A stretch of 64,000 nt of DNA from Micromonospora sp. MW-13 (GTDB taxonomy: Bacteria; Actinomycetota; Actinomycetes; Mycobacteriales; Micromonosporaceae). Location: positions 1-64,000 of the forward strand of contig NZ_QKKX01000005.1 in the NCBI RefSeq assembly GCF_003434305.1, given 5' to 3'. Made by a program: the position numbers and the translations under genes. Under the pieces are notes generated by a model, which was not told where the DNA came from, did not search any database, and saw only the letters and a program-made list of their open reading frames with translations. Each line of letters opens with the position of its first letter. Position 1 is the first letter of the stretch. This document shows, piece by piece, positions 1 through 64,000 of the stretch.

Positions 1-481
1 CGTGCTCCGGGTTCAACCCGACCACGTCCAGCAGCTCCTGCACCCGCCGCCGCTTGCTGCCCTTCGGCGCGGCGTCCGGGTGGATCTCGAACGGCTCGCC
101 GATGATGTCGCCGACCGTCATCCGCGGGTTCAGCGAGGTGTACGGGTCCTGCATCACCATCTGCATGTTGCGTCGCAGCCGGCGCAGCTCCGACCCGGAC
201 GCCCTGAACAGGTCCCTTCCCTCCAGCGTGGCCCGGCCGGAGGTGGGCGTCTCCAGCCGCATCAGCAGCCGGGCCAGGGTGGACTTGCCACAGCCGGACT
301 CGCCGACGACGCCGAGCGTCTCGCCCCGGCGCAGCTCGAAGCTGACCCCGTCGACGGCCCGCACCGCGCCGACCTGACGCTGGAACAGCACCCCCTGGGT
401 GATCGGGAAGTGCTTGACCAGGTTGTCGACGGCGAGGATCGTCTCGCCCCGCACCTTGGCCGGGCTAGCGGGCGCTGTCAT
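1..481 (-). CDS. Peptide ABC transporter ATPase, DppF/OppF type (partial)
   Basis: This is the second ATPase of a dipeptide/oligopeptide/nickel-type importer and would act on the cytoplasmic face of the membrane. Only the first 160 residues are in the window; the 3' part lies beyond base 1. The Walker A motif GESGCGKST is at residues 60-68, and the Q-loop region reads QMVMQDPYTSLNPRMTVG, as is typical of OppF/DppF. The C-terminal signature motif, Walker B and cysteine motif are not visible. The ATG overlaps the end of the upstream dppD-like gene by 17 bases, so the two are probably translationally coupled. Family assignment is firm; the substrate is not determined. Confidence 0.93.
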   Translation of the reverse strand, partial: MTAPASPAKVRGETILAVDNLVKHFPITQGVLFQRQVGAVRAVDGVSFELRRGETLGVVGESGCGKSTLARLLMRLETPTSGRATLEGRDLFRASGSELRRLRRNMQMVMQDPYTSLNPRMTVGDIIGEPFEIHPDAAPKGSKRRRVQELLDVVGLNPEH

Positions 482-1502
482 CGTGGACCTCCTGCGCGAA
501 GTGGCACGCGCTGGTCCGGCCGTCGCCGAGGACCAGGTCGTGCGGCACCACGTCGACGCAGACCTGCTGCACGTACGGGCACCGGGGGTGGAAGGGGCAG
601 CCGGAGGGGATCCGCATCAGGTTCGGCGGCAACCCCTTGATCGTCGACAGGGCCTGGCCGCGCACGTCCAGGCGCGGGATCGACTCCAGCAACCCCTTCG
701 TGTACGGGTGGGCCGGTGCCCGGTACAGCGAGCGGACGTCGGCGTGCTCGACGATCCGGCCCGCGTACATGACGGCGATCCGGTCCGCGACGCCGGCCAC
801 CACGCCGAGGTCGTGGGTGATCAGGATCATCGCCATGTCCAGGTCCCGGCGCAGGTCGGCGAGCAGGTCCATGATCTGGGCCTGCACGGTGACGTCCAGC
901 GCGGTGGTCGGCTCGTCGGCGATCAGCACCTTCGGGTTCAGCGCCAGCGCCATCGCGATCATGACGCGCTGCCGCATCCCGCCGGAGAACTGGTGCGGGT
1001 AGTCGCCGAGCCGGCTGGCCGCGGCCGGGATCCGCACCAGGTCCATCAGCTCGACGGTCCGGGCCCGGGCGTCGGCCCGGGACATCCCCTCCCGCTGGCG
1101 CAGCGTCTCGCCGACCTGCCAGCCGACCGGGAAGACCGGGTTCAGCGCGGACAGGGCGTCCTGGAAGATCATCGCGATCTCCTTGCCGCGTACCTGGCGG
1201 CGCTGCTCCTCCGACTGGCCGAGCAGGTCCCGGCCCCGGTAGCGGATCTGCCCGGCGCGCACGTGCGCCGGGGGAGTGTCCAGGATGCCCATGATCGCCT
1301 GCGCGGTGACGGACTTGCCGGACCCGGACTCACCGAGCACGGCCAGGGTCTCGCCGGCGTCCAGGTGGTACGAGACACCGTTGATCACCTTGGCCACGCC
1401 CTCGCCGGTGCGGAACTCGACGTGCAGGTCCCGGACCTCCAGCAGGTGGCCGCCCTCGGGCGTCGGGGAGGCCGGCACGGGTTGGACGGCGGGCTGGCTC
1501 AT
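465..1502 (-). CDS. Peptide ABC transporter ATPase, DppD/OppD type
   Basis: This is the first ATPase subunit of the minus-strand importer, 345 residues. Walker A GESGSGKS is at residues 57-64, followed by a DppD-type Q-loop (IFQDALSALNP), signature FSGGMRQR, Walker B (VLIADEPTT) and H-loop (ILITHDLG). The C-terminus carries four cysteines (GCPFHPRC, QQVC, SACHF), the motif reported to bind an iron-sulfur cluster in characterized Dpp ATPases. I chose the ATG preceded by GGTGAG rather than an in-frame start 12 codons upstream, because the latter lies inside the upstream dppC-like gene. It begins 7 bases after that gene's stop and belongs to a five-gene operon. Confidence 0.93.
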   Translation of the reverse strand: MSQPAVQPVPASPTPEGGHLLEVRDLHVEFRTGEGVAKVINGVSYHLDAGETLAVLGESGSGKSVTAQAIMGILDTPPAHVRAGQIRYRGRDLLGQSEEQRRQVRGKEIAMIFQDALSALNPVFPVGWQVGETLRQREGMSRADARARTVELMDLVRIPAAASRLGDYPHQFSGGMRQRVMIAMALALNPKVLIADEPTTALDVTVQAQIMDLLADLRRDLDMAMILITHDLGVVAGVADRIAVMYAGRIVEHADVRSLYRAPAHPYTKGLLESIPRLDVRGQALSTIKGLPPNLMRIPSGCPFHPRCPYVQQVCVDVVPHDLVLGDGRTSACHFAQEVHDDSAR

Positions 1503-1509
1503 GAGAATC

Positions 1510-2466
1510 TCACCGCAGCTTCGGGTCGAAGGCGTCACGGATCGCGTCGCCGAGCATGATGAAGGCCAGCACGGTCAGCGCCAGGAAGGCCGAGGGCACC
1601 ACCAGCGGGGTGGCGGCCTCCCGCATGTGCACCCGGCCGGCGTCGATGTCGATGCCCCAGGAGATGGTCGGCGCCTTGAGGCCGATGCCGAGGAAGCTCA
1701 GCGTCGCCTCGGCGGCGATGAACGAGCCGAGCGCGATGGTGAGCACCACGATCGCCGGGGCGAGCGCGTTCGGCAGGATGTGCCGCCACATGATCCGGCC
1801 GTTGCCGGCCCCGAGCATCCGGGCGGCGGCGACGTAGTCCTGCCCCTTGGCGGTGATCACCGAGGAACGGACCACCCGGGCCGCCGTGGTCCAGCCGAGC
1901 ACCGCCAGGACGAAGATCACCGCGAACAGCCGGACGTTGTCGCTGCTGGTGCTCACCCGCTTGAGCAGCACGATCGCGGCGAGCAGCAGCGGGATGCCGA
2001 GCACGATGTCGATCACCCGGGAGAGCAGCGCGTCGACCCACCGGCCGAAGTACCCGGCGAGCATCCCGACGGTCAGCGCGATCAGCCCGGTGAACAGCGC
2101 CGAGAGCGCGCCGACCAGCAGCGACGCGCGGGCCCCGTACACCGCCCGGGCGTACGTGTCGCAGCCCTGGAAGTCGTACCCGAAGATGGCCCCGCCGGAC
2201 GGCCCGGCGTGCTGGCGGGAGAGCACGCAGTCGCGCGGGTCGTTGGCGGTGAACAGCGCCGGGACGGCCGCCATCGCGGCGACCAGGACGACCAGGAACA
2301 GGCTGATCCAGAAGATCGGTTTGCGGCGCAGGTCGCGCCAGGCGTCGCCGGCCAGGCTGCGCGGCTTCCGCGGCACGCCGACCTGGTCGGGTGCTCCGGG
2401 CTCGCCCGACGGCCCCCGGCGCGCGGCCTGGTTCTCGGTGGCCGCCACGGTCTCGAAGTCGCTCAT
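1510..2466 (-). CDS. Peptide ABC transporter permease, DppC/OppC type
   Basis: This inner-membrane permease has 318 residues, which is usual for the family. An N-terminal cytoplasmic stretch (about 45 residues) precedes the first membrane helix (FWISLFLVVLVAAMAAVPAL). The permease core follows, with the EAA-type loop (AAARMLGAGNGRIMWRHILPN) that contacts the ATPases and the C-terminal SFLGIGLKAP segment typical of DppC. Its ATG overlaps the stop of a 27-codon mini-ORF that fills the gap to the upstream permease. It would form the membrane channel together with the DppB-type partner. Confidence 0.93.
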   Translation of the reverse strand: MSDFETVAATENQAARRGPSGEPGAPDQVGVPRKPRSLAGDAWRDLRRKPIFWISLFLVVLVAAMAAVPALFTANDPRDCVLSRQHAGPSGGAIFGYDFQGCDTYARAVYGARASLLVGALSALFTGLIALTVGMLAGYFGRWVDALLSRVIDIVLGIPLLLAAIVLLKRVSTSSDNVRLFAVIFVLAVLGWTTAARVVRSSVITAKGQDYVAAARMLGAGNGRIMWRHILPNALAPAIVVLTIALGSFIAAEATLSFLGIGLKAPTISWGIDIDAGRVHMREAATPLVVPSAFLALTVLAFIMLGDAIRDAFDPKLR

Positions 2467-2546
2467 GCCGCCACCTCGCCGCGCCCGGTGCCGGCCCGGG
2501 TGCCCGCACCCGCCGTGCCGGTCGTTCGTTCGCTGCGCTCACTCAT
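2463..2546 (-). other. Bridging mini-ORF between dppB- and dppC-type genes
   Basis: A 27-codon frame opens with ATGAGTGAGCG, overlapping the last codons and stop of the dppB-type gene by 8 bases. It closes with a TGA that overlaps the ATG of the dppC-type gene (ATGA). The peptide begins MSERSERT and ends GRGEVAA; the DNA for that end (GGCGAGGTGGCGGC) doubles as the ribosome binding site of dppC. It may serve only to carry ribosomes across the gap. A mini-ORF with the same two ends lies between the tldD and tldE genes of this window. Whether a peptide accumulates is unknown. Confidence 0.5.
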
Positions 2547-3477
2547 AGCGGATCCTCGGGTCGAGTACGGCGTACAGGACGTCCACCACCAGGTTGGACA
2601 CGAGGTAGACCACGACGAGCACGCTGACGATGCCCACCACCAGGGGGCCGTCCTCGGTGCGGATGCCGCGAAACAGGTTGAACCCGACGCCGGGGATGTT
2701 GAACACGCCCTCGGTGATGATCGCGCCGCTCATCAGGTTGCCCAGCTCGACGCCGAGGAAGGTGACCACCGGGATGAGCGAGTTGCGCAGCACGTGCACG
2801 CCGACGATCCGTCGTTTGACCAGGCCCTTCGACCGGGCGGTGCGGACGTAGTCGGCGCGTAGGTTCTCCGCGACCGAGGTCCGGGTCAGCCGCAGTGCGG
2901 TGGCCAGCGACAGCGAACCGAGCACGATGCCGGGCAGCAGCAGCGCGTACAGGTCGGGGTCGGCGCCGGCGGTGGGCGGGAAGAGCTGCCACCTGACGCC
3001 GAGGAGGTACTGGGCGAGCGGGGCCAGCACGATCGTCGGGATGCCGAGCACCAGCAGGGTGAGCACCAGCGTCGCGTTGTCGAAGATGCCGGCCCGCCGG
3101 ATGCCGGCGATCACGCCGGCGGTGACCCCGAAGACGATCGTCACCGCCATGGCGATCAGCGCGAGCTTCACGGTGACCGGCCAGGCGGCGGCGAGGATGT
3201 CGCCGATCTGCCGGCCGGTCAGCGACTGCCCCAGGTCGCCCTGGAGCAGGTTCTTCAGGTAGTCGAAGTAGCGGTAGAAGAAGCCGCCGACACCGGTGGC
3301 GTCGAGGTGGAACTTCTCCGTCAGGTATGCCCGCTGGGCGGCGGTGACCGGACGTTCCCCCGCGAGCGCCTGGATCGGGTCGCCCTGACCGGCGAACATC
3401 AGCGCGTAGACGATCAGCGTGGTCCCGAAGAAGGCGAGAACCATCTGGAGCAGTCGCCGCAGAATGAAGCGGAGCAT
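2539..3477 (-). CDS. Peptide ABC transporter permease, DppB/OppB type
   Basis: The first permease of the minus-strand importer has 312 residues. It starts MLRFILRRLLQMVLAFFGTT, the standard DppB N-terminus (cytoplasmic Arg-rich tip followed by a membrane helix). The long extracytoplasmic region before the second helix and the EAA-type loop (YVRTARSKGLVKRRIVGVHV) are present. The C-terminus ends VLDPRIRYE, typical of the family. It lies 83 bases downstream of the binding-protein gene, and a strong hairpin occupies that gap. Confidence 0.93.
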   Translation of the reverse strand: MLRFILRRLLQMVLAFFGTTLIVYALMFAGQGDPIQALAGERPVTAAQRAYLTEKFHLDATGVGGFFYRYFDYLKNLLQGDLGQSLTGRQIGDILAAAWPVTVKLALIAMAVTIVFGVTAGVIAGIRRAGIFDNATLVLTLLVLGIPTIVLAPLAQYLLGVRWQLFPPTAGADPDLYALLLPGIVLGSLSLATALRLTRTSVAENLRADYVRTARSKGLVKRRIVGVHVLRNSLIPVVTFLGVELGNLMSGAIITEGVFNIPGVGFNLFRGIRTEDGPLVVGIVSVLVVVYLVSNLVVDVLYAVLDPRIRYE

Positions 3478-3513
3478 ACTGAGTAGTCTTCCTGAAAAGG
3501 GGCAAATCGGTGG

Positions 3514-3547
3514 CGGGTCGGGTCACCTCGCGCGGCGACCCGACCCG
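3514..3547. terminator. Intra-operon hairpin between binding-protein and permease genes
   Basis: A perfect 11-bp inverted repeat (CGGGTCGGGTC and its complement) encloses a 12-base loop, starting 13 bases after the stop of the substrate-binding protein gene. No U-tract follows on the minus strand. It could be a partial terminator or a 3'-end mRNA stabilizer that keeps binding-protein levels above permease levels, as is known for several ABC operons. The function is inferred from position and symmetry alone. Confidence 0.6.
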
Positions 3548-3560
3548 TCCTCCGGGGGAG

Positions 3561-5165
3561 CTACTTGACGGCTTCGATCTTCAGCAGGTCGATCCGGTCG
3601 AAGAGGTCCATCTCCACGTTCTTGACCTTGGTCGAGTGGCCGAAGTTGTTCTGGCCGTACCGGAGCGGGATCACCGGCATGTCCTCGGCCAGCAGGTCCT
3701 CCGCCGCCTGGTACTTCTTGACGGCCTCGTCCTCGGTCGGGGCCGTGGCGCCCTCGGCGAGCAGCTTGTCGAACTCCGGGTTGCTGTAGCCGTAGTAGTT
3801 CGACGAGCCGTTGCTGCTGTACAGCGGGCCCAGGTAGTTCTCCATCGACGGGTAGTCCATGACCCAGCCCATCCGGAACAGCCCGACCGGCTGCTTGGCC
3901 GTCACCTTCGTCAGCAGGTCCGCGAACTTCGGCTCGGCGGTGCCCACGCACTCCACGCCCAGGTTGGCCTTGAGCTGGTTGCAGGTCGCGTCGATCCAGT
4001 CCTTGTGCCCACCGTCGCCGTTGTACGACAGCTCGATCTTCTTCGGGCCGCCCGCGGCCTCGTACATCGCCTTGGCCTTGGCCGGGTCGAACTCGCCGGC
4101 GGCGCCGATGGTGTCCTCCCGGTAGCCAGCGACGACCGGCGAGACGAACGAGCGGGCCGGCTGCTGCGAGTCCTTGAAGATCGACCTGGTGATCTCGTCC
4201 CGGTCGATCGCCATCGAGATCGCCTTGCGCACCTCGGGGTTGCTGAACTCCTTCTGGAACGTCGGGAAGGCCAGCACCTGGAGCGAGGAGGCGGAGCTCT
4301 GCTGGAACCGGTCGCCGAGGTCGGTGCCGGCGGTCGACAGGTTCTCGGTCGGGATGGTCTTGATCACGTCCAGGTTGTCCGACAGCACGTCCGCGTACGC
4401 GGCGGTCGGCTGCTGGTAGATCCGGAACTCGACGCCGGCCACCTTCGGCTGCTGGCCGGGGAAGGCGTCGTACTTCTCCACCTCGACCTTGGCGTCGTGC
4501 TGCCACGAGCCCTTCATCCGGAACGCGCCCTGGCCGATCGGGGCCTGCTCGTATCCCTCGGCGAGCACGCCGGGGGCGGAGAACGCCGCCTTCGGCAGCG
4601 GGTAGAACGCCGTGTAGCCGAGCATGGTCCGGAACTCGCTGTACGGCTGGGACAGCGTCACGGTGAAGGTCAGGTCGTCGACCTTCTTCAGGCCGGTCAG
4701 CGTCTTCGCCTTCGGCTGCTCGCCCTGGAGATCGTCGTAGCCGGCGATCTTCTCGAAGAAGTAGCTGGAGTTCTGCCCGTTGGGGGCGTACGCGCCGTAG
4801 TTCCAGGCGTCGATGTAGCTCTCGGCCGTGACCTTCTCGCCGTTGTGGAAGGTGTAGCCGTCCTTGAGCTTGACCGTCCAGACCGTGTTGTCCGACGACG
4901 TCACGGACTCGGCGGCCACCTCGTGCGGCCTGTTCGCCTCGTCGTAGTCGACCAGCGGGCTGAACAGGGCGCTGAGCACCTGCGAGCCGCTGGTCTCGTT
5001 GGTGTTGGTCGGCACCAGGTGCTGCGGCTCGGCGATCTCGATCCGCACGGCCGCGTTGGGGTCGCTCTCGCCGGATCCGCCGTCGCCGCCCGATCCGCAG
5101 GCCGCCAGGCCCAGGGTCGCCGCGAGCGGGAGGGCGGTCCAGGCGGCAAGCCTACGAACACGCAT
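3561..5165 (-). CDS. Peptide ABC transporter substrate-binding lipoprotein (family 5)
   Basis: This is an extracellular solute-binding lipoprotein of 534 residues that delivers peptides or related ligands to the adjacent permease. A lipoprotein signal with lipobox LAAC (Cys23) is followed by a Gly/Ser linker. The mature part shows SBP family 5 features: HEVAAESVTSSDNTVWTVKL near the start, then KAISMAIDRDEI in the second lobe. I chose the ATG preceded by AGGAGACCGA over one 7 codons upstream that has no good ribosome binding site and would weaken the signal peptide. First gene of the operon. Confidence 0.93.
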   Translation of the reverse strand: MRVRRLAAWTALPLAATLGLAACGSGGDGGSGESDPNAAVRIEIAEPQHLVPTNTNETSGSQVLSALFSPLVDYDEANRPHEVAAESVTSSDNTVWTVKLKDGYTFHNGEKVTAESYIDAWNYGAYAPNGQNSSYFFEKIAGYDDLQGEQPKAKTLTGLKKVDDLTFTVTLSQPYSEFRTMLGYTAFYPLPKAAFSAPGVLAEGYEQAPIGQGAFRMKGSWQHDAKVEVEKYDAFPGQQPKVAGVEFRIYQQPTAAYADVLSDNLDVIKTIPTENLSTAGTDLGDRFQQSSASSLQVLAFPTFQKEFSNPEVRKAISMAIDRDEITRSIFKDSQQPARSFVSPVVAGYREDTIGAAGEFDPAKAKAMYEAAGGPKKIELSYNGDGGHKDWIDATCNQLKANLGVECVGTAEPKFADLLTKVTAKQPVGLFRMGWVMDYPSMENYLGPLYSSNGSSNYYGYSNPEFDKLLAEGATAPTEDEAVKKYQAAEDLLAEDMPVIPLRYGQNNFGHSTKVKNVEMDLFDRIDLLKIEAVK

Positions 5166-5627
5166 TCGGTCTCCTCGTCTCCTCACGCTGCGCGGTCAGG
5201 CCCGCCGCTGGGGTAACGCTGCGCAACAATCGGCAACGGTAGGTCGCCGGGGGCGTGATCGGCAACGAAGCGGTTGCGAACCGGTAACGGAGCGGGGCTG
5301 CCGGCCTTGCCTTCGGCCGGACGTTCTGCTAGGGCCTGCCGGACGTAGGGCGGTGAACAGCGGTTCCGAGGAGCGGTTCGGGTCCCTATGGTGCCCATGC
5401 GCGCCGTGCATCCGGTTTGCTCGCCGACGTCCGCGATGCCACGCCGACCGGCCGACCGTCCGGATTCGGCGGTGACATGATCCACAAATTCTCACTATCG
5501 GTGACGATGCCCACGTGACTCACCGTCACCGACGGGTGCGGGCCCGGCCGCCCGGGCGGGTCGGCCGGCGGTCGCCGCGGGCGCGGGTCCCGGGATCGGC
5601 GCGCCCGGGACGTGAGACGATCTGGAC
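5166..5627. other. Intergenic region between the importer operon and folD
   Basis: This 462-base divergent spacer must hold the promoters of the minus-strand importer and of folD. Apart from one inverted repeat near folD I see only short GC-rich stems, such as GCAAC and GTTGC arms around 5262-5277. Open frames here have third-position composition unlike the neighbouring genes, so I do not call them. No tRNA or riboswitch structure was recognised. Confidence 0.5.
5498..5532. promoter_or_regulatory. Inverted repeat upstream of folD
   Basis: Perfect 9-bp arms, TCGGTGACG and CGTCACCGA, are separated by 17 bases; the repeat ends 95 bases before the folD start. The spacing fits an operator for a dimeric regulator spanning about three helical turns, but a transcript hairpin is equally possible. 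No specific regulator is indicated. Confidence 0.35.
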
Positions 5628-6488
5628 GTGACGGCGACGATCCTGGACGGCAAGGCGACCGCGGCGGAGATCAAGGACGAGCTGCGGACGCGGGTCAAGG
5701 CACTGGCGGAACGCGGCATCACCCCGGGGCTGGGCACCGTCCTGGTCGGGGCGGACCCCGGTTCCCAGGCATACGTCAACGGCAAGCACCGCGACTGCGC
5801 CGAGGTGGGCATCGCCTCGATCCGTCGCGAGCTGCCCGCCGAGGCCACCCAGCAGCAGGTCGACGACGTGCTGACCGAGCTGAACGCGGACCCGGCCTGC
5901 CACGGGTACATCGTCCAGCTCCCGCTGCCGGGCCACCTGGACACCCAGCGCGCGCTGGAGATGATCGACCCGGACAAGGACGCCGACGGGCTGCACCCGG
6001 TCAACCTCGGCCGGCTGGTCCTCGGCTACCCCGGCCCGCTGCCCTGCACCCCGCGCGGCATCGTCGAGCTGCTCCGCCGGCACGAGGTGGCGCTGCGCGG
6101 CGCCAACGTCGCCGTCGTCGGCCGGGGCAACACCGTGGGTCGCCCGCTCGGCCTGCTGCTCACCCGGCGCAGCGAGAACGCCACGGTGACCCTGTGCCAC
6201 ACCGGCACCCTCGACCTGGCCGCGCACACCCGGACGGCGGACGTCGTCATCGTCGCGGCCGGGGTGCCGGGACTGCTCACCGCGGACATGGTCACCCCGG
6301 GCGCGACGGTGGTGGACGTCGGCATCACCCGGGTGATCGGCGCGGACGGCAAGGGCCGCTACACCGGCGACGTCGCCCCCGAGGTCGCCGAGGTGGCCGG
6401 GAAGCTGGTCCCGATGCCCGGCGGCGTCGGCCCGATGACCCGGGCCATGCTGCTCACCAACGTCGTCGAGCGGGCCGAGGGCAACTGA
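5628..6488 (+). CDS. folD: Bifunctional methylene-THF dehydrogenase/cyclohydrolase
   Basis: FolD interconverts 5,10-methylene-THF, 5,10-methenyl-THF and 10-formyl-THF, supplying one-carbon units in the cytoplasm. The 286-residue length is normal. The conserved Tyr49 and Lys53 of the YVxxK active-site motif are present, as are the LPLPGHLD segment, [11 protein letters not shown], the dinucleotide-binding [11 protein letters not shown] and the C-terminal [14 protein letters not shown] signature. The start is GTG; a GACGAT element lies 6 bases before it, so the transcript may be leaderless. It is a single gene, with a 131-base gap to mdh. Confidence 0.97.
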
Positions 6489-6573
6489 GCCACCGGCCGG
6501 TCCGTGGCCGCCGGCGGTGCGCCGCCCCGTGCTGCCGAAGTCGTCGGTTATGCCCCGATCGGTGCCAGGATGA

Positions 6574-6605
6574 CTGATACCGTCCTGAAATCCGACGGGT
6601 ATCAG
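6574..6605. promoter_or_regulatory. Inverted repeat just upstream of mdh
   Basis: CTGATACCGTC and GACGGGTATCAG form a near-perfect inverted repeat (one extra C in the right arm) ending 14 bases before the mdh start codon. It may be an operator or a hairpin in the 5' untranslated region that limits ribosome access. I can show only symmetry and position. Confidence 0.4.
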
Positions 6606-6619
6606 GGAGTGGGCCGACC

Positions 6620-7570
6620 ATGGGTAAGAAGGTCACTGTCGTCGGGGCCGGCTTCTACGGCTCCACCACCGCGCAACGCCTGGCCGAGTACGACGTCTTC
6701 GACACCGTGGTGATCACCGACATCGTCGAGGGCAAGCCGGCCGGCCTCGCCCTGGACCTCAACCAGTCGCGCCCCGTCGAGGGCTTCGAGACCACGGTCG
6801 TCGGCGTCACCACCGGCCCGGCCGGCGAGGGGTACGAGGCCATCGCGGGCTCGGACGTCGTGGTGGTCACCGCGGGCCTGCCGCGCAAGCCGGGCATGAG
6901 CCGGATGGACCTGCTGGAGACCAACGCCAAGATCGTCCGCCAGGTCGCTGAGAACGTGGCCCGGCACGCCCCGGACGCCGTGGTCATCGTCGTGTCCAAC
7001 CCGCTGGACGAGATGACCGCGCTGGCCCAGCTCGCCACCGGGTTCCCGAAGAACCGGGTGCTCGGCCAGGCCGGCATGCTCGACTCCGCCCGGTTCACCA
7101 ACTTCGTCGCCGAGGCCCTGGCCGTTCCGGTGCGGTCGGTGCGGACCCTGACCCTGGGCTCGCACGGCGAGACGATGGTGCCGGTCCCGTCGAGGAGCAC
7201 CGTGGACGGCAGGCCGCTGCGCGAGGCGATGCCGGCCAAGCAGATCGAGGAACTGGTCGTCAAGACCCGCAACGGCGGCGCCGAGGTGGTCGCGCTGCTG
7301 AAGACCGGGTCGGCCTACTACGCCCCGTCGGCCGCCGCCGCCCGGATGGCCAGGGCCGTCGCGGAGGACTCCGGGGAGGTGATGCCGGTCTGCGCCTGGG
7401 TCGACGGCGAGTACGACATCTCGGGTGTCTACCTCGGCGTCGAGGCCGAGATCGGCGCCGGGGGCGTCCGGCGGATCGTCGAGACCGACCTGGACGCCGA
7501 CGAACTGGCCAGCCTGAAGGCAGCCGCCGAGGCCGTCCGCAACAAGCAGTCCGACATCACCCACCTCTAA
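6620..7570 (+). CDS. mdh: Malate dehydrogenase, NAD-dependent
   Basis: Catalyses malate to oxaloacetate in the TCA cycle. The 316-residue protein has the NAD-binding VVGAGFYG motif near the N-terminus, with Asp34 as the likely NAD-specificity residue. The substrate loop LPRKPGMSR supplies the arginines that select a dicarboxylate, arguing for malate rather than lactate dehydrogenase. The catalytic pair Asp155 (MLDSARF) and His182 (GSHGETMVP) is present. This is the LDH-like MDH type rather than the dimeric type. Isocitrate dehydrogenase lies 1 kb downstream, separated by a gene on the other strand. Confidence 0.95.
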   Translation: MGKKVTVVGAGFYGSTTAQRLAEYDVFDTVVITDIVEGKPAGLALDLNQSRPVEGFETTVVGVTTGPAGEGYEAIAGSDVVVVTAGLPRKPGMSRMDLLETNAKIVRQVAENVARHAPDAVVIVVSNPLDEMTALAQLATGFPKNRVLGQAGMLDSARFTNFVAEALAVPVRSVRTLTLGSHGETMVPVPSRSTVDGRPLREAMPAKQIEELVVKTRNGGAEVVALLKTGSAYYAPSAAAARMARAVAEDSGEVMPVCAWVDGEYDISGVYLGVEAEIGAGGVRRIVETDLDADELASLKAAAEAVRNKQSDITHL

Positions 7571-7579
7571 CCCCGCCCC

Positions 7580-7615
7580 CTGCCCCGCCCTTGATCAACC
7601 CTGCGGGCGGGGCAG
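7580..7615. terminator. Bidirectional hairpin between mdh and the MBL gene
   Basis: The perfect arms CTGCCCCGCCC and GGGCGGGGCAG enclose a loop containing TTGATCAA. It begins 10 bases after the mdh stop and overlaps the last codons of the convergent MBL-fold gene, so it can terminate mdh transcription. No poly-U tract is seen, which is common in high-GC actinomycetes. Confidence 0.55.
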
Positions 7616-8416
7616 CGCCACGAACGGCTCGCCCAGGTGCGGGGTGGCCAGGGTCGCCGGGCCGTGGGCGGTCAGGGCGCGCAGCAGCGCCGCCCGGGTC
7701 GCGCGCGCCGTGGCCGGCTGTTCCTCGTGGGCGTACGCCAGGTCGGGGTCGACGAGCTGCACCGTGTGCACCAGCAGGTCGCCGGTTACCAGCAGCCGTT
7801 CGTCCCCGCCGGCCACCAGCACCGACTGGTGGCCGGGGGTGTGCCCGGGCGTGCTCAGCACCCGTACCCCCGGGGTCAGCGGGGTGTCGCCGTCGAGGAC
7901 CCGGAGCTGGTCGGCGGCCCGCAACGGCGCGACCAGCCCGGCGTCCAGCCCCGGGTCGACCGACCGCAGCGCGTCCAGCTCGGCACGCTGGAGCAGGTAG
8001 TCGGCGTTGCCGAACCAGGGTGTGCCGGCCGGGCCGGTGACCGCCCAGCCCACGTGGTCGGTGTGCAGGTGGGTCAGTACCACCGTGCGGACGTCGGCCG
8101 GGTCGATGCCGGCGGCGGCCAGCTCGGCCGGCAGCCGGCCGGGCACCGGGGCCCAGCTTGCGGCGGGGGAGCCGGCCGGGCCGATCCCGGCGTCGACCAG
8201 GGTGACCGGGCCGGCCCCGGCCCGCACGGCGAAGCAGCGGAACGGCAGCCACCAGCGCCCGTCGCCGGTGACCGCGGCCGGGTCCCGTTCGTCGGCCGCG
8301 AGCCAGTGCTCGGCGGTGGCGTCCGGGAACGCCTCCTCGCGGGGCTGGAAGAACGGCCCCTCCCCGTCGGTCAGCGCGGTGACCGTGATAGACCCGAGGA
8401 TGCGGCGCGACGGCAT
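7595..8416 (-). CDS. MBL-fold metallohydrolase
   Basis: A cytoplasmic metallo-beta-lactamase-fold hydrolase of 273 residues. The metal-binding motif THLHTDH supplies His116, His118, Asp120 and His121; further ligands are the His of STPGHTPGH (residues 192-196), Asp212 (VTGDLL) and a His near the C-terminus (TPHLGEP). The layout resembles lactonase/YtnP-like or glyoxalase II-like members, but the substrate cannot be read from sequence. It is divergent from icd with a 136-base shared promoter region, and it converges on mdh. Confidence 0.85.
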   Translation of the reverse strand: MPSRRILGSITVTALTDGEGPFFQPREEAFPDATAEHWLAADERDPAAVTGDGRWWLPFRCFAVRAGAGPVTLVDAGIGPAGSPAASWAPVPGRLPAELAAAGIDPADVRTVVLTHLHTDHVGWAVTGPAGTPWFGNADYLLQRAELDALRSVDPGLDAGLVAPLRAADQLRVLDGDTPLTPGVRVLSTPGHTPGHQSVLVAGGDERLLVTGDLLVHTVQLVDPDLAYAHEEQPATARATRAALLRALTAHGPATLATPHLGEPFVALPRPQG

Positions 8417-8552
8417 CCGGTGATGGTGCCAACGATCTTCGTGCCGTGCACCCCCGTTTCACCGGCCCACCGAGGCCGGCTGGGGACTGCCGGCCAGTTT
8501 CCAGTACGCTCGTACTGCTTGAGCATGTGTCCCCCGAGAGGAGCGCCGGTCG

Positions 8553-9770
8553 ATGGCGAAGATCAAGGTAAACAACCCGGTCGTGGAGCTCGACGGCGAC
8601 GAGATGACCCGGATCATCTGGAAGCAGATCCGGGAGCAGTTGATCCTGCCCTACCTCGACGTCGACCTGCACTACTACGACCTCTCGATCCAGTACCGCG
8701 ACGAGACCGACGACCAGGTCACCATCGACGCCGCCAACGCCATCAAGGAGCACGGCGTCGGCGTCAAGTGCGCCACCATCACCCCGGACGAGGCTCGGGT
8801 CGAGGAGTTCGGCCTGAAGAAGATGTGGCAGTCGCCGAACGGGACCATCCGCAACATCCTCGGCGGTGTCGTCTTCCGCGAGCCGATCATCATGTCCAAC
8901 GTGCCGCGGCTGGTCCCGGGCTGGACCAAGCCGATCATCATCGGCCGGCACGCCCACGGCGACCAGTACAAGGCCACCGACTTCGTCGTCCCCGGCCCGG
9001 GCACGGTGACCATCACCTACACCCCGACCGACGGCTCCGCGCCCGTGGAGATGGAGGTCGCCAAGTTCCCCGGCGGCGGCATCGCCATGGGCATGTACAA
9101 CTTCGACGAGTCGATCCGGGACTTCGCCCGCGCCTCGTTCCGGTACGGCCTGGACCGCAACTACCCGGTCTACCTGTCGACCAAGAACACCATCCTCAAG
9201 GCGTACGACGGCCGCTTCAAGGACATCTTCGCCGAGGTGTTCGAGAACGAGTTCAAGTCGGAGTTCGAGGCCGCCGGCATCACCTACGAGCACCGGCTGA
9301 TCGACGACATGGTGGCCGCCGCGCTGAAGTGGGAGGGCGGCTACGTCTGGGCCTGCAAGAACTACGACGGTGACGTGCAGTCCGACACCGTCGCGCAGGG
9401 CTTCGGCTCGCTCGGCCTGATGACCTCGGTGCTGCTCTCCCCGGACGGCCGCACCGTCGAGGCGGAGGCCGCGCACGGCACGGTCACCCGGCACTACCGG
9501 CAGTACCAGAAGGGCGAGAAGACCTCGACCAACCCGATCGCCTCCATCTACGCCTGGACCCGGGGCCTGGCCCACCGGGGCAAGCTGGACGGCACCCCGG
9601 CGGTCACCGAGTTCGCCAACACCCTGGAGCAGGTCATCGTCGACACCGTCGAGGGCGGCCAGATGACCAAGGACCTTTCGCTGCTCATCTCGCGGGACGC
9701 CCCGTGGCTGACCACCGACGAGTTCATGAACGCGCTGGACGAGAACCTGGCGCGCCGGCTCGCCGCCTGA
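8553..9770 (+). CDS. icd: Isocitrate dehydrogenase (NADP), eukaryotic-type homodimer
   Basis: Oxidative decarboxylation of isocitrate to 2-oxoglutarate with NADP. The 405-residue sequence belongs to the type II (eukaryotic-like) IDH subfamily: [12 protein letters not shown] at the N-terminus, the isocitrate loop [25 protein letters not shown], the metal-binding [11 protein letters not shown] and the cofactor segment [12 protein letters not shown]. The ribosome binding site GAGAGGAG lies 9 bases before the ATG. A strong terminator follows. It is likely monocistronic. Confidence 0.96.
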
Positions 9771-9810
9771 TCTCCCGGCCGTTCCCCCGGACGGGGGTGC
9801 GGCACCGACC

Positions 9811-9839
9811 GAGCCCGCCGGCCCCGTGCCGGCGGGCTC
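9811..9839. terminator. icd terminator hairpin
   Basis: Perfect 12-bp arms, GAGCCCGCCGGC and GCCGGCGGGCTC, enclose a 5-base loop, 40 bases after the icd stop. This strong stem without a U-tract fits actinomycete intrinsic termination. Confidence 0.75.
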
Positions 9840-9843
9840 CGTC

Positions 9844-9882
9844 GTGTCCGGGCCGCCGTGTCCGGGCCGCCGTGTCCGGGTG
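9844..9882. repeat. 14-bp tandem repeat downstream of icd
   Basis: The unit GTGTCCGGGCCGCC occurs twice head to tail, and a third partial copy (GTGTCCGGGTG) follows. Such short arrays in intergenic DNA are prone to slippage and may vary between strains. No function is apparent. Confidence 0.7.
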
Positions 9883-10041
9883 CTCCTGTACGCGTGCCGT
9901 TACCGAGGGTGAGCTGGCTCGTTGAGCTGGGTGGACGTGGTGCCAGTCGCGTCCAGGAAGGTTGACCGCGGGTCGCCTCGCGGCACGAGTGCCGATCAGC
10001 CAGCCTTCCCGGCTGTCGCACACAGCCAGCCGTCCCTTCCC

Positions 10042-10070
10042 CGCGGGGGGCCCGTTCCGGGCCCCCCGCG
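10042..10070. terminator. galT terminator hairpin
   Basis: A 13-bp perfect stem (CGCGGGGGGCCCG with its complement) around a TTC loop, 27 bases beyond the galT stop on the minus strand. With the icd hairpin it separates the two convergent transcription units. Confidence 0.7.
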
Positions 10071-10097
10071 CCCTGTCTCCCGGCCCGGGATCCCCGC

Positions 10098-11174
10098 TCA
10101 GGCGGCGCGGAGCAGCTCGGCGGCGCGTTCCGGGGCGATGTCGTTGACGAACACCCCCATGCCGGACTCGGAGCCGGCGAGGTACTTCAGCTTGTCCCCG
10201 GCGCGCCGGACGCTGAATAGCTGAAGGTGCAGGTGCCCCAGCTCGCGGTCGACCCGTACCGGGGCCTGGTGCCAGGCGGCGATGTAGGGCATCGGCAGGT
10301 CGAACAGCCCGTCGAGGCGGCGCAGCACGTCCAGGTGGAGCGGGCCGAGGGCGTCCCGCTCCTCGTCGGTCAGGGCGGGAATGTCCAGCACCGGCCGGTG
10401 CGGGGCCACGTGCACCTCGAACGGCCACCGGGCCGCCGCCGGCACGTACGCCGTCCAGTGTTCGTTGCTCGTGACCACGCGCGTCCCGGCGGCGCGCTCG
10501 GCGGCGAGCACGTCGGCGTAGAGGTTGCCGCCGCCGGTGCGTTCGGCGTGCCGGCGGGCCGCGCCGAGCATCGCCCGGGTGCGCGGCGTGACGAACGGGT
10601 ACGCGTAGATCTGCCCGTGCGGGTGGTGCAGGGTCACCCCGATCTCCACGCCCCGGTTCTCGAAGCAGAAGACCTGCTCCACCCCGGGCAGCTCGGCCAG
10701 CGCCGCCGTCCGGTCGGCGAGGGCGTCCAGCACGGTGCGCGCCCGGCGGGGCGGGAGTCCGGCGAACGAGGCGTTGTGGTCGTCGGTGAAGCAGACCACC
10801 TCGCACCGCCCCTGGCCGGCCCGGACCGGGGTGAACGGGGTGATCTCCGCCGGCTCCTCGGCGATCCGCTGGCTCAGCGACGGGAACCGGTTCTCGAACA
10901 CGGCGACGTCGTACCCGGGTGCCGGGATCTCGCTGAGCCGGTCGCCCCGCGACGGGCACAGCGGGCACTGGCCGGCCGGGGGCAGGAAGGTACGGGTCTG
11001 CCGGTGCACGGCGACGGCCACCCACTCGTCGGTCAGCGGATCGTAGCGGAGCTGGGACGCGGGCGGGGCCGGCGGCAGCTCCCGCCGGTCCGGCTGGTCG
11101 CGGACCGCGTCGTCCCGCTCGTCGAAGTAGATCAGCTCCCGGCCGTCGGCCAGCTCGATCCTCGTACGCCTCAC
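10098..11174 (-). CDS. galT: Galactose-1-phosphate uridylyltransferase
   Basis: Leloir-pathway enzyme exchanging UMP between UDP-glucose and galactose-1-phosphate. The 358-residue protein has the zinc-binding CPLC pair (Cys70, Cys73), the GalT signature FENRGVEIGVTLHHPHGQ with nucleophilic His186 in HPHGQ, and the C-terminal SVRRAGDKLKYLAGSESGMG. I chose the GTG that overlaps a TGA (GTGA): that TGA ends an open frame continuing in phase from the DeoR-type regulator, so galT was probably coupled to the regulator gene. No galK or galE is in the window. Confidence 0.93.
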   Translation of the reverse strand: MRRTRIELADGRELIYFDERDDAVRDQPDRRELPPAPPASQLRYDPLTDEWVAVAVHRQTRTFLPPAGQCPLCPSRGDRLSEIPAPGYDVAVFENRFPSLSQRIAEEPAEITPFTPVRAGQGRCEVVCFTDDHNASFAGLPPRRARTVLDALADRTAALAELPGVEQVFCFENRGVEIGVTLHHPHGQIYAYPFVTPRTRAMLGAARRHAERTGGGNLYADVLAAERAAGTRVVTSNEHWTAYVPAAARWPFEVHVAPHRPVLDIPALTDEERDALGPLHLDVLRRLDGLFDLPMPYIAAWHQAPVRVDRELGHLHLQLFSVRRAGDKLKYLAGSESGMGVFVNDIAPERAAELLRAA

Positions 11175-11272
11175 GCCGCCGTTCCCTTCCCCGCCGGCGC
11201 GGTCGGCGTCCGGCCCGGCCCCCACCGCGCCGCGTTCTCCGCCGGCTCCACCAGGACCAGCTCGCCCACCCG
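11171..11272 (-). pseudogene. Open 3' extension of the DeoR regulator frame beyond a TAG
   Basis: Past the TAG that ends the DeoR-type gene, the same frame stays open for 33 codons and stops with a TGA overlapping the galT GTG. The first residues (RVGELVLVEP) resemble the usual DeoR C-terminus, in which a residue such as Glu would replace the stop. This looks like a single-base nonsense change (for example GAG to TAG), either natural or a sequence error. The rest of the extension is Pro/Ala-rich and may never have mattered. Confidence 0.5.
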
Positions 11273-12013
11273 CTAGCCGAGTATTCGGCGGGCCTCCGGG
11301 GCCAGCCGGTCGTCGGTGACCAGCACGTCGGCTGCGGCCAGCTCGACGATCGAGGAGATGCCGACCGTGCCCCACTTGGTGTGGTCGGCCAGCACGACCA
11401 GCCGGTCGGCGGCGGCCACCAGGGTCCGGTCGGTCTCCGCCTCGGTCAGGTTGGGGGTGGTGAAGCCGGCCCGCTCGGTGATCCCGTGCACGCCGAGGAA
11501 GAGCAGGTCCAGGTGCAGCGACCGGATCGCCGCGACCGCCAGGGGCCCGACCAGCGCGTCGGACGGCGTGCGTACCCCGCCGGTGAGCACCACGGTCTGG
11601 TCCGCCCGGCCGCCGGTGTGCAGGATCTCGGCCACCGGCAGGGAGTTGGTCACCACGGTCAGCTCCGGCACGTCGACCAGCCGGCGGGCCAGTTCGGCGG
11701 TGGTGGTCCCGGCGGAGAGGGCGATCGCCGCGCCGGGCCGGACCAGCTCGGCCGCGCGGGTGGCGATGGCGGCCTTCTCCGGTAGCTGGCGCACCGACCT
11801 GGCACGGAAGCCGGGCTCGTCGGTCGAGCCGGGGCCGGTCACCGTCGCGCCGCCGTGCACCTTGGCCAGCAGGCCCCGCTCGTGCAGCGTCTCCAGGTCG
11901 CGGCGGATCGTCATGTCCGAGACGCCGAACTCGGCGGCCAACTCGGTCACCCGCATCCCGCCGGCGGCCCGGATGCGTTCCAGGATGGCCGCCTGCCGCT
12001 GCTGCGCGAGCAT
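11273..12013 (-). CDS. DeoR-family transcriptional regulator
   Basis: A sugar-metabolism type repressor, 246 residues as written. The N-terminal winged helix-turn-helix (residues 4-58, with VTELAAEFGVSDMTIRRDLE) is the DeoR/GlpR signature. The DeoRC effector domain includes LSAGTTTAELAR and TDRTLVAAADRLVVLADHTKWG, which bind sugar phosphates in the family. I chose the ATG preceded by a near-perfect GGAGGT. It sits directly upstream of galT and probably controls galactose use. The C-terminus seems truncated by a TAG. Confidence 0.9.
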   Translation of the reverse strand: MLAQQRQAAILERIRAAGGMRVTELAAEFGVSDMTIRRDLETLHERGLLAKVHGGATVTGPGSTDEPGFRARSVRQLPEKAAIATRAAELVRPGAAIALSAGTTTAELARRLVDVPELTVVTNSLPVAEILHTGGRADQTVVLTGGVRTPSDALVGPLAVAAIRSLHLDLLFLGVHGITERAGFTTPNLTEAETDRTLVAAADRLVVLADHTKWGTVGISSIVELAAADVLVTDDRLAPEARRILG

Positions 12014-12134
12014 CGCACCTCCGGCTCCCCGCGCCATTCTCACGCGGTCGAACGTGTTCCAACAGAGCTGGACACTAGCCCGGAGGCCGGCAGGCGCGGA
12101 AGCGGCCACCACCGTCAGGTGGCCGGGCCAGACG

Positions 12135-12176
12135 CCGCGCAGCCCGGCCCTCCGGGGAGGGGACCGGGCTGCGCGG
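12135..12176. terminator. Terminator of the APS kinase fusion gene
   Basis: A 13-bp perfect stem (CCGCGCAGCCCGG with its complement) contains a further inner stem CCCTCC/GGAGGG, 16 bases downstream of the minus-strand stop. This makes a very stable composite hairpin separating the gene from the DeoR/galT unit. Confidence 0.75.
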
Positions 12177-12191
12177 GCCGGCGAGCGGCGC

Positions 12192-13721
12192 TCAGGCGGA
12201 CTGGAGGCGGGGCTCCACCCACCCGGTCTCGGTCAGGTGGTGCATCACCGCGTGCACCGCCTCGTCGATCGACATGCCGGTGGTGTCGACCACCACGTCG
12301 GCGTCGGTCGGCACCTCGTACGGGTCGTCGATGCCGGTCATCCCGGTGAGCAGCCCGGCCCGGGCCCGGGCGTAGAGGCCCTTGCGGTCGCGCTGCTCGC
12401 AGACCTCGATCGGGGTCGCCACGTGCACCAGCACGAAGCCCGCCCCGGCGGCGTGGGCCATCTCCCGGGCGGTCGCCCGCGCCGCCGCGTACGGGGCGAT
12501 CGGGCAGCAGACGCCGACGCCGCGGTGCCGGGCGATCTCGGCGGCCACCCAGCCGATCCGCCGGACGTTGAGGTCCCGGTCCGCCTTGCTGAAGGTCAGC
12601 CCGGCGGAGAGTTCCCGGCGCACCACGTCGCCGTCGAGCAGGGTCACCGTCCGGTCCCCGCCCTCGCGCAGCACGTCCGTCAGGCCCCGGGCGATGGTCG
12701 ACTTGCCGGAGCCGGAGAAGCCGGTCAGGAACACCACGAGACCCCGGTGCCGCCGGGCCGGGCGGGCCCGGGCCAGTTCCTTGGCCACCGCCGGCGGGGT
12801 GTGCCACTCGGGCAGCGGGAAGCCCCGGTCGAGCAGGTCATCGATCTCCGCCTGGCTGAGCGCCAGCCGCCGGTTGCGCGGCGGGATGTCCTCCCGCCAG
12901 CGCCACTGCCCGTCCCGGCTGTCGTAGGCCAGCTCGCGGGGGACCAGCACCCGCAGGCCGGCGCCGGAGAGCATCTCGCCGGTGGAGAGCAGGTGGGTCA
13001 CCCCGTACGCGGCGGCCACCCGGGCCTGGAGCAGCGCGTCGCTGATCTCGTCGCGGCGGCGGGCCTGCGGCACCGCGACCAGGGTCGCCGGGGGCATCCG
13101 GTCCCGGGCGGCGAAGACCGCCCGGATCAGCGCCTCGGAGGGCAGCCCGTTGGTCGTCCCCTCGCCCACCGGAATCATCACCAGCAGGTGCGCCCCCAGG
13201 GTGCGGGCCGCGTGGGCGATCTGGGCGAGCTGCGGGCGGTGCAGGGGCCGGTCGGCGAGGACGCCGAGCACCCGGCCCGGGGGCAGCAGCGCGCGGATCT
13301 CCTCCGGGCTGCGGCGCAGCCGCTGGAACGGGCCGTGGCCGCCGTCGCCGAGCCGCCGTACCGGGCCACCGACCCCGGCGACGCCGTCCCGGGCCGGCCA
13401 GACGTCCGTGACCTCCAGCGCGGCGACCGGGGCGCCCTCGCCGTCGGTCAGCACCAGGGTCCGGCGCAGCGGGTCGGCCGGGTCCAGGCCGTCGGCGAGG
13501 GCCGCCGGCACCTGGAGGGCCACCGGCACCTGCCAGGGTGTGCCGTCGGCGAGCCGACCCCGCCGGCCGACGCCCGCCAGGTCCGCCCGGGTCATGAAGC
13601 CGGCGAGCGGCGCGTACGCCCCGGTCAGCAGCAACTCCAGATCGGCCAGTTCCCCGGGCCGCGGCGTGTACGCCGGAGCGTCCCGCAGCACCTCTTCGGG
13701 CAGCACCCATCCGTTGCTCAT
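12192..13721 (-). CDS. APS kinase fused to a degenerate ATP-sulfurylase domain
   Basis: A 509-residue two-domain protein. Residues about 1-310 follow the ATP-sulfurylase fold (LLTGAYAPLAGFM near the start), but the catalytic QTRNPxHRxH motif reads LADRPLHRPQ at 155-164, so sulfurylase activity is doubtful. Residues about 326-505 are an intact adenylylsulfate kinase: P-loop GFSGSGKST at 334-342, then LLDGDVVRRELSAGLTFSKA and the RKGLYARARAG lid. APS kinase makes PAPS for sulfation or assimilation. I chose the ATG behind GGGGGGTGCG. No cysD, cysN or cysH genes adjoin. Identity is firm for the kinase, inferred for the other domain. Confidence 0.88.
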   Translation of the reverse strand: MSNGWVLPEEVLRDAPAYTPRPGELADLELLLTGAYAPLAGFMTRADLAGVGRRGRLADGTPWQVPVALQVPAALADGLDPADPLRRTLVLTDGEGAPVAALEVTDVWPARDGVAGVGGPVRRLGDGGHGPFQRLRRSPEEIRALLPPGRVLGVLADRPLHRPQLAQIAHAARTLGAHLLVMIPVGEGTTNGLPSEALIRAVFAARDRMPPATLVAVPQARRRDEISDALLQARVAAAYGVTHLLSTGEMLSGAGLRVLVPRELAYDSRDGQWRWREDIPPRNRRLALSQAEIDDLLDRGFPLPEWHTPPAVAKELARARPARRHRGLVVFLTGFSGSGKSTIARGLTDVLREGGDRTVTLLDGDVVRRELSAGLTFSKADRDLNVRRIGWVAAEIARHRGVGVCCPIAPYAAARATAREMAHAAGAGFVLVHVATPIEVCEQRDRKGLYARARAGLLTGMTGIDDPYEVPTDADVVVDTTGMSIDEAVHAVMHHLTETGWVEPRLQSA

Positions 13722-13844
13722 CGCACCCCCCACTACTGGCCGGAACACAGTTTCTCAGCCGACCGGCGATCGGTCGAGAGCGCCATTCCCCCTACCGGGG
13801 GTGGAGTTGCCGGGAAAGCTACGAGCACGCGTACCGCGAACTGT

Positions 13845-13922
13845 TCCAGCGGCCGGCTGCGCACCCTCGTCCAGCAGCGGACCGAGAGCCTCAAGGGCGA
13901 CGAGGTGATCACCCGCGGCTGA
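13845..13922 (+). pseudogene. Possible remnant of a gene 3' end
   Basis: A 25-codon stretch ending in TGA has G or C at every third position (reading SSGRLRTLVQQRTESLKG and onward), just like real genes here. No ATG, GTG or TTG precedes it in frame, and codon character is lost upstream. It could be the tail of a deleted gene between the two divergent genes, or chance. I do not recognise the family. Confidence 0.3.
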
Positions 13923-13964
13923 GTCCGGCGGGCGGGCCGGGACCGGGCCGGAATGGTAGGGCTG

Positions 13965-13994
13965 GCCGGATGGACCCGGCCGGGTCCATCCGGC
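13965..13994. promoter_or_regulatory. 30-bp perfect palindrome upstream of a membrane-protein gene
   Basis: A gapless 30-bp palindrome centred on GGCC, with each half reading GCCGGATGGACCCGG, ends 12 bases before the ATG of the membrane protein. It could be a high-affinity operator for a dimeric repressor, or a hairpin that would hide the ribosome binding site. The lack of a loop favours double-stranded DNA recognition. Confidence 0.5.
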
Positions 13995-14006
13995 AAGCTC
14001 AGTGCC

Positions 14007-14654
14007 ATGGTGGCGGACACGGGCCGGGCGGCGCCCAGGCAGTCGTACCCGAAGAGCACCCGGCACTGGCTGACCAGCCTGGCGGTCGCCGGCACGGCCG
14101 CGGCGGCGACCACCACGGTCGCCCAGTCGGTCGGTGACTTCCACTGGTGGGCCGGGTTCGTCCTGGTCCCCGGGGCGCTGACGGCGGCGGGCGGCGGGGT
14201 GCTGCTGGCCCGTGGCGGCGGGCGGGCGTTCGTCGGGTACGTGGTGGGCTGCGTCGGCCTGTTGATCTTCACGGTCGGGGCGCTGCTGATGACCGGCACG
14301 ACGGGCCGGGGCTGGCCGGCCCTGGTCACGCTGCCCTGCCTGGCGGTCGCCGGCACCTACCTGTGGCGGTCCGCCGACCCGCTGGCTCGGGGGCTGCACC
14401 GCACGGTCGCCCTGCTCGCCCTGGCCGGCGCCCTGGTCGGGGTGACCCTGTTCCTCATCCGCGCCCGGCTGGTGGACCCGGGTCAGATCCACTGGTGGGG
14501 CGGGTTCGTGCTGCTCGCCGGGGTGGTGGTCTGCGGCAACGCCGTCGAGCTGGCCCGGCACCGGATGCCGTACCGGCTCCAGGCGGTCACCCTGCTGGTC
14601 GGGCCGGCCGTGGTCGCCGCCCTGCTCGGCGTCCGCATGCTGCGCGGCTGGTGA
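14007..14654 (+). CDS. Six-helix membrane protein, unknown function
   Basis: I do not recognise this 215-residue protein. It has a short hydrophilic N-terminus (about 30 residues) and about six hydrophobic segments, arranged as two related halves: the motif H-W-W-x-G-F-V-L occurs twice (DFHWWAGFVLVPG and QIHWWGGFVLLAG), suggesting internal duplication. I chose the ATG after the palindrome; an ATG 18 codons upstream would translate through it. No ribosome binding site is obvious at either. It is divergent from the APS kinase gene and convergent with valS. Confidence 0.6.
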   Translation: MVADTGRAAPRQSYPKSTRHWLTSLAVAGTAAAATTTVAQSVGDFHWWAGFVLVPGALTAAGGGVLLARGGGRAFVGYVVGCVGLLIFTVGALLMTGTTGRGWPALVTLPCLAVAGTYLWRSADPLARGLHRTVALLALAGALVGVTLFLIRARLVDPGQIHWWGGFVLLAGVVVCGNAVELARHRMPYRLQAVTLLVGPAVVAALLGVRMLRGW

Positions 14655-14711
14655 GGCCGCGCCGCCTTCCGGTCGCGGGCCGCCTTCGGTCGTGGCCGGA
14701 GGGCGGCCCCA

Positions 14712-14730
14712 CCCCGTCGGGCCGACGGGG
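14712..14730. terminator. Hairpin between convergent membrane-protein and valS genes
   Basis: CCCCGTC and GACGGGG arms with a 5-base loop lie between two convergent genes, 58 bases after one stop and 57 after the other. A second GC-rich stem (CCCGGCCG/CGGCCGGG) lies at about 14748-14780. Either could terminate. Confidence 0.4.
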
Positions 14731-14786
14731 GCGGGTGTCGGCCAGGGGCCCGGCCGGGCGGTGAGCCCGCCGGCCGGGACCCCGGC

Positions 14787-17405
14787 TCAGAAGGCGCAGG
14801 CGACGACCAGCTCCGGGGCGCGGTCCGGCAGCAGGTCGAGTTTGCCGATCCGGCCGGCCGCCCGCAGGTCGTCGGCGACCAGCGTCAGCCGGTCGAGCAG
14901 GGCGGCCGGGCCGAGCGCCTCGGCCAGCGGCACCTCCGCCCGCATCGACAGCTTCCGCTCGGACTTGGCCCGGCGCACCTGGCTCAGCGCGGCGGAGGCC
15001 AGCCGCAGCAACTCCGGGTCGCCGTCGCCCTGGATCGCCCGCCCGACCTCGTACGTCGTCGGCCAGGTGGCGCGGTGCGCCGACCCGTACCGCCACCAGG
15101 ACCAGACCTCCTCGGTGGCGAACGGCAGCACCGGCGCGAACAGCCGCAACTGCACCGACAGCGCGGTCGCCAGCGCCGCGCGGGCCGAGTCGGCCCCCGG
15201 TCCGGTGCCGTAGGCGCGCTCCTTCACCAGCTCGATGTAGTCGTCGCAGAACCGCCAGAAGAACGCCTCCGTCGCCTGTAGGGCGGCCGTGTGGTCGTAC
15301 CCGTCGAAGGCGGCGGTCGCGGCGGCGACCACGCCGGACAGCTCGGCGAGCATGGCGGTGTCCAGCGGCTCGGTGGCCGACAGCTCCAGGTCGCGGCGCG
15401 GCGTCAGACGCGCCGAGCTGGAGTTGTCGTACGGGGCGCGCAGCGCGTCGGCCGCGCCCAGCCCGAGGGCGAACTTCGACGCGTTGAGCAGCTTGGTGGC
15501 CAGCCGCCGGCCCACCTTGATCTGCGCCGGGTCGAAGGCCAGGTCCATCCCCGGCCGGCCGCTGGCCGCCCAGTACCGGACCGCGTCGGAGCCGTACTGC
15601 TCCAGCAGCGCCATCGGGGTGACCACGTTCCCCTTGGACTTGGCCATCTTCTTCCGGTCCGGGTCGAGGATCCAGCCGGAGAGCACCGTGTCCCGCCACG
15701 GCAGCACGCCGTGCTCCAGGTGCGACCGGACGATCGTGGCGAACAGCCAGGTGCGGATGATCTCCTGCCCCTGCGGGCGCAGGTCCATCGGGAAGACCCG
15801 CCGGAACAGCTCCGGGTCGGTCTCCCAGCCGCCCACGATCTGCGGGGTCAGCGACGAGGTGGCCCAGGTGTCCAGCACGTCCGGGTCGCCGACGAAACCG
15901 CCCGGCCGGCCACGCTGGGACTCGTCGTACCCGGGCGGCGGCTCGCCGGACGGGTCGATCGGGAGCGCCGACTCGTCGGGTGTGAGAGGGTGGGAACGGT
16001 CCGGCTCGCCAGTGTCGTCGAGCCGGTACCACACCGGCACGGGCACGCCGAAGAAGCGCTGCCGGCTGACCAGCCAGTCACCGGTCAGGCCGCCCACCCA
16101 GTGGTCGTAGCGGTGCTTCATGTGCTCCGGCACCCAGCGCAGCTCCCCGCCCCGGGCCAGCAGCGCGTCGCGCAGGCCGGTGTCCCGCCCGCCGTTGCGC
16201 AGGTACCACTGCCGGGTGGAGACGATCTCCAGCGGCCGGTCGCCCCGTTCGTAGAACTTCACCGGGTGGGTGATCGGGCGCGGCTCGCCGACCAGGTCGC
16301 CCGCGTCGGCCAGCAACCCCACCACGGTCCGCCGGGCCCCGTTCACGGTCTGCCCGGCCAGCGCCGCGTACGGCTGCGCCGGCACGCCGGCCGGCGGCTC
16401 CGGCAGCAGCCGCCCGTCCCGGCCGATCACCACCCGGGTGTCGAGCGCCAGCTCCCGCCACCAGGTCACGTCGGTCAGGTCGCCGAACGTGCAGACCATC
16501 GCGACGCCCGTGCCCTTGGCCGGGTCCGCCAGCGGGTGCGCCCGCACCGGCACCTCGACCCCGAAGACGGGGGTACGCACGACCGAGCCGACCAGGTCCG
16601 CGTACCGCTCGTCGTCGGGGTGGCAGACCAGCGCCACGCAGGCCGGCAGCAGCTCCGGCCGGGTGGTGTCGATCAGCACCTGCCGCCCGCCCGGCCCGGC
16701 GAACCGCAGCCGGTGGTACGCCCCCGGCCGCTCCCGGTCCTCCAGCTCCGCCTGCGCCACGGCGGTGGCGAACCCGACGTCCCACAGCGTCGGCGCCTCC
16801 GCCTGGTACGCCTCGCCCCGGGCCAGGTTGCGCAGGAACGCCCGCTGCGACGCCACCCGGGCCGCCCGCCCGATCGTGGTGTACGTCAGCGACCAGTCCA
16901 CCGACAGCCCGAGCCGCCGCCACAGCTCCTCGAAGACCTTCTCGTCGGCGGCGGTCAGCGTCTCGCACAGCTCGACGAAGTTGCGTCGGGAGATCGGCGT
17001 CGGGTCCTTCCGGGCCGCGTCGTCGACCGGGGTGGCCGGGGCCCGCCAGTCCGGGTCGTACGGCAGCGACGGGTCGCAGCGCACCCCGTACACGTTCTGC
17101 ACCCGGCGCTCGGTGGGCAGGCCGTTGTCGTCCCAGCCCATCGGGTAGAACACCGTCCGGCCGCGCATCCGCTGGAACCGGGCCACCGTGTCGGTGTGCG
17201 TGTACGAGAAGACGTGCCCCATGTGCAGCTCGCCCGATACGGTCGGCGGCGGGGTGTCGATCGAGAACACGTCCGCCCGCCCCCTGGAACGGTCGAACGC
17301 GTACGTGCCCTCCTCCTGCCAGCGGCGCGCCCAGGTCTCCTCAAGCCCGTCCAACGTGGGACGCTCGGGGACGTCGGCGCGGGCCGTCCTCGCCGTGTCA
17401 GTCAT
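14787..17405 (-). CDS. valS: Valyl-tRNA synthetase, archaeal-like type
   Basis: Charges tRNA-Val; class Ia synthetase of 872 residues. The HIGH motif is HMGH at 61-64 and the KMSKS loop is KMAKS at 586-590. The CP1 editing domain carries TTRPELLPACVA and KGTGVAM. The stretches PPPTVSGELHMGHVFSYTHTD and YPMGWDDNGLPTERRVQN mark the archaeal-like ValRS branch rather than the usual bacterial form. TAGGAT ends 6 bases before the ATG, so the transcript is probably leaderless and there is no room for a T-box. A second, bacterial-type valS elsewhere in the genome is possible. Confidence 0.93.
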   Translation of the reverse strand: MTDTARTARADVPERPTLDGLEETWARRWQEEGTYAFDRSRGRADVFSIDTPPPTVSGELHMGHVFSYTHTDTVARFQRMRGRTVFYPMGWDDNGLPTERRVQNVYGVRCDPSLPYDPDWRAPATPVDDAARKDPTPISRRNFVELCETLTAADEKVFEELWRRLGLSVDWSLTYTTIGRAARVASQRAFLRNLARGEAYQAEAPTLWDVGFATAVAQAELEDRERPGAYHRLRFAGPGGRQVLIDTTRPELLPACVALVCHPDDERYADLVGSVVRTPVFGVEVPVRAHPLADPAKGTGVAMVCTFGDLTDVTWWRELALDTRVVIGRDGRLLPEPPAGVPAQPYAALAGQTVNGARRTVVGLLADAGDLVGEPRPITHPVKFYERGDRPLEIVSTRQWYLRNGGRDTGLRDALLARGGELRWVPEHMKHRYDHWVGGLTGDWLVSRQRFFGVPVPVWYRLDDTGEPDRSHPLTPDESALPIDPSGEPPPGYDESQRGRPGGFVGDPDVLDTWATSSLTPQIVGGWETDPELFRRVFPMDLRPQGQEIIRTWLFATIVRSHLEHGVLPWRDTVLSGWILDPDRKKMAKSKGNVVTPMALLEQYGSDAVRYWAASGRPGMDLAFDPAQIKVGRRLATKLLNASKFALGLGAADALRAPYDNSSSARLTPRRDLELSATEPLDTAMLAELSGVVAAATAAFDGYDHTAALQATEAFFWRFCDDYIELVKERAYGTGPGADSARAALATALSVQLRLFAPVLPFATEEVWSWWRYGSAHRATWPTTYEVGRAIQGDGDPELLRLASAALSQVRRAKSERKLSMRAEVPLAEALGPAALLDRLTLVADDLRAAGRIGKLDLLPDRAPELVVACAF

Positions 17406-17411
17406 CCGTCG

Positions 17412-17417
17412 ATCCTA
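17412..17417 (-). promoter_or_regulatory. -10 element for leaderless valS transcript
   Basis: TAGGAT lies exactly 6 bases upstream of the valS ATG, the spacing expected when transcription starts at or next to the start codon. No clear -35 box is visible. Confidence 0.5.
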
Positions 17418-17436
17418 GGCAGCGGCGGTGCGCCGC

Positions 17437-17811
17437 TCAGCGGTCGACCCGCCACGCGGCATCGGGCGGCGGGCCGCCCTCGGCGACGATGTGCCGGACG
17501 ATCCGCAGCGCCTCCTCCAGCGGCACGGTGTCCTCGTCGGGATACTCGTCGTCCTGCCCGTTGCCCAGGACGAAGCCGTCGCTCCAGCCGTCCGCCCCGG
17601 GGTCGCTCGCGTGCGCGCCCGGGTCGCCCGGCCCGTCGAGCAGCATCACCACCGCCCGCTCGGTGTTGCTCACCACCGCCAGCGAGCGCCCCGACGAACT
17701 GCTCAGCCACGATTCGAGCCGGCCGGCGGTGACCCGTTCGCCGAGCTGTCGGACCGCGTCGTCGGCGGTCACCGGCGCCGTCCCACCGTGGAACGTCCAG
17801 GTCTCCACCAT
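17437..17811 (-). CDS. Imm1-like immunity family protein, orphan
   Basis: A 124-residue acidic protein. The N-terminal WTFHGGTAPV and the central LDGPGDPG, GFVLGNGQDDEYP and C-terminal EALRIVRHIVAEG resemble the Imm1 family (immunity to deaminase-type polymorphic toxins, common in Actinobacteria). No toxin gene adjoins: its neighbours are valS and a secreted protease. I chose the ATG at MVETW because upstream residues look like untranslated DNA. Family call is by pattern and moderate; an orphan role against toxins from competitors is inference. Confidence 0.6.
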   Translation of the reverse strand: MVETWTFHGGTAPVTADDAVRQLGERVTAGRLESWLSSSSGRSLAVVSNTERAVVMLLDGPGDPGAHASDPGADGWSDGFVLGNGQDDEYPDEDTVPLEEALRIVRHIVAEGGPPPDAAWRVDR

Positions 17812-17923
17812 GGCCCGATCCTTCCAGCCCGACGGCCCGGCCCGGCTGCCCGGGTGGCCGACCGAGCCGGGAAGCGACCGCGATCCCACTCCGGACCGAT
17901 CGCCCCGCCCGACCTGGCGGACG

Positions 17924-17959
17924 ACGAAGCGCCCGCCCCGATCGGGGCGGGCGCTTCGT
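17924..17959. terminator. Terminator of the secreted protease gene
   Basis: A 36-bp perfect palindrome (halves ACGAAGCGCCCGCCCCGA) begins about 20 bases beyond the protease stop on the minus strand. It is the most stable stem in this part of the window and could terminate transcription in either direction. Confidence 0.8.
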
Positions 17960-17979
17960 GTCGCGGCGTGCGTCTCCGC

Positions 17980-19560
17980 TCAGCGCTTGACCGGGCCGAA
18001 GACCGGGCCGGTGGTGGCCAGCCGGAGCCCGAGGCGGCCATTGGCGCGGGCGTTGACCCGGTCGAGGATGGTCGAGACCGGGGCGTACGAGTTGTGCTCG
18101 TCGGGGTTGGCGCACGGCCCCTGCCCGGGGTCGCCGCTGGACAGGATGCCCAGCGCCTTCCCGTCGGACTCGGTGAACAGCGGACCGCCGCTGTCCCCTG
18201 GGCGGGCGCAGATCCGCACGTCGATGCCGCCCCCGCTCTTGCCGGTGACCTGACCGCACCGGGTGCCGGGCAGGTAGCCCGCGCCGGCGCCGGAGTCGAC
18301 GTACGGCTCGTCGGCCTTGGGCGTGTACGCCGAGCCCGTCGCGCAGACCACCCAGCCGGTCTGGATGCCGCTCCACGGCACGTACCCGGTGATCGCCACG
18401 TCCCGGCTGGTCGTGCAGCGCGGGTTGTCCGCGACGCACCAGTAGTTGACCAGGCTCGGCCGGCTGGTCGCCGTCGTCGGGTACCCCCACCGCTGCAACG
18501 CCCCCGACTGGTACGGCATGACCGCGTAGTCGTGCGGGTAGGCGTTCTCGGCCAGCGCGGTGTTGCCCGACTCGATCGTGACCGGGGTCTTCGGCCCGAG
18601 GAACTGGTGCCAGGTGTCGTCGCGCCGGGTGTGCCTGCCGCCGACCACGCAGTGCCCGGCGGTCAGCACGTACGCCGCCCCGTACCGGTCCTGCACGTTG
18701 AAGCCAGTGGTGCAGCCGCCGACGGTGCCGTCGTCGCGCGGGATGTCGAGCCGGATGCCGCCGCGCATCGGCGCCCGGGTGCAGTCACGCGGGTCGCACG
18801 CCTTCGGCACCGAGGCCCGCGCCACCCGGGCCCGGGCCCGGGTGGACACCCCGGCGTCGGCCAGCGCCGCCGGCAGCCGCCGGTCGTCCGAGGCGACCCG
18901 GCCACCGGTGAGCACCACGACCTCGTTGGCCGCCTGGTCCACCACCACGTCGGCGCCGACGGTCGCGTCCAGTGCCTCGGCGACCCGGGCCGCCGAGGCG
19001 GTGAGCTGCCGCAGCGAGTGCCGCACCGGCACCACCCGCACGTGCGCCGCGTCCGGCACGGCGGCCACGGCGGCCCGCACCGACTCGGGCCGGGTGGCGG
19101 CGACGGTGAGCACCCCGCCGGCCGACTGGTCGAGCCACATGCCGCCGTACTCGCCGGGAAGGCGGTCGGCGAGCGTCGCGGCCAGCGGCGCGGAGAGTTC
19201 CTGGAGGGCGAGCCGCCGGGCCGCGTCGGTCGCGGAGATCCCGTACCGGTCGCGCAGGTAGGCGACGGACGCGGGCGCGGCGGCGGCCACCTCGGCGGCC
19301 GGCCGACCGGCCGGCACCCAGGCGGACCCGGCGGCGGACGTGGTGGTGGCGGCGGACGTGGCGCGTGCTCCCGGGGCGGCGCCGAGACCGGTCGCGGTGG
19401 TCGGAGCGGCCGGGCCCCGGGCCGCGGTGACCGGCTCGTCCGGCGCGGCGGCGGCCACCGGCCTCGTCGTGACCCCGTCGGCCGGCGCCAGCCCGTAGGC
19501 GGTCGTCCCGACCGCGCAGGCGGCGGCGACCCCCAAAATGATCATGCGTCGTGTACGCAC
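17980..19560 (-). CDS. Secreted trypsin-like serine protease with prodomain
   Basis: A 526-residue secreted S1-type protease. An Arg-rich start and hydrophobic segment (MIILGVAAACAVGTTAYGLA) form the signal peptide, followed by an Ala/Thr/Pro-rich linker (about 35-95). Residues about 96-245 resemble a prodomain that folds the enzyme (YLRDRYGISATDAARRLALQ, GMWLDQ). The catalytic triad is His303 (TAGHC), Asp344 (PHDYAV) and Ser457 (RPGDSGGPL). Cysteine pairs in the catalytic part suggest disulfides. It is a single gene with a strong terminator. Confidence 0.9.
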   Translation of the reverse strand: MRTRRMIILGVAAACAVGTTAYGLAPADGVTTRPVAAAAPDEPVTAARGPAAPTTATGLGAAPGARATSAATTTSAAGSAWVPAGRPAAEVAAAAPASVAYLRDRYGISATDAARRLALQELSAPLAATLADRLPGEYGGMWLDQSAGGVLTVAATRPESVRAAVAAVPDAAHVRVVPVRHSLRQLTASAARVAEALDATVGADVVVDQAANEVVVLTGGRVASDDRRLPAALADAGVSTRARARVARASVPKACDPRDCTRAPMRGGIRLDIPRDDGTVGGCTTGFNVQDRYGAAYVLTAGHCVVGGRHTRRDDTWHQFLGPKTPVTIESGNTALAENAYPHDYAVMPYQSGALQRWGYPTTATSRPSLVNYWCVADNPRCTTSRDVAITGYVPWSGIQTGWVVCATGSAYTPKADEPYVDSGAGAGYLPGTRCGQVTGKSGGGIDVRICARPGDSGGPLFTESDGKALGILSSGDPGQGPCANPDEHNSYAPVSTILDRVNARANGRLGLRLATTGPVFGPVKR

Positions 19561-19662
19561 CCCGTGTCCTCCCCGTGTGGTCGGTGGTGCCCGATCGGTT
19601 CGTGATTCTAGGCACCGCCGCCCAGCCCCGGCAGCCCTGTGCGGGCCGGCGGCGTTCCGCGC

Positions 19663-21615
19663 TCAGTGCAGGGAGTCGCGCCACTGCCGGTGCAGCGCCG
19701 CGTACCGGCCGTCGGCGCCGGCCAGCCGGTCCGGCGGGCCGTCCTCCACGATCCGGCCGCCGTCGAGGACCAGCACCCGGTCGGCGGTCTCCACCGTGGA
19801 CAGCCGGTGCGCGATCACCAGCGCCGTCCGGTCCCGCAGCACGGTGGCGAGCGCCCGCTGCACCAGCCGTTCCGTGGGCACGTCCAGCGACGACGTCGCC
19901 TCGTCCAGGACCAGCACCCGGGGGTCGGCGAGGAACGCCCGGGCGAACGCCACGAGCTGCCGTTGCCCGGCCGAGAGCCGGCCGCCGCGCCGGCGCACCT
20001 GGGTGTCGTACCCGTCGGGCAGGGCGGAGATGAAGTCGTGCGCGCCGATCGCCCGGGCCGCGGCCCGCACCGCCGCGTCGTCCGCGCCCGGCCGGCCGAA
20101 CCGGATGTTCTCCGCCACCGACCCGCTGAACAGGTGGTTCTCCTGGGTGACCAGCACGACCGCGCGGCGCAGCTCGGCGTCGGCCAGGTCCCGCAGGTCG
20201 ACCCCGTCCAGGTGGACGGTGCCGGCGTCCGGGTCGTGGAAGCGGGCCAGCAGCTTGGCGACGGTCGACTTGCCCGCGCCCGTCGGGCCGACCAGCGCGA
20301 CGGTCTGCCCGGCCGGCACGGTCAGGTCCAGGCCGGTCAGGACCGGCCCGTCGGCCCGGTACCCGAACGAGACCGACCGGAACTCCACAGCCCCCCGCCC
20401 CGGGCCCGCCGGCAGCGGCGTCGGGCGGGCCGGCTCGGCCACCGCCGGCCGCTCGTCGAGCACCCCGGCCAGCTTCTCCAGTGCCGCCGTGGCGGACTGG
20501 AGCGAGTTGTAGAACTGGCTCAGCTCCTGCATCGGCTCGAAGAACCGGCGCAGGTACAGCAGGAACGCGGCGAGCACCCCCACCTCCATCCCGCCGCCGA
20601 GCACCCGGGTCCCGCCGTAGCCGAGCACCACCGCCACGGTCACGTTGCCGATCACCTTGATCCCCGGCGAGTACGTGGCGATCAGCCGGAACGCGTGCAG
20701 GCTGGTCCGCCGGTAGTCGTCGTTGACGGCGGCGAAGATCCGCTGGTTGCGCGGCTCCCGCCGGTACGCCTGCACCGCGCGGATGCCGCGCAGCGACTCG
20801 ACGAAGTGGACGATCAGCAGCGCCACCGCCTCTCTGGTCCGCCGGTACGCCCCGGCCGACGCGCGGGCGAACCAGCGGGACAGCCAGAACAGGAACGGGA
20901 ACGCCAGCAGGGTCACCGCGGCCAGCGGCGGGTCCAGCCAGAGCAGGATGCCGGCCACGGACAGGATGGACAGGGCGGCGAGGACGAGGCTGTCCACGCC
21001 GCCGTCGACCAGTTCGGCGATGGAGTCCAGGTCGCTGGTGAGCCGGGAGATCATCCGGCCCGAGGTGTAGCGCTCGTGGAAGCCGACGGACAGCCGCAGG
21101 AAGTGGCCGTACACCCGTTGCCGCAGCTCCAGCAGGATGGCCTGGCCGATCCGGGCGGAGAGGGCGAGGAAGCCGCGCCGGGCCGCGTACTCCGTCAGCG
21201 CGGCGGCGGCGAACGCCCCGGCGATCGCGACGAGCGGCCCGCTGTCCCCGGCCCGCAGCGGCCCGATCGCCCGGTCGATGCCGAGCATCACCAGGTACGG
21301 CCCGGACATGGCGGCGGCGTTCTGCGCCAGCAGCAGCCCGACGGCCGCTCCGAGCCGGTGCCGGTGCGGGCGCAGCAGATCCCGCAGCAGCGCCCGGCTG
21401 CGGGCGCGGAGCCGGGCGAGCGCCTCGGGCGTCGCCTCCTCCGCCCGGCTGCGGTCCGCCTCCGGGTCGGTGGCCCGCCCCCGCCACCGGTCCAGGTCCG
21501 GTGCGGTCCGCGTCGGTCGGCCCGCCGTGCCCCGGCCGGTTGTACCCGGCCGGCTCACCGGCTCGTCGGCGGGCTCGTCCTCGGGACTGCGGACCGTGGC
21601 GTCGGCGGCGGTCAC
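19663..21615 (-). CDS. ABC exporter half-transporter, canonical ATPase site
   Basis: A fused membrane-ATPase half-transporter of 650 residues, partner of the preceding gene. A hydrophilic N-terminal region (about 85 residues, Arg/Glu/Pro-rich) precedes six helices (about 90-375). The C-terminal NBD has Walker A GPTGAGKST, signature LSAGQ (Ala in place of the usual Gly), Walker B with catalytic Glu (VLVLDEATSSLD) and H-loop IAHRLST. The GTG overlaps the TGA of the first half-gene (GTGA), so synthesis is coupled. It is likely a heterodimeric drug, lipid or peptide exporter; the substrate is unknown. Confidence 0.92.
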   Translation of the reverse strand: MTAADATVRSPEDEPADEPVSRPGTTGRGTAGRPTRTAPDLDRWRGRATDPEADRSRAEEATPEALARLRARSRALLRDLLRPHRHRLGAAVGLLLAQNAAAMSGPYLVMLGIDRAIGPLRAGDSGPLVAIAGAFAAAALTEYAARRGFLALSARIGQAILLELRQRVYGHFLRLSVGFHERYTSGRMISRLTSDLDSIAELVDGGVDSLVLAALSILSVAGILLWLDPPLAAVTLLAFPFLFWLSRWFARASAGAYRRTREAVALLIVHFVESLRGIRAVQAYRREPRNQRIFAAVNDDYRRTSLHAFRLIATYSPGIKVIGNVTVAVVLGYGGTRVLGGGMEVGVLAAFLLYLRRFFEPMQELSQFYNSLQSATAALEKLAGVLDERPAVAEPARPTPLPAGPGRGAVEFRSVSFGYRADGPVLTGLDLTVPAGQTVALVGPTGAGKSTVAKLLARFHDPDAGTVHLDGVDLRDLADAELRRAVVLVTQENHLFSGSVAENIRFGRPGADDAAVRAAARAIGAHDFISALPDGYDTQVRRRGGRLSAGQRQLVAFARAFLADPRVLVLDEATSSLDVPTERLVQRALATVLRDRTALVIAHRLSTVETADRVLVLDGGRIVEDGPPDRLAGADGRYAALHRQWRDSLH

Positions 21616-23537
21616 GACAGCACCAGCCCCCGCTCGTCCGGTCCGGCGGCGGGCCTGGTCGGGCCCGCGTAGGGCGTGGCCGGGCCGGCCCCCGACGTGG
21701 CCGGGCCGGCGTGCAGCGTGGTCGGGCCGGCCGCCGGCGCGGTCGGGGCGCCGGAGGGGGTGGGCGGCTCGGCGGAGAGGACCGCCCGGTACGCCGGCAC
21801 GTCGGCCAGCAGCCGCGAGTGGGTGCCGATTGCCGTGATCCGGCCCCGCTCCAGCAACGCGACCCGGTCGGCCAGCGCCACGGTCGACGGCCGGTGCACC
21901 ACGAGCAGCGCGGTGGTGTCCCGCAGCACCCGCCGCAGCGCCGTCTCCACCAGAGCCTCGGTGTGCACGTCGAGGGCGGACAGCGGGTCGTCGAGCACCA
22001 GCAGCGCGGGCCGGCCGAGCACCGCCCGGGCCAGCGCCAGCCGCTGCCGCTGCCCGCCGGAGAGGGTGAGCCCCTGCTCGCCGACCCGGGTGGCCAACCC
22101 CCACGGCAGCTTGTACACGAAGTCGGCCTGGGCCAGCGCGAGCGCCGCCCGGACGTCGTCCTCGTCGGCGTCCGGGCGGCCCAGGGTGAGGTTCTCCCAC
22201 ACCGACATGGAGAACAGCGTCGGCTCCTCGAAGGCCACCCCGACCAGCCGGCGCAGCGAGGACAGCCGCAGCTCGCGCAGGTCGTGGCCGTCCAGGGTGA
22301 TCCGCCCGCCGGTCACCTCGTGCAGCCGGGGGACCAGGGAGAGCAGGGTGCTCTTGCCGGTGCCGGTCGCGCCGACCAGGGCCAGGGTCTCGCCCGGCTC
22401 GACGGTCAGGTCGATCTCCCGTAGCACCGGCGTGGGGGCGCCCGGGTAGTGGAACGACACCCGGTCGAAGACCAGCCGGCCGCAGACCGCCGGCCGGGCC
22501 AGGGCGACCGCGTCCGGAGCGTCCACGATGGAGGGCCGGATGTCCAGCACCTCCTGGATGCGGTCGGCGGCGGTCGCCGCCTCCTGGCCGTTGGCGATGA
22601 TCCAGCCGAGCGACTGCACCGGCCAGGTCAGCATCAGTTGCAGGCTGACGAAGGCGACCAGTTCGCCGATGGTGAGCGCGCCCCGGGCGGCGGCCGTCGC
22701 CCCGGCGACCAGCACCACGCCGAGGGTCAGGTTCGGCACCAGGTCGAACAGCGCGGAGGTGCGGGCCAGCAGCCGCCCCTTGGCGACCCCGGTGTCGTGC
22801 AGCGCCCGGGCGCCGGCCCCGAACCGGGTGGCCAACTCGGGGCCCCGGCCGTACGCCTTCATGGTGCGCAACCCCTGTGCGGTCTCCTCGACCAGCGTGG
22901 CCACGTCGCCCCGCTGGTCCTGCATCCGGCGCGACGCGCCGTGGTAGTACCGCCCGAACCGGCGGCTGATCAGGAACAGCGGGACGGCGCTGGCCGCGAC
23001 CAGCGCCCCGAGCGCGGGGTGCAGCCGGATCAGCAGCACCACCACGGCGGCGTACGTCACCAGGTTGAGCACCAGGAACAGCAGGCCGAAGGAGAGGAAC
23101 CGGCGGATCACCGACAGGTCGTTGGTGACCCGGGAGAGCAACTGCCCGGTCTGCCACCGGTCGTGGAAGCCGGGCGGCAGCCGTTGCAGGTGGGCGTAGA
23201 CGTCGGCGCGGATCGCCGCCTCCATGCCCACCGACGACGAGGACTGCGTCCACCGGCGGATGAAGACCAGCAGCGCCTCGGCCAGGCCGAGCAGCAGGGC
23301 CAGGCCGCCGAGCCGGACCAGGCCGGCCGGGTCGTGCCGGGCGATCGGGCCGTCGACCACCCGCTGCACCACGAGCGGCACGGCCAGGCTCGCGCCGGTG
23401 CCGGCCAGCGCCGCCGCCAGCAGCCAGCAGAACTGGGCGGCGTACGGGCGCAGGTAGGGGCGGAACCGCCAGAGGTTGCGCAGCGGGCGAGCGCGGTCGG
23501 CCGGGTGGGCCGGGTCGCCGTCGCTCTCGGCAGGCAC
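21612..23537 (-). CDS. ABC exporter half-transporter, degenerate ATPase site
   Basis: First half of a heterodimeric exporter, 641 residues: six helices (about 30-330) and an NBD (about 355-585). Walker A (GATGTGKST) and the signature LSGGQRQR are normal, but the residue after the Walker B Asp is Asp rather than Glu (LVLDDPLSALD), as in the degenerate site of TM287/288-like heterodimers. The H-loop His is kept (VVHRPST). A C-terminal tail (from about 600) contains repeated AGP-x-T motifs and is probably disordered. The start is GTG. Confidence 0.92.
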   Translation of the reverse strand: MPAESDGDPAHPADRARPLRNLWRFRPYLRPYAAQFCWLLAAALAGTGASLAVPLVVQRVVDGPIARHDPAGLVRLGGLALLLGLAEALLVFIRRWTQSSSSVGMEAAIRADVYAHLQRLPPGFHDRWQTGQLLSRVTNDLSVIRRFLSFGLLFLVLNLVTYAAVVVLLIRLHPALGALVAASAVPLFLISRRFGRYYHGASRRMQDQRGDVATLVEETAQGLRTMKAYGRGPELATRFGAGARALHDTGVAKGRLLARTSALFDLVPNLTLGVVLVAGATAAARGALTIGELVAFVSLQLMLTWPVQSLGWIIANGQEAATAADRIQEVLDIRPSIVDAPDAVALARPAVCGRLVFDRVSFHYPGAPTPVLREIDLTVEPGETLALVGATGTGKSTLLSLVPRLHEVTGGRITLDGHDLRELRLSSLRRLVGVAFEEPTLFSMSVWENLTLGRPDADEDDVRAALALAQADFVYKLPWGLATRVGEQGLTLSGGQRQRLALARAVLGRPALLVLDDPLSALDVHTEALVETALRRVLRDTTALLVVHRPSTVALADRVALLERGRITAIGTHSRLLADVPAYRAVLSAEPPTPSGAPTAPAAGPTTLHAGPATSGAGPATPYAGPTRPAAGPDERGLVLS

Positions 23538-23548
23538 TACCCGACGGT

Positions 23549-23578
23549 AGCGTCAAACGGGATCGTCGCCCCTGTCAA
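23549..23578 (-). promoter_or_regulatory. Promoter of the ABC exporter operon
   Basis: TTGACA (23573-23578) and GACGCT (23549-23554) on the minus strand are 18 bases apart, a good match to housekeeping sigma-factor spacing. Transcription would begin only a few bases before the GTG start. Confidence 0.55.
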
Positions 23579-23581
23579 CTT

Positions 23582-24157
23582 TCAGCACGTCCCAACCCCG
23601 CCCGGTCCTCCGTCCCGGCCGGCTTCCGGCCCCGCCGGGTGTGCTGGCCGGCCGGCGGACGCCTCGTGGGCGAGCAGCCACCGCTTCACGTCCAGCCCCC
23701 AGCGGTAGCCGCCGAGGCTGCCGTCGGTGCGCAGCACCCGGTGGCACGGGACGAAGAGGGCGGCGGCGTTGCGCGCGCAGGCCGCCGCCGCGGCGCGGAC
23801 CGCCGCCGGCCGCCCGGCCAGCCCGGCGTACCCGGTGTAGGTGACCGGCCGGCCGGGCCCGACCTCGCGCAGTACCTGCCACGCGTGCGCCAGGAACGCG
23901 CCGCCGGTGCGCTGCTCCACCGGCACCGCGTCGATCGCGGTCAACTCCCCGTCCAGGTACGCGCCGACCGCCGCGGTGACCGGGCCGAGCCCGGTCCGTC
24001 GCCGCACCGGCCCGCGCAGGCCGGAGTGCATCAGCGGCAGCAGCGCCTCCGGTTCGGGGGTGAAGCCGGCGGCCCGAACCGCGCCGTCGGGGCCGGTCAG
24101 GATGCTCAGCGGCCCGGTGGGGGTGTCCACGACCGCGCCGTCGAGGGTGACGTTCAT
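23582..24157 (-). CDS. ogt: Methylated-DNA--protein-cysteine methyltransferase
   Basis: Suicidal repair protein removing alkyl groups from O6-methylguanine. It has 191 residues. The acceptor motif PCHRV (Cys138) is preceded by the helix-turn-helix region (VTYTGYAGLAGRPAAVRAAA) and followed by LGGYRWGLDVKRWLL, all standard. The last 20 residues are Gly/Pro-rich. Its ATG overlaps the TGA of the ada-alkA gene (ATGA), so the two make an alkylation-repair operon. Confidence 0.93.
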   Translation of the reverse strand: MNVTLDGAVVDTPTGPLSILTGPDGAVRAAGFTPEPEALLPLMHSGLRGPVRRRTGLGPVTAAVGAYLDGELTAIDAVPVEQRTGGAFLAHAWQVLREVGPGRPVTYTGYAGLAGRPAAVRAAAAACARNAAALFVPCHRVLRTDGSLGGYRWGLDVKRWLLAHEASAGRPAHPAGPEAGRDGGPGGVGTC

Positions 24158-25656
24158 TTTGCTCTCCAGAGTCTGATCACCGCGTACGAGCGCCAGGGGC
24201 GCCAGCGTCGCGCGTATCCGTCGAGGGTCTTCGGGTCGTCGGGGAGACCGAGCGCGGCGGCCCCGCGCCGCACGGCCAGGTCGGTGGGGAGCGGGACGTC
24301 GGGGTCGCCGAGGGCGCGCATGGCCACGTAGCCGGCCGTCCACGCGCCGATCCCGGGGACGGCGAGCAGCCGCCGCGCGGTCTCCTCCCGGTCGCCGCCC
24401 GGGTCGAGGTCCAACTCCCCGTCGACGACGGCCCGCGCCGCCGCCCGGATCGTCTCCCGTCGCCCCGCCGGCATCCGGAACCCGCGGTCGGCGATCCCCA
24501 ACACCTCCTCCGCCGACGGAAACCCCCACCCCCGACCCGGCCCCCTGGGTTGATCAAGAGGTTGGCGTCCCGGAGGAGCGGGTTCGGCGACGCAGACCTC
24601 TTGATCACCCGGAGCGGGGGTGGAGGGTGGGAGGAGGAGGTGGGTGAGGGTGGTTCGGGCCGAGGTGACCGAGACCTGTTGGCCGACGATGGCGCGGACG
24701 AGCATCTCGAAGCCGTCGACGGCGCGCGGGACGCGGATCCCGGGCTCCGCCGCCACCAGCGGGGCGAGGGCGGGGTCGGCGGCGAGGGTGCCGTCCACGG
24801 CGGCCGGGTCGGCGTCGAGGTCGAGCAGCCGGCGGCACCGGGCCACTGCCGGGGCCAGGTCACGCATGTCGGCCAGCCGCAGCGTGGCCGCCACGTGCCC
24901 GGCCACCGGGGTCAGCGCCACCTCCGCCGCGCCGTGCGGCAGCCGCAACCTCCGGTGGTACGTCCCGTCGCGCACCTCCTCCACCCCGGGCAGGGCCCGC
25001 AGCGCGAGGAAGTCCAGCAGCGCCGCCGAGTGCAACGGCGGCCGGTACGCCAGCCGCAGCGCGATCGTGCCGGGCCCGCCGGCCACGGGTGCCCGTCCCC
25101 GGGCGTTGCGCAGCTCCGACGGGGCGGCGGCGTAGACCTCACGGATCGTGTCGTTGAACTGCCGTACGCTGCCGAACCCGGCCGCGAACGCGACCTCGGC
25201 CATCCCGAGCCCGGTCGTCTCGATCAGGATCCGGGCGGTCTGCGCGCGCTGCGCCCGGGCCAGCGCCAGTGGCCCGGCGCCCAACTCGGCGCGCAGCATC
25301 CGGTGCAGGTGACGTTCGGTGTAGCCGAGCCGGACGGCCAGCCCCGGCACGCCGTCCCGGTCGACCACCCCGTCGGCGATCAGCCGCATGGCCCGCCCCA
25401 CCACGTCCGCCCGGACGTCCCACTGCGGCGAGCCCGGGGCGGCGTCCGGGCGGCAGCGGCGGCAGGCCCGCAGCCCGGCCCCCTGCGCGGCGGCGGCCGA
25501 CGGGAAGAACCGGACGTTGCGCCGCTTGGGCGTCATCGCCGGGCAGGACGGCCGGCAGTAGATCCCGGTCGACGTCACGCCCGTGTAGAACCAGCCGTCG
25601 AACCGTTGGTCACGGCTGTCGACCGCCCGGTAGCACCGCTCGAAGTCCAACTCCAC
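24154..25656 (-). CDS. Ada-AlkA fusion: alkylation-response regulator and 3-methyladenine glycosylase
   Basis: A 500-residue fusion. Residues 1-75 form the Ada zinc domain (Cys34, Cys38, Cys65, Cys68), where Cys34 should accept methyl groups from phosphotriesters. Residues about 85-185 are an AraC-type HTH. Residues about 195-500 are AlkA: FEMLVRAIVGQQVSVTSA, the hairpin LLAVPGIGAWTA and catalytic Asp459 (PLPTDL). The protein would sense methylation, activate its operon and excise alkylated purines. Residues about 350-370 come from a palindromic DNA element inserted in frame. The GTG start lies 7 bases after a -10-like CAGTAT. Confidence 0.92.
   Translation of the reverse strand: MELDFERCYRAVDSRDQRFDGWFYTGVTSTGIYCRPSCPAMTPKRRNVRFFPSAAAAQGAGLRACRRCRPDAAPGSPQWDVRADVVGRAMRLIADGVVDRDGVPGLAVRLGYTERHLHRMLRAELGAGPLALARAQRAQTARILIETTGLGMAEVAFAAGFGSVRQFNDTIREVYAAAPSELRNARGRAPVAGGPGTIALRLAYRPPLHSAALLDFLALRALPGVEEVRDGTYHRRLRLPHGAAEVALTPVAGHVAATLRLADMRDLAPAVARCRRLLDLDADPAAVDGTLAADPALAPLVAAEPGIRVPRAVDGFEMLVRAIVGQQVSVTSARTTLTHLLLPPSTPAPGDQEVCVAEPAPPGRQPLDQPRGPGRGWGFPSAEEVLGIADRGFRMPAGRRETIRAAARAVVDGELDLDPGGDREETARRLLAVPGIGAWTAGYVAMRALGDPDVPLPTDLAVRRGAAALGLPDDPKTLDGYARRWRPWRSYAVIRLWRAK
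24547..24610. repeat. Palindromic element inside alkA coding sequence
   Basis: A 64-bp imperfect palindrome: GGGTTGATCAAGAGGT at the left end and ACCTCTTGATCACCC at the right pair with one bulge, and the pairing continues inward (GGCGTC/GACGC). It is in frame and adds about 21 residues (GDQEVCVAEPAPPGRQ and on) at a surface position of AlkA. It looks like a small dispersed repeat unit; the outer GATCAAGAG also occurs in the hairpin after dapC. Confidence 0.65.
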
Positions 25657-25931
25657 GACACCGATACTGCCCCGCCGCCCGGCCCTCCGGCTCGCGGGAA
25701 TCGGACCTGGCCGTGAAGGTGGGCGAGGACCCCGCCCGGCGCATCCCGGCAGCGGATGGGTCCCCGGTCGACGCCCCGCGCCGATCGCGGTCGGCCCGAG
25801 GACGGGGCGGATCTCCCTGCGGGGCGTCCCAGCTCAAGCCGCCCGTCCCTGCTCCGGGAACGGAGATCCGGGCCGAAAGTGTCGGTAGGGGCCGGTACGG
25901 TCCCCGCCACCAACTCAAGAAGGGTGCGGCG
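25657..25931. other. Divergent spacer upstream of the Ada-AlkA operon
   Basis: The 275-base region holds a -10-like CAGTAT (25664-25669, minus strand) 7 bases before the ada-alkA GTG, which would suit a leaderless, self-regulated Ada promoter. On the plus side I see no clear promoter. Short stems only; nothing else recognised. Confidence 0.4.
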
Positions 25932-25964
25932 ATGGCGAGCGTGGCCGGGCGAGGTGTCCGTTGA
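25932..25964 (+). other. Ten-codon leader mini-ORF
   Basis: ATG with a nearby AGAAGG opens a frame reading MASVAGRGVR and stops with TGA overlapping the ATG of the next gene (TGATG). Its last codons contain GAGGTG, the ribosome binding site of that gene. It could serve translational coupling; it may also be chance. Confidence 0.35.
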
Positions 25965-26551
25965 TGCGGTCGGGGCGGGCGCGGCTCGACCGCACAGTGG
26001 TTCAGGGCTTCTACGACCGGATGCGGGCGGTCGCCCCGGCGGCGTACGGCGCGATGGAGCGGGACCGGACCGGCGACCCGGGGCGGGCGTTCCGGGACAC
26101 GGCCTGCGGCCGGCTCGCCGCGTCACTCGACGCCGCCGGCCTGCGCGCCCTCGGCATGTGGGCGCACCACTGGTGCATGCGCTTCTACGACGACGACACG
26201 CGGGTGGGGCTGCGCCTGGTCCGGGAGATCGCCGGCCGCTCCGGGCTGGGCTGGACGGTCGACGAGGTGCGCTGGATGCTCGGCGAGTCCGCGGCGGCCG
26301 GCCCGTCCGCCGCCTACCGGTTCACGCTGCCGGCCGCGGCGGCCCACGAACTGCCGCCAGCGGTCCGCGGTGAGTTCACGACCCACGAGCTGTCCGGGGC
26401 CACCGGCCGCGAGCTGCCCACCGGGGAGCGGTCCGGGACCGCGCGCGGCTCGGCCGGCACCGGGCGGGAGGCTGCCGCCGGGAGGGGGGCTGCCCCCGGG
26501 CGGGGGGCCGGCGGGCCGGCCGCCGGGGAACAGCGCCTGCTGGCCGGCTGA
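25964..26551 (+). CDS. Hypothetical protein with low-complexity tail
   Basis: I do not recognise this 195-residue protein. The first 115 residues look like a compact globular domain (FYDRMRAVAPAAYGAMERD, then RALGMWAHHWCMRFYDDDTR, then GWTVDEVRWMLG), rich in His, Trp and Arg. From about residue 120 it becomes Ala/Gly/Arg/Pro-rich and overlaps, on the opposite strand, the 3' end of the EamA transporter gene for 238 bases. I chose the ATG preceded by GAGGTG. Either tail may be non-functional read-through. Confidence 0.6.
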   Translation: MRSGRARLDRTVVQGFYDRMRAVAPAAYGAMERDRTGDPGRAFRDTACGRLAASLDAAGLRALGMWAHHWCMRFYDDDTRVGLRLVREIAGRSGLGWTVDEVRWMLGESAAAGPSAAYRFTLPAAAAHELPPAVRGEFTTHELSGATGRELPTGERSGTARGSAGTGREAAAGRGAAPGRGAGGPAAGEQRLLAG

Positions 26552-27462
26552 CCCGACGCGGTTCGGGGTGTCCCGGCCCGGCGGGCGGCGCCGGGTGTCG
26601 CGCTCCGGGACAGCGTGGGCAGTTGGCCGACGATCGTCGCGGCGACCGCGACCGCGAAGCCGGTGAGTTGCGTCGGGCTCAGCGACTGGCCCAGCGCGAG
26701 CCACCCGAGCGCGGCGGCGGTCAGCGGGCTGAGCGCACCGAGCACGGAGACCTGCGTCAGCGGCAGCCGGGCCGCGCCCCGGAACCAGAGGGCGTACGCG
26801 AGGGCGGTGCCGACCAGCCCGAGCCAGGCGTACCCGAGCAGGGCCGGGCCGTCGACGGGCGGCGGCGGTCCCTCGACCGCGACCGCCAGTGGCGCGATCA
26901 GCAGGCCCCCGGCGGTGAGTTGCCAACTCGTCGCGGCGAGGGTGCCGACGCCGGCCGGGCGGCCCCACCGGCGGGTCAGCACCAGCCCGGCCGCCATCGC
27001 GGCGGTGCCGGTCAGCCCGGCGGCCACGCCGAGCGGGTCGACCCCGGCGCCCGGGCGGAGCACGACCAGGGCCACGCCCAGCGGGGCGGCGAACGCGGCG
27101 AGCAGCGCGGGCGGCCGGGACCGTTCGCCGAGGGCGAGCACGGTCAGCCCGGCGACCAGCAGCGGCTGCGCCGCGCCGAGCACGGCGGCGGTGCCGCCGG
27201 GCAGCCGGTAGGCGGCGTAGAAGAGCAGCGGGAAGAACGCGCCGATGTTGAGCGCGCCGAGCAGGGCGGCCCGCCACCACCAGTCCCCGTGCGGGCGGCG
27301 CCGGGTCAGGGCGAGCAGCAGCAGCCCGGCCGGGAGCGCCCGGAGCACCCCGGACCAGAGCGGCCGGTCGGGCGGCAGCAGTTCGGAGGTGACCAGGTAG
27401 GTGGTGCCCCAGGCGGCGGGCGCGGCGGCGGTCGCCAGCAGGTCGGCGGTACGTCGGCTCAT
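26314..27462 (-). CDS. EamA/DMT-family metabolite exporter
   Basis: An inner-membrane drug/metabolite transporter (RhaT/YdcZ-like) with two EamA repeats (about 8-130 and 150-285) and ten predicted helices; APAAWGTTYLVTSELLP and LGAAQPLLVAGL are typical. Residues after about 290 form a 90-residue Pro/Ala/Ser-rich tail absent from most relatives and antisense to the neighbouring hypothetical gene. It shares a divergent promoter with a MarR-type regulator that probably controls it. The substrate is unknown. Confidence 0.88.
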   Translation of the reverse strand: MSRRTADLLATAAAPAAWGTTYLVTSELLPPDRPLWSGVLRALPAGLLLLALTRRRPHGDWWWRAALLGALNIGAFFPLLFYAAYRLPGGTAAVLGAAQPLLVAGLTVLALGERSRPPALLAAFAAPLGVALVVLRPGAGVDPLGVAAGLTGTAAMAAGLVLTRRWGRPAGVGTLAATSWQLTAGGLLIAPLAVAVEGPPPPVDGPALLGYAWLGLVGTALAYALWFRGAARLPLTQVSVLGALSPLTAAALGWLALGQSLSPTQLTGFAVAVAATIVGQLPTLSRSATPGAARRAGTPRTASGQPASRRCSPAAGPPAPRPGAAPLPAAASRPVPAEPRAVPDRSPVGSSRPVAPDSSWVVNSPRTAGGSSWAAAAGSVNR

Positions 27463-27476
27463 GGCGGCGCCAATCG

Positions 27477-27506
27477 TTAGATGCTAAGTAGCTTAGCGCT
27501 AAGCTA
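27477..27506. promoter_or_regulatory. Paired palindromic operators in the MarR/EamA divergent promoter
   Basis: An 18-bp perfect palindrome TAGCTTAGCGCTAAGCTA is preceded 2 bases away by TTAGATGCTAA, which repeats the TTAG...CTAA half-sites. The A+T-rich block stands out in this GC-rich DNA and lies 14-44 bases upstream of the EamA gene. It is probably where the MarR protein binds to repress both genes. Confidence 0.65.
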
Positions 27507-27543
27507 ATCACCGTCGAGTGAACCGCGCCAGTGCGAGGTGCGG

Positions 27544-27549
27544 CACAAT
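27544..27549 (+). promoter_or_regulatory. -10 element for leaderless marR-type transcript
   Basis: CACAAT ends 6 bases before the GTG start of the MarR-type gene, as expected for a leaderless message. The operators lie 38-67 bases upstream of it. Confidence 0.4.
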
Positions 27550-27555
27550 GCCGGG

Positions 27556-28056
27556 GTGACCGAGCGGGACGACGTGGACGCCATCGTCGAGCAGTGGCGC
27601 CGGGAACGGCCCGGGATGCGCCCCGAGCCGATGGCCGTGTTCGGCCGGATCTACCGCCTCGCCCGGCTGGTCGGCGACGAGCAGGAGAAGGTCTACGCCG
27701 GCTGGGGCCTGAGCCGGGGCGAGTTCGACGTGCTGGCGGCCCTGCGCCGGGCCGGCCCCCCGTACACGCTCGCGCCGAAGGCGCTGGCCGCCGGGCTGAT
27801 GCTCACCTCCGGCGGGATGACCGGCCGGCTCGACCGGCTGGAGCGGGCCGAGCTGGTCCGCCGCGCCCCCGACCCGGCCGACCGCCGGGGCCTCCAGGTC
27901 ACCCTGACCGACGCCGGCCGGCGCGCCGTCGAGGAGGCCGCCGACGCGGGCCTCGCCGTGCAGCGCCGCCTGCTCGACGGCCTCCCGGCGCCGGACCGGG
28001 CCCGGCTCGCCGACCTGCTGCGCACCCTGCTCGCCGCCGCCGAACCCCGTCCCTGA
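27556..28056 (+). CDS. MarR-family transcriptional regulator
   Basis: A 166-residue winged-helix repressor. The core (about residues 35-130) has the MarR pattern LSRGEFDVLAALRRAG, the recognition segment LTSGGMTGRLDRLERAELVRR and the wing DPADRRGLQVTLTDAGR. A dimerization helix closes the protein. I chose the GTG at VTERDD because a -10-like element sits 6 bases upstream; a GTG 6 codons earlier is the alternative. It probably represses itself and the divergent EamA exporter. Confidence 0.92.
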   Translation: MTERDDVDAIVEQWRRERPGMRPEPMAVFGRIYRLARLVGDEQEKVYAGWGLSRGEFDVLAALRRAGPPYTLAPKALAAGLMLTSGGMTGRLDRLERAELVRRAPDPADRRGLQVTLTDAGRRAVEEAADAGLAVQRRLLDGLPAPDRARLADLLRTLLAAAEPRP

Positions 28057-28087
28057 GACTTTCGACCGCCCGAGGAGAGGACCCGCC

Positions 28088-28822
28088 GTGCCCGCCAGCG
28101 AGCCGACCATCATCGCCACCAGCATGGGCTTCTTCAGCCGCCGCCGAGGCCCGAACGACCTGCGCCCCGGGCCGGTCTTCGAGCTGGCCGCCGAGCTGGC
28201 CCAGGCCGGCCCCGAGCCGCGGCTGTGCTACCTCGGCCAGGCGGTCGGCGACCGGGACGCCTCGATCGCCGCCGTCCACGCGGCGTTCGCCGGCACCCGG
28301 TTCCGGGCGTCGCACCTGGCGCTGTTCCCGATGCCGAACGTCGACGACGTCCGGGCCCACCTGCTCGCCCAGGACGTGATCTGGGTCGGCGGCGGCAGCG
28401 TGGCCAACCTGTGCGCGGTGTGGCGGGTGCACGGGCTCGACGAGATCCTGCACGAGTGCTGGCAGGCCGGGGTGGTGCTGGCCGGGGTCTCCGCCGGCTC
28501 GATCTGCTGGCACCTCGGCGGCGCCACCGACAGCTTCGGCCCCCGGCTGCGCGGCTTCACTGACGGCCTGGGCTGGCTGCCGTACGGCAACGGGGTGCAC
28601 TACGACAGCGAGGACCAGCGGCGACCGCTGATGCACGCGCTGGTCGCCGACGGCACGCTGCCGACCAGCCACTGCACCGACGACGGGGTCGGGCTGGTCT
28701 ACCGGGGCGTCCGGCTGGTCGAGGCGGTCGCCGACCGCGCGGGCGTCGCGGCGTACGAACTCGTCCGTCGCGGGGACGGCGGCGTCCGGGAGACCCGGAT
28801 CGAGCCGCGTCTGCTGAGCTGA
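28088..28822 (+). CDS. Peptidase E-like protein (peptidase S51)
   Basis: A 244-residue cytoplasmic protein of the S51 family (dipeptidase E / cyanophycinase-like). The nucleophile elbow is GVSAGSICW with Ser135, preceded by the strand DVIWVGGGSVANL; His171 (GVHYDSE) is the likely triad partner. PepE hydrolyses Asp-X dipeptides; the substrate here is inferred only from family. GTG start with GGAGAGG upstream. It begins 31 bases after the MarR gene and could be cotranscribed with it. Confidence 0.82.
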   Translation: MPASEPTIIATSMGFFSRRRGPNDLRPGPVFELAAELAQAGPEPRLCYLGQAVGDRDASIAAVHAAFAGTRFRASHLALFPMPNVDDVRAHLLAQDVIWVGGGSVANLCAVWRVHGLDEILHECWQAGVVLAGVSAGSICWHLGGATDSFGPRLRGFTDGLGWLPYGNGVHYDSEDQRRPLMHALVADGTLPTSHCTDDGVGLVYRGVRLVEAVADRAGVAAYELVRRGDGGVRETRIEPRLLS

Positions 28823-28847
28823 CCGGAGACGGCGGGTGCCGGCCGCG

Positions 28848-28853
28848 TAGACT
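28848..28853 (+). promoter_or_regulatory. -10 element for leaderless ychF transcript
   Basis: TAGACT lies 8 bases before the ychF GTG; no ribosome binding site is visible, so the message is probably leaderless. Confidence 0.45.
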
Positions 28854-28861
28854 GGCCGCCC

Positions 28862-29947
<1,086 letters not shown>

Positions 29948-30008
29948 ATCCGGGCCGGTACGCCATCGGTTGATCGACAGTCAGGCCGGTGCGCTGCATG
30001 ATGGCGTG

Positions 30009-30635
30009 ATGCGAACTCGGCTGCTCTTCGTCCGACACGGCGAGTCGGTGCACCAGGTCGACGGTGTCGTGGGTGGCCCGCACGGCTGCCGGGGACTGAC
30101 CGACGCGGGCCATCAGCAGGCGCACCGGCTGGCCGACCGGCTCGGCGAGGAGCTCTCGGCCGCCGGCCCGGTGGCCGTCTACTCCTCGGTGCTGCGCCGG
30201 GCGGTGGAGACCGCGTGGCCCATCGCCGGGGCGTTGGGCGTCAGCCCGGTGGCGGACTGCGGGCTGTGCGCCTGGCACACCCCGCCGTACGCCGACGGCC
30301 TGTCGACGACCCGGTTCCAGACCGACCACGCGACGGCGGGCGGTGGGGTGTTCCGGCCGTTCGAGGAGGGCAACGAGACCTGGGCGGAGCTGGTCGTACG
30401 GGTCAGTCGCGCGATCATGGACATCGCGCACCGGCACCGGGGCGGCACCGTCGTGCTGGTCGGGCACACCGAGACGGTCGAGGGCTCCTTCCACGCCCTC
30501 GCCGGTCAACCGGTCTTCCGGGCGTTCGACATGGCGGTGGCCCCGGCCTCGATCACCGAGTGGAGCACCGACGACGACCCCACCGGCTGGCCGCCGGCCC
30601 GGTGGACCCTGCGCCGCTTCAGCGACGTCTCCTGA
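30009..30635 (+). CDS. Histidine phosphatase superfamily protein
   Basis: A phosphoglycerate-mutase-like phosphatase of 208 residues. The phosphate pocket is LLFVRHGES with catalytic His10; a second His is in VVLVGHTETVEG, and arginines in SSVLRRAVETA fit the family. The substrate is unknown. I chose the ATG immediately before RTRLLFVRHGE. It follows ychF by about 60 bases, and an alpha/beta hydrolase gene follows 35 bases later on the same strand. Confidence 0.85.
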   Translation: MRTRLLFVRHGESVHQVDGVVGGPHGCRGLTDAGHQQAHRLADRLGEELSAAGPVAVYSSVLRRAVETAWPIAGALGVSPVADCGLCAWHTPPYADGLSTTRFQTDHATAGGGVFRPFEEGNETWAELVVRVSRAIMDIAHRHRGGTVVLVGHTETVEGSFHALAGQPVFRAFDMAVAPASITEWSTDDDPTGWPPARWTLRRFSDVS

Positions 30636-30670
30636 CGCCCGGAAAGCGGCGGACCCGGTGGGATGTCGGC

Positions 30671-31560
30671 GTGGAGCTTGAACTCGACGGTGCCGGGGTG
30701 CGGTTGGCGGCCACGCTGGACCTGCCGGTCGGCCCGGTGCGGGGCGGGATGGTGGTGCTGCACGGGGCCGGAGCCGGGCACCGGTCGTACTTCTGTTACG
30801 AACACCTGGCCCGGCTGCTGCCCGGCGCGGGGATCGCGGTGCTGCGCTTCGACCGCCGGCCCGGGGTGGACGGTCACGACGTTCCGCTGACCGACCAGGC
30901 CGCCGACGCGGTCGCCGCGATCGACGTGCTGCGCCGGCACGCCGGCGACGTGCCGGTCGGGCTTTGGGGGCTGAGTCAGGGCGCGTGGACCGCGCCGCTG
31001 ACCGCCGCGCTCCGCCCGGACCTGGTCGCCTTCCTCGTGCTCGTCTCCTCCAGCGGGGTCAGCCCCGCCGCCCAGATGCGCTACGGCACCGCCGAACAAC
31101 TCCGCCTGCACGGCTACGGCGACGCGGACCGGGCCGAGCTGGGCCGGCTGCGGGCCACGGTGGAGGCGTACCTGCGGGGCGACCTCGACCGCGCGACCGC
31201 GCAGGCCGCCGTCGACCGCGCCGCCGAGCGCCCCTGGTTCCCGCTGGTCTACCTGCCGCGCGAGCTGCCCGACCAGCCGGGCACCTGGCGCGACATGGAC
31301 TTCGACCCGGCCCCGGTGTTCGCCCGGGTGGCCTGCCCGGTGCTGTTCTACGGTACGACCGACGCGTGGGTCCCGATCGACGCCAGCGTCACCGCCTGGC
31401 GGCGGGCCACCGCCGCAGCCCCACCCCGCCCACCGTCTGCCGGCTCGATGGCTGCGACCACTATCCCACCCTCGACGGGGGCGAGGACCTCGACAGCATC
31501 AGCCCGCAGTACGCCGCCACCATGCTGAGCTGGCTGGACGCCCTGCTGCCCGCCGGTTAG
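30671..31560 (+). pseudogene. Alpha/beta hydrolase with a frameshift near the 3' end
   Basis: The first frame (from GTG) gives an alpha/beta hydrolase: VVLHGAGAGHRS oxyanion region, nucleophile elbow GLWGLSQGAW with Ser102, and the acidic strand VLFYGTTDAWVPID. About base 31410-31440, within C-runs, the coding signal jumps to the next frame, which carries CRLDGCDHYPTLDGG with the catalytic His and the natural end MLSWLDALLPAG. The original frame ends early at 31528. A one-base loss explains the shift, either a real mutation or a sequence error. Without it the product lacks its catalytic His. Confidence 0.75.
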
Positions 31561-31569
31561 GGGCTGGGG

Positions 31570-32286
31570 TCACGCGCGCAGCGCGTCCTCGACCCCGGTC
31601 TCCCGGCGGCCGAGGTGGACCGGGTCGCGGCCGGACAGCAGGTCCACCGCGGCCTTCACGCAGGCGCCGTACTCGCGGGTGGAGCTGATCCGCCACGTCC
31701 GGCCGTACTCGCGGGCGGTCTCGTCGCCGACGCCGCTGGCGTCGACGCCGAGCCGCCGGCACACCGCCACGGCGCGGGGCAGGTGGAAGGACTGGGTCAC
31801 CACCGTCGCCCGCTCCACCCCGAAGATCCGCTTCGCGCGGGCGCACGAGTCGTACGTGTCGAAGCCGGCGTAGTCCAGCACCACCTTCTCCGCCGGCACG
31901 CCCTGGCCGAGCAGCCAGCGCCGCATCGCGGTCGGCTCGTCGTAGTCCGGGTTCATGTTGTCGCCGGAGAGCAGGATGGCGCGCACCTTGCCGGCGGTGA
32001 GCAGCCGTTGCGCGATCTCCAGCCGGGCGGTGAGGAACGGCGACGGGGTCCCGTCGGGGTGGACCTTGGTGCCCAGCACCAGGGCGACCGGCGCCTCGGG
32101 GACGTCCTGCTCGGCGAAGATGTGCCCCTCCGCGCCGCCGCGCACCCACCCGACGCTGGCCACGGTGCCCCCGGTCAGGAGCGCCGCGCCGACGACGGCC
32201 GCGACGACGGCGCGGCGCAGCCAGCGCGTACGCCGGCCGTCGGCCGAGCGTAGCCTTCGGATCAGAGTGGAGAATCGACCCCGCAT
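31570..32286 (-). CDS. SanA/YdcF-like DUF218 protein
   Basis: A membrane-anchored protein of 238 residues: an Arg-rich N-terminus, one helix (VVAAVVGAALLTGGTVASVGW), then an external DUF218 domain (VALVLGTKVHPDGTPSPFLTARLE, then AILLSGDN, then DTYDSCARAKRIFGV and VVTQSFHLPRAVAVCRRLG). SanA relatives affect envelope permeability and vancomycin sensitivity in enterobacteria; the role here is unknown. It converges with the hydrolase gene, 9 bases apart. Confidence 0.85.
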   Translation of the reverse strand: MRGRFSTLIRRLRSADGRRTRWLRRAVVAAVVGAALLTGGTVASVGWVRGGAEGHIFAEQDVPEAPVALVLGTKVHPDGTPSPFLTARLEIAQRLLTAGKVRAILLSGDNMNPDYDEPTAMRRWLLGQGVPAEKVVLDYAGFDTYDSCARAKRIFGVERATVVTQSFHLPRAVAVCRRLGVDASGVGDETAREYGRTWRISSTREYGACVKAAVDLLSGRDPVHLGRRETGVEDALRA

Positions 32287-32436
32287 GGGGCAAGTATCCC
32301 AGGGCCGCCCAACAACTGATCTTGCCCGCCGGCGGCCCGGATCACCGCCCGTCCCCCGTTGCGGGGAAACGGCACGATCTCTCTGGCGAGACCGAAACGC
32401 TGAGCCGCCAGGTGGTGGCGGTGCCGCCCAGGCGGG

Positions 32437-32850
32437 TCAGGCCGGTGGGTAGAACAGTTCGGTCTCGTCGCCTGGCAGGACCTCCACGTCGCCCTTCAGA
32501 CCACGCACCTCAAAGACCGGTACGCCCTCGTCGAGCTGCATGGCCCGGCGCTCGTCCGCGCTCGGCATGCGCGCGCGGACGGTGGCCCCCTGCGGCAATT
32601 CCACCTGCCGCAGCCGGGGCACCTCCCGGACGTAGCTGCCGTGTCCGCGCACCGTGACGACAAGTCCCTCGGAGCGCAGCAGCGAGATCGCCATCCGGAC
32701 CGCCTCGCGGCCGATCCCGTACTCCTGGGTCAGCCGCGCCTCGCTCGGCAGTGCGGAACCGGGTGTCAGCTCGCCGGATTTGATCCGCTGTCGCAGCAGG
32801 CCGGCGAGCTGCACATAGACCGGAGTGTGCGAGCGCGGATCGATGGTCAT
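32437..32850 (-). CDS. GntR-family regulator, short form
   Basis: A 137-residue regulator. The N-terminal winged HTH (about 8-75: YVQLAGLLRQRIKSGELTPG, LPSEARLTQEYGIGREAVRMA, GLVVTVRGHGSYV) is a standard GntR domain. The remaining 60 residues are too short for a UTRA or FCD effector domain and carry EVPRLRQVELPQGATVRARMP, so ligand sensing is doubtful or reduced. It is divergent from the DivIVA-like gene. Confidence 0.85.
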   Translation of the reverse strand: MTIDPRSHTPVYVQLAGLLRQRIKSGELTPGSALPSEARLTQEYGIGREAVRMAISLLRSEGLVVTVRGHGSYVREVPRLRQVELPQGATVRARMPSADERRAMQLDEGVPVFEVRGLKGDVEVLPGDETELFYPPA

Positions 32851-33000
32851 GGCGTAGAGCCTTGTTCCCCCGTGGCCCAGAGTGGTTGTGCCCCTGAGCC
32901 CCTGCCCGTATAGTCGCAGTCACTTCAGGTGATCGGGTGGGAACGCTGAGGTGCGTCGCCCAATCGGTTGGAACGGGTCCCGTACACAGAGGGGTGGTTG

Positions 33001-33321
33001 GTGGTGCGCGGCTTCTTCAGGTGGTCCGGCGGATCCGGGCGGGCGTCGTGGAGGCGCGGGGCGTCGCCCTGCCCGCGCTCCTCGACATCCGTGTCGCTGC
33101 TGCCCTGGCAGGTGCGGACGCAGCGGTTCCGGCCGGCCCGGTTCGGGCGACGTGGTCTGGACCCGGGGGAGGTGCAGGCGTTCCTGGACCGGGTGGCCAC
33201 CGAACTGGCCATCCACTACGACGCGCTGCGGGCGGCCCGGCTGGAGACGGCACGGCTCGGCTGCGAGGTGCGGCGTCTGCGCGCCGCGCAGGCTCGCCGA
33301 CCCAACGCGGGGCGGCACTGA
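33001..33321 (+). CDS. Small DivIVA-domain protein
   Basis: A 106-residue protein. The middle and C-terminus read FRPARFGRRGLDPGEVQAFL and then RVATELAIHYDALRAARLE, the DivIVA/Wag31 N-terminal lipid-binding and coiled-coil signature, ending with an Arg-rich helix. The first 45 residues are Arg/Ser/Trp-rich. A full DivIVA would continue with a long coiled coil, so this is a minimal paralog. GTG start with GAGGGG 7 bases before; a second GTG is adjacent. Its stop overlaps the next ATG by one base. Confidence 0.65.
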   Translation: MVRGFFRWSGGSGRASWRRGASPCPRSSTSVSLLPWQVRTQRFRPARFGRRGLDPGEVQAFLDRVATELAIHYDALRAARLETARLGCEVRRLRAAQARRPNAGRH

Positions 33322-33578
33322 TGGCGGCCCGGGGCCGGTTCGTCGTCCACCTGCCCGTGCTCGCCCCCGACCTGGCCGGCGCGGTGCGGCTCGCCCGGGT
33401 GGTGGCCGGGTGGGCGGGCGTGCTCTCCTCGGCGGACCCGGGGGAGACCACCGTGTCGGCCGAGGACGAGCAGGGCGTACGGCATCGGGTCTTCTGTGAT
33501 CTGCGCCTGCCGGGCGGCCGGCGCTGCCTGCTCCGGGCCGACCACGACGGCCCCTGCACCCGCCGGCCGAGCCGCTGA
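33321..33578 (+). CDS. Hypothetical 85-residue protein coupled to the DivIVA-like gene
   Basis: I do not recognise it. The N-terminus (GRFVVHLPVLAPDLAGAVRLA) looks like a beta-alpha unit. The end carries RVFCDLRLPGGRRCLLRADHDG followed by PC, with Cys, Cys, His and Cys that might bind metal. Its start overlaps the preceding stop (TGATG), so the two proteins are probably made together. Confidence 0.6.
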   Translation: MAARGRFVVHLPVLAPDLAGAVRLARVVAGWAGVLSSADPGETTVSAEDEQGVRHRVFCDLRLPGGRRCLLRADHDGPCTRRPSR

Positions 33579-33672
33579 CCCTCGGCGGACGGTCGCGCAG
33601 GCGGCGCGCAGCCAGGCCGGCAGCAGCCAGCCAACCCGGCGGGTGCCGGCGGCGGATCGGGGTGCCGCCCGG

Positions 33673-33891
33673 TCAGCCTTGAGGGGTCTGCCCGCGCTGC
33701 CACACCTCGCCCTGGGCGCCGTGCCGCTCGGCCGCGTACCGCTCCTGGGTGCTGGCCGCCTCCCGGGCCGCCGCCGAGTCCTCCGGGCCGGACTGCCGCC
33801 GCCGGTCCCGCCAGGAGACCAGGACGAACGCGGCCACGGCCAGCGCCACGGCCGCCCCGAGGAAAACCATCACCGTCGTCATGCCACCCAT
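33673..33891 (-). CDS. Small single-helix membrane protein
   Basis: A 72-residue protein of unknown function: one N-terminal hydrophobic helix (VMVFLGAAVALAVAAFVLVS), a basic stop-transfer segment (WRDRRRQ) and a hydrophilic cytoplasmic tail rich in Ala, Glu, Gln and Arg. Neither of two ATGs (three codons apart) has a clear ribosome binding site; I give the longer form. It converges with the DivIVA-like pair. Confidence 0.55.
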   Translation of the reverse strand: MGGMTTVMVFLGAAVALAVAAFVLVSWRDRRRQSGPEDSAAAREAASTQERYAAERHGAQGEVWQRGQTPQG

Positions 33892-34014
33892 TGTGGAACA
33901 GCGGGCAAGCCCCGACCGCCCGCGCCAGCCTGTCGAGGTCGCGCTGCATAGCGGTGGGGGGTGACGGGGCGTACTGTCAGCGGTACCTTTCCGCAGTCGA
34001 GGTTGGGACTCGCC

Positions 34015-34458
34015 ATGTCAGCTCCGCAGCAGGCGGGCAGGGTTCGACGTGTCCTCTGCCGACTCGGGCTGCATCTGCCGTCCGAGTTCGTCGGCCCCGA
34101 CGACCCGTGCCGCTACGAGCGGCGGTGCCGGCACTGCGGGCAGTTCTTCTCCGCCGAGGTGGTGCACACGTACGGCCGCGCCCGCGGCGCGGCGGAGCCC
34201 TGCGAGCAGGTTGCCGACTGCGTCCGGTGCGGGCACGAGTCGAGGTGGCGCCAGCACAACCGGACTCGTTCCGTGCCGGTGACCGACCTGCCCGCACCTC
34301 AGCGACGGTTTCATTCTGCCGACCCCTGCGACTACGCCCAGGTCTGCGAGGTCTGTGACGAGGTCACCCAGGTGCGGACCGAGCACGACTGGGACCGGGA
34401 CGAGTGGGGTGGCAGGTGTCGCAGGTGCCGGGAACGGTGGCTCGACGACGAGGCCTAG
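34015..34458 (+). CDS. Cysteine-rich putative zinc-binding protein
   Basis: A 147-residue hydrophilic protein with repeated Cys pairs: CRHCG, CVRCGH, CEVCD and CRRCRE, plus isolated cysteines ahead of each pair (DPCRY, EPCEQ, DPCDY). These would form zinc ribbons, in a threefold repeat where an (E/D)PC motif precedes a CxxC. I do not recognise the family. The ATG was chosen because upstream residues are not coding-like. Confidence 0.6.
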   Translation: MSAPQQAGRVRRVLCRLGLHLPSEFVGPDDPCRYERRCRHCGQFFSAEVVHTYGRARGAAEPCEQVADCVRCGHESRWRQHNRTRSVPVTDLPAPQRRFHSADPCDYAQVCEVCDEVTQVRTEHDWDRDEWGGRCRRCRERWLDDEA

Positions 34459-34531
34459 CCGGTCGCGGGCAAGCGTCGCCACCGAGCCGCATCGAGCGGA
34501 GTCCGCCCGGGTGCCGCCCGCCCGGACGGGG

Positions 34532-34894
34532 TCAGGAGATGTAGTGCAGGATCACGTTGTGCACGTGGTGGCTCTTCTGCGCGCCCCGGAACTCGACCTC
34601 GTACGTGTGCGTGCCCACGTGGATGGCGATCGCCCCGGTGGAGAAGAACTCCCCGCCCCATGACTTGTTGCTCACCACGCTCACGCTGGTGATCTTCGAG
34701 TACGGGATGCTGGTGATCGCGTACCGCTTGCCGACGAAGGACCGGTCCTGGATGATCACGCGCCGGTCGGTGAGGCCGATGAACCCGGTGCCGGTGCCCA
34801 CGGCGTCGTAGACGGCGATGATCTGCTCCCCGTCCAGCAGCCCGCTCTGGATCTGCTGGAACTGCTCCTTGCGGTCGTATGTCGCGTTGGCCAT
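34532..34894 (-). CDS. Bacterial PH-domain-like protein
   Basis: A 120-residue cytoplasmic protein matching the bacterial pleckstrin-homology fold: the strand-rich core FIGLTDRRVIIQDRSFVGKR, then ITSIPYSKITSVSVVS, and KSWGGEFFSTGAIAIHVG, ending in a C-terminal helix (AQKSHHVHNVILHYI). Such proteins are widespread and mostly uncharacterized. The ATG is 9 codons inside the longest frame. No operon partner. Confidence 0.75.
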   Translation of the reverse strand: MANATYDRKEQFQQIQSGLLDGEQIIAVYDAVGTGTGFIGLTDRRVIIQDRSFVGKRYAITSIPYSKITSVSVVSNKSWGGEFFSTGAIAIHVGTHTYEVEFRGAQKSHHVHNVILHYIS

Positions 34895-35069
34895 GACTCC
34901 ACGGTAGGTCGGCCGCGCCAACGCCCCGCCGGTCAGACCCCGTCGGCCCGGGCGGCGGCACGATCAACACGATGTGCGGCATGAGGTGGCTTCCGGGCGA
35001 GGGGAGGCCACGACGTGCGGCATGTGGAGTGGATCAACCTGGCCCCAACCCGGCTCCAGCCCGGCGGGG

Positions 35070-35378
35070 TCATTCGCCGGTGACGGCCCGGTACGCGTCC
35101 TCGATGCGGGCCGCCAGCAGGACCTCGCCCTCGGTGAGCGGCTCGCCGTCGCCGTGCCCGACCCGGATCTGGGTCCGGTCGTCCCGGCGGCTGATCTCGG
35201 GGCGCAGGTGCAGGGCGTCGGCGACCACCTTCACCCGTTCGGTGAGCGCGGCGTGTTGGGTGTCGTCCATCACCAGCGTGCGCCGGATCTGCTCGCCCTC
35301 CCTGGTCCATCCGGTCAGCAGGGTCAGTGCGTCGCTCAGGTAGTCGTGCTTCGTCCGCCCCCTGAACAGCACGCGCAT
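35070..35378 (-). CDS. Pterin-4a-carbinolamine dehydratase-like protein, active site altered
   Basis: A 102-residue protein with the PCD/DCoH layout: LLTGWTREGEQIRRTLVMDD (matching W-x-x-x-G-x-x-I-x-R-T-F), a helix (QHAALTERVKVVADALHL), the strand IRVGHGDGEPLTEGEVLLA and the closing helix RIEDAYRAV. The conserved catalytic pair in E-x-x-H-H-P is replaced: the segment reads HLRPEI. It may therefore be a non-enzymatic relative. The ATG has GGAGGG upstream. Confidence 0.6.
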   Translation of the reverse strand: MRVLFRGRTKHDYLSDALTLLTGWTREGEQIRRTLVMDDTQHAALTERVKVVADALHLRPEISRRDDRTQIRVGHGDGEPLTEGEVLLAARIEDAYRAVTGE

Positions 35379-35561
35379 CACTGACCCTCCCAGGCGTCGT
35401 TGCCGGCTTGTGGCCAAATCGTCGCCGTCCCGTGTCTATGCCGGTGCCTCAAGTTTGTCGCCCGAACGAGGGTGTGTCCACGCCCACACTTCCCACTTCT
35501 ACTGGACTAGCGGACGGCCACGGTACCCAAACCGCCGATTGATCTGGCACCCTGGACGCCC

Positions 35562-36002
35562 GTGCAGACCGAACGGGCCAGCGAGGGCGGACAGACCGAA
35601 CGACAGGAACCGAAGGTGATCGTCGGCGCGGCGATCATCGCGGACGGACGGGTGCTCGCCTGCGCCCGGTCCGCCCCGCCCGAGGTCGCCGGGAGGTGGG
35701 AGTTCCCGGGCGGCAAGGTGGAGCCGGGGGAGAGCGAGACCGCCGCGCTGGTCCGCGAGTGCGCCGAGGAACTGGCCGTACGCGTGGAGGTCGGTGACCG
35801 GGTCGGCCGCAACGTGCGGATGGCCCACGGCCGTTCCGTGCTCAAGGTGTACGCCGCCCGCCTGCTGCACGGCGACCAGCCGCAGGCCCTGGAACACTCC
35901 GCCCTGCGCTGGCTGTCCGCCCACGAACTCGACACGGTCACCTGGCTTCCCGCCGACGCCCCAATCGTCGCCGCCCTGCGCCCGCTGCTCGCCGCCGACT
36001 GA
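35562..36002 (+). CDS. MutT-like Nudix hydrolase
   Basis: A 146-residue NTP pyrophosphohydrolase. The Nudix box is GGKVEPGESETAALVRECAEEL, matching G-x5-E-x7-R-E-U-x-E-E except that the final Gly position is Ala. The preceding WEFPGG is typical of MutT/CTP pyrophosphohydrolase types that clear oxidized nucleotides. The GTG start is the only one ahead of the conserved strand KVIVGAAIIADGRVL. Its last nine codons are duplicated just after the stop. Confidence 0.88.
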   Translation: MQTERASEGGQTERQEPKVIVGAAIIADGRVLACARSAPPEVAGRWEFPGGKVEPGESETAALVRECAEELAVRVEVGDRVGRNVRMAHGRSVLKVYAARLLHGDQPQALEHSALRWLSAHELDTVTWLPADAPIVAALRPLLAAD

Positions 36003-36033
36003 CCGGGCCCGCTGCTCGCCGCCGACTGAACGG
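35980..36033. repeat. 27-bp tandem duplication at the 3' end of the Nudix gene
   Basis: The last coding bases, the stop codon and a few bases beyond (starting GCCCGCTGCTCGCCGCCGAC) are repeated head to tail with a single C-to-A difference. The second copy lies wholly downstream of the stop. This is a recent small duplication with no effect on the protein. Confidence 0.85.
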
Positions 36034-36060
36034 AGCGAGCGGGCGTACGGGCGAAATGCG

Positions 36061-36095
36061 GACGGGGGCCGCCGGCGTGTGCCGCGGCCCCCGTC
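36061..36095. terminator. Terminator between convergent Nudix and sdhB genes
   Basis: Perfect 12-bp arms GACGGGGGCCGC and GCGGCCCCCGTC, with an 11-base loop, begin 13 bases past the sdhB stop on the minus strand and 59 bases past the Nudix stop. It probably works in both directions. Confidence 0.75.
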
Positions 36096-36108
36096 TGCGT
36101 CGTCGTGC

Positions 36109-37173
36109 TCAGTGCTTGTCCTGCTCCGGGTGGGCGAAGTTCAGGTGCTCCGGGGGCAGCGGGAACGTCACGTCGTCGCCGAACGGCGACGGCGCGGCGG
36201 CCCGGTCGAAGGTGAGCTCCGTCAGCGGGAGCTTGCCGTTGTCGTCCACCGCCGGGGCGGTCGGCTTCGGCACCTCGCGGTGCCAGTTGACGCCGGCCTG
36301 GGCCTGGGCCTCGGCTGCCGGGTCGTGCGAGTCGCCCGCGTGCGAGTGCACCCCGCCCTGCGCGCCGTGGGAGTGCACCGCGTCGCCGTGCTTCGCGCTG
36401 GTCACGAAGGTCTGAGGCACCTGACCCCTCCGAAAGATCTTGTTACCGAGCCACACCAGGGGATCGTACCTGCGGTCGACGACCCGCTCCTTCATGGGGA
36501 TGATCCCGTTGTCCGTGATCTTGATGTGCTCGGGGCAGACCTCGGTGCAGCACTTGGTGATGTTGCAGAAGCCGAGCCCCTGCTCGGCCTGCGCGTACTC
36601 CCGGCGGTCGGTCCGCGCGTCGAGCGGGTGCATGTCCAGCTCGGCGGCCCGGATGAAGTACCGGGGGCCGGCGAAGGCGTGCTTGTTCTCGTCGTGGTCC
36701 CGGATCACGTGGCAGGTGTTCTGGCACAGGAAGCACTCGATGCACTTGCGGAACTCCTGCGAGCGCTCGACGTCCACCTGCTGCATCCGGTAGTCGCCCG
36801 GGGCCACCCCGGCCGGCGGCGCGAACGCCGGGGTCTCCCGCGCCTTCTCGTAGTTGAACGAGACGTCGGTGACCAGGTCCCGGATGACCGGGAAGGTGCG
36901 CAGCGGGGTGACCGTGACGGTCTCGTTCTCCTCGAAGGTCGACATCCGGGTCATACAGCCCAGCTTGGGCATCCCGTTGATCTCCATCGAGCAGGAGCCG
37001 CACTTGCCCGCCTTGCAGTTCCACCGGCAGGCCAGGTCCGGCGCGTCGGTGGCCTGGAGCCGGTGGATGATGTCGAGGACCACCTCGCCCTCGTTGACCT
37101 CGACCTGGTAGTCCTGAAGGTCGCCGCCGCTGTCGTCGCCGCGCCAGACCCTGAAGTGACGCTTGGTGCCCAT
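36109..37173 (-). CDS. sdhB: Succinate dehydrogenase iron-sulfur subunit with long C-terminal tail
   Basis: Electron-transfer subunit of succinate dehydrogenase (Sdh1 type), 354 residues. The [2Fe-2S] ligands lie in WNCKAGKCGSC and the following LGC (Cys53, 58, 61, 73); the [4Fe-4S] and [3Fe-4S] ligands lie in CIECFLCQNTC (144-154) and CCTEVCPEH (208-213). Family members are about 250 residues; here a further 100 residues follow, rich in His, Ala and Pro (HGDAVHSHGAQGGVHSHAGD). The ATG overlaps the sdhA stop by one base. Confidence 0.95.
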   Translation of the reverse strand: MGTKRHFRVWRGDDSGGDLQDYQVEVNEGEVVLDIIHRLQATDAPDLACRWNCKAGKCGSCSMEINGMPKLGCMTRMSTFEENETVTVTPLRTFPVIRDLVTDVSFNYEKARETPAFAPPAGVAPGDYRMQQVDVERSQEFRKCIECFLCQNTCHVIRDHDENKHAFAGPRYFIRAAELDMHPLDARTDRREYAQAEQGLGFCNITKCCTEVCPEHIKITDNGIIPMKERVVDRRYDPLVWLGNKIFRRGQVPQTFVTSAKHGDAVHSHGAQGGVHSHAGDSHDPAAEAQAQAGVNWHREVPKPTAPAVDDNGKLPLTELTFDRAAAPSPFGDDVTFPLPPEHLNFAHPEQDKH

Positions 37174-39104
37174 CAGTTCCCCGCCTCCTCGGCGTCGGCG
37201 TCGGCGACGAGGGCGTCGAAGTCGGCCAGCTCCTCGTCGGTCAGGTACTTGGCCAGTTCCGCGCGGTCGAAGAGGCCGATCAGCTCCGCCCGCATCTTCG
37301 GCAGCGGCTTGTGGGTCAGCCGCACGGCGTCGCCGTCCAGCGAGCAGACCAGGTTCACCCGCCGCCACTTCGGGTCCATCGTCGGGAAGTCCTCCCGGGT
37401 GTGCCCGCCGCGCGACTCCTGCCGCTCCAGCGCCGCCTTCGCGGTGCACTCCGAGACCACCAGCATGTTGCGCAGGTCCAGCGCGAGGTGCCAGCCCGGG
37501 TTGTACCGCCGGCCGCCGACCGCGCTGACCTTCGCCACCCGCTCGCGCAGCTCGGCCAGCCGGCCCAGCGCGTCGGCCAGCTCGCCCTCCCGCCGGATGA
37601 TGCCGACCAGGTCACCCATCACCGCCTGGAGGTCCTGCTGGAGCTGGTACGGGCTCTCCCCGGTGTCGCGCTGCAACGGCGCGAGCGCCGTCTCCACCGC
37701 GGCCTCCACCGCGCCGATCGCCACCTTCGGGCGCGCGGTGAGCTGGTCGGCGTACGAGGCGGCGTGGCCGCCCGCCCGCTTGCCGAAGACCAGCAGGTCA
37801 GACAGCGAGTTGCCGCCGAGGCGGTTGGAGCCGTGCATGCCGCCGGAGACCTCACCGGCGGCGAACAGCCCGCGCACGCTGCCGTACGCGGCCCCGGAGT
37901 CCGGGTCCACCTCGACGCCGCCCATCACGTAGTGGCAGGTCGGGCCGACCTCCATCGGCTCCTTGGTGATGTCGACGTCGGCCAGCTCCTTGAACTGGTG
38001 GTACATCGACGGCAGGCGGCGGCGGATCTCCTCGGCCGAGCGCCGGGAGGCGATGTCCAGGTAGACGCCGCCGGCGGGCGTACCCCGACCGGCCTTGACC
38101 TCGCTGTTGATCGCCCGGGCGACCTCGTCGCGGGGCAGCAGCTCCGGCGGACGCCGGTTGTTGTCCGGGTCGGTGTACCAGCGGTCCGCCTCCTCCTCGG
38201 TCTCCGCGTACTGCTTGCGGAAGACGTCGGGGACGTAGTCGAACATGAACCGCTTGCCGTCGGAGTTCTTCAGCACGCCGCCGTCGCCGCGCACCGACTC
38301 GGTGACCAGGATGCCCTTCACCGAGGGCGGCCAGACCATGCCGGTCGGGTGGAACTGGAGGAACTCCATGTTGATCAGCGTCGCCCCGGAGCGCAGCGCC
38401 AGCGCGTGCCCGTCGCCGGTGTACTCCCAGGAGTTCGAGGTGACCTTGTACGACCGGCCGACGCCGCCGGTGGCCAGCACCACCGCCGGGGCCTCGAACA
38501 GGATGAACTCGCCGGACTCCCGGTAGTAGCCGAACGCCCCGGCGACCTTCTCGCCGTCGAGCAGCAGCTCGGTGATGGTGGTCTCGGCGAACACCTTGAT
38601 CCGGGCGTCGTACGAGCCCAGCTCCGCCTTGTCCTCCTGCTGGAGGGAGACGATCTTCTGCTGGAGGGTGCGGATCAGCTCCAGGCCGGTCCGGTCGCCG
38701 ACGTGCGCCAGCCGCGGGTACTCGTGGCCGCCGAAGTTGCGCTGGGAGATCTTCCCGTCCTTGGTGCGGTCGAAGAGCGCCCCGTACGTCTCCAACTCCC
38801 AGATCCGCTGCGGCGACTCCTTCGCATGCAGCTCGGCCATCCGGAAGTTGTTGAGGAACTTGCCGCCGCGCATGGTGTCGCGGAAGTGCACCTGCCAGTT
38901 GTCCCGGCTGTTCACGTTGCCCATGGCGGCGGCGGCGCCGCCCTCGGCCATCACGGTGTGCGCCTTGCCGAACAGCGACTTCGAGATGATCGCGGTCTTC
39001 TTGCCGGCGAGCCGGGCCTCGATCGCCGCGCGCAGGCCGGCGCCGCCGGCCCCGATCACGACGACGTCGTAGTGGTGTCGTTCGATGCGATTTGTGGTGG
39101 TCAT
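37173..39104 (-). CDS. sdhA: Succinate dehydrogenase flavoprotein subunit
   Basis: Oxidizes succinate to fumarate at the cytoplasmic face, passing electrons to SdhB. It has 643 residues. The FAD-binding VVVIGAGGAGLRAAIEA starts the fold; the likely covalent-FAD His is in KAHTVMAEGGAAAAMGN; the substrate region includes FHPTGM and the HYVMGGVEVD segment. The C-terminal helical domain (NMLVVSECTAKAALERQESR, GGHTREDFP) is complete. It lies between sdhC and sdhB in the order C-A-B, as in Sdh1-type actinobacterial operons. Confidence 0.96.
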   Translation of the reverse strand: MTTTNRIERHHYDVVVIGAGGAGLRAAIEARLAGKKTAIISKSLFGKAHTVMAEGGAAAAMGNVNSRDNWQVHFRDTMRGGKFLNNFRMAELHAKESPQRIWELETYGALFDRTKDGKISQRNFGGHEYPRLAHVGDRTGLELIRTLQQKIVSLQQEDKAELGSYDARIKVFAETTITELLLDGEKVAGAFGYYRESGEFILFEAPAVVLATGGVGRSYKVTSNSWEYTGDGHALALRSGATLINMEFLQFHPTGMVWPPSVKGILVTESVRGDGGVLKNSDGKRFMFDYVPDVFRKQYAETEEEADRWYTDPDNNRRPPELLPRDEVARAINSEVKAGRGTPAGGVYLDIASRRSAEEIRRRLPSMYHQFKELADVDITKEPMEVGPTCHYVMGGVEVDPDSGAAYGSVRGLFAAGEVSGGMHGSNRLGGNSLSDLLVFGKRAGGHAASYADQLTARPKVAIGAVEAAVETALAPLQRDTGESPYQLQQDLQAVMGDLVGIIRREGELADALGRLAELRERVAKVSAVGGRRYNPGWHLALDLRNMLVVSECTAKAALERQESRGGHTREDFPTMDPKWRRVNLVCSLDGDAVRLTHKPLPKMRAELIGLFDRAELAKYLTDEELADFDALVADADAEEAGN

Positions 39105-39114
39105 GTCAGGCCCT

Positions 39115-39921
39115 CTAGTTGATGAACCGCAGGTCGTTGAACCAGCCGGCGGCGATCGCCATGACGTAGAAGTCGGTCAGCGCCAGGGTGCCGAGGGTGA
39201 TCCAGGCGAGCTGCATGTGCCGGACGTTCAGCCAGGACACGCCGGTCCATGCCTTGTAACGCACCGGGTGCGCCGAGAAGTGCTTGAGCCGTCCGCCGAT
39301 GATGTGTCGGCAGGAGTGGCAGGAGATCGTGTACGCCCACAGCATGACCACGTTGACCAGCAGGACGATGTTGCCCAGCCCGAAGCCGAAGCCCTTCGGC
39401 GAGTGGAAGGCCAGGACCGCGTCCCAGGTGTTGATCAGCGAGATGATCGCGGCGGCGTAGAAGAAGTAGCGGTGCAGGTTCTGGCCGAGCAGCGGGAACC
39501 GGGTCTCGCCGGAGTAGGTCTTGTGCCCGTCCGGGACCGCGCAGGCCGGCGGAGACAGCCAGAACGACCGGTAGTACGCCTTGCGGTAGTAGTAGCAGGT
39601 GAGCCGGAACAGCAGCAGGAACGGCAGGGTCAGCGCCGCGTCCGGGATGATCCACCAGCCGGGCAGGAAGCTGCCGAAGTGCGAGGACGCCTCGACGCAC
39701 CGGTCGGTGACGCAGGGGGAGTAGAACGGGGTCAGGTAGTGGTACTGATCCACCCAGTACCACTTGTGCATGAAGACCCGGACCGTCGCGTACGCGACCC
39801 AGGCGCCGAGCCCGACGACGGTGATCAGTGGGGCGAGCCACCAGCGGTCGGTCCGCAACGTCTTCGCCGCTATGGCGGCGCGTGCTCGCGCTCCCCGCGG
39901 CCTCGTTGCCGTTGATGTCAT
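39115..39921 (-). CDS. sdhC: Succinate dehydrogenase membrane anchor subunit, Sdh1 type
   Basis: A 268-residue integral membrane subunit with about five helices that docks SdhAB and reduces menaquinone. The sequence is the single-anchor type found in mycobacterial Sdh1 rather than the SdhC/SdhD pair: TDRWWLAPLITVVGLGAWVA, then KWYWVDQYHYLTPFYSPC, then ISCHSCRHIIGGRLKHFSAH. Several His residues in or near helices could ligate heme or bind quinone. First gene of sdhCAB; GGGAG lies 11 bases before the ATG. Confidence 0.9.
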   Translation of the reverse strand: MTSTATRPRGARARAAIAAKTLRTDRWWLAPLITVVGLGAWVAYATVRVFMHKWYWVDQYHYLTPFYSPCVTDRCVEASSHFGSFLPGWWIIPDAALTLPFLLLFRLTCYYYRKAYYRSFWLSPPACAVPDGHKTYSGETRFPLLGQNLHRYFFYAAAIISLINTWDAVLAFHSPKGFGFGLGNIVLLVNVVMLWAYTISCHSCRHIIGGRLKHFSAHPVRYKAWTGVSWLNVRHMQLAWITLGTLALTDFYVMAIAAGWFNDLRFIN

Positions 39922-40205
39922 TCGAGTCGTCTCCCTGACGGGGCCCTCACGGGCGGCATCATGTTCCGGTCGGCATGCGGACCGGCGAACCCCGTGCCCG
40001 CTGCCACGTCACGCGCAAGCCAAGACCACACCGGGCGTGCCGGCGCAGCTAAGTGACACACGTTACGCCGATCTCCGCTGGCCGTCCGCGCAAGGGAGTG
40101 TCCCGTGTGTCCAGGCCCCCGGAAAGCCCTCGCAACACGTTTGAGCTCCGGATGTTAATAACCTCACTGTCCGGCCGGCCCAGGACCGGCCGGGAGCAGC
40201 GGGGT
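39922..40205 (-). promoter_or_regulatory. sdhCAB upstream region
   Basis: The 284-base space between the tldE stop and sdhC contains one terminator-like hairpin at its far end and must contain the sdh promoter. I see no confident -10/-35 pair or recognised regulator site. A modestly A+T-rich patch with TTAATAAC lies at about 40155-40162. Confidence 0.35.
40171..40193. terminator. Terminator of the tldD-tldE unit
   Basis: CCGGCCGG arms with a 7-base loop lie 12 bases beyond the tldE stop on the minus strand, upstream of sdhC. The arms are themselves self-complementary. Confidence 0.5.
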
Positions 40206-41651
40206 TCAGCCGGAGGCGCCACCGGTGAAGTTCCAGGCGGCCAGCCGCAGCGCCGGTGCGTCCCACCAGACGCCGTCGACCCGGTCCGGCTGCCGGACGG
40301 GCCGGCGGCCGATCCCGAGCACCGCGCCGGGCCCCAGCGCCCGGGGGTACGACTCGGTGAAGCGGAAGTCGCGTACCGCCCGGACCGGCACGCCGCCCTC
40401 CACCAGCCAGACCCCGTTGCGGGTCAGCCCGGTGATCACCAGTCTCTTGGTGTCCAGTACCCGGGTGTACCAGAGATCGCTGACCAGCAGGCCGCGGTCC
40501 ATCCCGGCGACCAGGGCGGCGGTCTCGGCGTCGAGCACCGGCCCGACCGGCGGCTCCGGCCCGACCGGCGGCCCGGCACCGGCCGCCCGGGTGGCACCGG
40601 GGTCGCCCGCGGCGGCCACCCCGGCGGGGCCGGTGAGCCGCAGGTTGCCGGGCGTCGGGCCGAAGGTGGCCGCCCCCGGCGCCGCGTGCCCGGTGGAGCC
40701 CGCGCCGGCCTGCGCGCCGCTGCGCCGGTCGTGCGTCACGGCGACCGTGGTGCCCGCGTCCACCAGGGTCAGCGCCCGCCGGCCGGCGCCCTCGGCGTCG
40801 AACGGCAGCCCGGAGCCGCCGAGCGGGTCGTCGACGAGCGTCACCGCCGGGTCGAACTGCACGACGCCCGGCTCGGCGAACGACTGCCGCTCGGCGAACC
40901 GCTTGCCGTTGAAGCCCCACAGGGCGAGGTTGTGCAGCAGGTCGGCCACGGCGGCCGGCTCCAGCACCACCTCGTAGCGGCCCGGCGGCAGCTCGACCGG
41001 GTCCACGGCGGCCCGGGCCTTCGCGGCGGCCCGGAGCCCCAGCGCCGCCCCGTCGAGGTCGGCGAGCCGGTCCGCGCAGAGCCGGGCCACCCCGTCCGCC
41101 CCACCGGCCCGGGCGATGCCGTCCATCGCCGCCTCGGCCGTGCTGCCCCGCGCCGAGTGGCCGGCCGAGTTGGCGAACGCCGCCGACCGGTACGCGGTGC
41201 GGCAGTAGCCGGCGGCCTCCAGCCCGCCGACGGCGGCCACGAACGCGCGCACCCGCTCGGCCCGCTCGGCGGGCTCGGCGAACGCGGTGGCCTCGTCCCA
41301 CACCGGGGCGGCCGGCACCGACACCGGCGGGGCCAGCCCCGGCCAGGCCGGGTCGGGCGGGCAGAGCCGGGCCGCGGTCAGCGTCCGCTCGACCAGGGCG
41401 GCCAGCCCGTCCGGGGTGACCACGCTGCCGCCACCGGCGGCCGTCCGCCCGTCGGCGTGCAGCCGCAGCCGAACCCCGACGCCCGACTCGGCCACGTTCT
41501 GGTGGACGAAGGAGTTGGCGAACCGGGTCAGCGCCAGCTCGGACCGGGTGACCACCACCTCGGCCTCGGCCCCCGGCCCGCCCAGCCGGTGGACCAGGTC
41601 GACCACCCGGCCGGCGAGGTCGAGCGGGTGCCGCTCGGCGTCGTGGCTCAT
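40206..41651 (-). CDS. tldE: TldE/PmbA-type metalloprotease partner
   Basis: A 481-residue member of the TldD/PmbA family without the HExxxH motif, matching TldE, the non-catalytic half of the TldD/TldE heterodimer that degrades unfolded or modified peptides. Recognisable parts are RFANSFVHQNVAESGVGVRL, FNGKRFAERQSF, LVDDPLGGSGLPFDAEG, and the C-terminal RLVITGLTRNGVWLVEGG. A Gly/Ala/Pro-rich insert (about 340-380) is less conserved. The ATG overlaps the stop of a mini-ORF bridging from tldD. Confidence 0.88.
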   Translation of the reverse strand: MSHDAERHPLDLAGRVVDLVHRLGGPGAEAEVVVTRSELALTRFANSFVHQNVAESGVGVRLRLHADGRTAAGGGSVVTPDGLAALVERTLTAARLCPPDPAWPGLAPPVSVPAAPVWDEATAFAEPAERAERVRAFVAAVGGLEAAGYCRTAYRSAAFANSAGHSARGSTAEAAMDGIARAGGADGVARLCADRLADLDGAALGLRAAAKARAAVDPVELPPGRYEVVLEPAAVADLLHNLALWGFNGKRFAERQSFAEPGVVQFDPAVTLVDDPLGGSGLPFDAEGAGRRALTLVDAGTTVAVTHDRRSGAQAGAGSTGHAAPGAATFGPTPGNLRLTGPAGVAAAGDPGATRAAGAGPPVGPEPPVGPVLDAETAALVAGMDRGLLVSDLWYTRVLDTKRLVITGLTRNGVWLVEGGVPVRAVRDFRFTESYPRALGPGAVLGIGRRPVRQPDRVDGVWWDAPALRLAAWNFTGGASG

Positions 41652-41722
41652 GCGACCACCTCGCCCCGCCCGGCGGTCGCATGCGGATTCACCGCACTGC
41701 GCCTGACGATTCGCTCGCTCAT
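41648..41722 (-). other. Bridging mini-ORF between tldD and tldE
   Basis: A 24-codon frame starts at an ATG overlapping the tldD stop (ATGA) and ends at a TGA overlapping the tldE ATG (ATGA). The peptide runs from MSERIVRRSAVNP to GRGEVVA; the last codons contain GAGGTGG, the tldE ribosome binding site. Start and end match the mini-ORF between the dppB- and dppC-type genes. It probably keeps ribosomes engaged between the two subunit genes. Confidence 0.5.
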
Positions 41723-43155
41723 GCGCGGACCCCCACTCGGACGTTTCGGAACCGGGCCGGCGCGGCCGGGTGCCCGGTGTGGCCGGTCTGGCCGGGCTGG
41801 CCCTTGCCGCAGTTCGGCGTGCCCCACGCGACGGTCTCGGAGGAGAGCATGTCCATCGAGCGCCAGAACAGCGGGCCGATGCCGGTGTAGGTGGGGTTGC
41901 GCAGCATCCGCCCCCGCCGGCCGTTCTTGATCTCCCAGCCGACCTCGCAGCCGAACTGGAAGTTCAGCCGCTTGTCGTCGATGGACCAGGAGCGGTTGAG
42001 GTCCATCAGCACCCCGTCGTCGGTGGCCGCGACGATCTCGTCGAGGGTGTGCGGGCCGGGCTCCAGGCCGACGTTGGTCATCCGCACCATCGGCAGCCGG
42101 GCCCAGCCGTCGGCCCGTACGCTGCCGCCGTGGTCCAGGCCGGCGACGGCGGCCGAGTCCCGGCCGGCGAGCACCCCGACCCACCGGCCCTCGCGCACCG
42201 CGTCCCGCCGCGCCGCCGGGGAGCCCTCGTCGTCGAAGCCGAAGCTGCCCAGCGCGCCGGGGATGGTCGGGTCGATGACGACGTTCATCAGCTCGGAGCC
42301 GTAGCGCAGCGAGCCGAGCTGGGCCAGGTCCAGCCACGACGTGCCGGCGAAGGCGGCCTCCCAGCCGAGGATGCGGTCCAGCTCGATGGCGTGCCCGACC
42401 GACTCGTGGATCTGCAACGCGAGCTGCTCGCCGCCGAGGATCAGGTCGGTCTCGCCGGCCGGGCACTGCGGGGCGGTGAGCAGCGCCCGGCTCTCCTCGG
42501 CGATCCGGGCGGCGTGGGCGGCCAGGTCGAGCGAGGTGACCAGCTCCCAGCCGGTGGTGCCGTACTGGCCGCGGTAGCTCGGGTACGACCGGCGCTGGGT
42601 CTCGCCGTCGCCGATCGAGGTGGCCGAGATGCCGCCACCGCACTCGCGGATGTGCTGGTCGATGCGGTGCCCCTCGCTGGAGACGAACCACTTCGTGGTG
42701 TCCCAGACCTGGTAGAGCCCCTCGGCCAGATCCGCGCCGTGCGCGGCCATCGTGGCGGTCGCGCCGACCAGCAGGTCGCCCTTGTCGGACAGCGCCACCC
42801 CGAGCGGGTCCACCTCGCACGCCGAGGCCCAGCTCGCGACGGTCGGCTCGGCCGGCACCAGGTCGATCGGCGGGCCGGGGACGCGCGCGCTCGCGGCGGC
42901 GATCCGCGCGGCGCGCCGGCCGGCGTCGTGGGCCGCGGCGTCGGACAGCTCCGGTACGGCGTGGAAGCCCCAGCTCGACCCGACCAGCGCCCGGACGCCC
43001 AGCCCGAGGCTCTCGTCCTGGGTCAGCTCCTCGATGTCGCCGTTGCGGGCGGACATCGACTCGTACCGGCGGTGCATCACCCGGGCGTCGGCGTACCGGG
43101 CCCCCGCGTCCAGAGCGGCCTGCACGGCCGCGGACGCCGCATCGAATCCGGTCAT
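41719..43155 (-). CDS. tldD: TldD metalloprotease
   Basis: Catalytic subunit of the TldD/TldE protease, 478 residues. The zinc motif HESVGH (His250, Glu251, His255) and the downstream Cys in WGTPNCGKGQ are the family's metal-binding elements. Other signatures: RNGDIEELTQDESLGLGVRA near the N-terminus and EIKNGRRGRMLRNPTYTG near the end. TldD/E trims peptides in microcin maturation and antitoxin turnover in E. coli; the substrate here is unknown. A TAGGGT element 6 bases before the ATG suggests a leaderless message. Confidence 0.92.
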   Translation of the reverse strand: MTGFDAASAAVQAALDAGARYADARVMHRRYESMSARNGDIEELTQDESLGLGVRALVGSSWGFHAVPELSDAAAHDAGRRAARIAAASARVPGPPIDLVPAEPTVASWASACEVDPLGVALSDKGDLLVGATATMAAHGADLAEGLYQVWDTTKWFVSSEGHRIDQHIRECGGGISATSIGDGETQRRSYPSYRGQYGTTGWELVTSLDLAAHAARIAEESRALLTAPQCPAGETDLILGGEQLALQIHESVGHAIELDRILGWEAAFAGTSWLDLAQLGSLRYGSELMNVVIDPTIPGALGSFGFDDEGSPAARRDAVREGRWVGVLAGRDSAAVAGLDHGGSVRADGWARLPMVRMTNVGLEPGPHTLDEIVAATDDGVLMDLNRSWSIDDKRLNFQFGCEVGWEIKNGRRGRMLRNPTYTGIGPLFWRSMDMLSSETVAWGTPNCGKGQPGQTGHTGHPAAPARFRNVRVGVRA

Positions 43156-43161
43156 GGCCCG

Positions 43162-43167
43162 ACCCTA
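43162..43167 (-). promoter_or_regulatory. -10 element for leaderless tldD transcript
   Basis: TAGGGT ends 6 bases before the tldD ATG. A CTGACG about 18 bases further upstream could be the -35 box, although it lies inside the Uma2 gene end. Confidence 0.45.
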
Positions 43168-43187
43168 GGTGACGGGACCGACATCCG

Positions 43188-43736
43188 TCAGGGGACGAGA
43201 TCCTCCGGCCGGATGGTCGCCCGGACGGGCTCGGTCAGCTCCAGCACCTCGCCCCGTTTGACCGCCGAGTGCTCCACATAGTGGGCGTGTCGACGGTGGT
43301 ACAGGCGCAGCGCGCCGGTGTCCTGCTCGATCAGCAGGTACCAGTCGATGCCGGCGGCGGCGTAGTAGTGCATCTTGAGCACCTTGTCGGTGGCCGCGTT
43401 GCTCGGCGAGAGGATCTCGCAGACCAGCCGGACCTCGTGCGCCTCCACGTTGGGATCGTCGAGGTCGACCGGGTTCGTGACGACGAGATCGGCAACGGGG
43501 ACCCGTCCGGGCCTGAGCCGGACGGTCACCGCCTCCAGCAGTTCCAGCCCGACGGCCTCGGCGGCCGGTTCGAGGATGTTGCCCAGCTTGCGTGAGATCC
43601 GCTGGTGCCGGGGGGCGGGGGCTGGGGTCACGTGGAGGCTCCCGTCGAAGAGTTCGACCCGCTGGGACGTCTCGCCGAGGGCGAGGTACTCCTCCTCGGT
43701 CCACGGTCCGTCGTGGTCGAACACCGCCGCGGTCAT
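43188..43736 (-). CDS. Uma2-family (DUF820) putative endonuclease
   Basis: A 182-residue protein of the Uma2 family with a PD-(D/E)xK-like fold. The start TEEEYLALGETSQRVELFDG, the acidic strand VPVADLVVTNP, the LVCEILSPSNAATDKVLKMH segment (Glu and Lys of the site) and AAAGIDWYLLIEQ are diagnostic. These are scattered, often multi-copy genes of unknown role. The ATG has an excellent GGAGGAGGTGG upstream. It ends 32 bases before tldD on the same strand. Confidence 0.85.
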   Translation of the reverse strand: MTAAVFDHDGPWTEEEYLALGETSQRVELFDGSLHVTPAPAPRHQRISRKLGNILEPAAEAVGLELLEAVTVRLRPGRVPVADLVVTNPVDLDDPNVEAHEVRLVCEILSPSNAATDKVLKMHYYAAAGIDWYLLIEQDTGALRLYHRRHAHYVEHSAVKRGEVLELTEPVRATIRPEDLVP

Positions 43737-43896
43737 GGCCACCTCCTCCTCGATCCGGCGCGGATCCTCTCCCGGTTGCCGCCCCCATGGTCGCACCCGA
43801 GGTGCGACGGCGGCACAGGTCGCCGCCGACGTCCAGGTGAGGCTGTCGGCCGGCGTTGCCGAGTCGTTACGCTGGGCCCCGCTGACAGCCCCCGCT

Positions 43897-43936
43897 TTGT
43901 AGCTTAGTTTCAGCCCCAGTGATCTGTTGTAGTTTC
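43897..43936 (+). promoter_or_regulatory. Direct repeats upstream of the second importer operon
   Basis: TTGTAGCTTAGTTTC and TTGTAGTTTC, 30 bases apart in an unusually A+T-rich stretch, precede the first gene of the plus-strand importer. They could be regulator half-sites or contain the -35 box. The exact promoter cannot be fixed by eye. Confidence 0.4.
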
Positions 43937-43960
43937 TCTTCGTCACTGAGGGAGGCGGTC

Positions 43961-45064
43961 GTGGACAAGCCAGCATCGGCGCCGTCCGGGCAACCGGGCG
44001 ACCGCCCCGGCGTGCCGGAGCAGCGCGGCGACGGGCCGTACCTGCGGGTCAGCGACCTGCGGGTGCGCTTCGCCACGGAGGACGGCACGGTCCGCGCGGT
44101 GGACGGGGTCTCCTTCGCCGTGGAGCGCGGGCGCACCCTCGGCATCGTCGGCGAGTCCGGCTCCGGCAAGAGCGTCACCTCGCTGGCCGTGCTCGGGCTG
44201 CACGATCCGAAGCGCGCCACCATCACCGGCGGGATCTCCGTCGGTGGCCGGCAGCTCGTCGGCCTGCCCGAGGAGGAGATCCGCCGGCTGCGCGGCCGGG
44301 ACATGGCGATGATCTTCCAGGACCCGCTGTCGGCGCTGCACCCGTACTACACGGTGGGCAGGCAGATCGCCGAGGCGTACCGGGTGCACCACCCCCGGGC
44401 CGGCCGGCGGGAGGCCCGGCGGCGGGCCGTCGACATGCTCGGCCGGGTCGGCATTCCGCAGCCGGCGAAGCGGTACGACCAGTACCCGCACGAGTTCTCC
44501 GGCGGCATGCGGCAGCGGGCGATGATCGCCATGGCGCTGGTCAACGACCCCGACCTGCTGATCGCCGACGAGCCGACCACCGCGCTGGACGTCACCGTGC
44601 AGGCGCAGATCCTGGACCTGCTCGCCGACCTCCAGGCCGAGTTCCACTCCGCGATCATCCTGATCACCCACGACCTCGGCGTGGTCGGCCAGGTCGCCGA
44701 CGAGGTGCTGGTGATGTACGGCGGCCGGGCCGTCGAGCAGGGCAGCGTGGAGCAGGTGCTCCGGCGCCCGCAGCACCCGTACACCTGGGGCCTGCTCTCC
44801 AGCGTGCCGGCGCTGCACGGCGACGCGGACGCGGACCTGGTGCCGATCGCGGGCAACCCGCCCAGCCTGATCAACCTGCCGGCGGGCTGCGCCTTCCACC
44901 CCCGCTGCCGGTACGCCGACCGCACCGGCGGCCGGTCGCGCGCCGAGGTCCCGCCGCTGGGTCCGGCCGGCGAGGCCGGTCAACTGGTCGCCTGCCACCT
45001 GACCGCCCGGGAGCGCACCCTGCTGTACCGCGAGGACGTCGCACACGTGGGGGTGGCCCGGTGA
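43961..45064 (+). CDS. Peptide ABC transporter ATPase, DppD/OppD type (second operon)
   Basis: First gene of the plus-strand importer, 367 residues. It has an N-terminal 30-residue Pro/Gly extension, Walker A GESGSGKS, Q-loop IFQDPLSALHPYYTVG, signature FSGGMRQR, Walker B LLIADEPTT and H-loop. The C-terminal cysteine motif is incomplete: GCAFHPRC and VACHL remain, but the usual third Cys is lost (ADRTGGRSR). GTG start with GGGAGG upstream. Its TGA overlaps the GTG of the first of three mini-ORFs. Confidence 0.92.
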   Translation: MDKPASAPSGQPGDRPGVPEQRGDGPYLRVSDLRVRFATEDGTVRAVDGVSFAVERGRTLGIVGESGSGKSVTSLAVLGLHDPKRATITGGISVGGRQLVGLPEEEIRRLRGRDMAMIFQDPLSALHPYYTVGRQIAEAYRVHHPRAGRREARRRAVDMLGRVGIPQPAKRYDQYPHEFSGGMRQRAMIAMALVNDPDLLIADEPTTALDVTVQAQILDLLADLQAEFHSAIILITHDLGVVGQVADEVLVMYGGRAVEQGSVEQVLRRPQHPYTWGLLSSVPALHGDADADLVPIAGNPPSLINLPAGCAFHPRCRYADRTGGRSRAEVPPLGPAGEAGQLVACHLTARERTLLYREDVAHVGVAR

Positions 45065-45241
45065 GCGCGAGGAACGTAGCGGAGCGGAGTCCCGCAGTCG
45101 CGAACGAAGGTGGGCTCCGGTGAGCGCGAGGAACGTAGCGGAGCGGAGTCCCGCAGTCGCGAACGAAGGCAGGCCCTGGTGAGCGCGAGGAACGTAGCGG
45201 AGCGGAGTCCCGCAGTCGTGAACGAAGGCAGGCCCCAGTGA
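45061..45241 (+). repeat. Three 59-bp tandem repeats forming a chain of coupled mini-ORFs
   Basis: Each unit begins GTGAGCGCGAGGAACGTAGC and is identical over 50 bases (one change in unit 3), then has 9 variable bases. Every unit is a 20-codon ORF ([13 protein letters not shown]...) whose GTG overlaps the preceding TGA and whose TGA overlaps the next GTG. The chain starts at the dppD-type stop and ends at the dppF-type start. Because 59 is not a multiple of 3, the frame rotates with each unit. ORFs lie at 45061-45123, 45120-45182 and 45179-45241. Confidence 0.85.
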
Positions 45242-46245
45242 GTACCGAGCCGTTGCTGCGGGTCAGCGGGCTGACCAAGCACTTCCCGGTGCGCAGCGGG
45301 TTCCGCGCCACCGGGCTGGTGCGGGCCGTCGACGGCCTGGACTTCGAGGTGCGCCCCGGGGAGACGCTGGGCCTGGTGGGGGAGTCCGGCTGCGGCAAGA
45401 CCACCGCCGGCCGGATGCTGGTGCGGCTGCTGGAGCCGACCGCCGGGCGGATCGAGTTCGCCGGCCGGGACATCACCCACGCCGGGCGGCGCGAGCTGCG
45501 CCCGTTGCGCCAGGACCTCCAGATCATCTTCCAGGACCCGTACGCCTCGCTGAACCCCCGGCACACCGTCGGCCGGATCGTGGCGATGCCGTTGCACGTC
45601 AACGGGATCGACCCGCCGGGCGGGGTGCGCAAGCGGGTGCAGGAGCTGCTGGAGCTGGTCGGGCTCAACCCCGAGCACTACAACCGCTACCCGCACGAGT
45701 TCTCCGGCGGGCAGCGGCAGCGCATCGGCATCGCCCGGGCGCTGGCCCTGCGGCCGAAGCTGATCGTCGCCGACGAGCCGGTCTCCGCCCTGGACGTGTC
45801 GATCCAGGCCCAGGTGGTCAACCTGCTCCGGGACCTGCAACGGGACCTCGGGCTGGCGTTCGTCTTCATCGCCCACGACCTGGCCGTGGTGCGGCACTTC
45901 TGCCAGCGGGTCGCGGTGATGTACCTGGGCCGGATCGTGGAGATCGGCGACCGGGCGGACATCTACGAGCGCCCGCAGCACCCGTACACCCGGGCCCTGC
46001 TGTCGGCGATCCCGGACGTGACGACGCTCGGGCCGGGCGGCCGGATCCGGCTGACCGGCGACGTGCCGACCCCGCTGAACCCGCCGTCGGGCTGCCGGTT
46101 CCGCACCCGCTGCTGGAAGGCGCAGGACGTCTGCGCGACCGAGGAGCCGGCCCTGGTGCCCCGGGACGGCGGCGCGCAGTCGACTGCCTGCCACTTCCCG
46201 GAGTCCGAGCGGGCCGGCGTGAGCGGTGCGGAGGTGACGAGGTGA
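45238..46245 (+). CDS. Peptide ABC transporter ATPase, DppF/OppF type (second operon)
   Basis: Second ATPase, 335 residues. Walker [11 protein letters not shown]-loop [16 protein letters not shown], signature FSGGQRQR, Walker [13 protein letters not shown] and H-loop FIAHDLAVV are all OppF-type. The four C-terminal cysteines are intact ([17 protein letters not shown]). The GTG overlaps the stop of the third mini-ORF, and its own TGA overlaps the next GTG (GTGA), so translation is coupled throughout. Confidence 0.94.
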
Positions 46246-47249
46246 GCCTGTCCCCGGTCGAGGGCGTGGCGCTGGCGGAGATCGAGTCCACCGGCGACGG
46301 TGCCGCGCCGAAGGCGAAGGGGTTCGTCGGCCGGTCGCCCGGCCAGCTCGCCTGGGCCCGGCTGCGGCGGGACCGAACCGCCATGGTCAGCGCCGGCATG
46401 CTGGCCTTCTTCGTGCTGGTCGCCCTCGCCGTGCCGCTGATCCAGGCGCTGTACGGGGTGGGCCCGCGCGAGCAGTTCCAGACCCGCCTCGACGGCTTCG
46501 GCATGCCGCTGGGGTATGCCGGGGGCATCAGCGGCGAGCACTGGTTCGGGCTGGAGCCGGGCCTGGGCCGGGACATCTTCATCCGGATGGTGCACGGCCT
46601 GCGGACGTCGCTGTTCATCGCGTTCGCCGCCGCCGTGATCACCGCCGCGATCGGCATCGTGCTGGGCACCCTCGCCGGCTACCTGGGCGGCTGGCTCGAT
46701 GCGGTGATCAACTGGATCACCGACCTGACCCTGGCCATGCCGTTCCTGATCATCGCGCTGGCGCTGACCCCGACCGTCGCGCTGCGCTTCTACGGCCAGC
46801 GCGAGGCGGTGCCGGCCGCGTTCCAGATCGGCGTGCTGATCGCCGTCTTCGCCCTCTTCGGCTGGACCAGCACCGCCCGGCTGGTCCGGGGGCAGGTCAT
46901 CGCGCTGCGCGAGCGGGAGTTCGTGGAGGCGGCCCGGGCCAGCGGCGCCGGGCTGGGGCACATGCTGTTCCGTCAGCTCCTGCCGAACATCTGGGCGCCG
47001 ATCCTGGTGTCGTTCTCCCTCGCGGTGCCGTCGTACATCACCAGCGAGGCGGCGCTGTCGTTCATCGGCGTCGGGCTCACCGACGAGACGCCGAGCTTCG
47101 GCCGGATGATCTACCGCAGCCTGGACTACCTCCAGACCGACCCGGCGTACGTCTTCTTCCCCGGCATCACGATCTTCGCGCTGGTGTTCGCCTTCAACCT
47201 CTTCGGGGACGCGCTGCGCGACGCGCTCGACCCGAAGTCGTCCCGGTAG
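46242..47249 (+). CDS. Peptide ABC transporter permease, DppC/OppC type (second operon)
   Basis: A 335-residue permease with a 45-residue cytoplasmic N-terminus, six predicted helices and the DppC pattern [23 protein letters not shown]-type loop ([21 protein letters not shown]) and [15 protein letters not shown]. It is GTG-started and coupled to the ATPase gene. The permease order (C before B) is reversed relative to the minus-strand operon. Confidence 0.93.
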
Positions 47250-47259
47250 GGGTTTCGCC

Positions 47260-48246
47260 ATGGTGCGGTTCCTGGTCAAGCGGCTGCTCTCCGCCGCGCT
47301 CACCCTGTTCGCGGTGAGCGTGTTCAGCTTCCTGATGTTCTTCGCCCTGCCCCGGGACCCGGTCACCGGCATGTGCCCGAAGAACTGCAACCCGGAGCGA
47401 CTGGAGCGGGTCCGGCAGGAACTGGGCCTGCGCGACCCGCTGATCACCCAGTACGCGGGCTACATGAAGGGCATCGTCACCGGTCGGGACCTGGGCAGCG
47501 CCCAGGGCGGCCGGTGCGACGCCCCCTGCCTGGGCTGGTCGTACGTCACCAACGAGGCGGTCAGCGACACCATCGCCCGGGTGCTGCCGGTGACGCTGAG
47601 CATCGTGATCCCGGCGGCGATCCTCTGGCTGCTGCTCGGTGTCGGCCTCGGCATGGTCTCGGCGCTGCGCCGGGGCACCTGGCTGGACCGGCTGGCCATC
47701 GGCTTCTCGCTGACCGGCGCGTCGTTGCAGCTCTACTTCGTCGGCGCGGTGCTGCTGCTGGTCTTCGTCTACAACCTGCGGCTGCTGCCGGTGCCGAGCT
47801 ACACGTCGCTGTTCGACAACCCGGTGAAGTGGGCCAGCGGGCTGGTGCTCGCCTGGGTCGCGCTGGCCTTCCTCTACTCCGCCATCTACGCCCGGCTGTC
47901 CCGGGCGCAGATGCTGGAGACGCTGTCCGAGGACTTCGTCCGCACCGCGCGGGCCAAGGGCCTGACCAAACCCAAGGTGTACGGGCGGCACGCGCTGCGC
48001 GCGGCGATCACCCCGGTGGTGACCATCGCGGGGCTGGACGTCGGCGGGGCGCTGGGCGGCACCGTCATCACCGAGACCACGTTCGGCATCCAGGGGCTGG
48101 GGCGTACCGCGGTGGACGCGGTCCGCGCCGGTGACCTGCCCACCATCATGGCCACCGTGCTCATCGCCGCGGTCTTCGTGGTGCTGGCCAACGTCCTGGT
48201 GGACCTGCTCTACGCCGCGATCGACCCCCGGGTGCGGCTGCGCTGA
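47260..48246 (+). CDS. Peptide ABC transporter permease, DppB/OppB type (second operon)
   Basis: A 328-residue permease: MVRFLVKRLLSAALTLFAVS N-terminal helix, a periplasmic loop with four Cys (GMCPKNC, GRCDAPC) that may form disulfides, the EAA-type loop (FVRTARAKGLTKPKVYGRHA) and the closing YAAIDPRVRLR. It lies 10 bases after dppC. A hairpin follows before the binding-protein gene. Confidence 0.93.
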   Translation: MVRFLVKRLLSAALTLFAVSVFSFLMFFALPRDPVTGMCPKNCNPERLERVRQELGLRDPLITQYAGYMKGIVTGRDLGSAQGGRCDAPCLGWSYVTNEAVSDTIARVLPVTLSIVIPAAILWLLLGVGLGMVSALRRGTWLDRLAIGFSLTGASLQLYFVGAVLLLVFVYNLRLLPVPSYTSLFDNPVKWASGLVLAWVALAFLYSAIYARLSRAQMLETLSEDFVRTARAKGLTKPKVYGRHALRAAITPVVTIAGLDVGGALGGTVITETTFGIQGLGRTAVDAVRAGDLPTIMATVLIAAVFVVLANVLVDLLYAAIDPRVRLR

Positions 48247-48281
48247 CGGCCGGCCGGTGGCGGGCGTCCGCCGGCCGGCCG
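48247..48281. terminator. Hairpin between permease and binding-protein genes (second operon)
   Basis: An 11-bp stem CGGCCGGCCGG with its complement starts at the first base after the permease stop. An A+T-rich stretch (about 48300-48345, with TTATCAAG and TTTACGAT) follows and may hold a separate promoter for the binding-protein gene. The hairpin could block read-through or protect mRNA. Confidence 0.5.
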
Positions 48282-48399
48282 CCCCTCCGACGGCGACGAA
48301 AGTTATCAAGAACCGTTACACAATCCGAAGGTTTTCTTCTTTACGATCCTCGGGACGTCGGCGTTCACGCCCGGCGGCACCGGGTGGAGGAGGTAGGAG

Positions 48400-50142
48400 A
48401 TGAGACCACGCGCAGCGGTCGCCGCAGGCGGCGCCATCGCACTGGTGGTGACGTTGGGGGCTTGCTCGGAGAACACGGGCGAGGGCACCACGGTGGACAA
48501 CACCCGGCAGCAGACCGGGGTCATCGCCACCGACCCGAAGGACTCGCGGGGCCCGGCGGCCGAGGTGGCCGGGGCGCAGAAGGGCGGCACCTTCACCATC
48601 ATCCGGGAGACCCCGATCTCCCACCTGGACCCGCAGCGGACGTACTCGTTCGCGGGCCTGATGGCCAACCCGCTCTTCGCCCGCTACCTGACCACCTGGA
48701 AGGACGACGGCAAGGGCGGCCTGGTCCTGGTCGGCGACCTGGCCGAGACCCCGGGCACCAACGTCAACTCCGACTGCAAGGTCTGGGAGTTCAAGATCAA
48801 GGACGGGGTGAAGTTCGAGGACGGCAGCCCGATCACCTCCAAGGAGATCGCGTACGGCATCGCCCGGTCCTTCGACCCGGACCTCGCCGGCGGCCCGACC
48901 TACCTCCAGGAGTGGCTGGCCGACAGCCCGGAGTTCGACACCAAGTGGGACTTCAAGAAGAACAAGACCTCGCTGCCGCCGGGGTTGACCGCCCCGGACG
49001 CGAAGACCCTGCGCTTCGAGTTCGCCAAGCCCCGCTGCGACCTGCCGTTCGCGGTGTCGCTGCCGACCACCGCGCCGCTGAAGGCAGACAAGGACACCGG
49101 GGTCAACCTGGACCAGCGGCCGTTCTCCTCCGGCCCGTACAAGGTCGCCAAGAACCAGGCCGGCGTGCAGCTCACCCTGGACCGCAACCCCAACTGGGAC
49201 GCCAGCACCGACCCGGTGCGCCACCAGTACCCGGACCAGTTCGTCTGGAGCTTCGGCCCGACCGCCGACGCCGCCAACAACCGGGTGATCGCCGACAACG
49301 GCGCCGACCAGAGCGCGATCGCCTTCAACTACGTGCCGTCCTCGCTGGTCGCCAGGGTGGCCCAGGACCAGGCGCTGAAGTCGCGGACCATCCTCTCCCC
49401 GACGCCGAGCGCCAACCAGCTCGTGATCAACAACCAGCGGGTCAAGGACCTGAAGATCCGCCAGGCGCTGAACTACGCCATCGACCGGGAGGGCCTGATC
49501 AAGGCGGTCGGCGGGCAGACCGTGGCCCAGCCGATGACCACGCTGATGCCGTCGTCCACCATCGGCTTCAAGGCGTTCGACGCGTACCCGGCGGGGGCGA
49601 ACGGCGACGTCGACAAGGCCAAGGAGCTGCTCGGCGGCCAGACCCCGGAGCTGGTCCTCGGGGTGGCCGACAACACGAGCGAGCAGGCGATGGCGATCCA
49701 GCTCAAGAGCAACCTGGAGCGGGCCGGCTTCAAGATCACTGTCCGGAACATCCCGGACGACGCGAAGCTCGACGAGGTCAAGAAGAAGGACAACCCCTGG
49801 GACCTGTACATCGGTAACTGGGCGGCGGACTGGCCCAGCGGGGCGTCCATCCTGCCGGTGCTCTACGACGGCCGGACCATCAAGGCCGAGGGCAACAGCA
49901 ACCAGTCGTACCTGAACGACCCGGCGATCAACGCCGAGTTCGACCGGATCCTCACCCTGGAGCCGGCGAAGCAGGGGCCGGAGTGGGCCAAGCTCGACGA
50001 GCGGATCATGAAGGAGCAGGCCCCGGTGGTGCCGCTCTACGTCGACGTGGCCTACGCCGTGCACGGCTCGAAGGCCGGCGGGGTCTTCATCTCCAGCGTC
50101 TTCGGCTACCCGTCCTTCGTGAACGCGCACGTCAAGCAGTGA
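48400..50142 (+). CDS. Peptide ABC transporter substrate-binding lipoprotein (second operon)
   Basis: A 580-residue family 5 solute-binding lipoprotein. Signal peptide and lipobox LGAC (Cys22) are followed by a long linker; the SBP core includes GGTFTIIRETPISHLDPQRT, KIKDGVKFEDGSPITSKEIAYG and LKIRQALNYAIDREGL. A strong GGAGGAGGTAGGAG precedes the ATG. It is the last gene of its operon, unlike the first importer where it is first. Just upstream of mshB, it sits where lpqW, a relative of such binding proteins, is found in mycobacteria. Confidence 0.92.
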   Translation: MRPRAAVAAGGAIALVVTLGACSENTGEGTTVDNTRQQTGVIATDPKDSRGPAAEVAGAQKGGTFTIIRETPISHLDPQRTYSFAGLMANPLFARYLTTWKDDGKGGLVLVGDLAETPGTNVNSDCKVWEFKIKDGVKFEDGSPITSKEIAYGIARSFDPDLAGGPTYLQEWLADSPEFDTKWDFKKNKTSLPPGLTAPDAKTLRFEFAKPRCDLPFAVSLPTTAPLKADKDTGVNLDQRPFSSGPYKVAKNQAGVQLTLDRNPNWDASTDPVRHQYPDQFVWSFGPTADAANNRVIADNGADQSAIAFNYVPSSLVARVAQDQALKSRTILSPTPSANQLVINNQRVKDLKIRQALNYAIDREGLIKAVGGQTVAQPMTTLMPSSTIGFKAFDAYPAGANGDVDKAKELLGGQTPELVLGVADNTSEQAMAIQLKSNLERAGFKITVRNIPDDAKLDEVKKKDNPWDLYIGNWAADWPSGASILPVLYDGRTIKAEGNSNQSYLNDPAINAEFDRILTLEPAKQGPEWAKLDERIMKEQAPVVPLYVDVAYAVHGSKAGGVFISSVFGYPSFVNAHVKQ

Positions 50143-50171
50143 CGCCTCCGCGGGCCCCAGCCCGCGGGTAG

Positions 50172-50213
50172 GAAGGGGCCCCTCTCCACAACGGCGTGGA
50201 GAGGGGCCCCTTC
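50172..50213. terminator. Terminator of the second importer operon
   Basis: An 18-bp perfect stem (GAAGGGGCCCCTCTCCAC and its complement) with a 6-base loop lies 29 bases after the binding-protein stop. It is one of the strongest hairpins in the window and separates two convergent units. Confidence 0.85.
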
Positions 50214-50240
50214 TGGTCGCGCGCCCCCTGTCTGTCAGGA

Positions 50241-50258
50241 CCCCGCCGCCCGGCGGGG
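50241..50258. terminator. Hairpin after the small gene downstream of the S9 peptidase
   Basis: CCCCGCC and GGCGGGG arms with a 4-base loop sit 2 bases beyond the TAA of the 58-residue small gene on the minus strand, the position expected for its terminator. Confidence 0.55.
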
Positions 50259-50260
50259 GG

Positions 50261-50437
50261 TTATGACGTGTGCGGCTCAGCTCCGTATGTGCCGTTCCAC
50301 GGCATCGAGCCGGCTGCGGACCCCGGCCCGGAGAACCGGAACTGGCAGGTGCCATCGGTGAGCGCGCGGGCGTCGGTCAGCCTCCCACCAGCGAACGAGT
50401 CGCCGGTCGTGATGATCGGCGGTGCGCCGTCCTTCAT
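50261..50437 (-). CDS. Small 58-residue protein coupled to the S9 peptidase gene
   Basis: The ATG overlaps the TGA of the S9 peptidase gene (ATGA). The frame runs 58 codons to a TAA followed at once by a terminator-like hairpin, with third positions mostly G or C. The peptide starts MKDGAPPIITTGDSFAGGRL and has one Cys, a Trp and many Gly/Ser/Thr; no signal peptide or helix is obvious. I do not recognise a family. Coupling, codon pattern and terminator together argue for a real small gene. Confidence 0.55.
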   Translation of the reverse strand: MKDGAPPIITTGDSFAGGRLTDARALTDGTCQFRFSGPGSAAGSMPWNGTYGAEPHTS

Positions 50438-52578
50438 GCCAGGTGGGTACGGAGGAAGTCGAGCTCCAGGCGGAGCAGGCGCTCCGACAGGCCGCCCGCC
50501 GCCATGTGCGTGGCCCCGGTCAGCGGCAGCACCGAGTGCGGCCGGCCCGCGCCGAGCAGCGCCGCCGACAGCCGCAGCGTGTGCGCGGCCACCACGTTGT
50601 CGTCGACCAGGCCGTGCACCAGCAGCAGCGGCCGGGCCGGCTCACCGGACACCGGCCGCTCGGCGGCCAGCTCCAGCAGCGAGTGGTGCGCGTAGACGTC
50701 CACCCCGTCCTCCGGCAGGCCGAGGTAGCGCTCGGTGTACGCGGTGTCGTACAGGGCCCAGTCGGTGACCGGGGCGCCGACGATCCCGCACCGGAACAGC
50801 TCCGGGTGGCGCAGCACCGCCAGCCCGGCCAGCCAGCCGCCGAACGACCAGCCCCGGACGCCGACCCGGCCCAGGTCCAGGTCGGGGTGCTTGCCGGCGA
50901 GCGCGGTCAGCGCGTCGATCTGGTCGGCCAGCACCACGTCGGCCACCCGCCGGTGCACCGCCTTCTCGAACGACGGGGCGACCCCGGGGGTGCCCCGGTT
51001 GTCGACCGTGACCACCGCGAAGCCGGAGTCGGCCCACCACTGCCGTTCCAGCCAGGCCGACCGGGCCGCCACCACCTCCTGGTGCCCCGGGCCGCCGTAG
51101 ACGTCCAGCAGCACCGGCAGCCGGGTGCCCTTGACGTGTTCGGTCGGGTAGAGCACCGCGCTCGGCAGCCGCCGGTCGGTCACCCGCACCATCGTCGGCC
51201 GCGGCGCGTACGGCGGGGTCGCGGCCAGCGAGCGGAGCTGGGCCACCTCCCGGTCGCCGCGCCACACCGACCAGGTGGTCCCCGGCTGGTCCAGCGAGGC
51301 GGTGCCGACCACCAGCGTGTCCCCGCCCACCGCGGCGGTGTGCCAGCCGGGGGTGCCGCTCATCCGGCGGGCGTCCACCCCGCCGCCGATCAGCGTCCGG
51401 ACCCGGTACAGGTGTTGCTGGCTCGGCTCGCCCTCGCTCGCCTCGACCAGCAGGTCGGCCGGGCCGTTGCCGGCGGGTAGCCGGCCCACCACCCGGCGCA
51501 CGTACAGCGAGGGCGGGGTGAGCAGGGTGCCGTCGGCGAAGAGGCAGCGGGCGTCGTACCCGTCGTGGGCCAGCTCGCCGCCGACCAGCACCCGGCCGTC
51601 CGGCAGGTGCGCCGGGGTGCCGGGGATCGGCTCCACCCAGCGCGGGTCGGCCAGCTCCGCGTGCACCTGGGTCTCCCCGGTGCGCGGGTCCACCGCGAGC
51701 ACCAGGCCGTGCTGCTGGGAGCGGCGCAGCACGGTGATCAGCGGGTTGCCGTCGGCCCAGTCGACCGACGTCAGGTACGGGTAGGTCTCCCGGTCCCAGT
51801 GCACGTCGACCCAGCCGCCGTCGAGGTCGAGCAGGTGCAGGCTGACCTCGGCGTTCGGCCCGCCGGCCTGCGGGTACGCGACGCTGGTCGGCGGGCTCGC
51901 CGGCTCCGCCGGGTCGTGCAGGTACCAGCGGGGCAGCCGGGACTCGTCGACCCGGGCGGCCAGCACGCCACGCCCGTCCGGCGCCCACCAGTAGCCCCGG
52001 AACCGGCCGAACTCCTCGGCCGCCACGTGCTCGGCCAGCCCCCAGGTCACCCCGGCGTCCTCGCCGGCCAGCAGGGTGTCGGTGCCGTCGGCCGCCACCA
52101 CCCGCAGCTCGCCCCGGCGCACCCCGTCGGCGGCGTCGGTGACGTACGCCAGCCGCTCGCCGGTCGGGTCCGGTCGCGGGTCGAGGACCGGGCCGGCGGC
52201 GCTCACCTCGACCACGTCCCCGTGCACCAGGTCGGCCCGGAACAGCCGGCCGGCCAGCGCGAAGACCGCCACCCGGCCGGCGGCGTCCAGGGCGTACGAG
52301 CCGATGCCGGCGGCGCTGAGCCGCCGCCGCTCGCGCAGCGCCCGCTCCCCCGGGGAGAGGGCCGCCGGGTCGGCGTCGGCGCCGAGCAGGGCCGCCGGGT
52401 CGGCGACCAGCCGCTCCTCGCCGCTGGTCGGGTCGAGCAGCCAGAGCGCGTCGGCGGGATCCTCCGGACCGGCCGAGCGCAGGAACATCACCCGGGTCCC
52501 GTCGTCGGCCACGGTGACGGCGCGCGGCGCCCCGTGACAGAACCGGCGGGTACGGGCGGCCAGCTCGGGAAAGTCCAC
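50434..52578 (-). CDS. S9-family prolyl oligopeptidase / dipeptidyl-peptidase IV-like
   Basis: A 714-residue serine peptidase, cytoplasmic since no signal peptide is seen. The N-terminal part is a DPP IV-like beta-propeller (for example WGLAEHVAAEEFGRFRGYWW, with the Glu pair that binds substrate N-termini). The C-terminal alpha/beta hydrolase has nucleophile GWSFGG (Ser578), Asp659 (HGLVDDNV) and His691 (GATHM). It would cleave X-Pro or similar dipeptides. The GTG start is 7 bases after a TACGAT element, so the message is probably leaderless; a divergent promoter serves mshB. Confidence 0.9.
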   Translation of the reverse strand: MDFPELAARTRRFCHGAPRAVTVADDGTRVMFLRSAGPEDPADALWLLDPTSGEERLVADPAALLGADADPAALSPGERALRERRRLSAAGIGSYALDAAGRVAVFALAGRLFRADLVHGDVVEVSAAGPVLDPRPDPTGERLAYVTDAADGVRRGELRVVAADGTDTLLAGEDAGVTWGLAEHVAAEEFGRFRGYWWAPDGRGVLAARVDESRLPRWYLHDPAEPASPPTSVAYPQAGGPNAEVSLHLLDLDGGWVDVHWDRETYPYLTSVDWADGNPLITVLRRSQQHGLVLAVDPRTGETQVHAELADPRWVEPIPGTPAHLPDGRVLVGGELAHDGYDARCLFADGTLLTPPSLYVRRVVGRLPAGNGPADLLVEASEGEPSQQHLYRVRTLIGGGVDARRMSGTPGWHTAAVGGDTLVVGTASLDQPGTTWSVWRGDREVAQLRSLAATPPYAPRPTMVRVTDRRLPSAVLYPTEHVKGTRLPVLLDVYGGPGHQEVVAARSAWLERQWWADSGFAVVTVDNRGTPGVAPSFEKAVHRRVADVVLADQIDALTALAGKHPDLDLGRVGVRGWSFGGWLAGLAVLRHPELFRCGIVGAPVTDWALYDTAYTERYLGLPEDGVDVYAHHSLLELAAERPVSGEPARPLLLVHGLVDDNVVAAHTLRLSAALLGAGRPHSVLPLTGATHMAAGGLSERLLRLELDFLRTHLA

Positions 52579-52585
52579 ACGTCGG

Positions 52586-52666
52586 ATCGTAGAGCGGGGC
52601 CGGGGGAGATGTGGCCGACCTGCGTGGACGCGTCGCAACGGCGGGGATTCCACCGCCGGTTAGAGT
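52586..52666. promoter_or_regulatory. Divergent leaderless promoters for the S9 peptidase and mshB
   Basis: TACGAT (52586-52591, minus strand) and TAGAGT (52661-52666, plus strand) each lie 7 bases before a GTG start and face away from each other. Both genes lack ribosome binding sites, fitting leaderless messages. Confidence 0.45.
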
Positions 52667-52673
52667 GACGGTC

Positions 52674-53594
52674 GTGACGACGCTGCCCGACCGCCGGCTC
52701 CTGCTGGTCCACGCGCACCCCGACGACGAGTCCATCGGCACCGGCTCGACGATGGCCCACTACGCCGCCGCCGGCGCGCACGTCACGCTGGTGACCTGCA
52801 CACTCGGCGAGGAGGGTGAGATCCACGTGCCGGAGCTGGCCCAGCTCGCCGCCGCCGAGGCCGACCAGCTCGGCGGGGTCCGGATCGGCGAGCTGGCCGC
52901 CGCCTGCGCCGCGCTTGGCGTCACCGACCACCGCTTCCTCGGCGGCGCGGGCCGCTACCGCGACTCCGGGATGATGGGCCTGGCCACCAACGAGCACCCC
53001 CGGGCGTTCTGGCGGGCCGACCTCGACGAGGCCGCCGGGCACCTGCTGGAGATCATTCGGGAGGTACGCCCGCAGGTGCTGATCACGTACGACCCGAACG
53101 GCTTCTACGGCCACCCCGACCACATCCAGGCGCACCGGGTGGCGATGCGGGCGCACGAGCTGGCCGCCGCCGAGGGGATCGCCCCGGCCAAGGTCTACTG
53201 GACGGCCATGCCGCGCGGCGTGCTGGAGGCCGGACTGAGCCACTTCACCGAGTCGTCGGACAACCCCTTCGGCGGCATCGAGAGCGTCGACGAGCTGCCC
53301 TTCGGCACCCCCGACCCGGAGATCGCCGCCCGGATCGACGCCACCGAGCAGCACGCCGCCAAGGAGGCGGCGATGCGGGCGCACGCGACCCAGATCCCGG
53401 CCACCTCCTGGCTCTACTCGATCGCCGGCAACTTCGGCGCCGAGTTCATGGGGGTGGAGTACTTCACCCTGGCGGTGGGTGAGAAGGGGCCGGGCAGCGG
53501 CCCGTACGGCTGGGAGGACGACCTCTTCGCCGGGCTCGGCCTCGACGACGACGGGTCCGGCCGGGCCCCGGTCACGGCGGCCGGCGTCCGGTGA
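52674..53594 (+). CDS. mshB: Mycothiol biosynthesis deacetylase MshB
   Basis: N-acetyl-1-D-myo-inositol-2-amino-2-deoxy-alpha-D-glucopyranoside deacetylase, a zinc enzyme of mycothiol synthesis in actinobacteria. It has 306 residues. The zinc motif AHPDDE (His15, Asp18) and the second His motif [12 protein letters not shown] are present, with the MshB-specific [14 protein letters not shown] and [19 protein letters not shown] start at VTTLPDRR. The TGA overlaps the GTG of the next membrane-protein gene. Confidence 0.95.
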
Positions 53595-54052
53595 CCCTGC
53601 CCGCCGCGCCGATGTCGGTCGTCCCGCCCCAGCCCCCCGCCCCGACCCCGCCGGGCCGGTGGCGGCGGCTGCTCGACGTCGCCCTGCGGGTCGTCGGCGG
53701 CGTGCTGGCCGTGCTCGGCGCGGTGGTGACCGGCCTGCTGGAGCTGATCCTGTCGACCGTCCGGGTCGGCGGGCAGCTCATCGGGGTGTCCGTGCTGGTG
53801 GCCGTCGCCGCCAACATCGCCCTGAGCTGGTTCGCGTACGCGGTGGTCGGCCGCCGGTGGGCGGTGGTCCTGCCGGCGACGCCGTGGTTCGTGCTGATGG
53901 GCGCGGCGGCCGTCCGGACCAGCGAGGGGGACCTGCTGCTCGCCGGGGACAACTGGGTCGGGCTCGCGATGATCGTCGTGGGCGCGATGACCTTCGCGGT
54001 GATGGGCTTCCGACAGGTCCTGGCCCTGCCGCCGGCCCGCCGGAACGGGTGA
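53591..54052 (+). CDS. Membrane protein coupled to mshB (DUF6113-like)
   Basis: A 153-residue protein with a Pro-rich cytoplasmic N-terminus and about four helices. Membrane proteins of this kind (DUF6113-like) commonly follow mshB in actinobacteria. The GTG overlaps the mshB stop (GTGA), so production is coupled. No catalytic motif is visible; function unknown. Confidence 0.75.
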
Positions 54053-54063
54053 TGACGGCGCTC

Positions 54064-54097
54064 AGCCTCCAGTGGTAGATATTCCTGCCAGGAGGCT
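54064..54097. terminator. Inverted repeat after the mshB unit
   Basis: AGCCTCC and GGAGGCT arms enclose a 20-base loop with an A+T-rich centre (TAGATATT), starting 11 bases after the membrane-protein stop. The stem may end the mshB transcript, and TAGATAT could serve as -10 for the next gene. Confidence 0.4.
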
Positions 54098-54133
54098 CGC
54101 CGTCGGGGCGGCCGGTGCGGCGGGAGACGTGCG

Positions 54134-54598
54134 ATGAAGGATCGGTGGCGGGCGTTCGGGGTGCTCGCGGCGGCGCTGTTCGCGGTCAACGTGGTCGCCC
54201 GGGTGGTCATCAGGCTCGGTTTCGACGGCGCCGACACGGCCGCCGACCGGGTCTCGCTGGCGATGTTCCTGGTGATCGGGGCGATCCTCGCGGTGCTGGC
54301 GTTCCGCTGGGGGCAGGACCGCCCGGTGGCCCACTGGGCCGGCGACGTGGCCGTCGCCGTGGGGATCGCGCTGCTGCTGACCGTCCTGGTCGGGCCGCTG
54401 CTGGTCGGGCAGAACCCGGTCGCCGGCGGCGCGGACACCCTGTTGGCCCAGGCCGGGCTCTACCTGTTGGTGGCCACCGCCGGCGTGCTCGTCGGCTACC
54501 TGACCCTCACCGCGCTGGGCCGCGACCACCGCTCCCGGATGCTGAAGCGGTACGCCGAGACCAAGGCGGCGAAGCCGCACCGCCCCGTCCGCCGCTGA
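54134..54598 (+). CDS. Four-helix membrane protein, unknown function
   Basis: A 154-residue protein with about four hydrophobic segments (GVLAAALFAVNVVARVVIRL, then VSLAMFLVIGAILAVLAF, and two further) and a basic C-terminal tail (RDHRSRMLKRYAETKAAKPH). I do not recognise a family. It lies 82 bases after the mshB pair on the same strand and converges with the GNAT gene. Confidence 0.7.
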   Translation: MKDRWRAFGVLAAALFAVNVVARVVIRLGFDGADTAADRVSLAMFLVIGAILAVLAFRWGQDRPVAHWAGDVAVAVGIALLLTVLVGPLLVGQNPVAGGADTLLAQAGLYLLVATAGVLVGYLTLTALGRDHRSRMLKRYAETKAAKPHRPVRR

Positions 54599-54625
54599 CC
54601 ACCTCGCCCGCCCCGGCCGGCCCGG

Positions 54626-55573
54626 TCAGGGGGCGACGCGGGTGAGGTACGTGTGGTGGGTGGTGAAGCCCAGCGCGTGGTAGAGGGTCACCGCGGGGGT
54701 GTTGCGCTGCTCCACCTGGAGGAAGGCGTGGGTGGCGCCGAGCGCCGCGCCCCAGTCGGCCAGGGCCCGGATCACGCGGGTGGCCAGTCCCTGCCGGCGG
54801 GCCCGCGGCAGCACCTCGACCAGGGCCAGGCCGAGCCAGCGGCCCTCGCCGGTGACCGTGCCACGGCCGATGGCGAGCAGCTCGCCGTCGGCGTACACCT
54901 GGGCGAAGCGGACCCGGTCCACGGCGGTGAGCACGTGCCGGGCGGAGTCCGGGAGGCCACCCTTGCGCCCTGCGGCGATCGCGAGCCAGTCGTCCGACGG
55001 CGCGGCGGTCAGCTCGACCGGCGGCAGGTCGGTGCGGTCCGGGCGCAGCGCGGCCAGCGGCACGGTCTGTACCAGCGTCACCGGCCGCGCGCCCCAGCCC
55101 CGCGCGTCCAGCTCGGCGCCGACCGGCACGGCGAGCGGCAACGGCGTGTTGACCATGGCAGGCTGTCCGAGGTCGGCGTACCAGCGCTCGACGGCGTCCA
55201 GCGCGGCCGGCAGCGGCCGGTCCGGGTCGCCGACCGGCAGCGCCGAGTTCGCCCGGCCGGTCCAGCCCCCGGCACTGCGCAGCAGCCAGTCGCCGAGCCG
55301 GCCCCGGGTCGGCGCCGGCCACGCCTCGTCGGCCGCCAGCTCCAGCGCCACGACCGCGGCGGCCGTCGGCCGGCGGGCCGCCGGCACCCGCTTGGCCCGG
55401 TGCACCTCGTCCACCGGGACCTGGAGCTGACCCTGCGCGGTGGCCAGGGTGAGATGGGTCTCGGTCAACTCGACCAGCTCCCCGAGGGCGTCCGAGAAGA
55501 GCGGCCGGCCTTCGCGAATCCCCACAATCCGGCGTACCACGATCCGGTGTCCCACATCCTGCTGTCGGAGCAC
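54626..55573 (-). CDS. GNAT N-acetyltransferase, cg3035/Rv0428c-like
   Basis: A 315-residue protein. The N-terminal 60 residues form an SH3-like barrel (GHRIVVRRIVGIREGRPLFS, then GELVELTETHLTLAT), and the C-terminal 150 residues a GNAT domain with acetyl-CoA loop VLPRARRQGLATRV and LQVEQRNTPAVTLYHALGF. This two-part layout matches the cg3035/Rv0428c subfamily. The GTG start has GGAGGGGG upstream. The substrate is unknown. It is divergent from the ferredoxin gene. Confidence 0.82.
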   Translation of the reverse strand: MLRQQDVGHRIVVRRIVGIREGRPLFSDALGELVELTETHLTLATAQGQLQVPVDEVHRAKRVPAARRPTAAAVVALELAADEAWPAPTRGRLGDWLLRSAGGWTGRANSALPVGDPDRPLPAALDAVERWYADLGQPAMVNTPLPLAVPVGAELDARGWGARPVTLVQTVPLAALRPDRTDLPPVELTAAPSDDWLAIAAGRKGGLPDSARHVLTAVDRVRFAQVYADGELLAIGRGTVTGEGRWLGLALVEVLPRARRQGLATRVIRALADWGAALGATHAFLQVEQRNTPAVTLYHALGFTTHHTYLTRVAP

Positions 55574-55652
55574 GATCGACCCCCTCCCCGGCGAGATACT
55601 AGGCTCTAACCGTCGCGGGTGATCGCGGCGTGTCTTGCGGAGGAGAAGACCG

Positions 55653-55979
55653 GTGACCTACATCATCGCCGAGCCCTGCGTGGATGTGCTCGACAAGGCA
55701 TGCATCGAGGAATGCCCGGTCGACTGCATCTACGAGGGGAACCGGATGCTCTACATCCACCCCGACGAATGCGTCGACTGCGGTGCCTGTGAGCCGGTCT
55801 GCCCGGTCGAGGCGATCTTCTACGAGGACGACGTCCCGGAGCAGTGGAAGGACTACACCGGGGCGAACTACGAGTTCTTCGAGGACCTGGGCTCGCCCGG
55901 CGGCGCCTCGAAGATCGGCAAGGTGGAGAAGGACGCGACGTTCGTCGCGGGCCAGCCGCCGCGCGGAGAAGGCCACTGA
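55653..55979 (+). CDS. fdxA: 7Fe ferredoxin
   Basis: A 108-residue ferredoxin with [3Fe-4S] and [4Fe-4S] clusters. Cysteines at 9, 17, 21, 25, 40, 43, 46 and 50 follow the FdxA/FdxC spacing (EPCVDVLDKACIEECPVDC, then CVDCGACEPVCP). The C-terminal 50-residue acidic extension (YEDDVPEQWKDYTGANYEFF) is typical of this actinobacterial type. GTG start with GGAGGAG upstream. It lies directly before dapC, as in M. tuberculosis Rv1177-Rv1178. Confidence 0.95.
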   Translation: MTYIIAEPCVDVLDKACIEECPVDCIYEGNRMLYIHPDECVDCGACEPVCPVEAIFYEDDVPEQWKDYTGANYEFFEDLGSPGGASKIGKVEKDATFVAGQPPRGEGH

Positions 55980-57085
55980 ACCGGTCCGCACCGGTCTCGT
56001 CGCGGCTGCCCGACTTCACCTGGGACGCCCTGGACGCCGCGGCCACAGTGGCCGCGGCGCACCCGGGCGGCCTGATCAACCTCTCGATGGGCACGCCGGT
56101 CGACCCGGTGCCGCCGGTGATCCGGCAGGCCCTGGCCGACGCGTCCGACGCCCCCGGCTACCCGCTGACCGCCGGAACGCCCGCCCTGCGGGCCGCCATC
56201 GCGGCGTGGGTGGCCCGGGCCTGCGGTGCGGCCGTCGACGGCCTCGGCGTGCTGCCCACCGTCGGCTCCAAGGAGCTGGTGGCGTGGCTGCCCACCCTGC
56301 TCGGCCTCGGCCCCGGTGACGTCGTCGTGGTGCCGTCGGTCTGCTACCCGACCTACGAGGACGGGGCCCGGCTCGCCGGCGCCACCACCGTGCGCACCGA
56401 CGCGCTGACCGCGGTCGGCCCCGACCCCCGGGTCCGGCTGGTCTGGGTGAACTCGCCGGGCAACCCGACCGGCCGGGTGCTGCCCGCCAACCACCTGCGC
56501 AAGGTGGTCGACTGGGCCCGCGAGCGGGGGGCCGTGGTGGCCAGCGACGAGTGCTACCTGCCGTTGGGCTGGTCTGCCGCCGCCGAGCCGGTCTCGGTGC
56601 TCGCGCCCGAGGTCTGCGGCGGGTCGTACGACGGGGTGCTGGCGGTGCACTCGCTGTCCAAGCGCTCCAACCTGGCCGGTTACCGGGCGGGCCTCGTCGC
56701 CGGCGACCCCGCCCTGGTCGCCGAGTTGCTCAAGGTGCGCAAGCACGCCGGCATGATCGTGCCCGCCCCGGTGCAGGCGGCGATGATCGCGGCGCTCGGC
56801 GACCAGGAGCACGCCGACGCCCAGCGGGAGCGCTACCGGGCCCGGCGGGAGCGGCTGCTGGCCGCGTTCACCGGGGCCGGGTTCACGGTCGAGCACTCCG
56901 AGGCCGGGCTCTACCTGTGGATGACCCGGGGCGAGGACTGCTGGGCGACGGTGGACTGGCTGGCCCGCCGGGGCATCCTGGTCGCGGCCGGCGTCTTCTA
57001 CGGCCCGGGCGGCGCGCGGCACGTCCGGGCGGCGCTGACCGAGTCCGACGAGCACGTCGCGGCGGTCGCCGGGCGGCTCGCTTAG
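55976..57085 (+). CDS. dapC: N-succinyldiaminopimelate aminotransferase
   Basis: PLP enzyme of the succinylase route to diaminopimelate and lysine, about 369 residues. It has the GGLINLSMGTPVDPVP start, NSPGNPTG, ASDECYLPLGW with Asp191, and Schiff-base Lys229 (HSLSKRSNLAGYR). No ATG, GTG or TTG lies in frame before the conserved RLPDFTWD. The best start is a CTG overlapping the fdxA stop (CTGA) with GGAGAAGG 3 bases upstream. The next standard start, GTG at 56048, would drop conserved residues. Confidence 0.88.
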   Translation: MNRSAPVSSRLPDFTWDALDAAATVAAAHPGGLINLSMGTPVDPVPPVIRQALADASDAPGYPLTAGTPALRAAIAAWVARACGAAVDGLGVLPTVGSKELVAWLPTLLGLGPGDVVVVPSVCYPTYEDGARLAGATTVRTDALTAVGPDPRVRLVWVNSPGNPTGRVLPANHLRKVVDWARERGAVVASDECYLPLGWSAAAEPVSVLAPEVCGGSYDGVLAVHSLSKRSNLAGYRAGLVAGDPALVAELLKVRKHAGMIVPAPVQAAMIAALGDQEHADAQRERYRARRERLLAAFTGAGFTVEHSEAGLYLWMTRGEDCWATVDWLARRGILVAAGVFYGPGGARHVRAALTESDEHVAAVAGRLA

Positions 57086-57121
57086 CCCTGACCGGGGCGG
57101 GTCGGCGCTCGGCTCTTTGAA

Positions 57122-57182
57122 GATCGTCTGTCGTTCCGCGCGGCGTCACCCGGCGTGTCGTCTCGCTGAACGACAGACGATC
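57122..57182. repeat. Long-loop hairpin element downstream of dapC
   Basis: Perfect 15-bp arms GATCGTCTGTCGTTC and GAACGACAGACGATC are separated by 31 bases, starting 37 bases after the dapC stop. The outer end GATCAAGAG is shared with the element inside alkA. It may be a dapC terminator and also a member of a dispersed repeat family. Confidence 0.6.
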
Positions 57183-57288
57183 AAGAGACCGGGCGCGCGC
57201 TGGGCGGCCCCGGGTGGGGCGTTATCCTCGGTGCCGGACCGAGTCGGGGCGACCTCGACGTGTACCGACCGAAACGCCGAGGTGCGTG

Positions 57289-58308
57289 ATGGTGGACAGC
57301 CCCGGTGGTAACCCACGGGCCGCAGTGGTGGGCACCGGGCTCATCGGCGGCTCGGTCCTGCTCCGACTGCGGGAGCGCGGGATCGATGTCACCGGCTGGG
57401 ACCCGGACGCCGCCACCCGGGCGCAGGGGCGTGCCCGGGGCGTCCCCTTTCCGGACGAGCTGGCCGACGCCGTCCGAGACCGGGACGTGGTGTTCCTCTG
57501 CGGGCCGCTGTCCAGCCTGCCGGAGACCCTGCGCGTCGTCGGCAGGCACGCCGGGGCCGACTGCGTGCTCACCGACGTCGGCAGCACCAAGGGCGGGGTC
57601 GCCGCGTTCGCGGCGGCGCAGGGCTTGACCGGCCGGTTCGTACCGGGGCACCCGATGGCCGGGGCCGAGCGGGCCGGGCTGACCGCCGCCGTCCCCGAAC
57701 TGTTCGACGGCGCGGCCTGGGTGCTCTGCCCGGCGGCGGAGGGCATCGAACGGTTCCGTACGCTCGCCGCCCTGATCATCGACGTCTTCGACGCGCGGAT
57801 CGTCCCGCTGGCGCCGGACGTGCACGACTCGGCGGCGGCGCTCGCCTCGCACATCCCGCACCTGCTGGCCGGCAGCCTGGCCGGCGCGGTGGCCGCCGCC
57901 GACCTGCGGGACGCCGTGCTGGGCCTGGCGGCCGGCAGTTTCCGGGACGGCACCCGGGTCGCCGGGACGCCGGCCATCCGGACGGCGGACATGCTGCTGA
58001 ACAACCGCGACCAGGTCCTCGCCCAGCTCGGCCGGGTCACCGCGATCCTCGACCAGCTCGCCGCCGCGCTGCGCGCCGGCGACGCGGCAGCCCTGGTGGG
58101 GCAGTACCAGCGGGCGCGTGGACTGCGGCTGGCCCTGCTCGACCGGGAGCTGCGCGCCGCCCCGCGCGACTTCCCGCTCGACGGCGACGTGGGCGACGAG
58201 CTGGCGTACCTGCTGTCGCTCGGGTCGGCCGGCGGGTACCTGACCCGGTGCGTGGTGGCGGACGGGCGGGTCACCTACGCCGGTCACCTGCCGGCCACCA
58301 CGGGCTGA
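57289..58308 (+). CDS. tyrA: Prephenate dehydrogenase
   Basis: Tyrosine biosynthesis: oxidative decarboxylation of prephenate (or of arogenate). It has 339 residues. The NAD motif AVVGTGLIGGS (about 13-22), DVGSTKGG, the substrate motif GHPMAGAERAG and the helical-domain SHIPHLLAG segment identify TyrA. I chose the ATG with GAGGTG upstream rather than earlier in-frame starts without one. A C-terminal ACT domain is not present. Confidence 0.92.
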   Translation: MVDSPGGNPRAAVVGTGLIGGSVLLRLRERGIDVTGWDPDAATRAQGRARGVPFPDELADAVRDRDVVFLCGPLSSLPETLRVVGRHAGADCVLTDVGSTKGGVAAFAAAQGLTGRFVPGHPMAGAERAGLTAAVPELFDGAAWVLCPAAEGIERFRTLAALIIDVFDARIVPLAPDVHDSAAALASHIPHLLAGSLAGAVAAADLRDAVLGLAAGSFRDGTRVAGTPAIRTADMLLNNRDQVLAQLGRVTAILDQLAAALRAGDAAALVGQYQRARGLRLALLDRELRAAPRDFPLDGDVGDELAYLLSLGSAGGYLTRCVVADGRVTYAGHLPATTG

Positions 58309-58405
58309 CCGGGTCCGCCCCGGCCAGGCCGCCCGCCGCCCTCGGCCGAGGAGTGCCGGGCAGTGGGCCTGCTCCACCAGACGGGCCGGCAGGGGACACT
58401 TCCTC

Positions 58406-58411
58406 TAGGGT
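58406..58411 (+). promoter_or_regulatory. -10 element for leaderless SIMPL-gene transcript
   Basis: TAGGGT lies 6 bases before the ATG, the same arrangement as at tldD. No distinct -35 box is evident. Confidence 0.45.
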
Positions 58412-58417
58412 GAGGGC

Positions 58418-59062
58418 ATGGTGGACGGACCGGTCGTGGCGGTACGCGGCGAGGCGTACCGGGAAGTCGCTCCCGAACTGGCCCGGTTCTCGGTGACCGC
58501 GACGGCCCGGGACCGGGACCGGGAGGCCGTCCTGGCCCGGCTCGCCGAGCGGGCCGCCGCCGTGCGGGTGCTGCTCGACGCCGCCGAACCGGCCGTCAGC
58601 CGCCGGGAGACCGGTGACCTGCGGGTCTGGCCGGAGACGCGGCGCTCCGGCGAGCGGGTGGTGGCCTGGCACGGCAGCGTGGCCACCAGCGTCACCGTCA
58701 CCGACTTCACCGCGCTGGGCGAGCTGATGCTCCGCCTGGCCGACCAGGACCAGGTCGAGGTCGCCGGCCCCGCCTGGTCGCTGCGCCCGGACAGCCCGGC
58801 GTACCGGGAGGCGCGGCACGCCGCGATCGCCGACGCGCTGGCCCGCGCCCGGGAGTACGCCGAGGCGCTGGGCGCCCGGGTGACCGCGCTGCTGGAGCTG
58901 GCCGACACCGGGCTGGCCCCGCAGCCGATGATGGCCCGCGCCGCGTTCAAGTCCGGCGGGCCGTCGGCCGCCCCGCCGGAGCTGGAGCTGGACCCGCAGC
59001 CGCAGACCGTGCACGCGGCCGTCGAGGCCCGGTTCACGATCTCCGAGCCGGTCCTCGGCTGA
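58418..59062 (+). CDS. SIMPL-domain (DUF541) protein, cytoplasmic form
   Basis: A 214-residue SIMPL-domain protein: VVAVRGEAYREVAPELARFS, the internal SVTVTDFTALGELMLRLADQ, then a helix-rich part with YREARHAAIADALARAREYA and the closing VEARFTISEPV. Most relatives are exported; this one has no signal peptide, so it is probably cytoplasmic. Its function is unknown. It is coupled to the next gene by TGATG. Confidence 0.82.
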   Translation: MVDGPVVAVRGEAYREVAPELARFSVTATARDRDREAVLARLAERAAAVRVLLDAAEPAVSRRETGDLRVWPETRRSGERVVAWHGSVATSVTVTDFTALGELMLRLADQDQVEVAGPAWSLRPDSPAYREARHAAIADALARAREYAEALGARVTALLELADTGLAPQPMMARAAFKSGGPSAAPPELELDPQPQTVHAAVEARFTISEPVLG

Positions 59063-59709
59063 TGCCCGACGCCCGGGCCCTCCCCCTCGACGAGCTGGTG
59101 GCCCGCGCCCGGGCCCTGGCGGAGGCCGGCCCCCGTCAGCTCCTCGGCATCGCCGGAGCGCCGGGGGCGGGCAAGTCCACGCTGGCCGAGCGGATCGTCG
59201 CCGAGGTGGGTGCGACCGCCCGACTGGTGCCGATGGACGGGTTCCACCTGGCCCAGGCGGAGCTGCGCCGGCTCGGCCGGGACGCGCGCAAGGGCGCGGT
59301 GGACACCTTCGACGTCGTCGGGTATGTCGCGTTGCTGCGCCGGTTGCGCCGGCTGGAGCCGACCTCGGTGTGGGCCCCGGTGTTCCGCCGGGACCTGGAG
59401 GAGCCGGTCGCCGGGGCGATCGAGGTGCCGCCCGAGGTGCGGCTGGTGGTGACCGAGGGGAACTACCTGCTGCTGCCCACGGACCCGTGGGACGAGGTGC
59501 GGTCGCTGCTGCACGAGGCGTGGTTCCTCGACCTGGCCGCCGAGCTGCGGCACCGCCGGCTGACCGCCCGGCACGAGGCGTACGGGCGGTCGCCGGAACA
59601 GGCGCGGGCCTGGGCGCTGGGCAGCGACGAGACCAACGCGGCCCTGGTGGCCGGCACTGCCGGCCACGCCGACCTGGTGGTCCGGCTGACCGAACCGCCG
59701 CCCGGCTGA
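59062..59709 (+). CDS. Nucleoside/nucleotide kinase-family P-loop protein
   Basis: A 215-residue kinase of the uridine kinase/phosphoribulokinase superfamily (YggC/FrcK-like). The Walker A is GAPGAGKST (32-40), followed by VPMDGFHLAQAELRRLG, a typical substrate loop with catalytic Asp, and VVTEGNYLLLP; the lid is RHRRLTARHEAYGRSPEQAR. The sugar or nucleoside substrate is not defined. Its ATG shares one base with the stop of the SIMPL gene. Confidence 0.85.
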   Translation: MPDARALPLDELVARARALAEAGPRQLLGIAGAPGAGKSTLAERIVAEVGATARLVPMDGFHLAQAELRRLGRDARKGAVDTFDVVGYVALLRRLRRLEPTSVWAPVFRRDLEEPVAGAIEVPPEVRLVVTEGNYLLLPTDPWDEVRSLLHEAWFLDLAAELRHRRLTARHEAYGRSPEQARAWALGSDETNAALVAGTAGHADLVVRLTEPPPG

Positions 59710-59754
59710 CGGAACCGGCCGGCCCGCCCGGCCCGGCGGCTCCCACGGCCGCGG

Positions 59755-59776
59755 CCCGCCCGGCCCGGCGGGCGGG
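59755..59776. terminator. Terminator between the kinase and convergent membrane hydrolase gene
   Basis: CCCGCCCG and CGGGCGGG arms with a 6-base loop sit between two converging genes, 46 bases after the kinase stop. Confidence 0.55.
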
Positions 59777-59824
59777 TGCGACCGGCGGCCCGCCCCGGCC
59801 GGGCGGTTCCGGCGAGCCGGTCGG

Positions 59825-62449
59825 TCAGCCGGGCCCACGCCGGGGCGCCGGCACCGGCCGCCGGAGCAGCCAGGTCACCCGGGCCCGTTCGCGGCGGAAC
59901 TCGGCGGCGTCCGGGTAGCCGCTGTGGCTGCGGATCGGCGGGTCGGTGACCTCCCCGCCGGTGGGGTGCAGCGCGTCCGGGTCGCGGACCGGCAGGTCCC
60001 GTTCCCCGGCCGCTACCTGCCAGCCGAGGGGGTCGGTGTCGCGCCAGAAGTTGGTCCAGCCGGGCCACCCGGCCGGCCCCCGCAACGCGCCGGTCAGCGT
60101 CGGTAGCCGGTCCGGCCCGAAGTACGCCGGGAAGATCCGCCCGTACAGCCGGGTGAGCTGGCAGCCGTAGGAGAAGAACCAGATCCGCCGCCGCCACCGG
60201 GCCGGGAGCTGGAGGATCACCGCCGCGCAGATCACCGTGCCCTGGCTGTGCCCGGACAGGATGATCCCGTCCATCCGGCGTGGGTCGTGCTCGCCCAGCG
60301 CCAGCAGGCCGGCGGTGCGGGTCTGCAACTCCGGCACCGCCCGCTCGGCGTAGCTGGGCGGGGCGAGCGGGTGCGCGGCGCGGGGCCAGAAGGTGCCGAT
60401 GTCCCAGAGCACCCCCACCGACCGGCGCACCGTGTCGTTGCGGTAGACCAGCAACCCCACGGCGGCGATCGCCGCCGGCAGCCAGCCGAGCAGGGCGTCG
60501 CCGATGTCGGCCACCGTCTTCACCACCATCGGCCACCCGGGCACCGTCGCCGCGTCCGGCGGGACGTGGGACAGGGCCGCGGCGGAGCCGAGGGTGCCGA
60601 GCAGCGCGCCGACCGCCGCGTACCAGCCGATCAGCCGGATGGCGTGTTCGCCGACCAGCCGGTGCAGCGCCCGGAAGGCGCTCACGTCGCGGCAGCGCCG
60701 CCGGTCGTGGGCGGAGCGGGTGTCGTCGGCCGGCACCAGCCCGGCGTACTCCTGGCGGCGGAGCCGGCGGAAGAGCAGGCCGGCGCGCAGGGCGACGCCG
60801 GCCAGCGCCAGCACCGCGACGGCGAAGGCGAGCCCGGCCCACATCACCGGCAACGGCGGGACCACACCGGTGCGCCGGCCCGTGGGGTCGCCGACGGTGA
60901 GCCGGTCGGTGACCCAGTAGAGCGCCCCGGCGCAGTACGCGATGCCGAGCAGCCAGCCGAAGCCGGCGATGACCGCCGGCCCCCGGCCGCCCCAACCGAG
61001 GTCGGCGTGCGGCTCCCGGGGCGCGGACGGCGCGGCGGGGCCGGTGCGGGGCAGCAGCAGCCCGACGCCGGCCAGCGCGATCGCGGGCCCGGTGAGCATC
61101 CAGTCGTCCAGCCACCGTGGGGCCGGTGGCGTCCCGGCCAGCCAGCCGGCGATCCAGGCGACGCCGAGCGGGAGGAGCACGGCGGCGGCCACGGGGGCGG
61201 CCAGCGCGCGCCGGCCGGAGCGGGACACCGCGCCGATGGCAGCGAGCAGGAGCACCTGGCCGGCGCCGTACCAGGCGATCACCCAGTCGTAACCGGGCAG
61301 CGAGTGGTCGACGAGGCAGCCGGCGGCGGCCGGGTCGCGGATGCACCCGGCCGGCGGGCGCAGCTCGGCCAGCGGGGTGCCGGCGGGGCCGTCCGGCAGC
61401 AGCAGGAGCAGCACGGTGCCGGTGACCCCGGCGCAGGTCAGCACGATGACCGTGACGCTCCACCTGCCCAGCGGCGTGTCCCCGGCGCGCCGGCTCAGCC
61501 AGGGCCGGCCCAGCGCCACCACCGCGATCGCCACGACGGCGACGAGCAGCGCCACGCTCGGCCAGGCGACGGCGGCCCGTACGCCCAGGGGCGGGTCCAT
61601 CGCGAGCACCGCGCCGAGCGGGACGGCCACCGCGACCACCGACCCGACGCAGAGGTGCAGCACGGCGGCCCGGCGGAGCTGTCCCTCGCCGCACCAGAAG
61701 GTGTGGTCCTGCAACGGGTTGGTGGCCGCCGCGTCCTCCTCCGCCGCGTCCCGAGCCGCCGCACCCTCCTCCGCCGCCGCGTCCCGCTTCGGCGCGGTGC
61801 CTCCGGCCGGCGCGTGGGCGGCTGGGGCGGCGGGCATTTCGGCCTCGTACTGGTAGGTGCGCCAGGCCAGCAGGCCGAGCAGCGCCAGCAGGCCCAGCGG
61901 GACCGCCAGGCCGACGGCCAGCGCGTGGCTGCCCTCCCGCCACCAGCCGCGCGCGAGGAACTCCCACGGCCCGGGGACGCGGCTCAGGCAGTCGTCGCCG
62001 ACGCACTGCCAGGCGATCAGGTCCACGCCGATACCGGTGGCGGCGAGGACCAGCGTCCCGGTGAGGCTGAGGCAGAACAGCCGGATCAGCCAGGCGGTGA
62101 GCCCGGAGCGGCTGGCCCAGCGTTCCTGGTCCGGGTCCGGCGGTATCCCGGGCCGGGCGTGCAGCGCCACGTTCGCCAGGGTGAACGGCAGCAGCAGCGT
62201 CCAGAGGGCCCGCTCCACGTCCCGCGCGGTCCGCGCGCCGGAGGTCAACTGCCCCCAGCTGTACGCCTCCACGGTGACCGTGTCGTCCGGCCGGGCCGCG
62301 GTCGAGCGGTAGAAGCCGGTCACCTCGTCGCCGGCGACCAGCCAGGGCCGGGGGGCGTCGTCGCCCGGCCCGGGGGCCAGGCCGAGCACCTGGTCCGGGG
62401 GAGTGTTGGACACCCCGTGTACGCGCAGTTCGAGCACCCGACCGGCCAT
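59825..62449 (-). CDS. Large polytopic membrane protein with split alpha/beta-hydrolase motifs
   Basis: An 874-residue protein I cannot assign to a characterized family. The start RVLELRVHGVSNTPPDQVLG carries a lipase-like His-Gly oxyanion motif (11-12). Between about 120 and 670 there are roughly twelve hydrophobic helices with an Ala/Glu-rich insert at 205-245. The last 200 residues contain a nucleophile elbow LSGHSQGTVI (Ser735), acidic residues in DTDPLGW (804-806) and His842 (RSHSGYP). I infer a hydrolase core interrupted by a membrane domain. The ATG has AGGAGG upstream. Confidence 0.7.
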   Translation of the reverse strand: MAGRVLELRVHGVSNTPPDQVLGLAPGPGDDAPRPWLVAGDEVTGFYRSTAARPDDTVTVEAYSWGQLTSGARTARDVERALWTLLLPFTLANVALHARPGIPPDPDQERWASRSGLTAWLIRLFCLSLTGTLVLAATGIGVDLIAWQCVGDDCLSRVPGPWEFLARGWWREGSHALAVGLAVPLGLLALLGLLAWRTYQYEAEMPAAPAAHAPAGGTAPKRDAAAEEGAAARDAAEEDAAATNPLQDHTFWCGEGQLRRAAVLHLCVGSVVAVAVPLGAVLAMDPPLGVRAAVAWPSVALLVAVVAIAVVALGRPWLSRRAGDTPLGRWSVTVIVLTCAGVTGTVLLLLLPDGPAGTPLAELRPPAGCIRDPAAAGCLVDHSLPGYDWVIAWYGAGQVLLLAAIGAVSRSGRRALAAPVAAAVLLPLGVAWIAGWLAGTPPAPRWLDDWMLTGPAIALAGVGLLLPRTGPAAPSAPREPHADLGWGGRGPAVIAGFGWLLGIAYCAGALYWVTDRLTVGDPTGRRTGVVPPLPVMWAGLAFAVAVLALAGVALRAGLLFRRLRRQEYAGLVPADDTRSAHDRRRCRDVSAFRALHRLVGEHAIRLIGWYAAVGALLGTLGSAAALSHVPPDAATVPGWPMVVKTVADIGDALLGWLPAAIAAVGLLVYRNDTVRRSVGVLWDIGTFWPRAAHPLAPPSYAERAVPELQTRTAGLLALGEHDPRRMDGIILSGHSQGTVICAAVILQLPARWRRRIWFFSYGCQLTRLYGRIFPAYFGPDRLPTLTGALRGPAGWPGWTNFWRDTDPLGWQVAAGERDLPVRDPDALHPTGGEVTDPPIRSHSGYPDAAEFRRERARVTWLLRRPVPAPRRGPG

Positions 62450-62565
62450 CGGTGCCTCCTAGTGATGGCTCCACTACCCAGAGTGCACCCTTTGGGCTTG
62501 CGTCGGCCACCCCTGGAGCGAGGTGTTTTCGCAGGTCGGCTCCCTGGTGGCCGGCTGGCGGCGGG

Positions 62566-63123
62566 TCAGGCGATCTCGCGTACGACCCGGGCGGGGTTGC
62601 CCACCGCGACGACGTTCGCCGGCAGGTCGCGGGTCACCACGGCGCCCGCGCCGACCACCGTGTTGTCGCCGATGCTCACCCCGGCCAGCACGATCACCCC
62701 ACCGCCGAGCCAGACGTTGTCCCCGATCGTGATCGGCTGCGCCGCCTCCCACTTCTCCCGCCGGGGCTCCGGGTCGACCGGGTGGGTGGCCGTCAGCAGT
62801 TGCACGTTCGGTCCCAGTTGGACGTCCGCGCCGATGGTGATCCGGGCCACGTCGAGGAAGACGGCGTTGAAGTTGATGAATCCGCGCGGCCCGAGGTGGA
62901 TGTTCCAGCCGTAGTCGCAGTGGAACGGCGGGCGGACCCAGGCGTCCTCGCCGACCGAGCCGAGCAGCGCGCGCAGCGCGGCCAGCCGGCCCTCTGGGTC
63001 GGCCGTCGAGCTGCGGTTGAACGCCTCGTTGAGGCGGGCGGCCCGGTCCAGGTCGGCCAGGATCTCCGGGTCTTCGGCGCGGTAGAGCTCGCCGGCGAGC
63101 ATGCGGTCCTTCATGGAGGTCAT
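62566..63123 (-). CDS. Sugar O-acetyltransferase (maltose/galactoside type)
   Basis: A 185-residue left-handed beta-helix acetyltransferase. The N-terminal Maa domain (MKDRMLAGELYRAEDPEI) leads into hexapeptide repeats (ITIGADVQLGPNVQLL, then GDNVWLGGGVIVLAGVSIGD, then NTVVGAGAVVTRDLP), with catalytic His114 in TATHPVD. It transfers acetyl from acetyl-CoA to maltose, galactoside or related sugars. Two ATGs three codons apart are possible. It is divergent from the subtilase gene. Confidence 0.9.
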   Translation of the reverse strand: MTSMKDRMLAGELYRAEDPEILADLDRAARLNEAFNRSSTADPEGRLAALRALLGSVGEDAWVRPPFHCDYGWNIHLGPRGFINFNAVFLDVARITIGADVQLGPNVQLLTATHPVDPEPRREKWEAAQPITIGDNVWLGGGVIVLAGVSIGDNTVVGAGAVVTRDLPANVVAVGNPARVVREIA

Positions 63124-63189
63124 CCGCCGATCATTCCAAAGGTGCGGCCTCCACTTTGTACGAAGTTCGTCGTTTTTTCGACTTCTCTA

Positions 63190-63206
63190 TGCATACGTAG
63201 TATGCA
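63190..63206. promoter_or_regulatory. Palindromic operator in the acetyltransferase/subtilase promoter region
   Basis: TGCATACGTAGTATGCA is a 17-bp perfect inverted repeat within an A+T-rich block (about 63130-63215) that stands out in this GC-rich window. It lies 59 bases upstream of the subtilase start and 66 bases upstream of the acetyltransferase start. It fits a TetR- or GntR-type operator. Confidence 0.6.
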
Positions 63207-63265
63207 ATTCTCTCCTGTGTCAATGCGACTCCCGTCAGTGATGACGCCTCACAGAGGAGGATCCG

Positions 63266-64000
63266 TTGCATCGAACAGGAAGAAAGCGGGCCGGGCTGGC
63301 CCTGGCCCTCGGCCTGGTGCTCGCCGTGCCGCTGACCACCCCGGTCGGGGCCGCCCCGGCCACGTCCCCCGCCTCCGCCACCCCCGCCACCGGAGCCGCG
63401 CTGGCCGGCCGGGCCGCCGGCCGGCCGGCCACGGTCACGCTGGTCACCGGTGACCGGGTCACCGTCGCAGCCTCCGGCGCGGTGTCCGTCCGGCCCGGAG
63501 CCGGCCGCGACGACCTGCGCTTCCTGGTCCAGCGAAACCGGGGCCACCTCACCGTGCTGCCCCAGGACGCGCTGCCACTGCTCCGGTCGGGCCAGGTGGA
63601 CCGGCGGCTCTTCGACGTCACCGGGCTGGTCGAGGCCGGCTACGACGACGCCCACCGGGACAGCCTGCCGCTGTTGGTCTCGTACCGGTCGGGTCAGGCC
63701 CGCCGGGCCGTCGCCGGCATCGCCGGCACCCGGGTGACCCGCGACCTGCCGGCGATCGGCGGCGCGGCGGTGACGGCCGAGAAGGCTCGCGCCGGCGCGG
63801 TGTGGGGCGCGGTGACCGCCGGCCGGGCGTCCGCCCGGGTCGACACGGCGGGGGGTGTCGACCGGCTCTGGCTGGACGGCCGGCGCAAGGTGACCCTCGA
63901 CCACAGCGTGCCCCAGATCGGTGCGCCCGCCGCCCACGCGGCCGGCCTCACCGGCAAGGGCGTCACCGTCGCGGTGCTGGACACCGGCGTCGACCCCGAC
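63266..64000 (+). CDS. Secreted S8-family subtilisin-like protease (partial)
   Basis: Only the first 245 residues are in the window. A signal peptide (RKRAGLALALGLVLAVPLTT, cleavage near residue 30) is followed by a propeptide with VTLVTGDRVTV and RFLVQRNRGHLTVLP, common in large actinomycete subtilases. The catalytic domain begins at about 210, and the catalytic Asp239 is in VAVLDTGVDPD at the window edge; the His and Ser motifs lie beyond. The start is TTG with AGGAGG 7 bases upstream, which I preferred because no ATG or GTG fits the signal peptide. Confidence 0.9.
   Translation, partial: MHRTGRKRAGLALALGLVLAVPLTTPVGAAPATSPASATPATGAALAGRAAGRPATVTLVTGDRVTVAASGAVSVRPGAGRDDLRFLVQRNRGHLTVLPQDALPLLRSGQVDRRLFDVTGLVEAGYDDAHRDSLPLLVSYRSGQARRAVAGIAGTRVTRDLPAIGGAAVTAEKARAGAVWGAVTAGRASARVDTAGGVDRLWLDGRRKVTLDHSVPQIGAPAAHAAGLTGKGVTVAVLDTGVDPD

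Follow-up and report, generated by a model that had tools for sequence, protein, structure and literature searches.

What separates the two ATPase genes of this transporter operon, and how could such a spacer arise without uncoupling them? The window, a 64,000-nucleotide stretch of a Micromonospora contig, contains three 59-bp units that lie head-to-tail at positions 45061–45237, in the same direction as the flanking transporter genes. On the forward strand, ORFs and protein matches place an OppD/DppD-like ABC transporter ATPase gene upstream (43919–45064) and an OppF/DppF-like ABC transporter ATPase gene downstream (45238–46245), followed by the remaining transporter cluster (46242–50142) with two permease-like ORFs (46242–47249 and 47260–48246) and a family 5 solute-binding protein (48400–50142). 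The original prediction described a chain of 20-codon ORFs linked by GTGA from the dppD-type stop to the dppF-type start, and this arrangement is confirmed. Each unit (45061–45119, 45120–45178 and 45179–45237) consists of a GTG and 19 further codons, with its TGA stop inside the following GTGA, giving mini-ORFs at 45061–45123, 45120–45182 and 45179–45241. The terminal TGA of the upstream ORF (45062–45064) falls inside the first GTGA of the array, and the GTG start of the downstream ORF at 45238 falls inside the last. The proposed division holds exactly: 50 bases are conserved apart from one substitution, and 9 vary. Units 1 and 2 have identical cores, that of unit 3 carries one C>T, and the tails differ among the three. 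The array heads the 23 rows that Tandem Repeats Finder returned for the window (period 59, 93% matches, score 330), and a core match at ≤3 mismatches arose in 0 of 100 dinucleotide-preserving shuffles. Elsewhere in the window, a 27-bp unit occurs twice at 35980–36033 (96%), with no obvious relation to the 59-bp units.

Similar units are dispersed over the host genome and the genus. A sequence profile built from 12 host units gave 70 matches at E≤1 and 61 at E≤1e-3 in the host genome (G000, 7.09 Mb), which fall into 42 groups, a few weak intragenic ones probably being chance. An nhmmer cut-off of 1e-3 reduced these groups to 34 arrays, 26 with an intact 5′ end and eight truncated at the 5′ end. 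Over 151 distinct units the core consensus reads GTGAGCGCGAGGAGTG, a variable middle, GAGCCCCGCAGTCGCGAACGAAAGG and a variable tail, followed by the next RTGA. Full scans of four other genomes found 32 (G085), 23 (G006), 19 (G011) and 18 (G255) matches, so that the five fully searched genomes range from 18 to 61, counts outside the host being possibly low because the profile derives from host units. An order-wide draw of 249 genomes, with stricter filters and 21 candidates scored per genome, returned a match in 39, including 34 of 34 Micromonospora genomes among those listed; no Micromonospora appeared among the 20 listed of the 210 match-free genomes. The other matches in this draw were found in two members of the host family (G101, 11 matches, best 4e-17; G267, 3 matches, best 2e-6) and in three further genomes with one marginal match each. 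The single plasmid record with the element was M. terminaliae pLB1, where one unit lies between two NCBI-annotated genes, and a phage search gave no match. Matches above 55 bits number 14 in the host genome and 0 in its close relative G011 (best 54.8), a comparison biased by the host-derived profile that hints at a recent burst. In one host region of about 9.3 kb (C22:29560–38879; L098, L117) there are four element sites, two of them degenerate.

This dispersal bears on whether the array could be a chance minisatellite, generated by slippage at the dppD–dppF junction only. Near-identity of the units within an array and variation in their number are what slippage would give, but the same unit is spread over genome and genus and its sites occur in an empty state (below). 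A slippage-only minisatellite was rejected on these grounds, and we consider this origin extremely unlikely; slippage may nevertheless multiply units once one is present.

We then surveyed the flanks of the host matches together with 60 regions of other Micromonospora genomes, taken from high-scoring matches and classified by codon-position G+C; the counts are not independent, since some of the relatives' regions represent one site in different species. In 71 of the 90 arrays whose 5′ end is intact (15 of 26 in the host, 56 of 64 in relatives), the stop of the upstream gene lies exactly in the first DTGA; in 84 (23 of 26 and 61 of 64) the array ends at a start codon that shares the frame of the downstream coding sequence, and in 79 of these the start is a DTGA. 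The upstream side of the other 19 shows no clear coding (12), a stop elsewhere (4), antisense coding (2) or too short a sequence (1), and the downstream side of the other 6 shows coding without a near start (4) or is unclear (2). As a control, 577 RTGA sites in the window were examined in the same way; 13 had such an upstream stop, 62 such a downstream start and 3 both. The idea of a modular element whose copies sit between overlapping stop and start codons is thus borne out in the host genome and the 60 regions from relatives, where copies mostly span the interval from upstream stop to downstream start. One exception to this placement is a 29-bit host copy (C6:38791–38843; L097) that lies antisense to both flanking genes.

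Units adjoin RTGA directly on its 5′ side, with no clear target duplication. The cleanest filled and empty pair at dppD–dppF, L059 with one 59-bp unit and L065 with none, places the insert immediately 5′ of ATGA: the empty site reads ATGA, and the filled site has GTGA at the left end and retains ATGA at the right. More generally, the base at the left end is G in 94% of 87 cases and the base at the right end is A in 19% of 81. Only TGA is repeated at the insert ends, and the unit itself carries one TGA, so a 3-bp duplication is compatible with these junctions. Antisense or convergent-intergenic copies are nearly absent from the surveyed set, from which we infer that insertion is targeted, rather than placement being due to selection alone.

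The original prediction had also proposed comparing copy number between strains, and in relatives the same dppD–dppF junction indeed has no unit or a different number of them. With copy numbers scored by eye on the sequences, here as at the arg junctions, the 29 scorable genomes comprise 18 that are unit-free, 7 that have one unit, 2 that have three and 2 that are remnant-like; the last two (L066, L067) were left out of the presence/absence count, and L077, with no DppD/DppF, was dropped. In 7 of the 18 empty junctions (L065, L068, L070, L071, L075, L078 and L080) the genes meet in a plain ATGA overlap and both proteins align end to end. The argJ–argB junction is empty in 22 of 30 genomes, with one unit in 6 and two units in 2. 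Trees of the flanking genes, in which many forks are weak, require at least 8 presence changes at dppD–dppF, at least 3 at argJ–argB and at least 7 at argB–argD. We also examined 80 named DppF loci among the matches listed, of which the two closest are the 2 from Micromonospora, and which are DppF relatives and not all proven orthologues: the element is absent from every one, and the genes overlap at a DTGA in 50, lack this overlap in 29 and are not adjacent in 1. Because the overlap is common in these loci and the element is missing from them, the filled junction is most likely the derived state. In one genome (G008, L055) the units at dppD–dppF end in GGCGAGAGGCGGCTGCC, nearly the same as the sequence preceding the start in the unit-free G037 (L067); the G008 tail is possibly a copy of the target sequence, or the sequence may be left over from an older unit.

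These alleles also speak to the suggestion that the array is a regulatory device, in which the number of units sets ribosome flow to the downstream gene and copy number tunes the DppD:DppF ratio under selection here. Copy number at the junction does range from 0 to 3, and one study describes a repeat array upstream of fpg1 in M. tuberculosis whose longer forms went with higher mRNA levels (PMC2734929). Set against this, L058 and L060, the nearest rows to the host in the dpp tree, are both empty, and the same units precede many unrelated genes. We consider tuning at this junction improbable.

If units are inserted into coupled junctions, their lengths should matter. Measured from the GTG of the last unit to the gene start, the distance is 53 (1 case), 56 (3), 59 (58), 62 (13) or 65 (2) in the 77 of 83 last units that hold the stop-on-start register, the TGA itself lying on the start codon in 74. 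The remaining 6 are fused in frame to the gene (distances 57, 60 and 63), and the uncoupled register does not occur. Unit-to-unit spacings (n=44) behave likewise: 29 keep the overlap register, 15 are in frame and 0 are uncoupled. When the end of each of the 151 distinct units is taken as the first DTGA 50–69 bases downstream, the overlap register accounts for 129, in-frame spacing for 21 and the uncoupled register for 1 (L063). The lengths of the 5′ part and of the tail compensate for each other across these units, the observed counts being reached in 0 of 10,000 shuffles. On the 17 distinct length combinations, the same test is weak (264 of 10,000 for the uncoupled class and 2299 of 10,000 for the overlap class) because units share descent.

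Could the 20-residue peptide itself be functional, and be what is conserved? The absence of a premature stop from 150 of the 151 distinct units is in keeping with this, as are the 101 units of 59 bp, in which the distinct variants (22 amino-acid-changing, 13 silent) give a ratio of 0.55 per site. However, each of the other two frames is also open in most of the 151 units (129 and 125), residues in the tail vary freely, and unit-free genomes are common at a site. A functional peptide thus has a slim chance at best, and, with the other frames mostly open too, it is the lengths and not openness that carry the argument for a constrained register.

The sequences around the mini-ORFs resemble ribosome-binding sites. 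A GGGGG at 45049–45053, 8–12 bases 5′ of the first GTG, is a probable native Shine-Dalgarno sequence, and the left flanks of 87 arrays are likewise G-rich at −12 to −8, as expected if the GTG of the element replaced the native start. Within the array, core 1 ends in GAAGG (45106–45110), a motif that recurs at 45165–45169 and 45224–45228, all on the forward strand, and that could serve as a Shine-Dalgarno-like stretch for the next start. Pairing with what we take to be the anti-Shine-Dalgarno sequence averages −7.21 kcal/mol for the tails of the 151 units versus −5.28 kcal/mol for 37 empty sites; the mean is −6.10 kcal/mol for shuffled tails and −3.87 kcal/mol for 2000 random 20-mers. Base composition explains much of this signal. 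Judged from sequence, the unit tails look like a portable, Shine-Dalgarno-like ribosome-binding site.

We found little sign of the secondary structure expected of a hairpin-type element, whether REP, MITE or some other structured repeat, in which the reading frame would be incidental. The units are short, dispersed, G+C-rich and non-autonomous, like such repeats, and one consensus-like unit has a DNA fold with a z-score of −1.84 (7 of 200 shuffles as good). The other DNA folds score about 0, however, no RNA fold is significant (z-scores −1.19 to +0.69), and the length register is constrained. The Y1 transposase family (PF01797), present in 8 of 21 Micromonospora genomes, has 0 matches in the host genome. 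A structured RNA or hairpin element was rejected on its folds, as was a resident Y1 transposase as the mover for want of a PF01797 match, and we regard a hairpin-type origin as very unlikely.

Taken together, we think it likely that the array consists of three copies of a short, dispersed, mobile Micromonospora element that is translation-neutral and inserts 5′ of RTGA, nearly always at a start codon. Each unit carries a frame of about 20 open codons that begins at a GTG, together with a Shine-Dalgarno-like tail, and has no stop of its own, the stop being supplied by the TGA in the RTGA that opens the next unit or gene. After insertion, the upstream gene would terminate in the first GTGA of the unit, the native ribosome-binding site would drive the mini-ORF, and the mini-ORF would in turn terminate on the native start of the downstream gene. 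Ribosomes arriving from the upstream gene, or loaded at the native site, may translate the mini-ORFs one after another, reinitiating at every overlapping start with help from the Shine-Dalgarno-like stretch in the tail. Since this passage from stop to start could run through one unit or many, added units would cost the operon little, and the neighbouring genes are probably still translated. The element itself would be moved in trans.

A minority of copies are inserted in frame into protein genes. At argB–argD, units share the frame of argB and lie a few bases 5′ of the argD start, so that they extend the C terminus of ArgB while the extension still ends on the argD start. This extension, of 1 to 4 units, occurs in 7 of 30 genomes, with remnants in L283, L287 and L293 counted as empty; in the host it comprises two 54-bp units (C61:108883–109001; L114, about 2995–3113). 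Three further 54-bp units lie in frame within host pyrC (C61:64363–64516; L092:2001–2154), whose product scores above the NCBIfam cut-offs for dihydroorotase. The PyrC segment is missing from 15 of the 29 scored genomes (L343 was left out), is present as one 18-residue unit in 12 and as a 13-residue part in 1, and reaches three units in the host. Divergence among the twelve one-unit loops is 0.163 at amino-acid-changing sites and 0.367 at silent ones, a pattern suggesting that the segment is now evolving as protein.

How does this family compare with known elements? Its layout is closest to that of mycobacterial MIRUs, on which Supply et al. are said to have reported in 1997. As described, MIRUs are units of 40–100 bp, tandem, dispersed and variable in copy number (PMC12548453, PMC4213456, PMC2734929, PMC3635867), which appear mobile and insert at start codons, an internal ORF coupling to the gene at −4 nt spacing (PMC12548453, a 2025 review). 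The Micromonospora units are also short, tandem, dispersed at gene junctions and variable in copy number, and they share start-codon insertion and coupling, 74 of 83 last units putting TGA on the start codon. They differ in their host, and the comparison made here is one of layout, through published MIRU descriptions; there was no strong match outside the host family in the order-wide sample, which may contain no MIRU-bearing species. By this analogy, the Micromonospora element appears to work like MIRUs, and its coupling-preserving logic is already published. What is added are the empty and filled alleles, frame compensation, and units inside PyrC and at the end of ArgB.

In-frame insertion into proteins has its own precedent in the Rickettsia palindromic elements (RPEs), which are described as palindromic, about 150 bp long and inserted into protein genes with a conserved peptide frame (PMC10969869). 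The units in PyrC and ArgB share this behaviour, whereas the Micromonospora units are 53–65 bp long, have no significant fold and lie mostly at start codons rather than within genes. REP elements are short non-autonomous repeats mobilised by Y1 (RAYT) transposases. Both they and the Micromonospora units are short and non-autonomous, and insertion beside a short motif without duplication would fit Y1 chemistry; in contrast to REP elements, the units have no significant hairpin and the host genome has no Y1 transposase. We found no description of this unit family in the Micromonospora literature, with thin coverage of subscription journals. As far as we searched, the family, its empty and filled sites, its frame compensation and its in-frame insertion in proteins (PyrC and the ArgB tail) are new.

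A wider proposal can be offered tentatively, at somewhat less than even expectation that it holds. Start codons (RTGA) would be the target of a genus-wide mobile element that has no recognisable transposase and whose first bases re-create that target, allowing arrays to grow at their ends. Built to be translated through, it would also feed segments into proteins, with a lasting loop in dihydroorotase, and it would form a translation-compatible class uniting MIRU and RPE behaviour.

Coupling-preserving insertion elements probably occur outside mycobacteria, here with dozens of matches per genome and clean empty and filled alleles. The family makes it possible to test near-lossless stop-start reinitiation through serial mini-ORFs, the movement of such elements without a known transposase, and how often units become protein segments. 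For the genus itself, annotated gene starts and protein ends in Micromonospora may contain element sequence.
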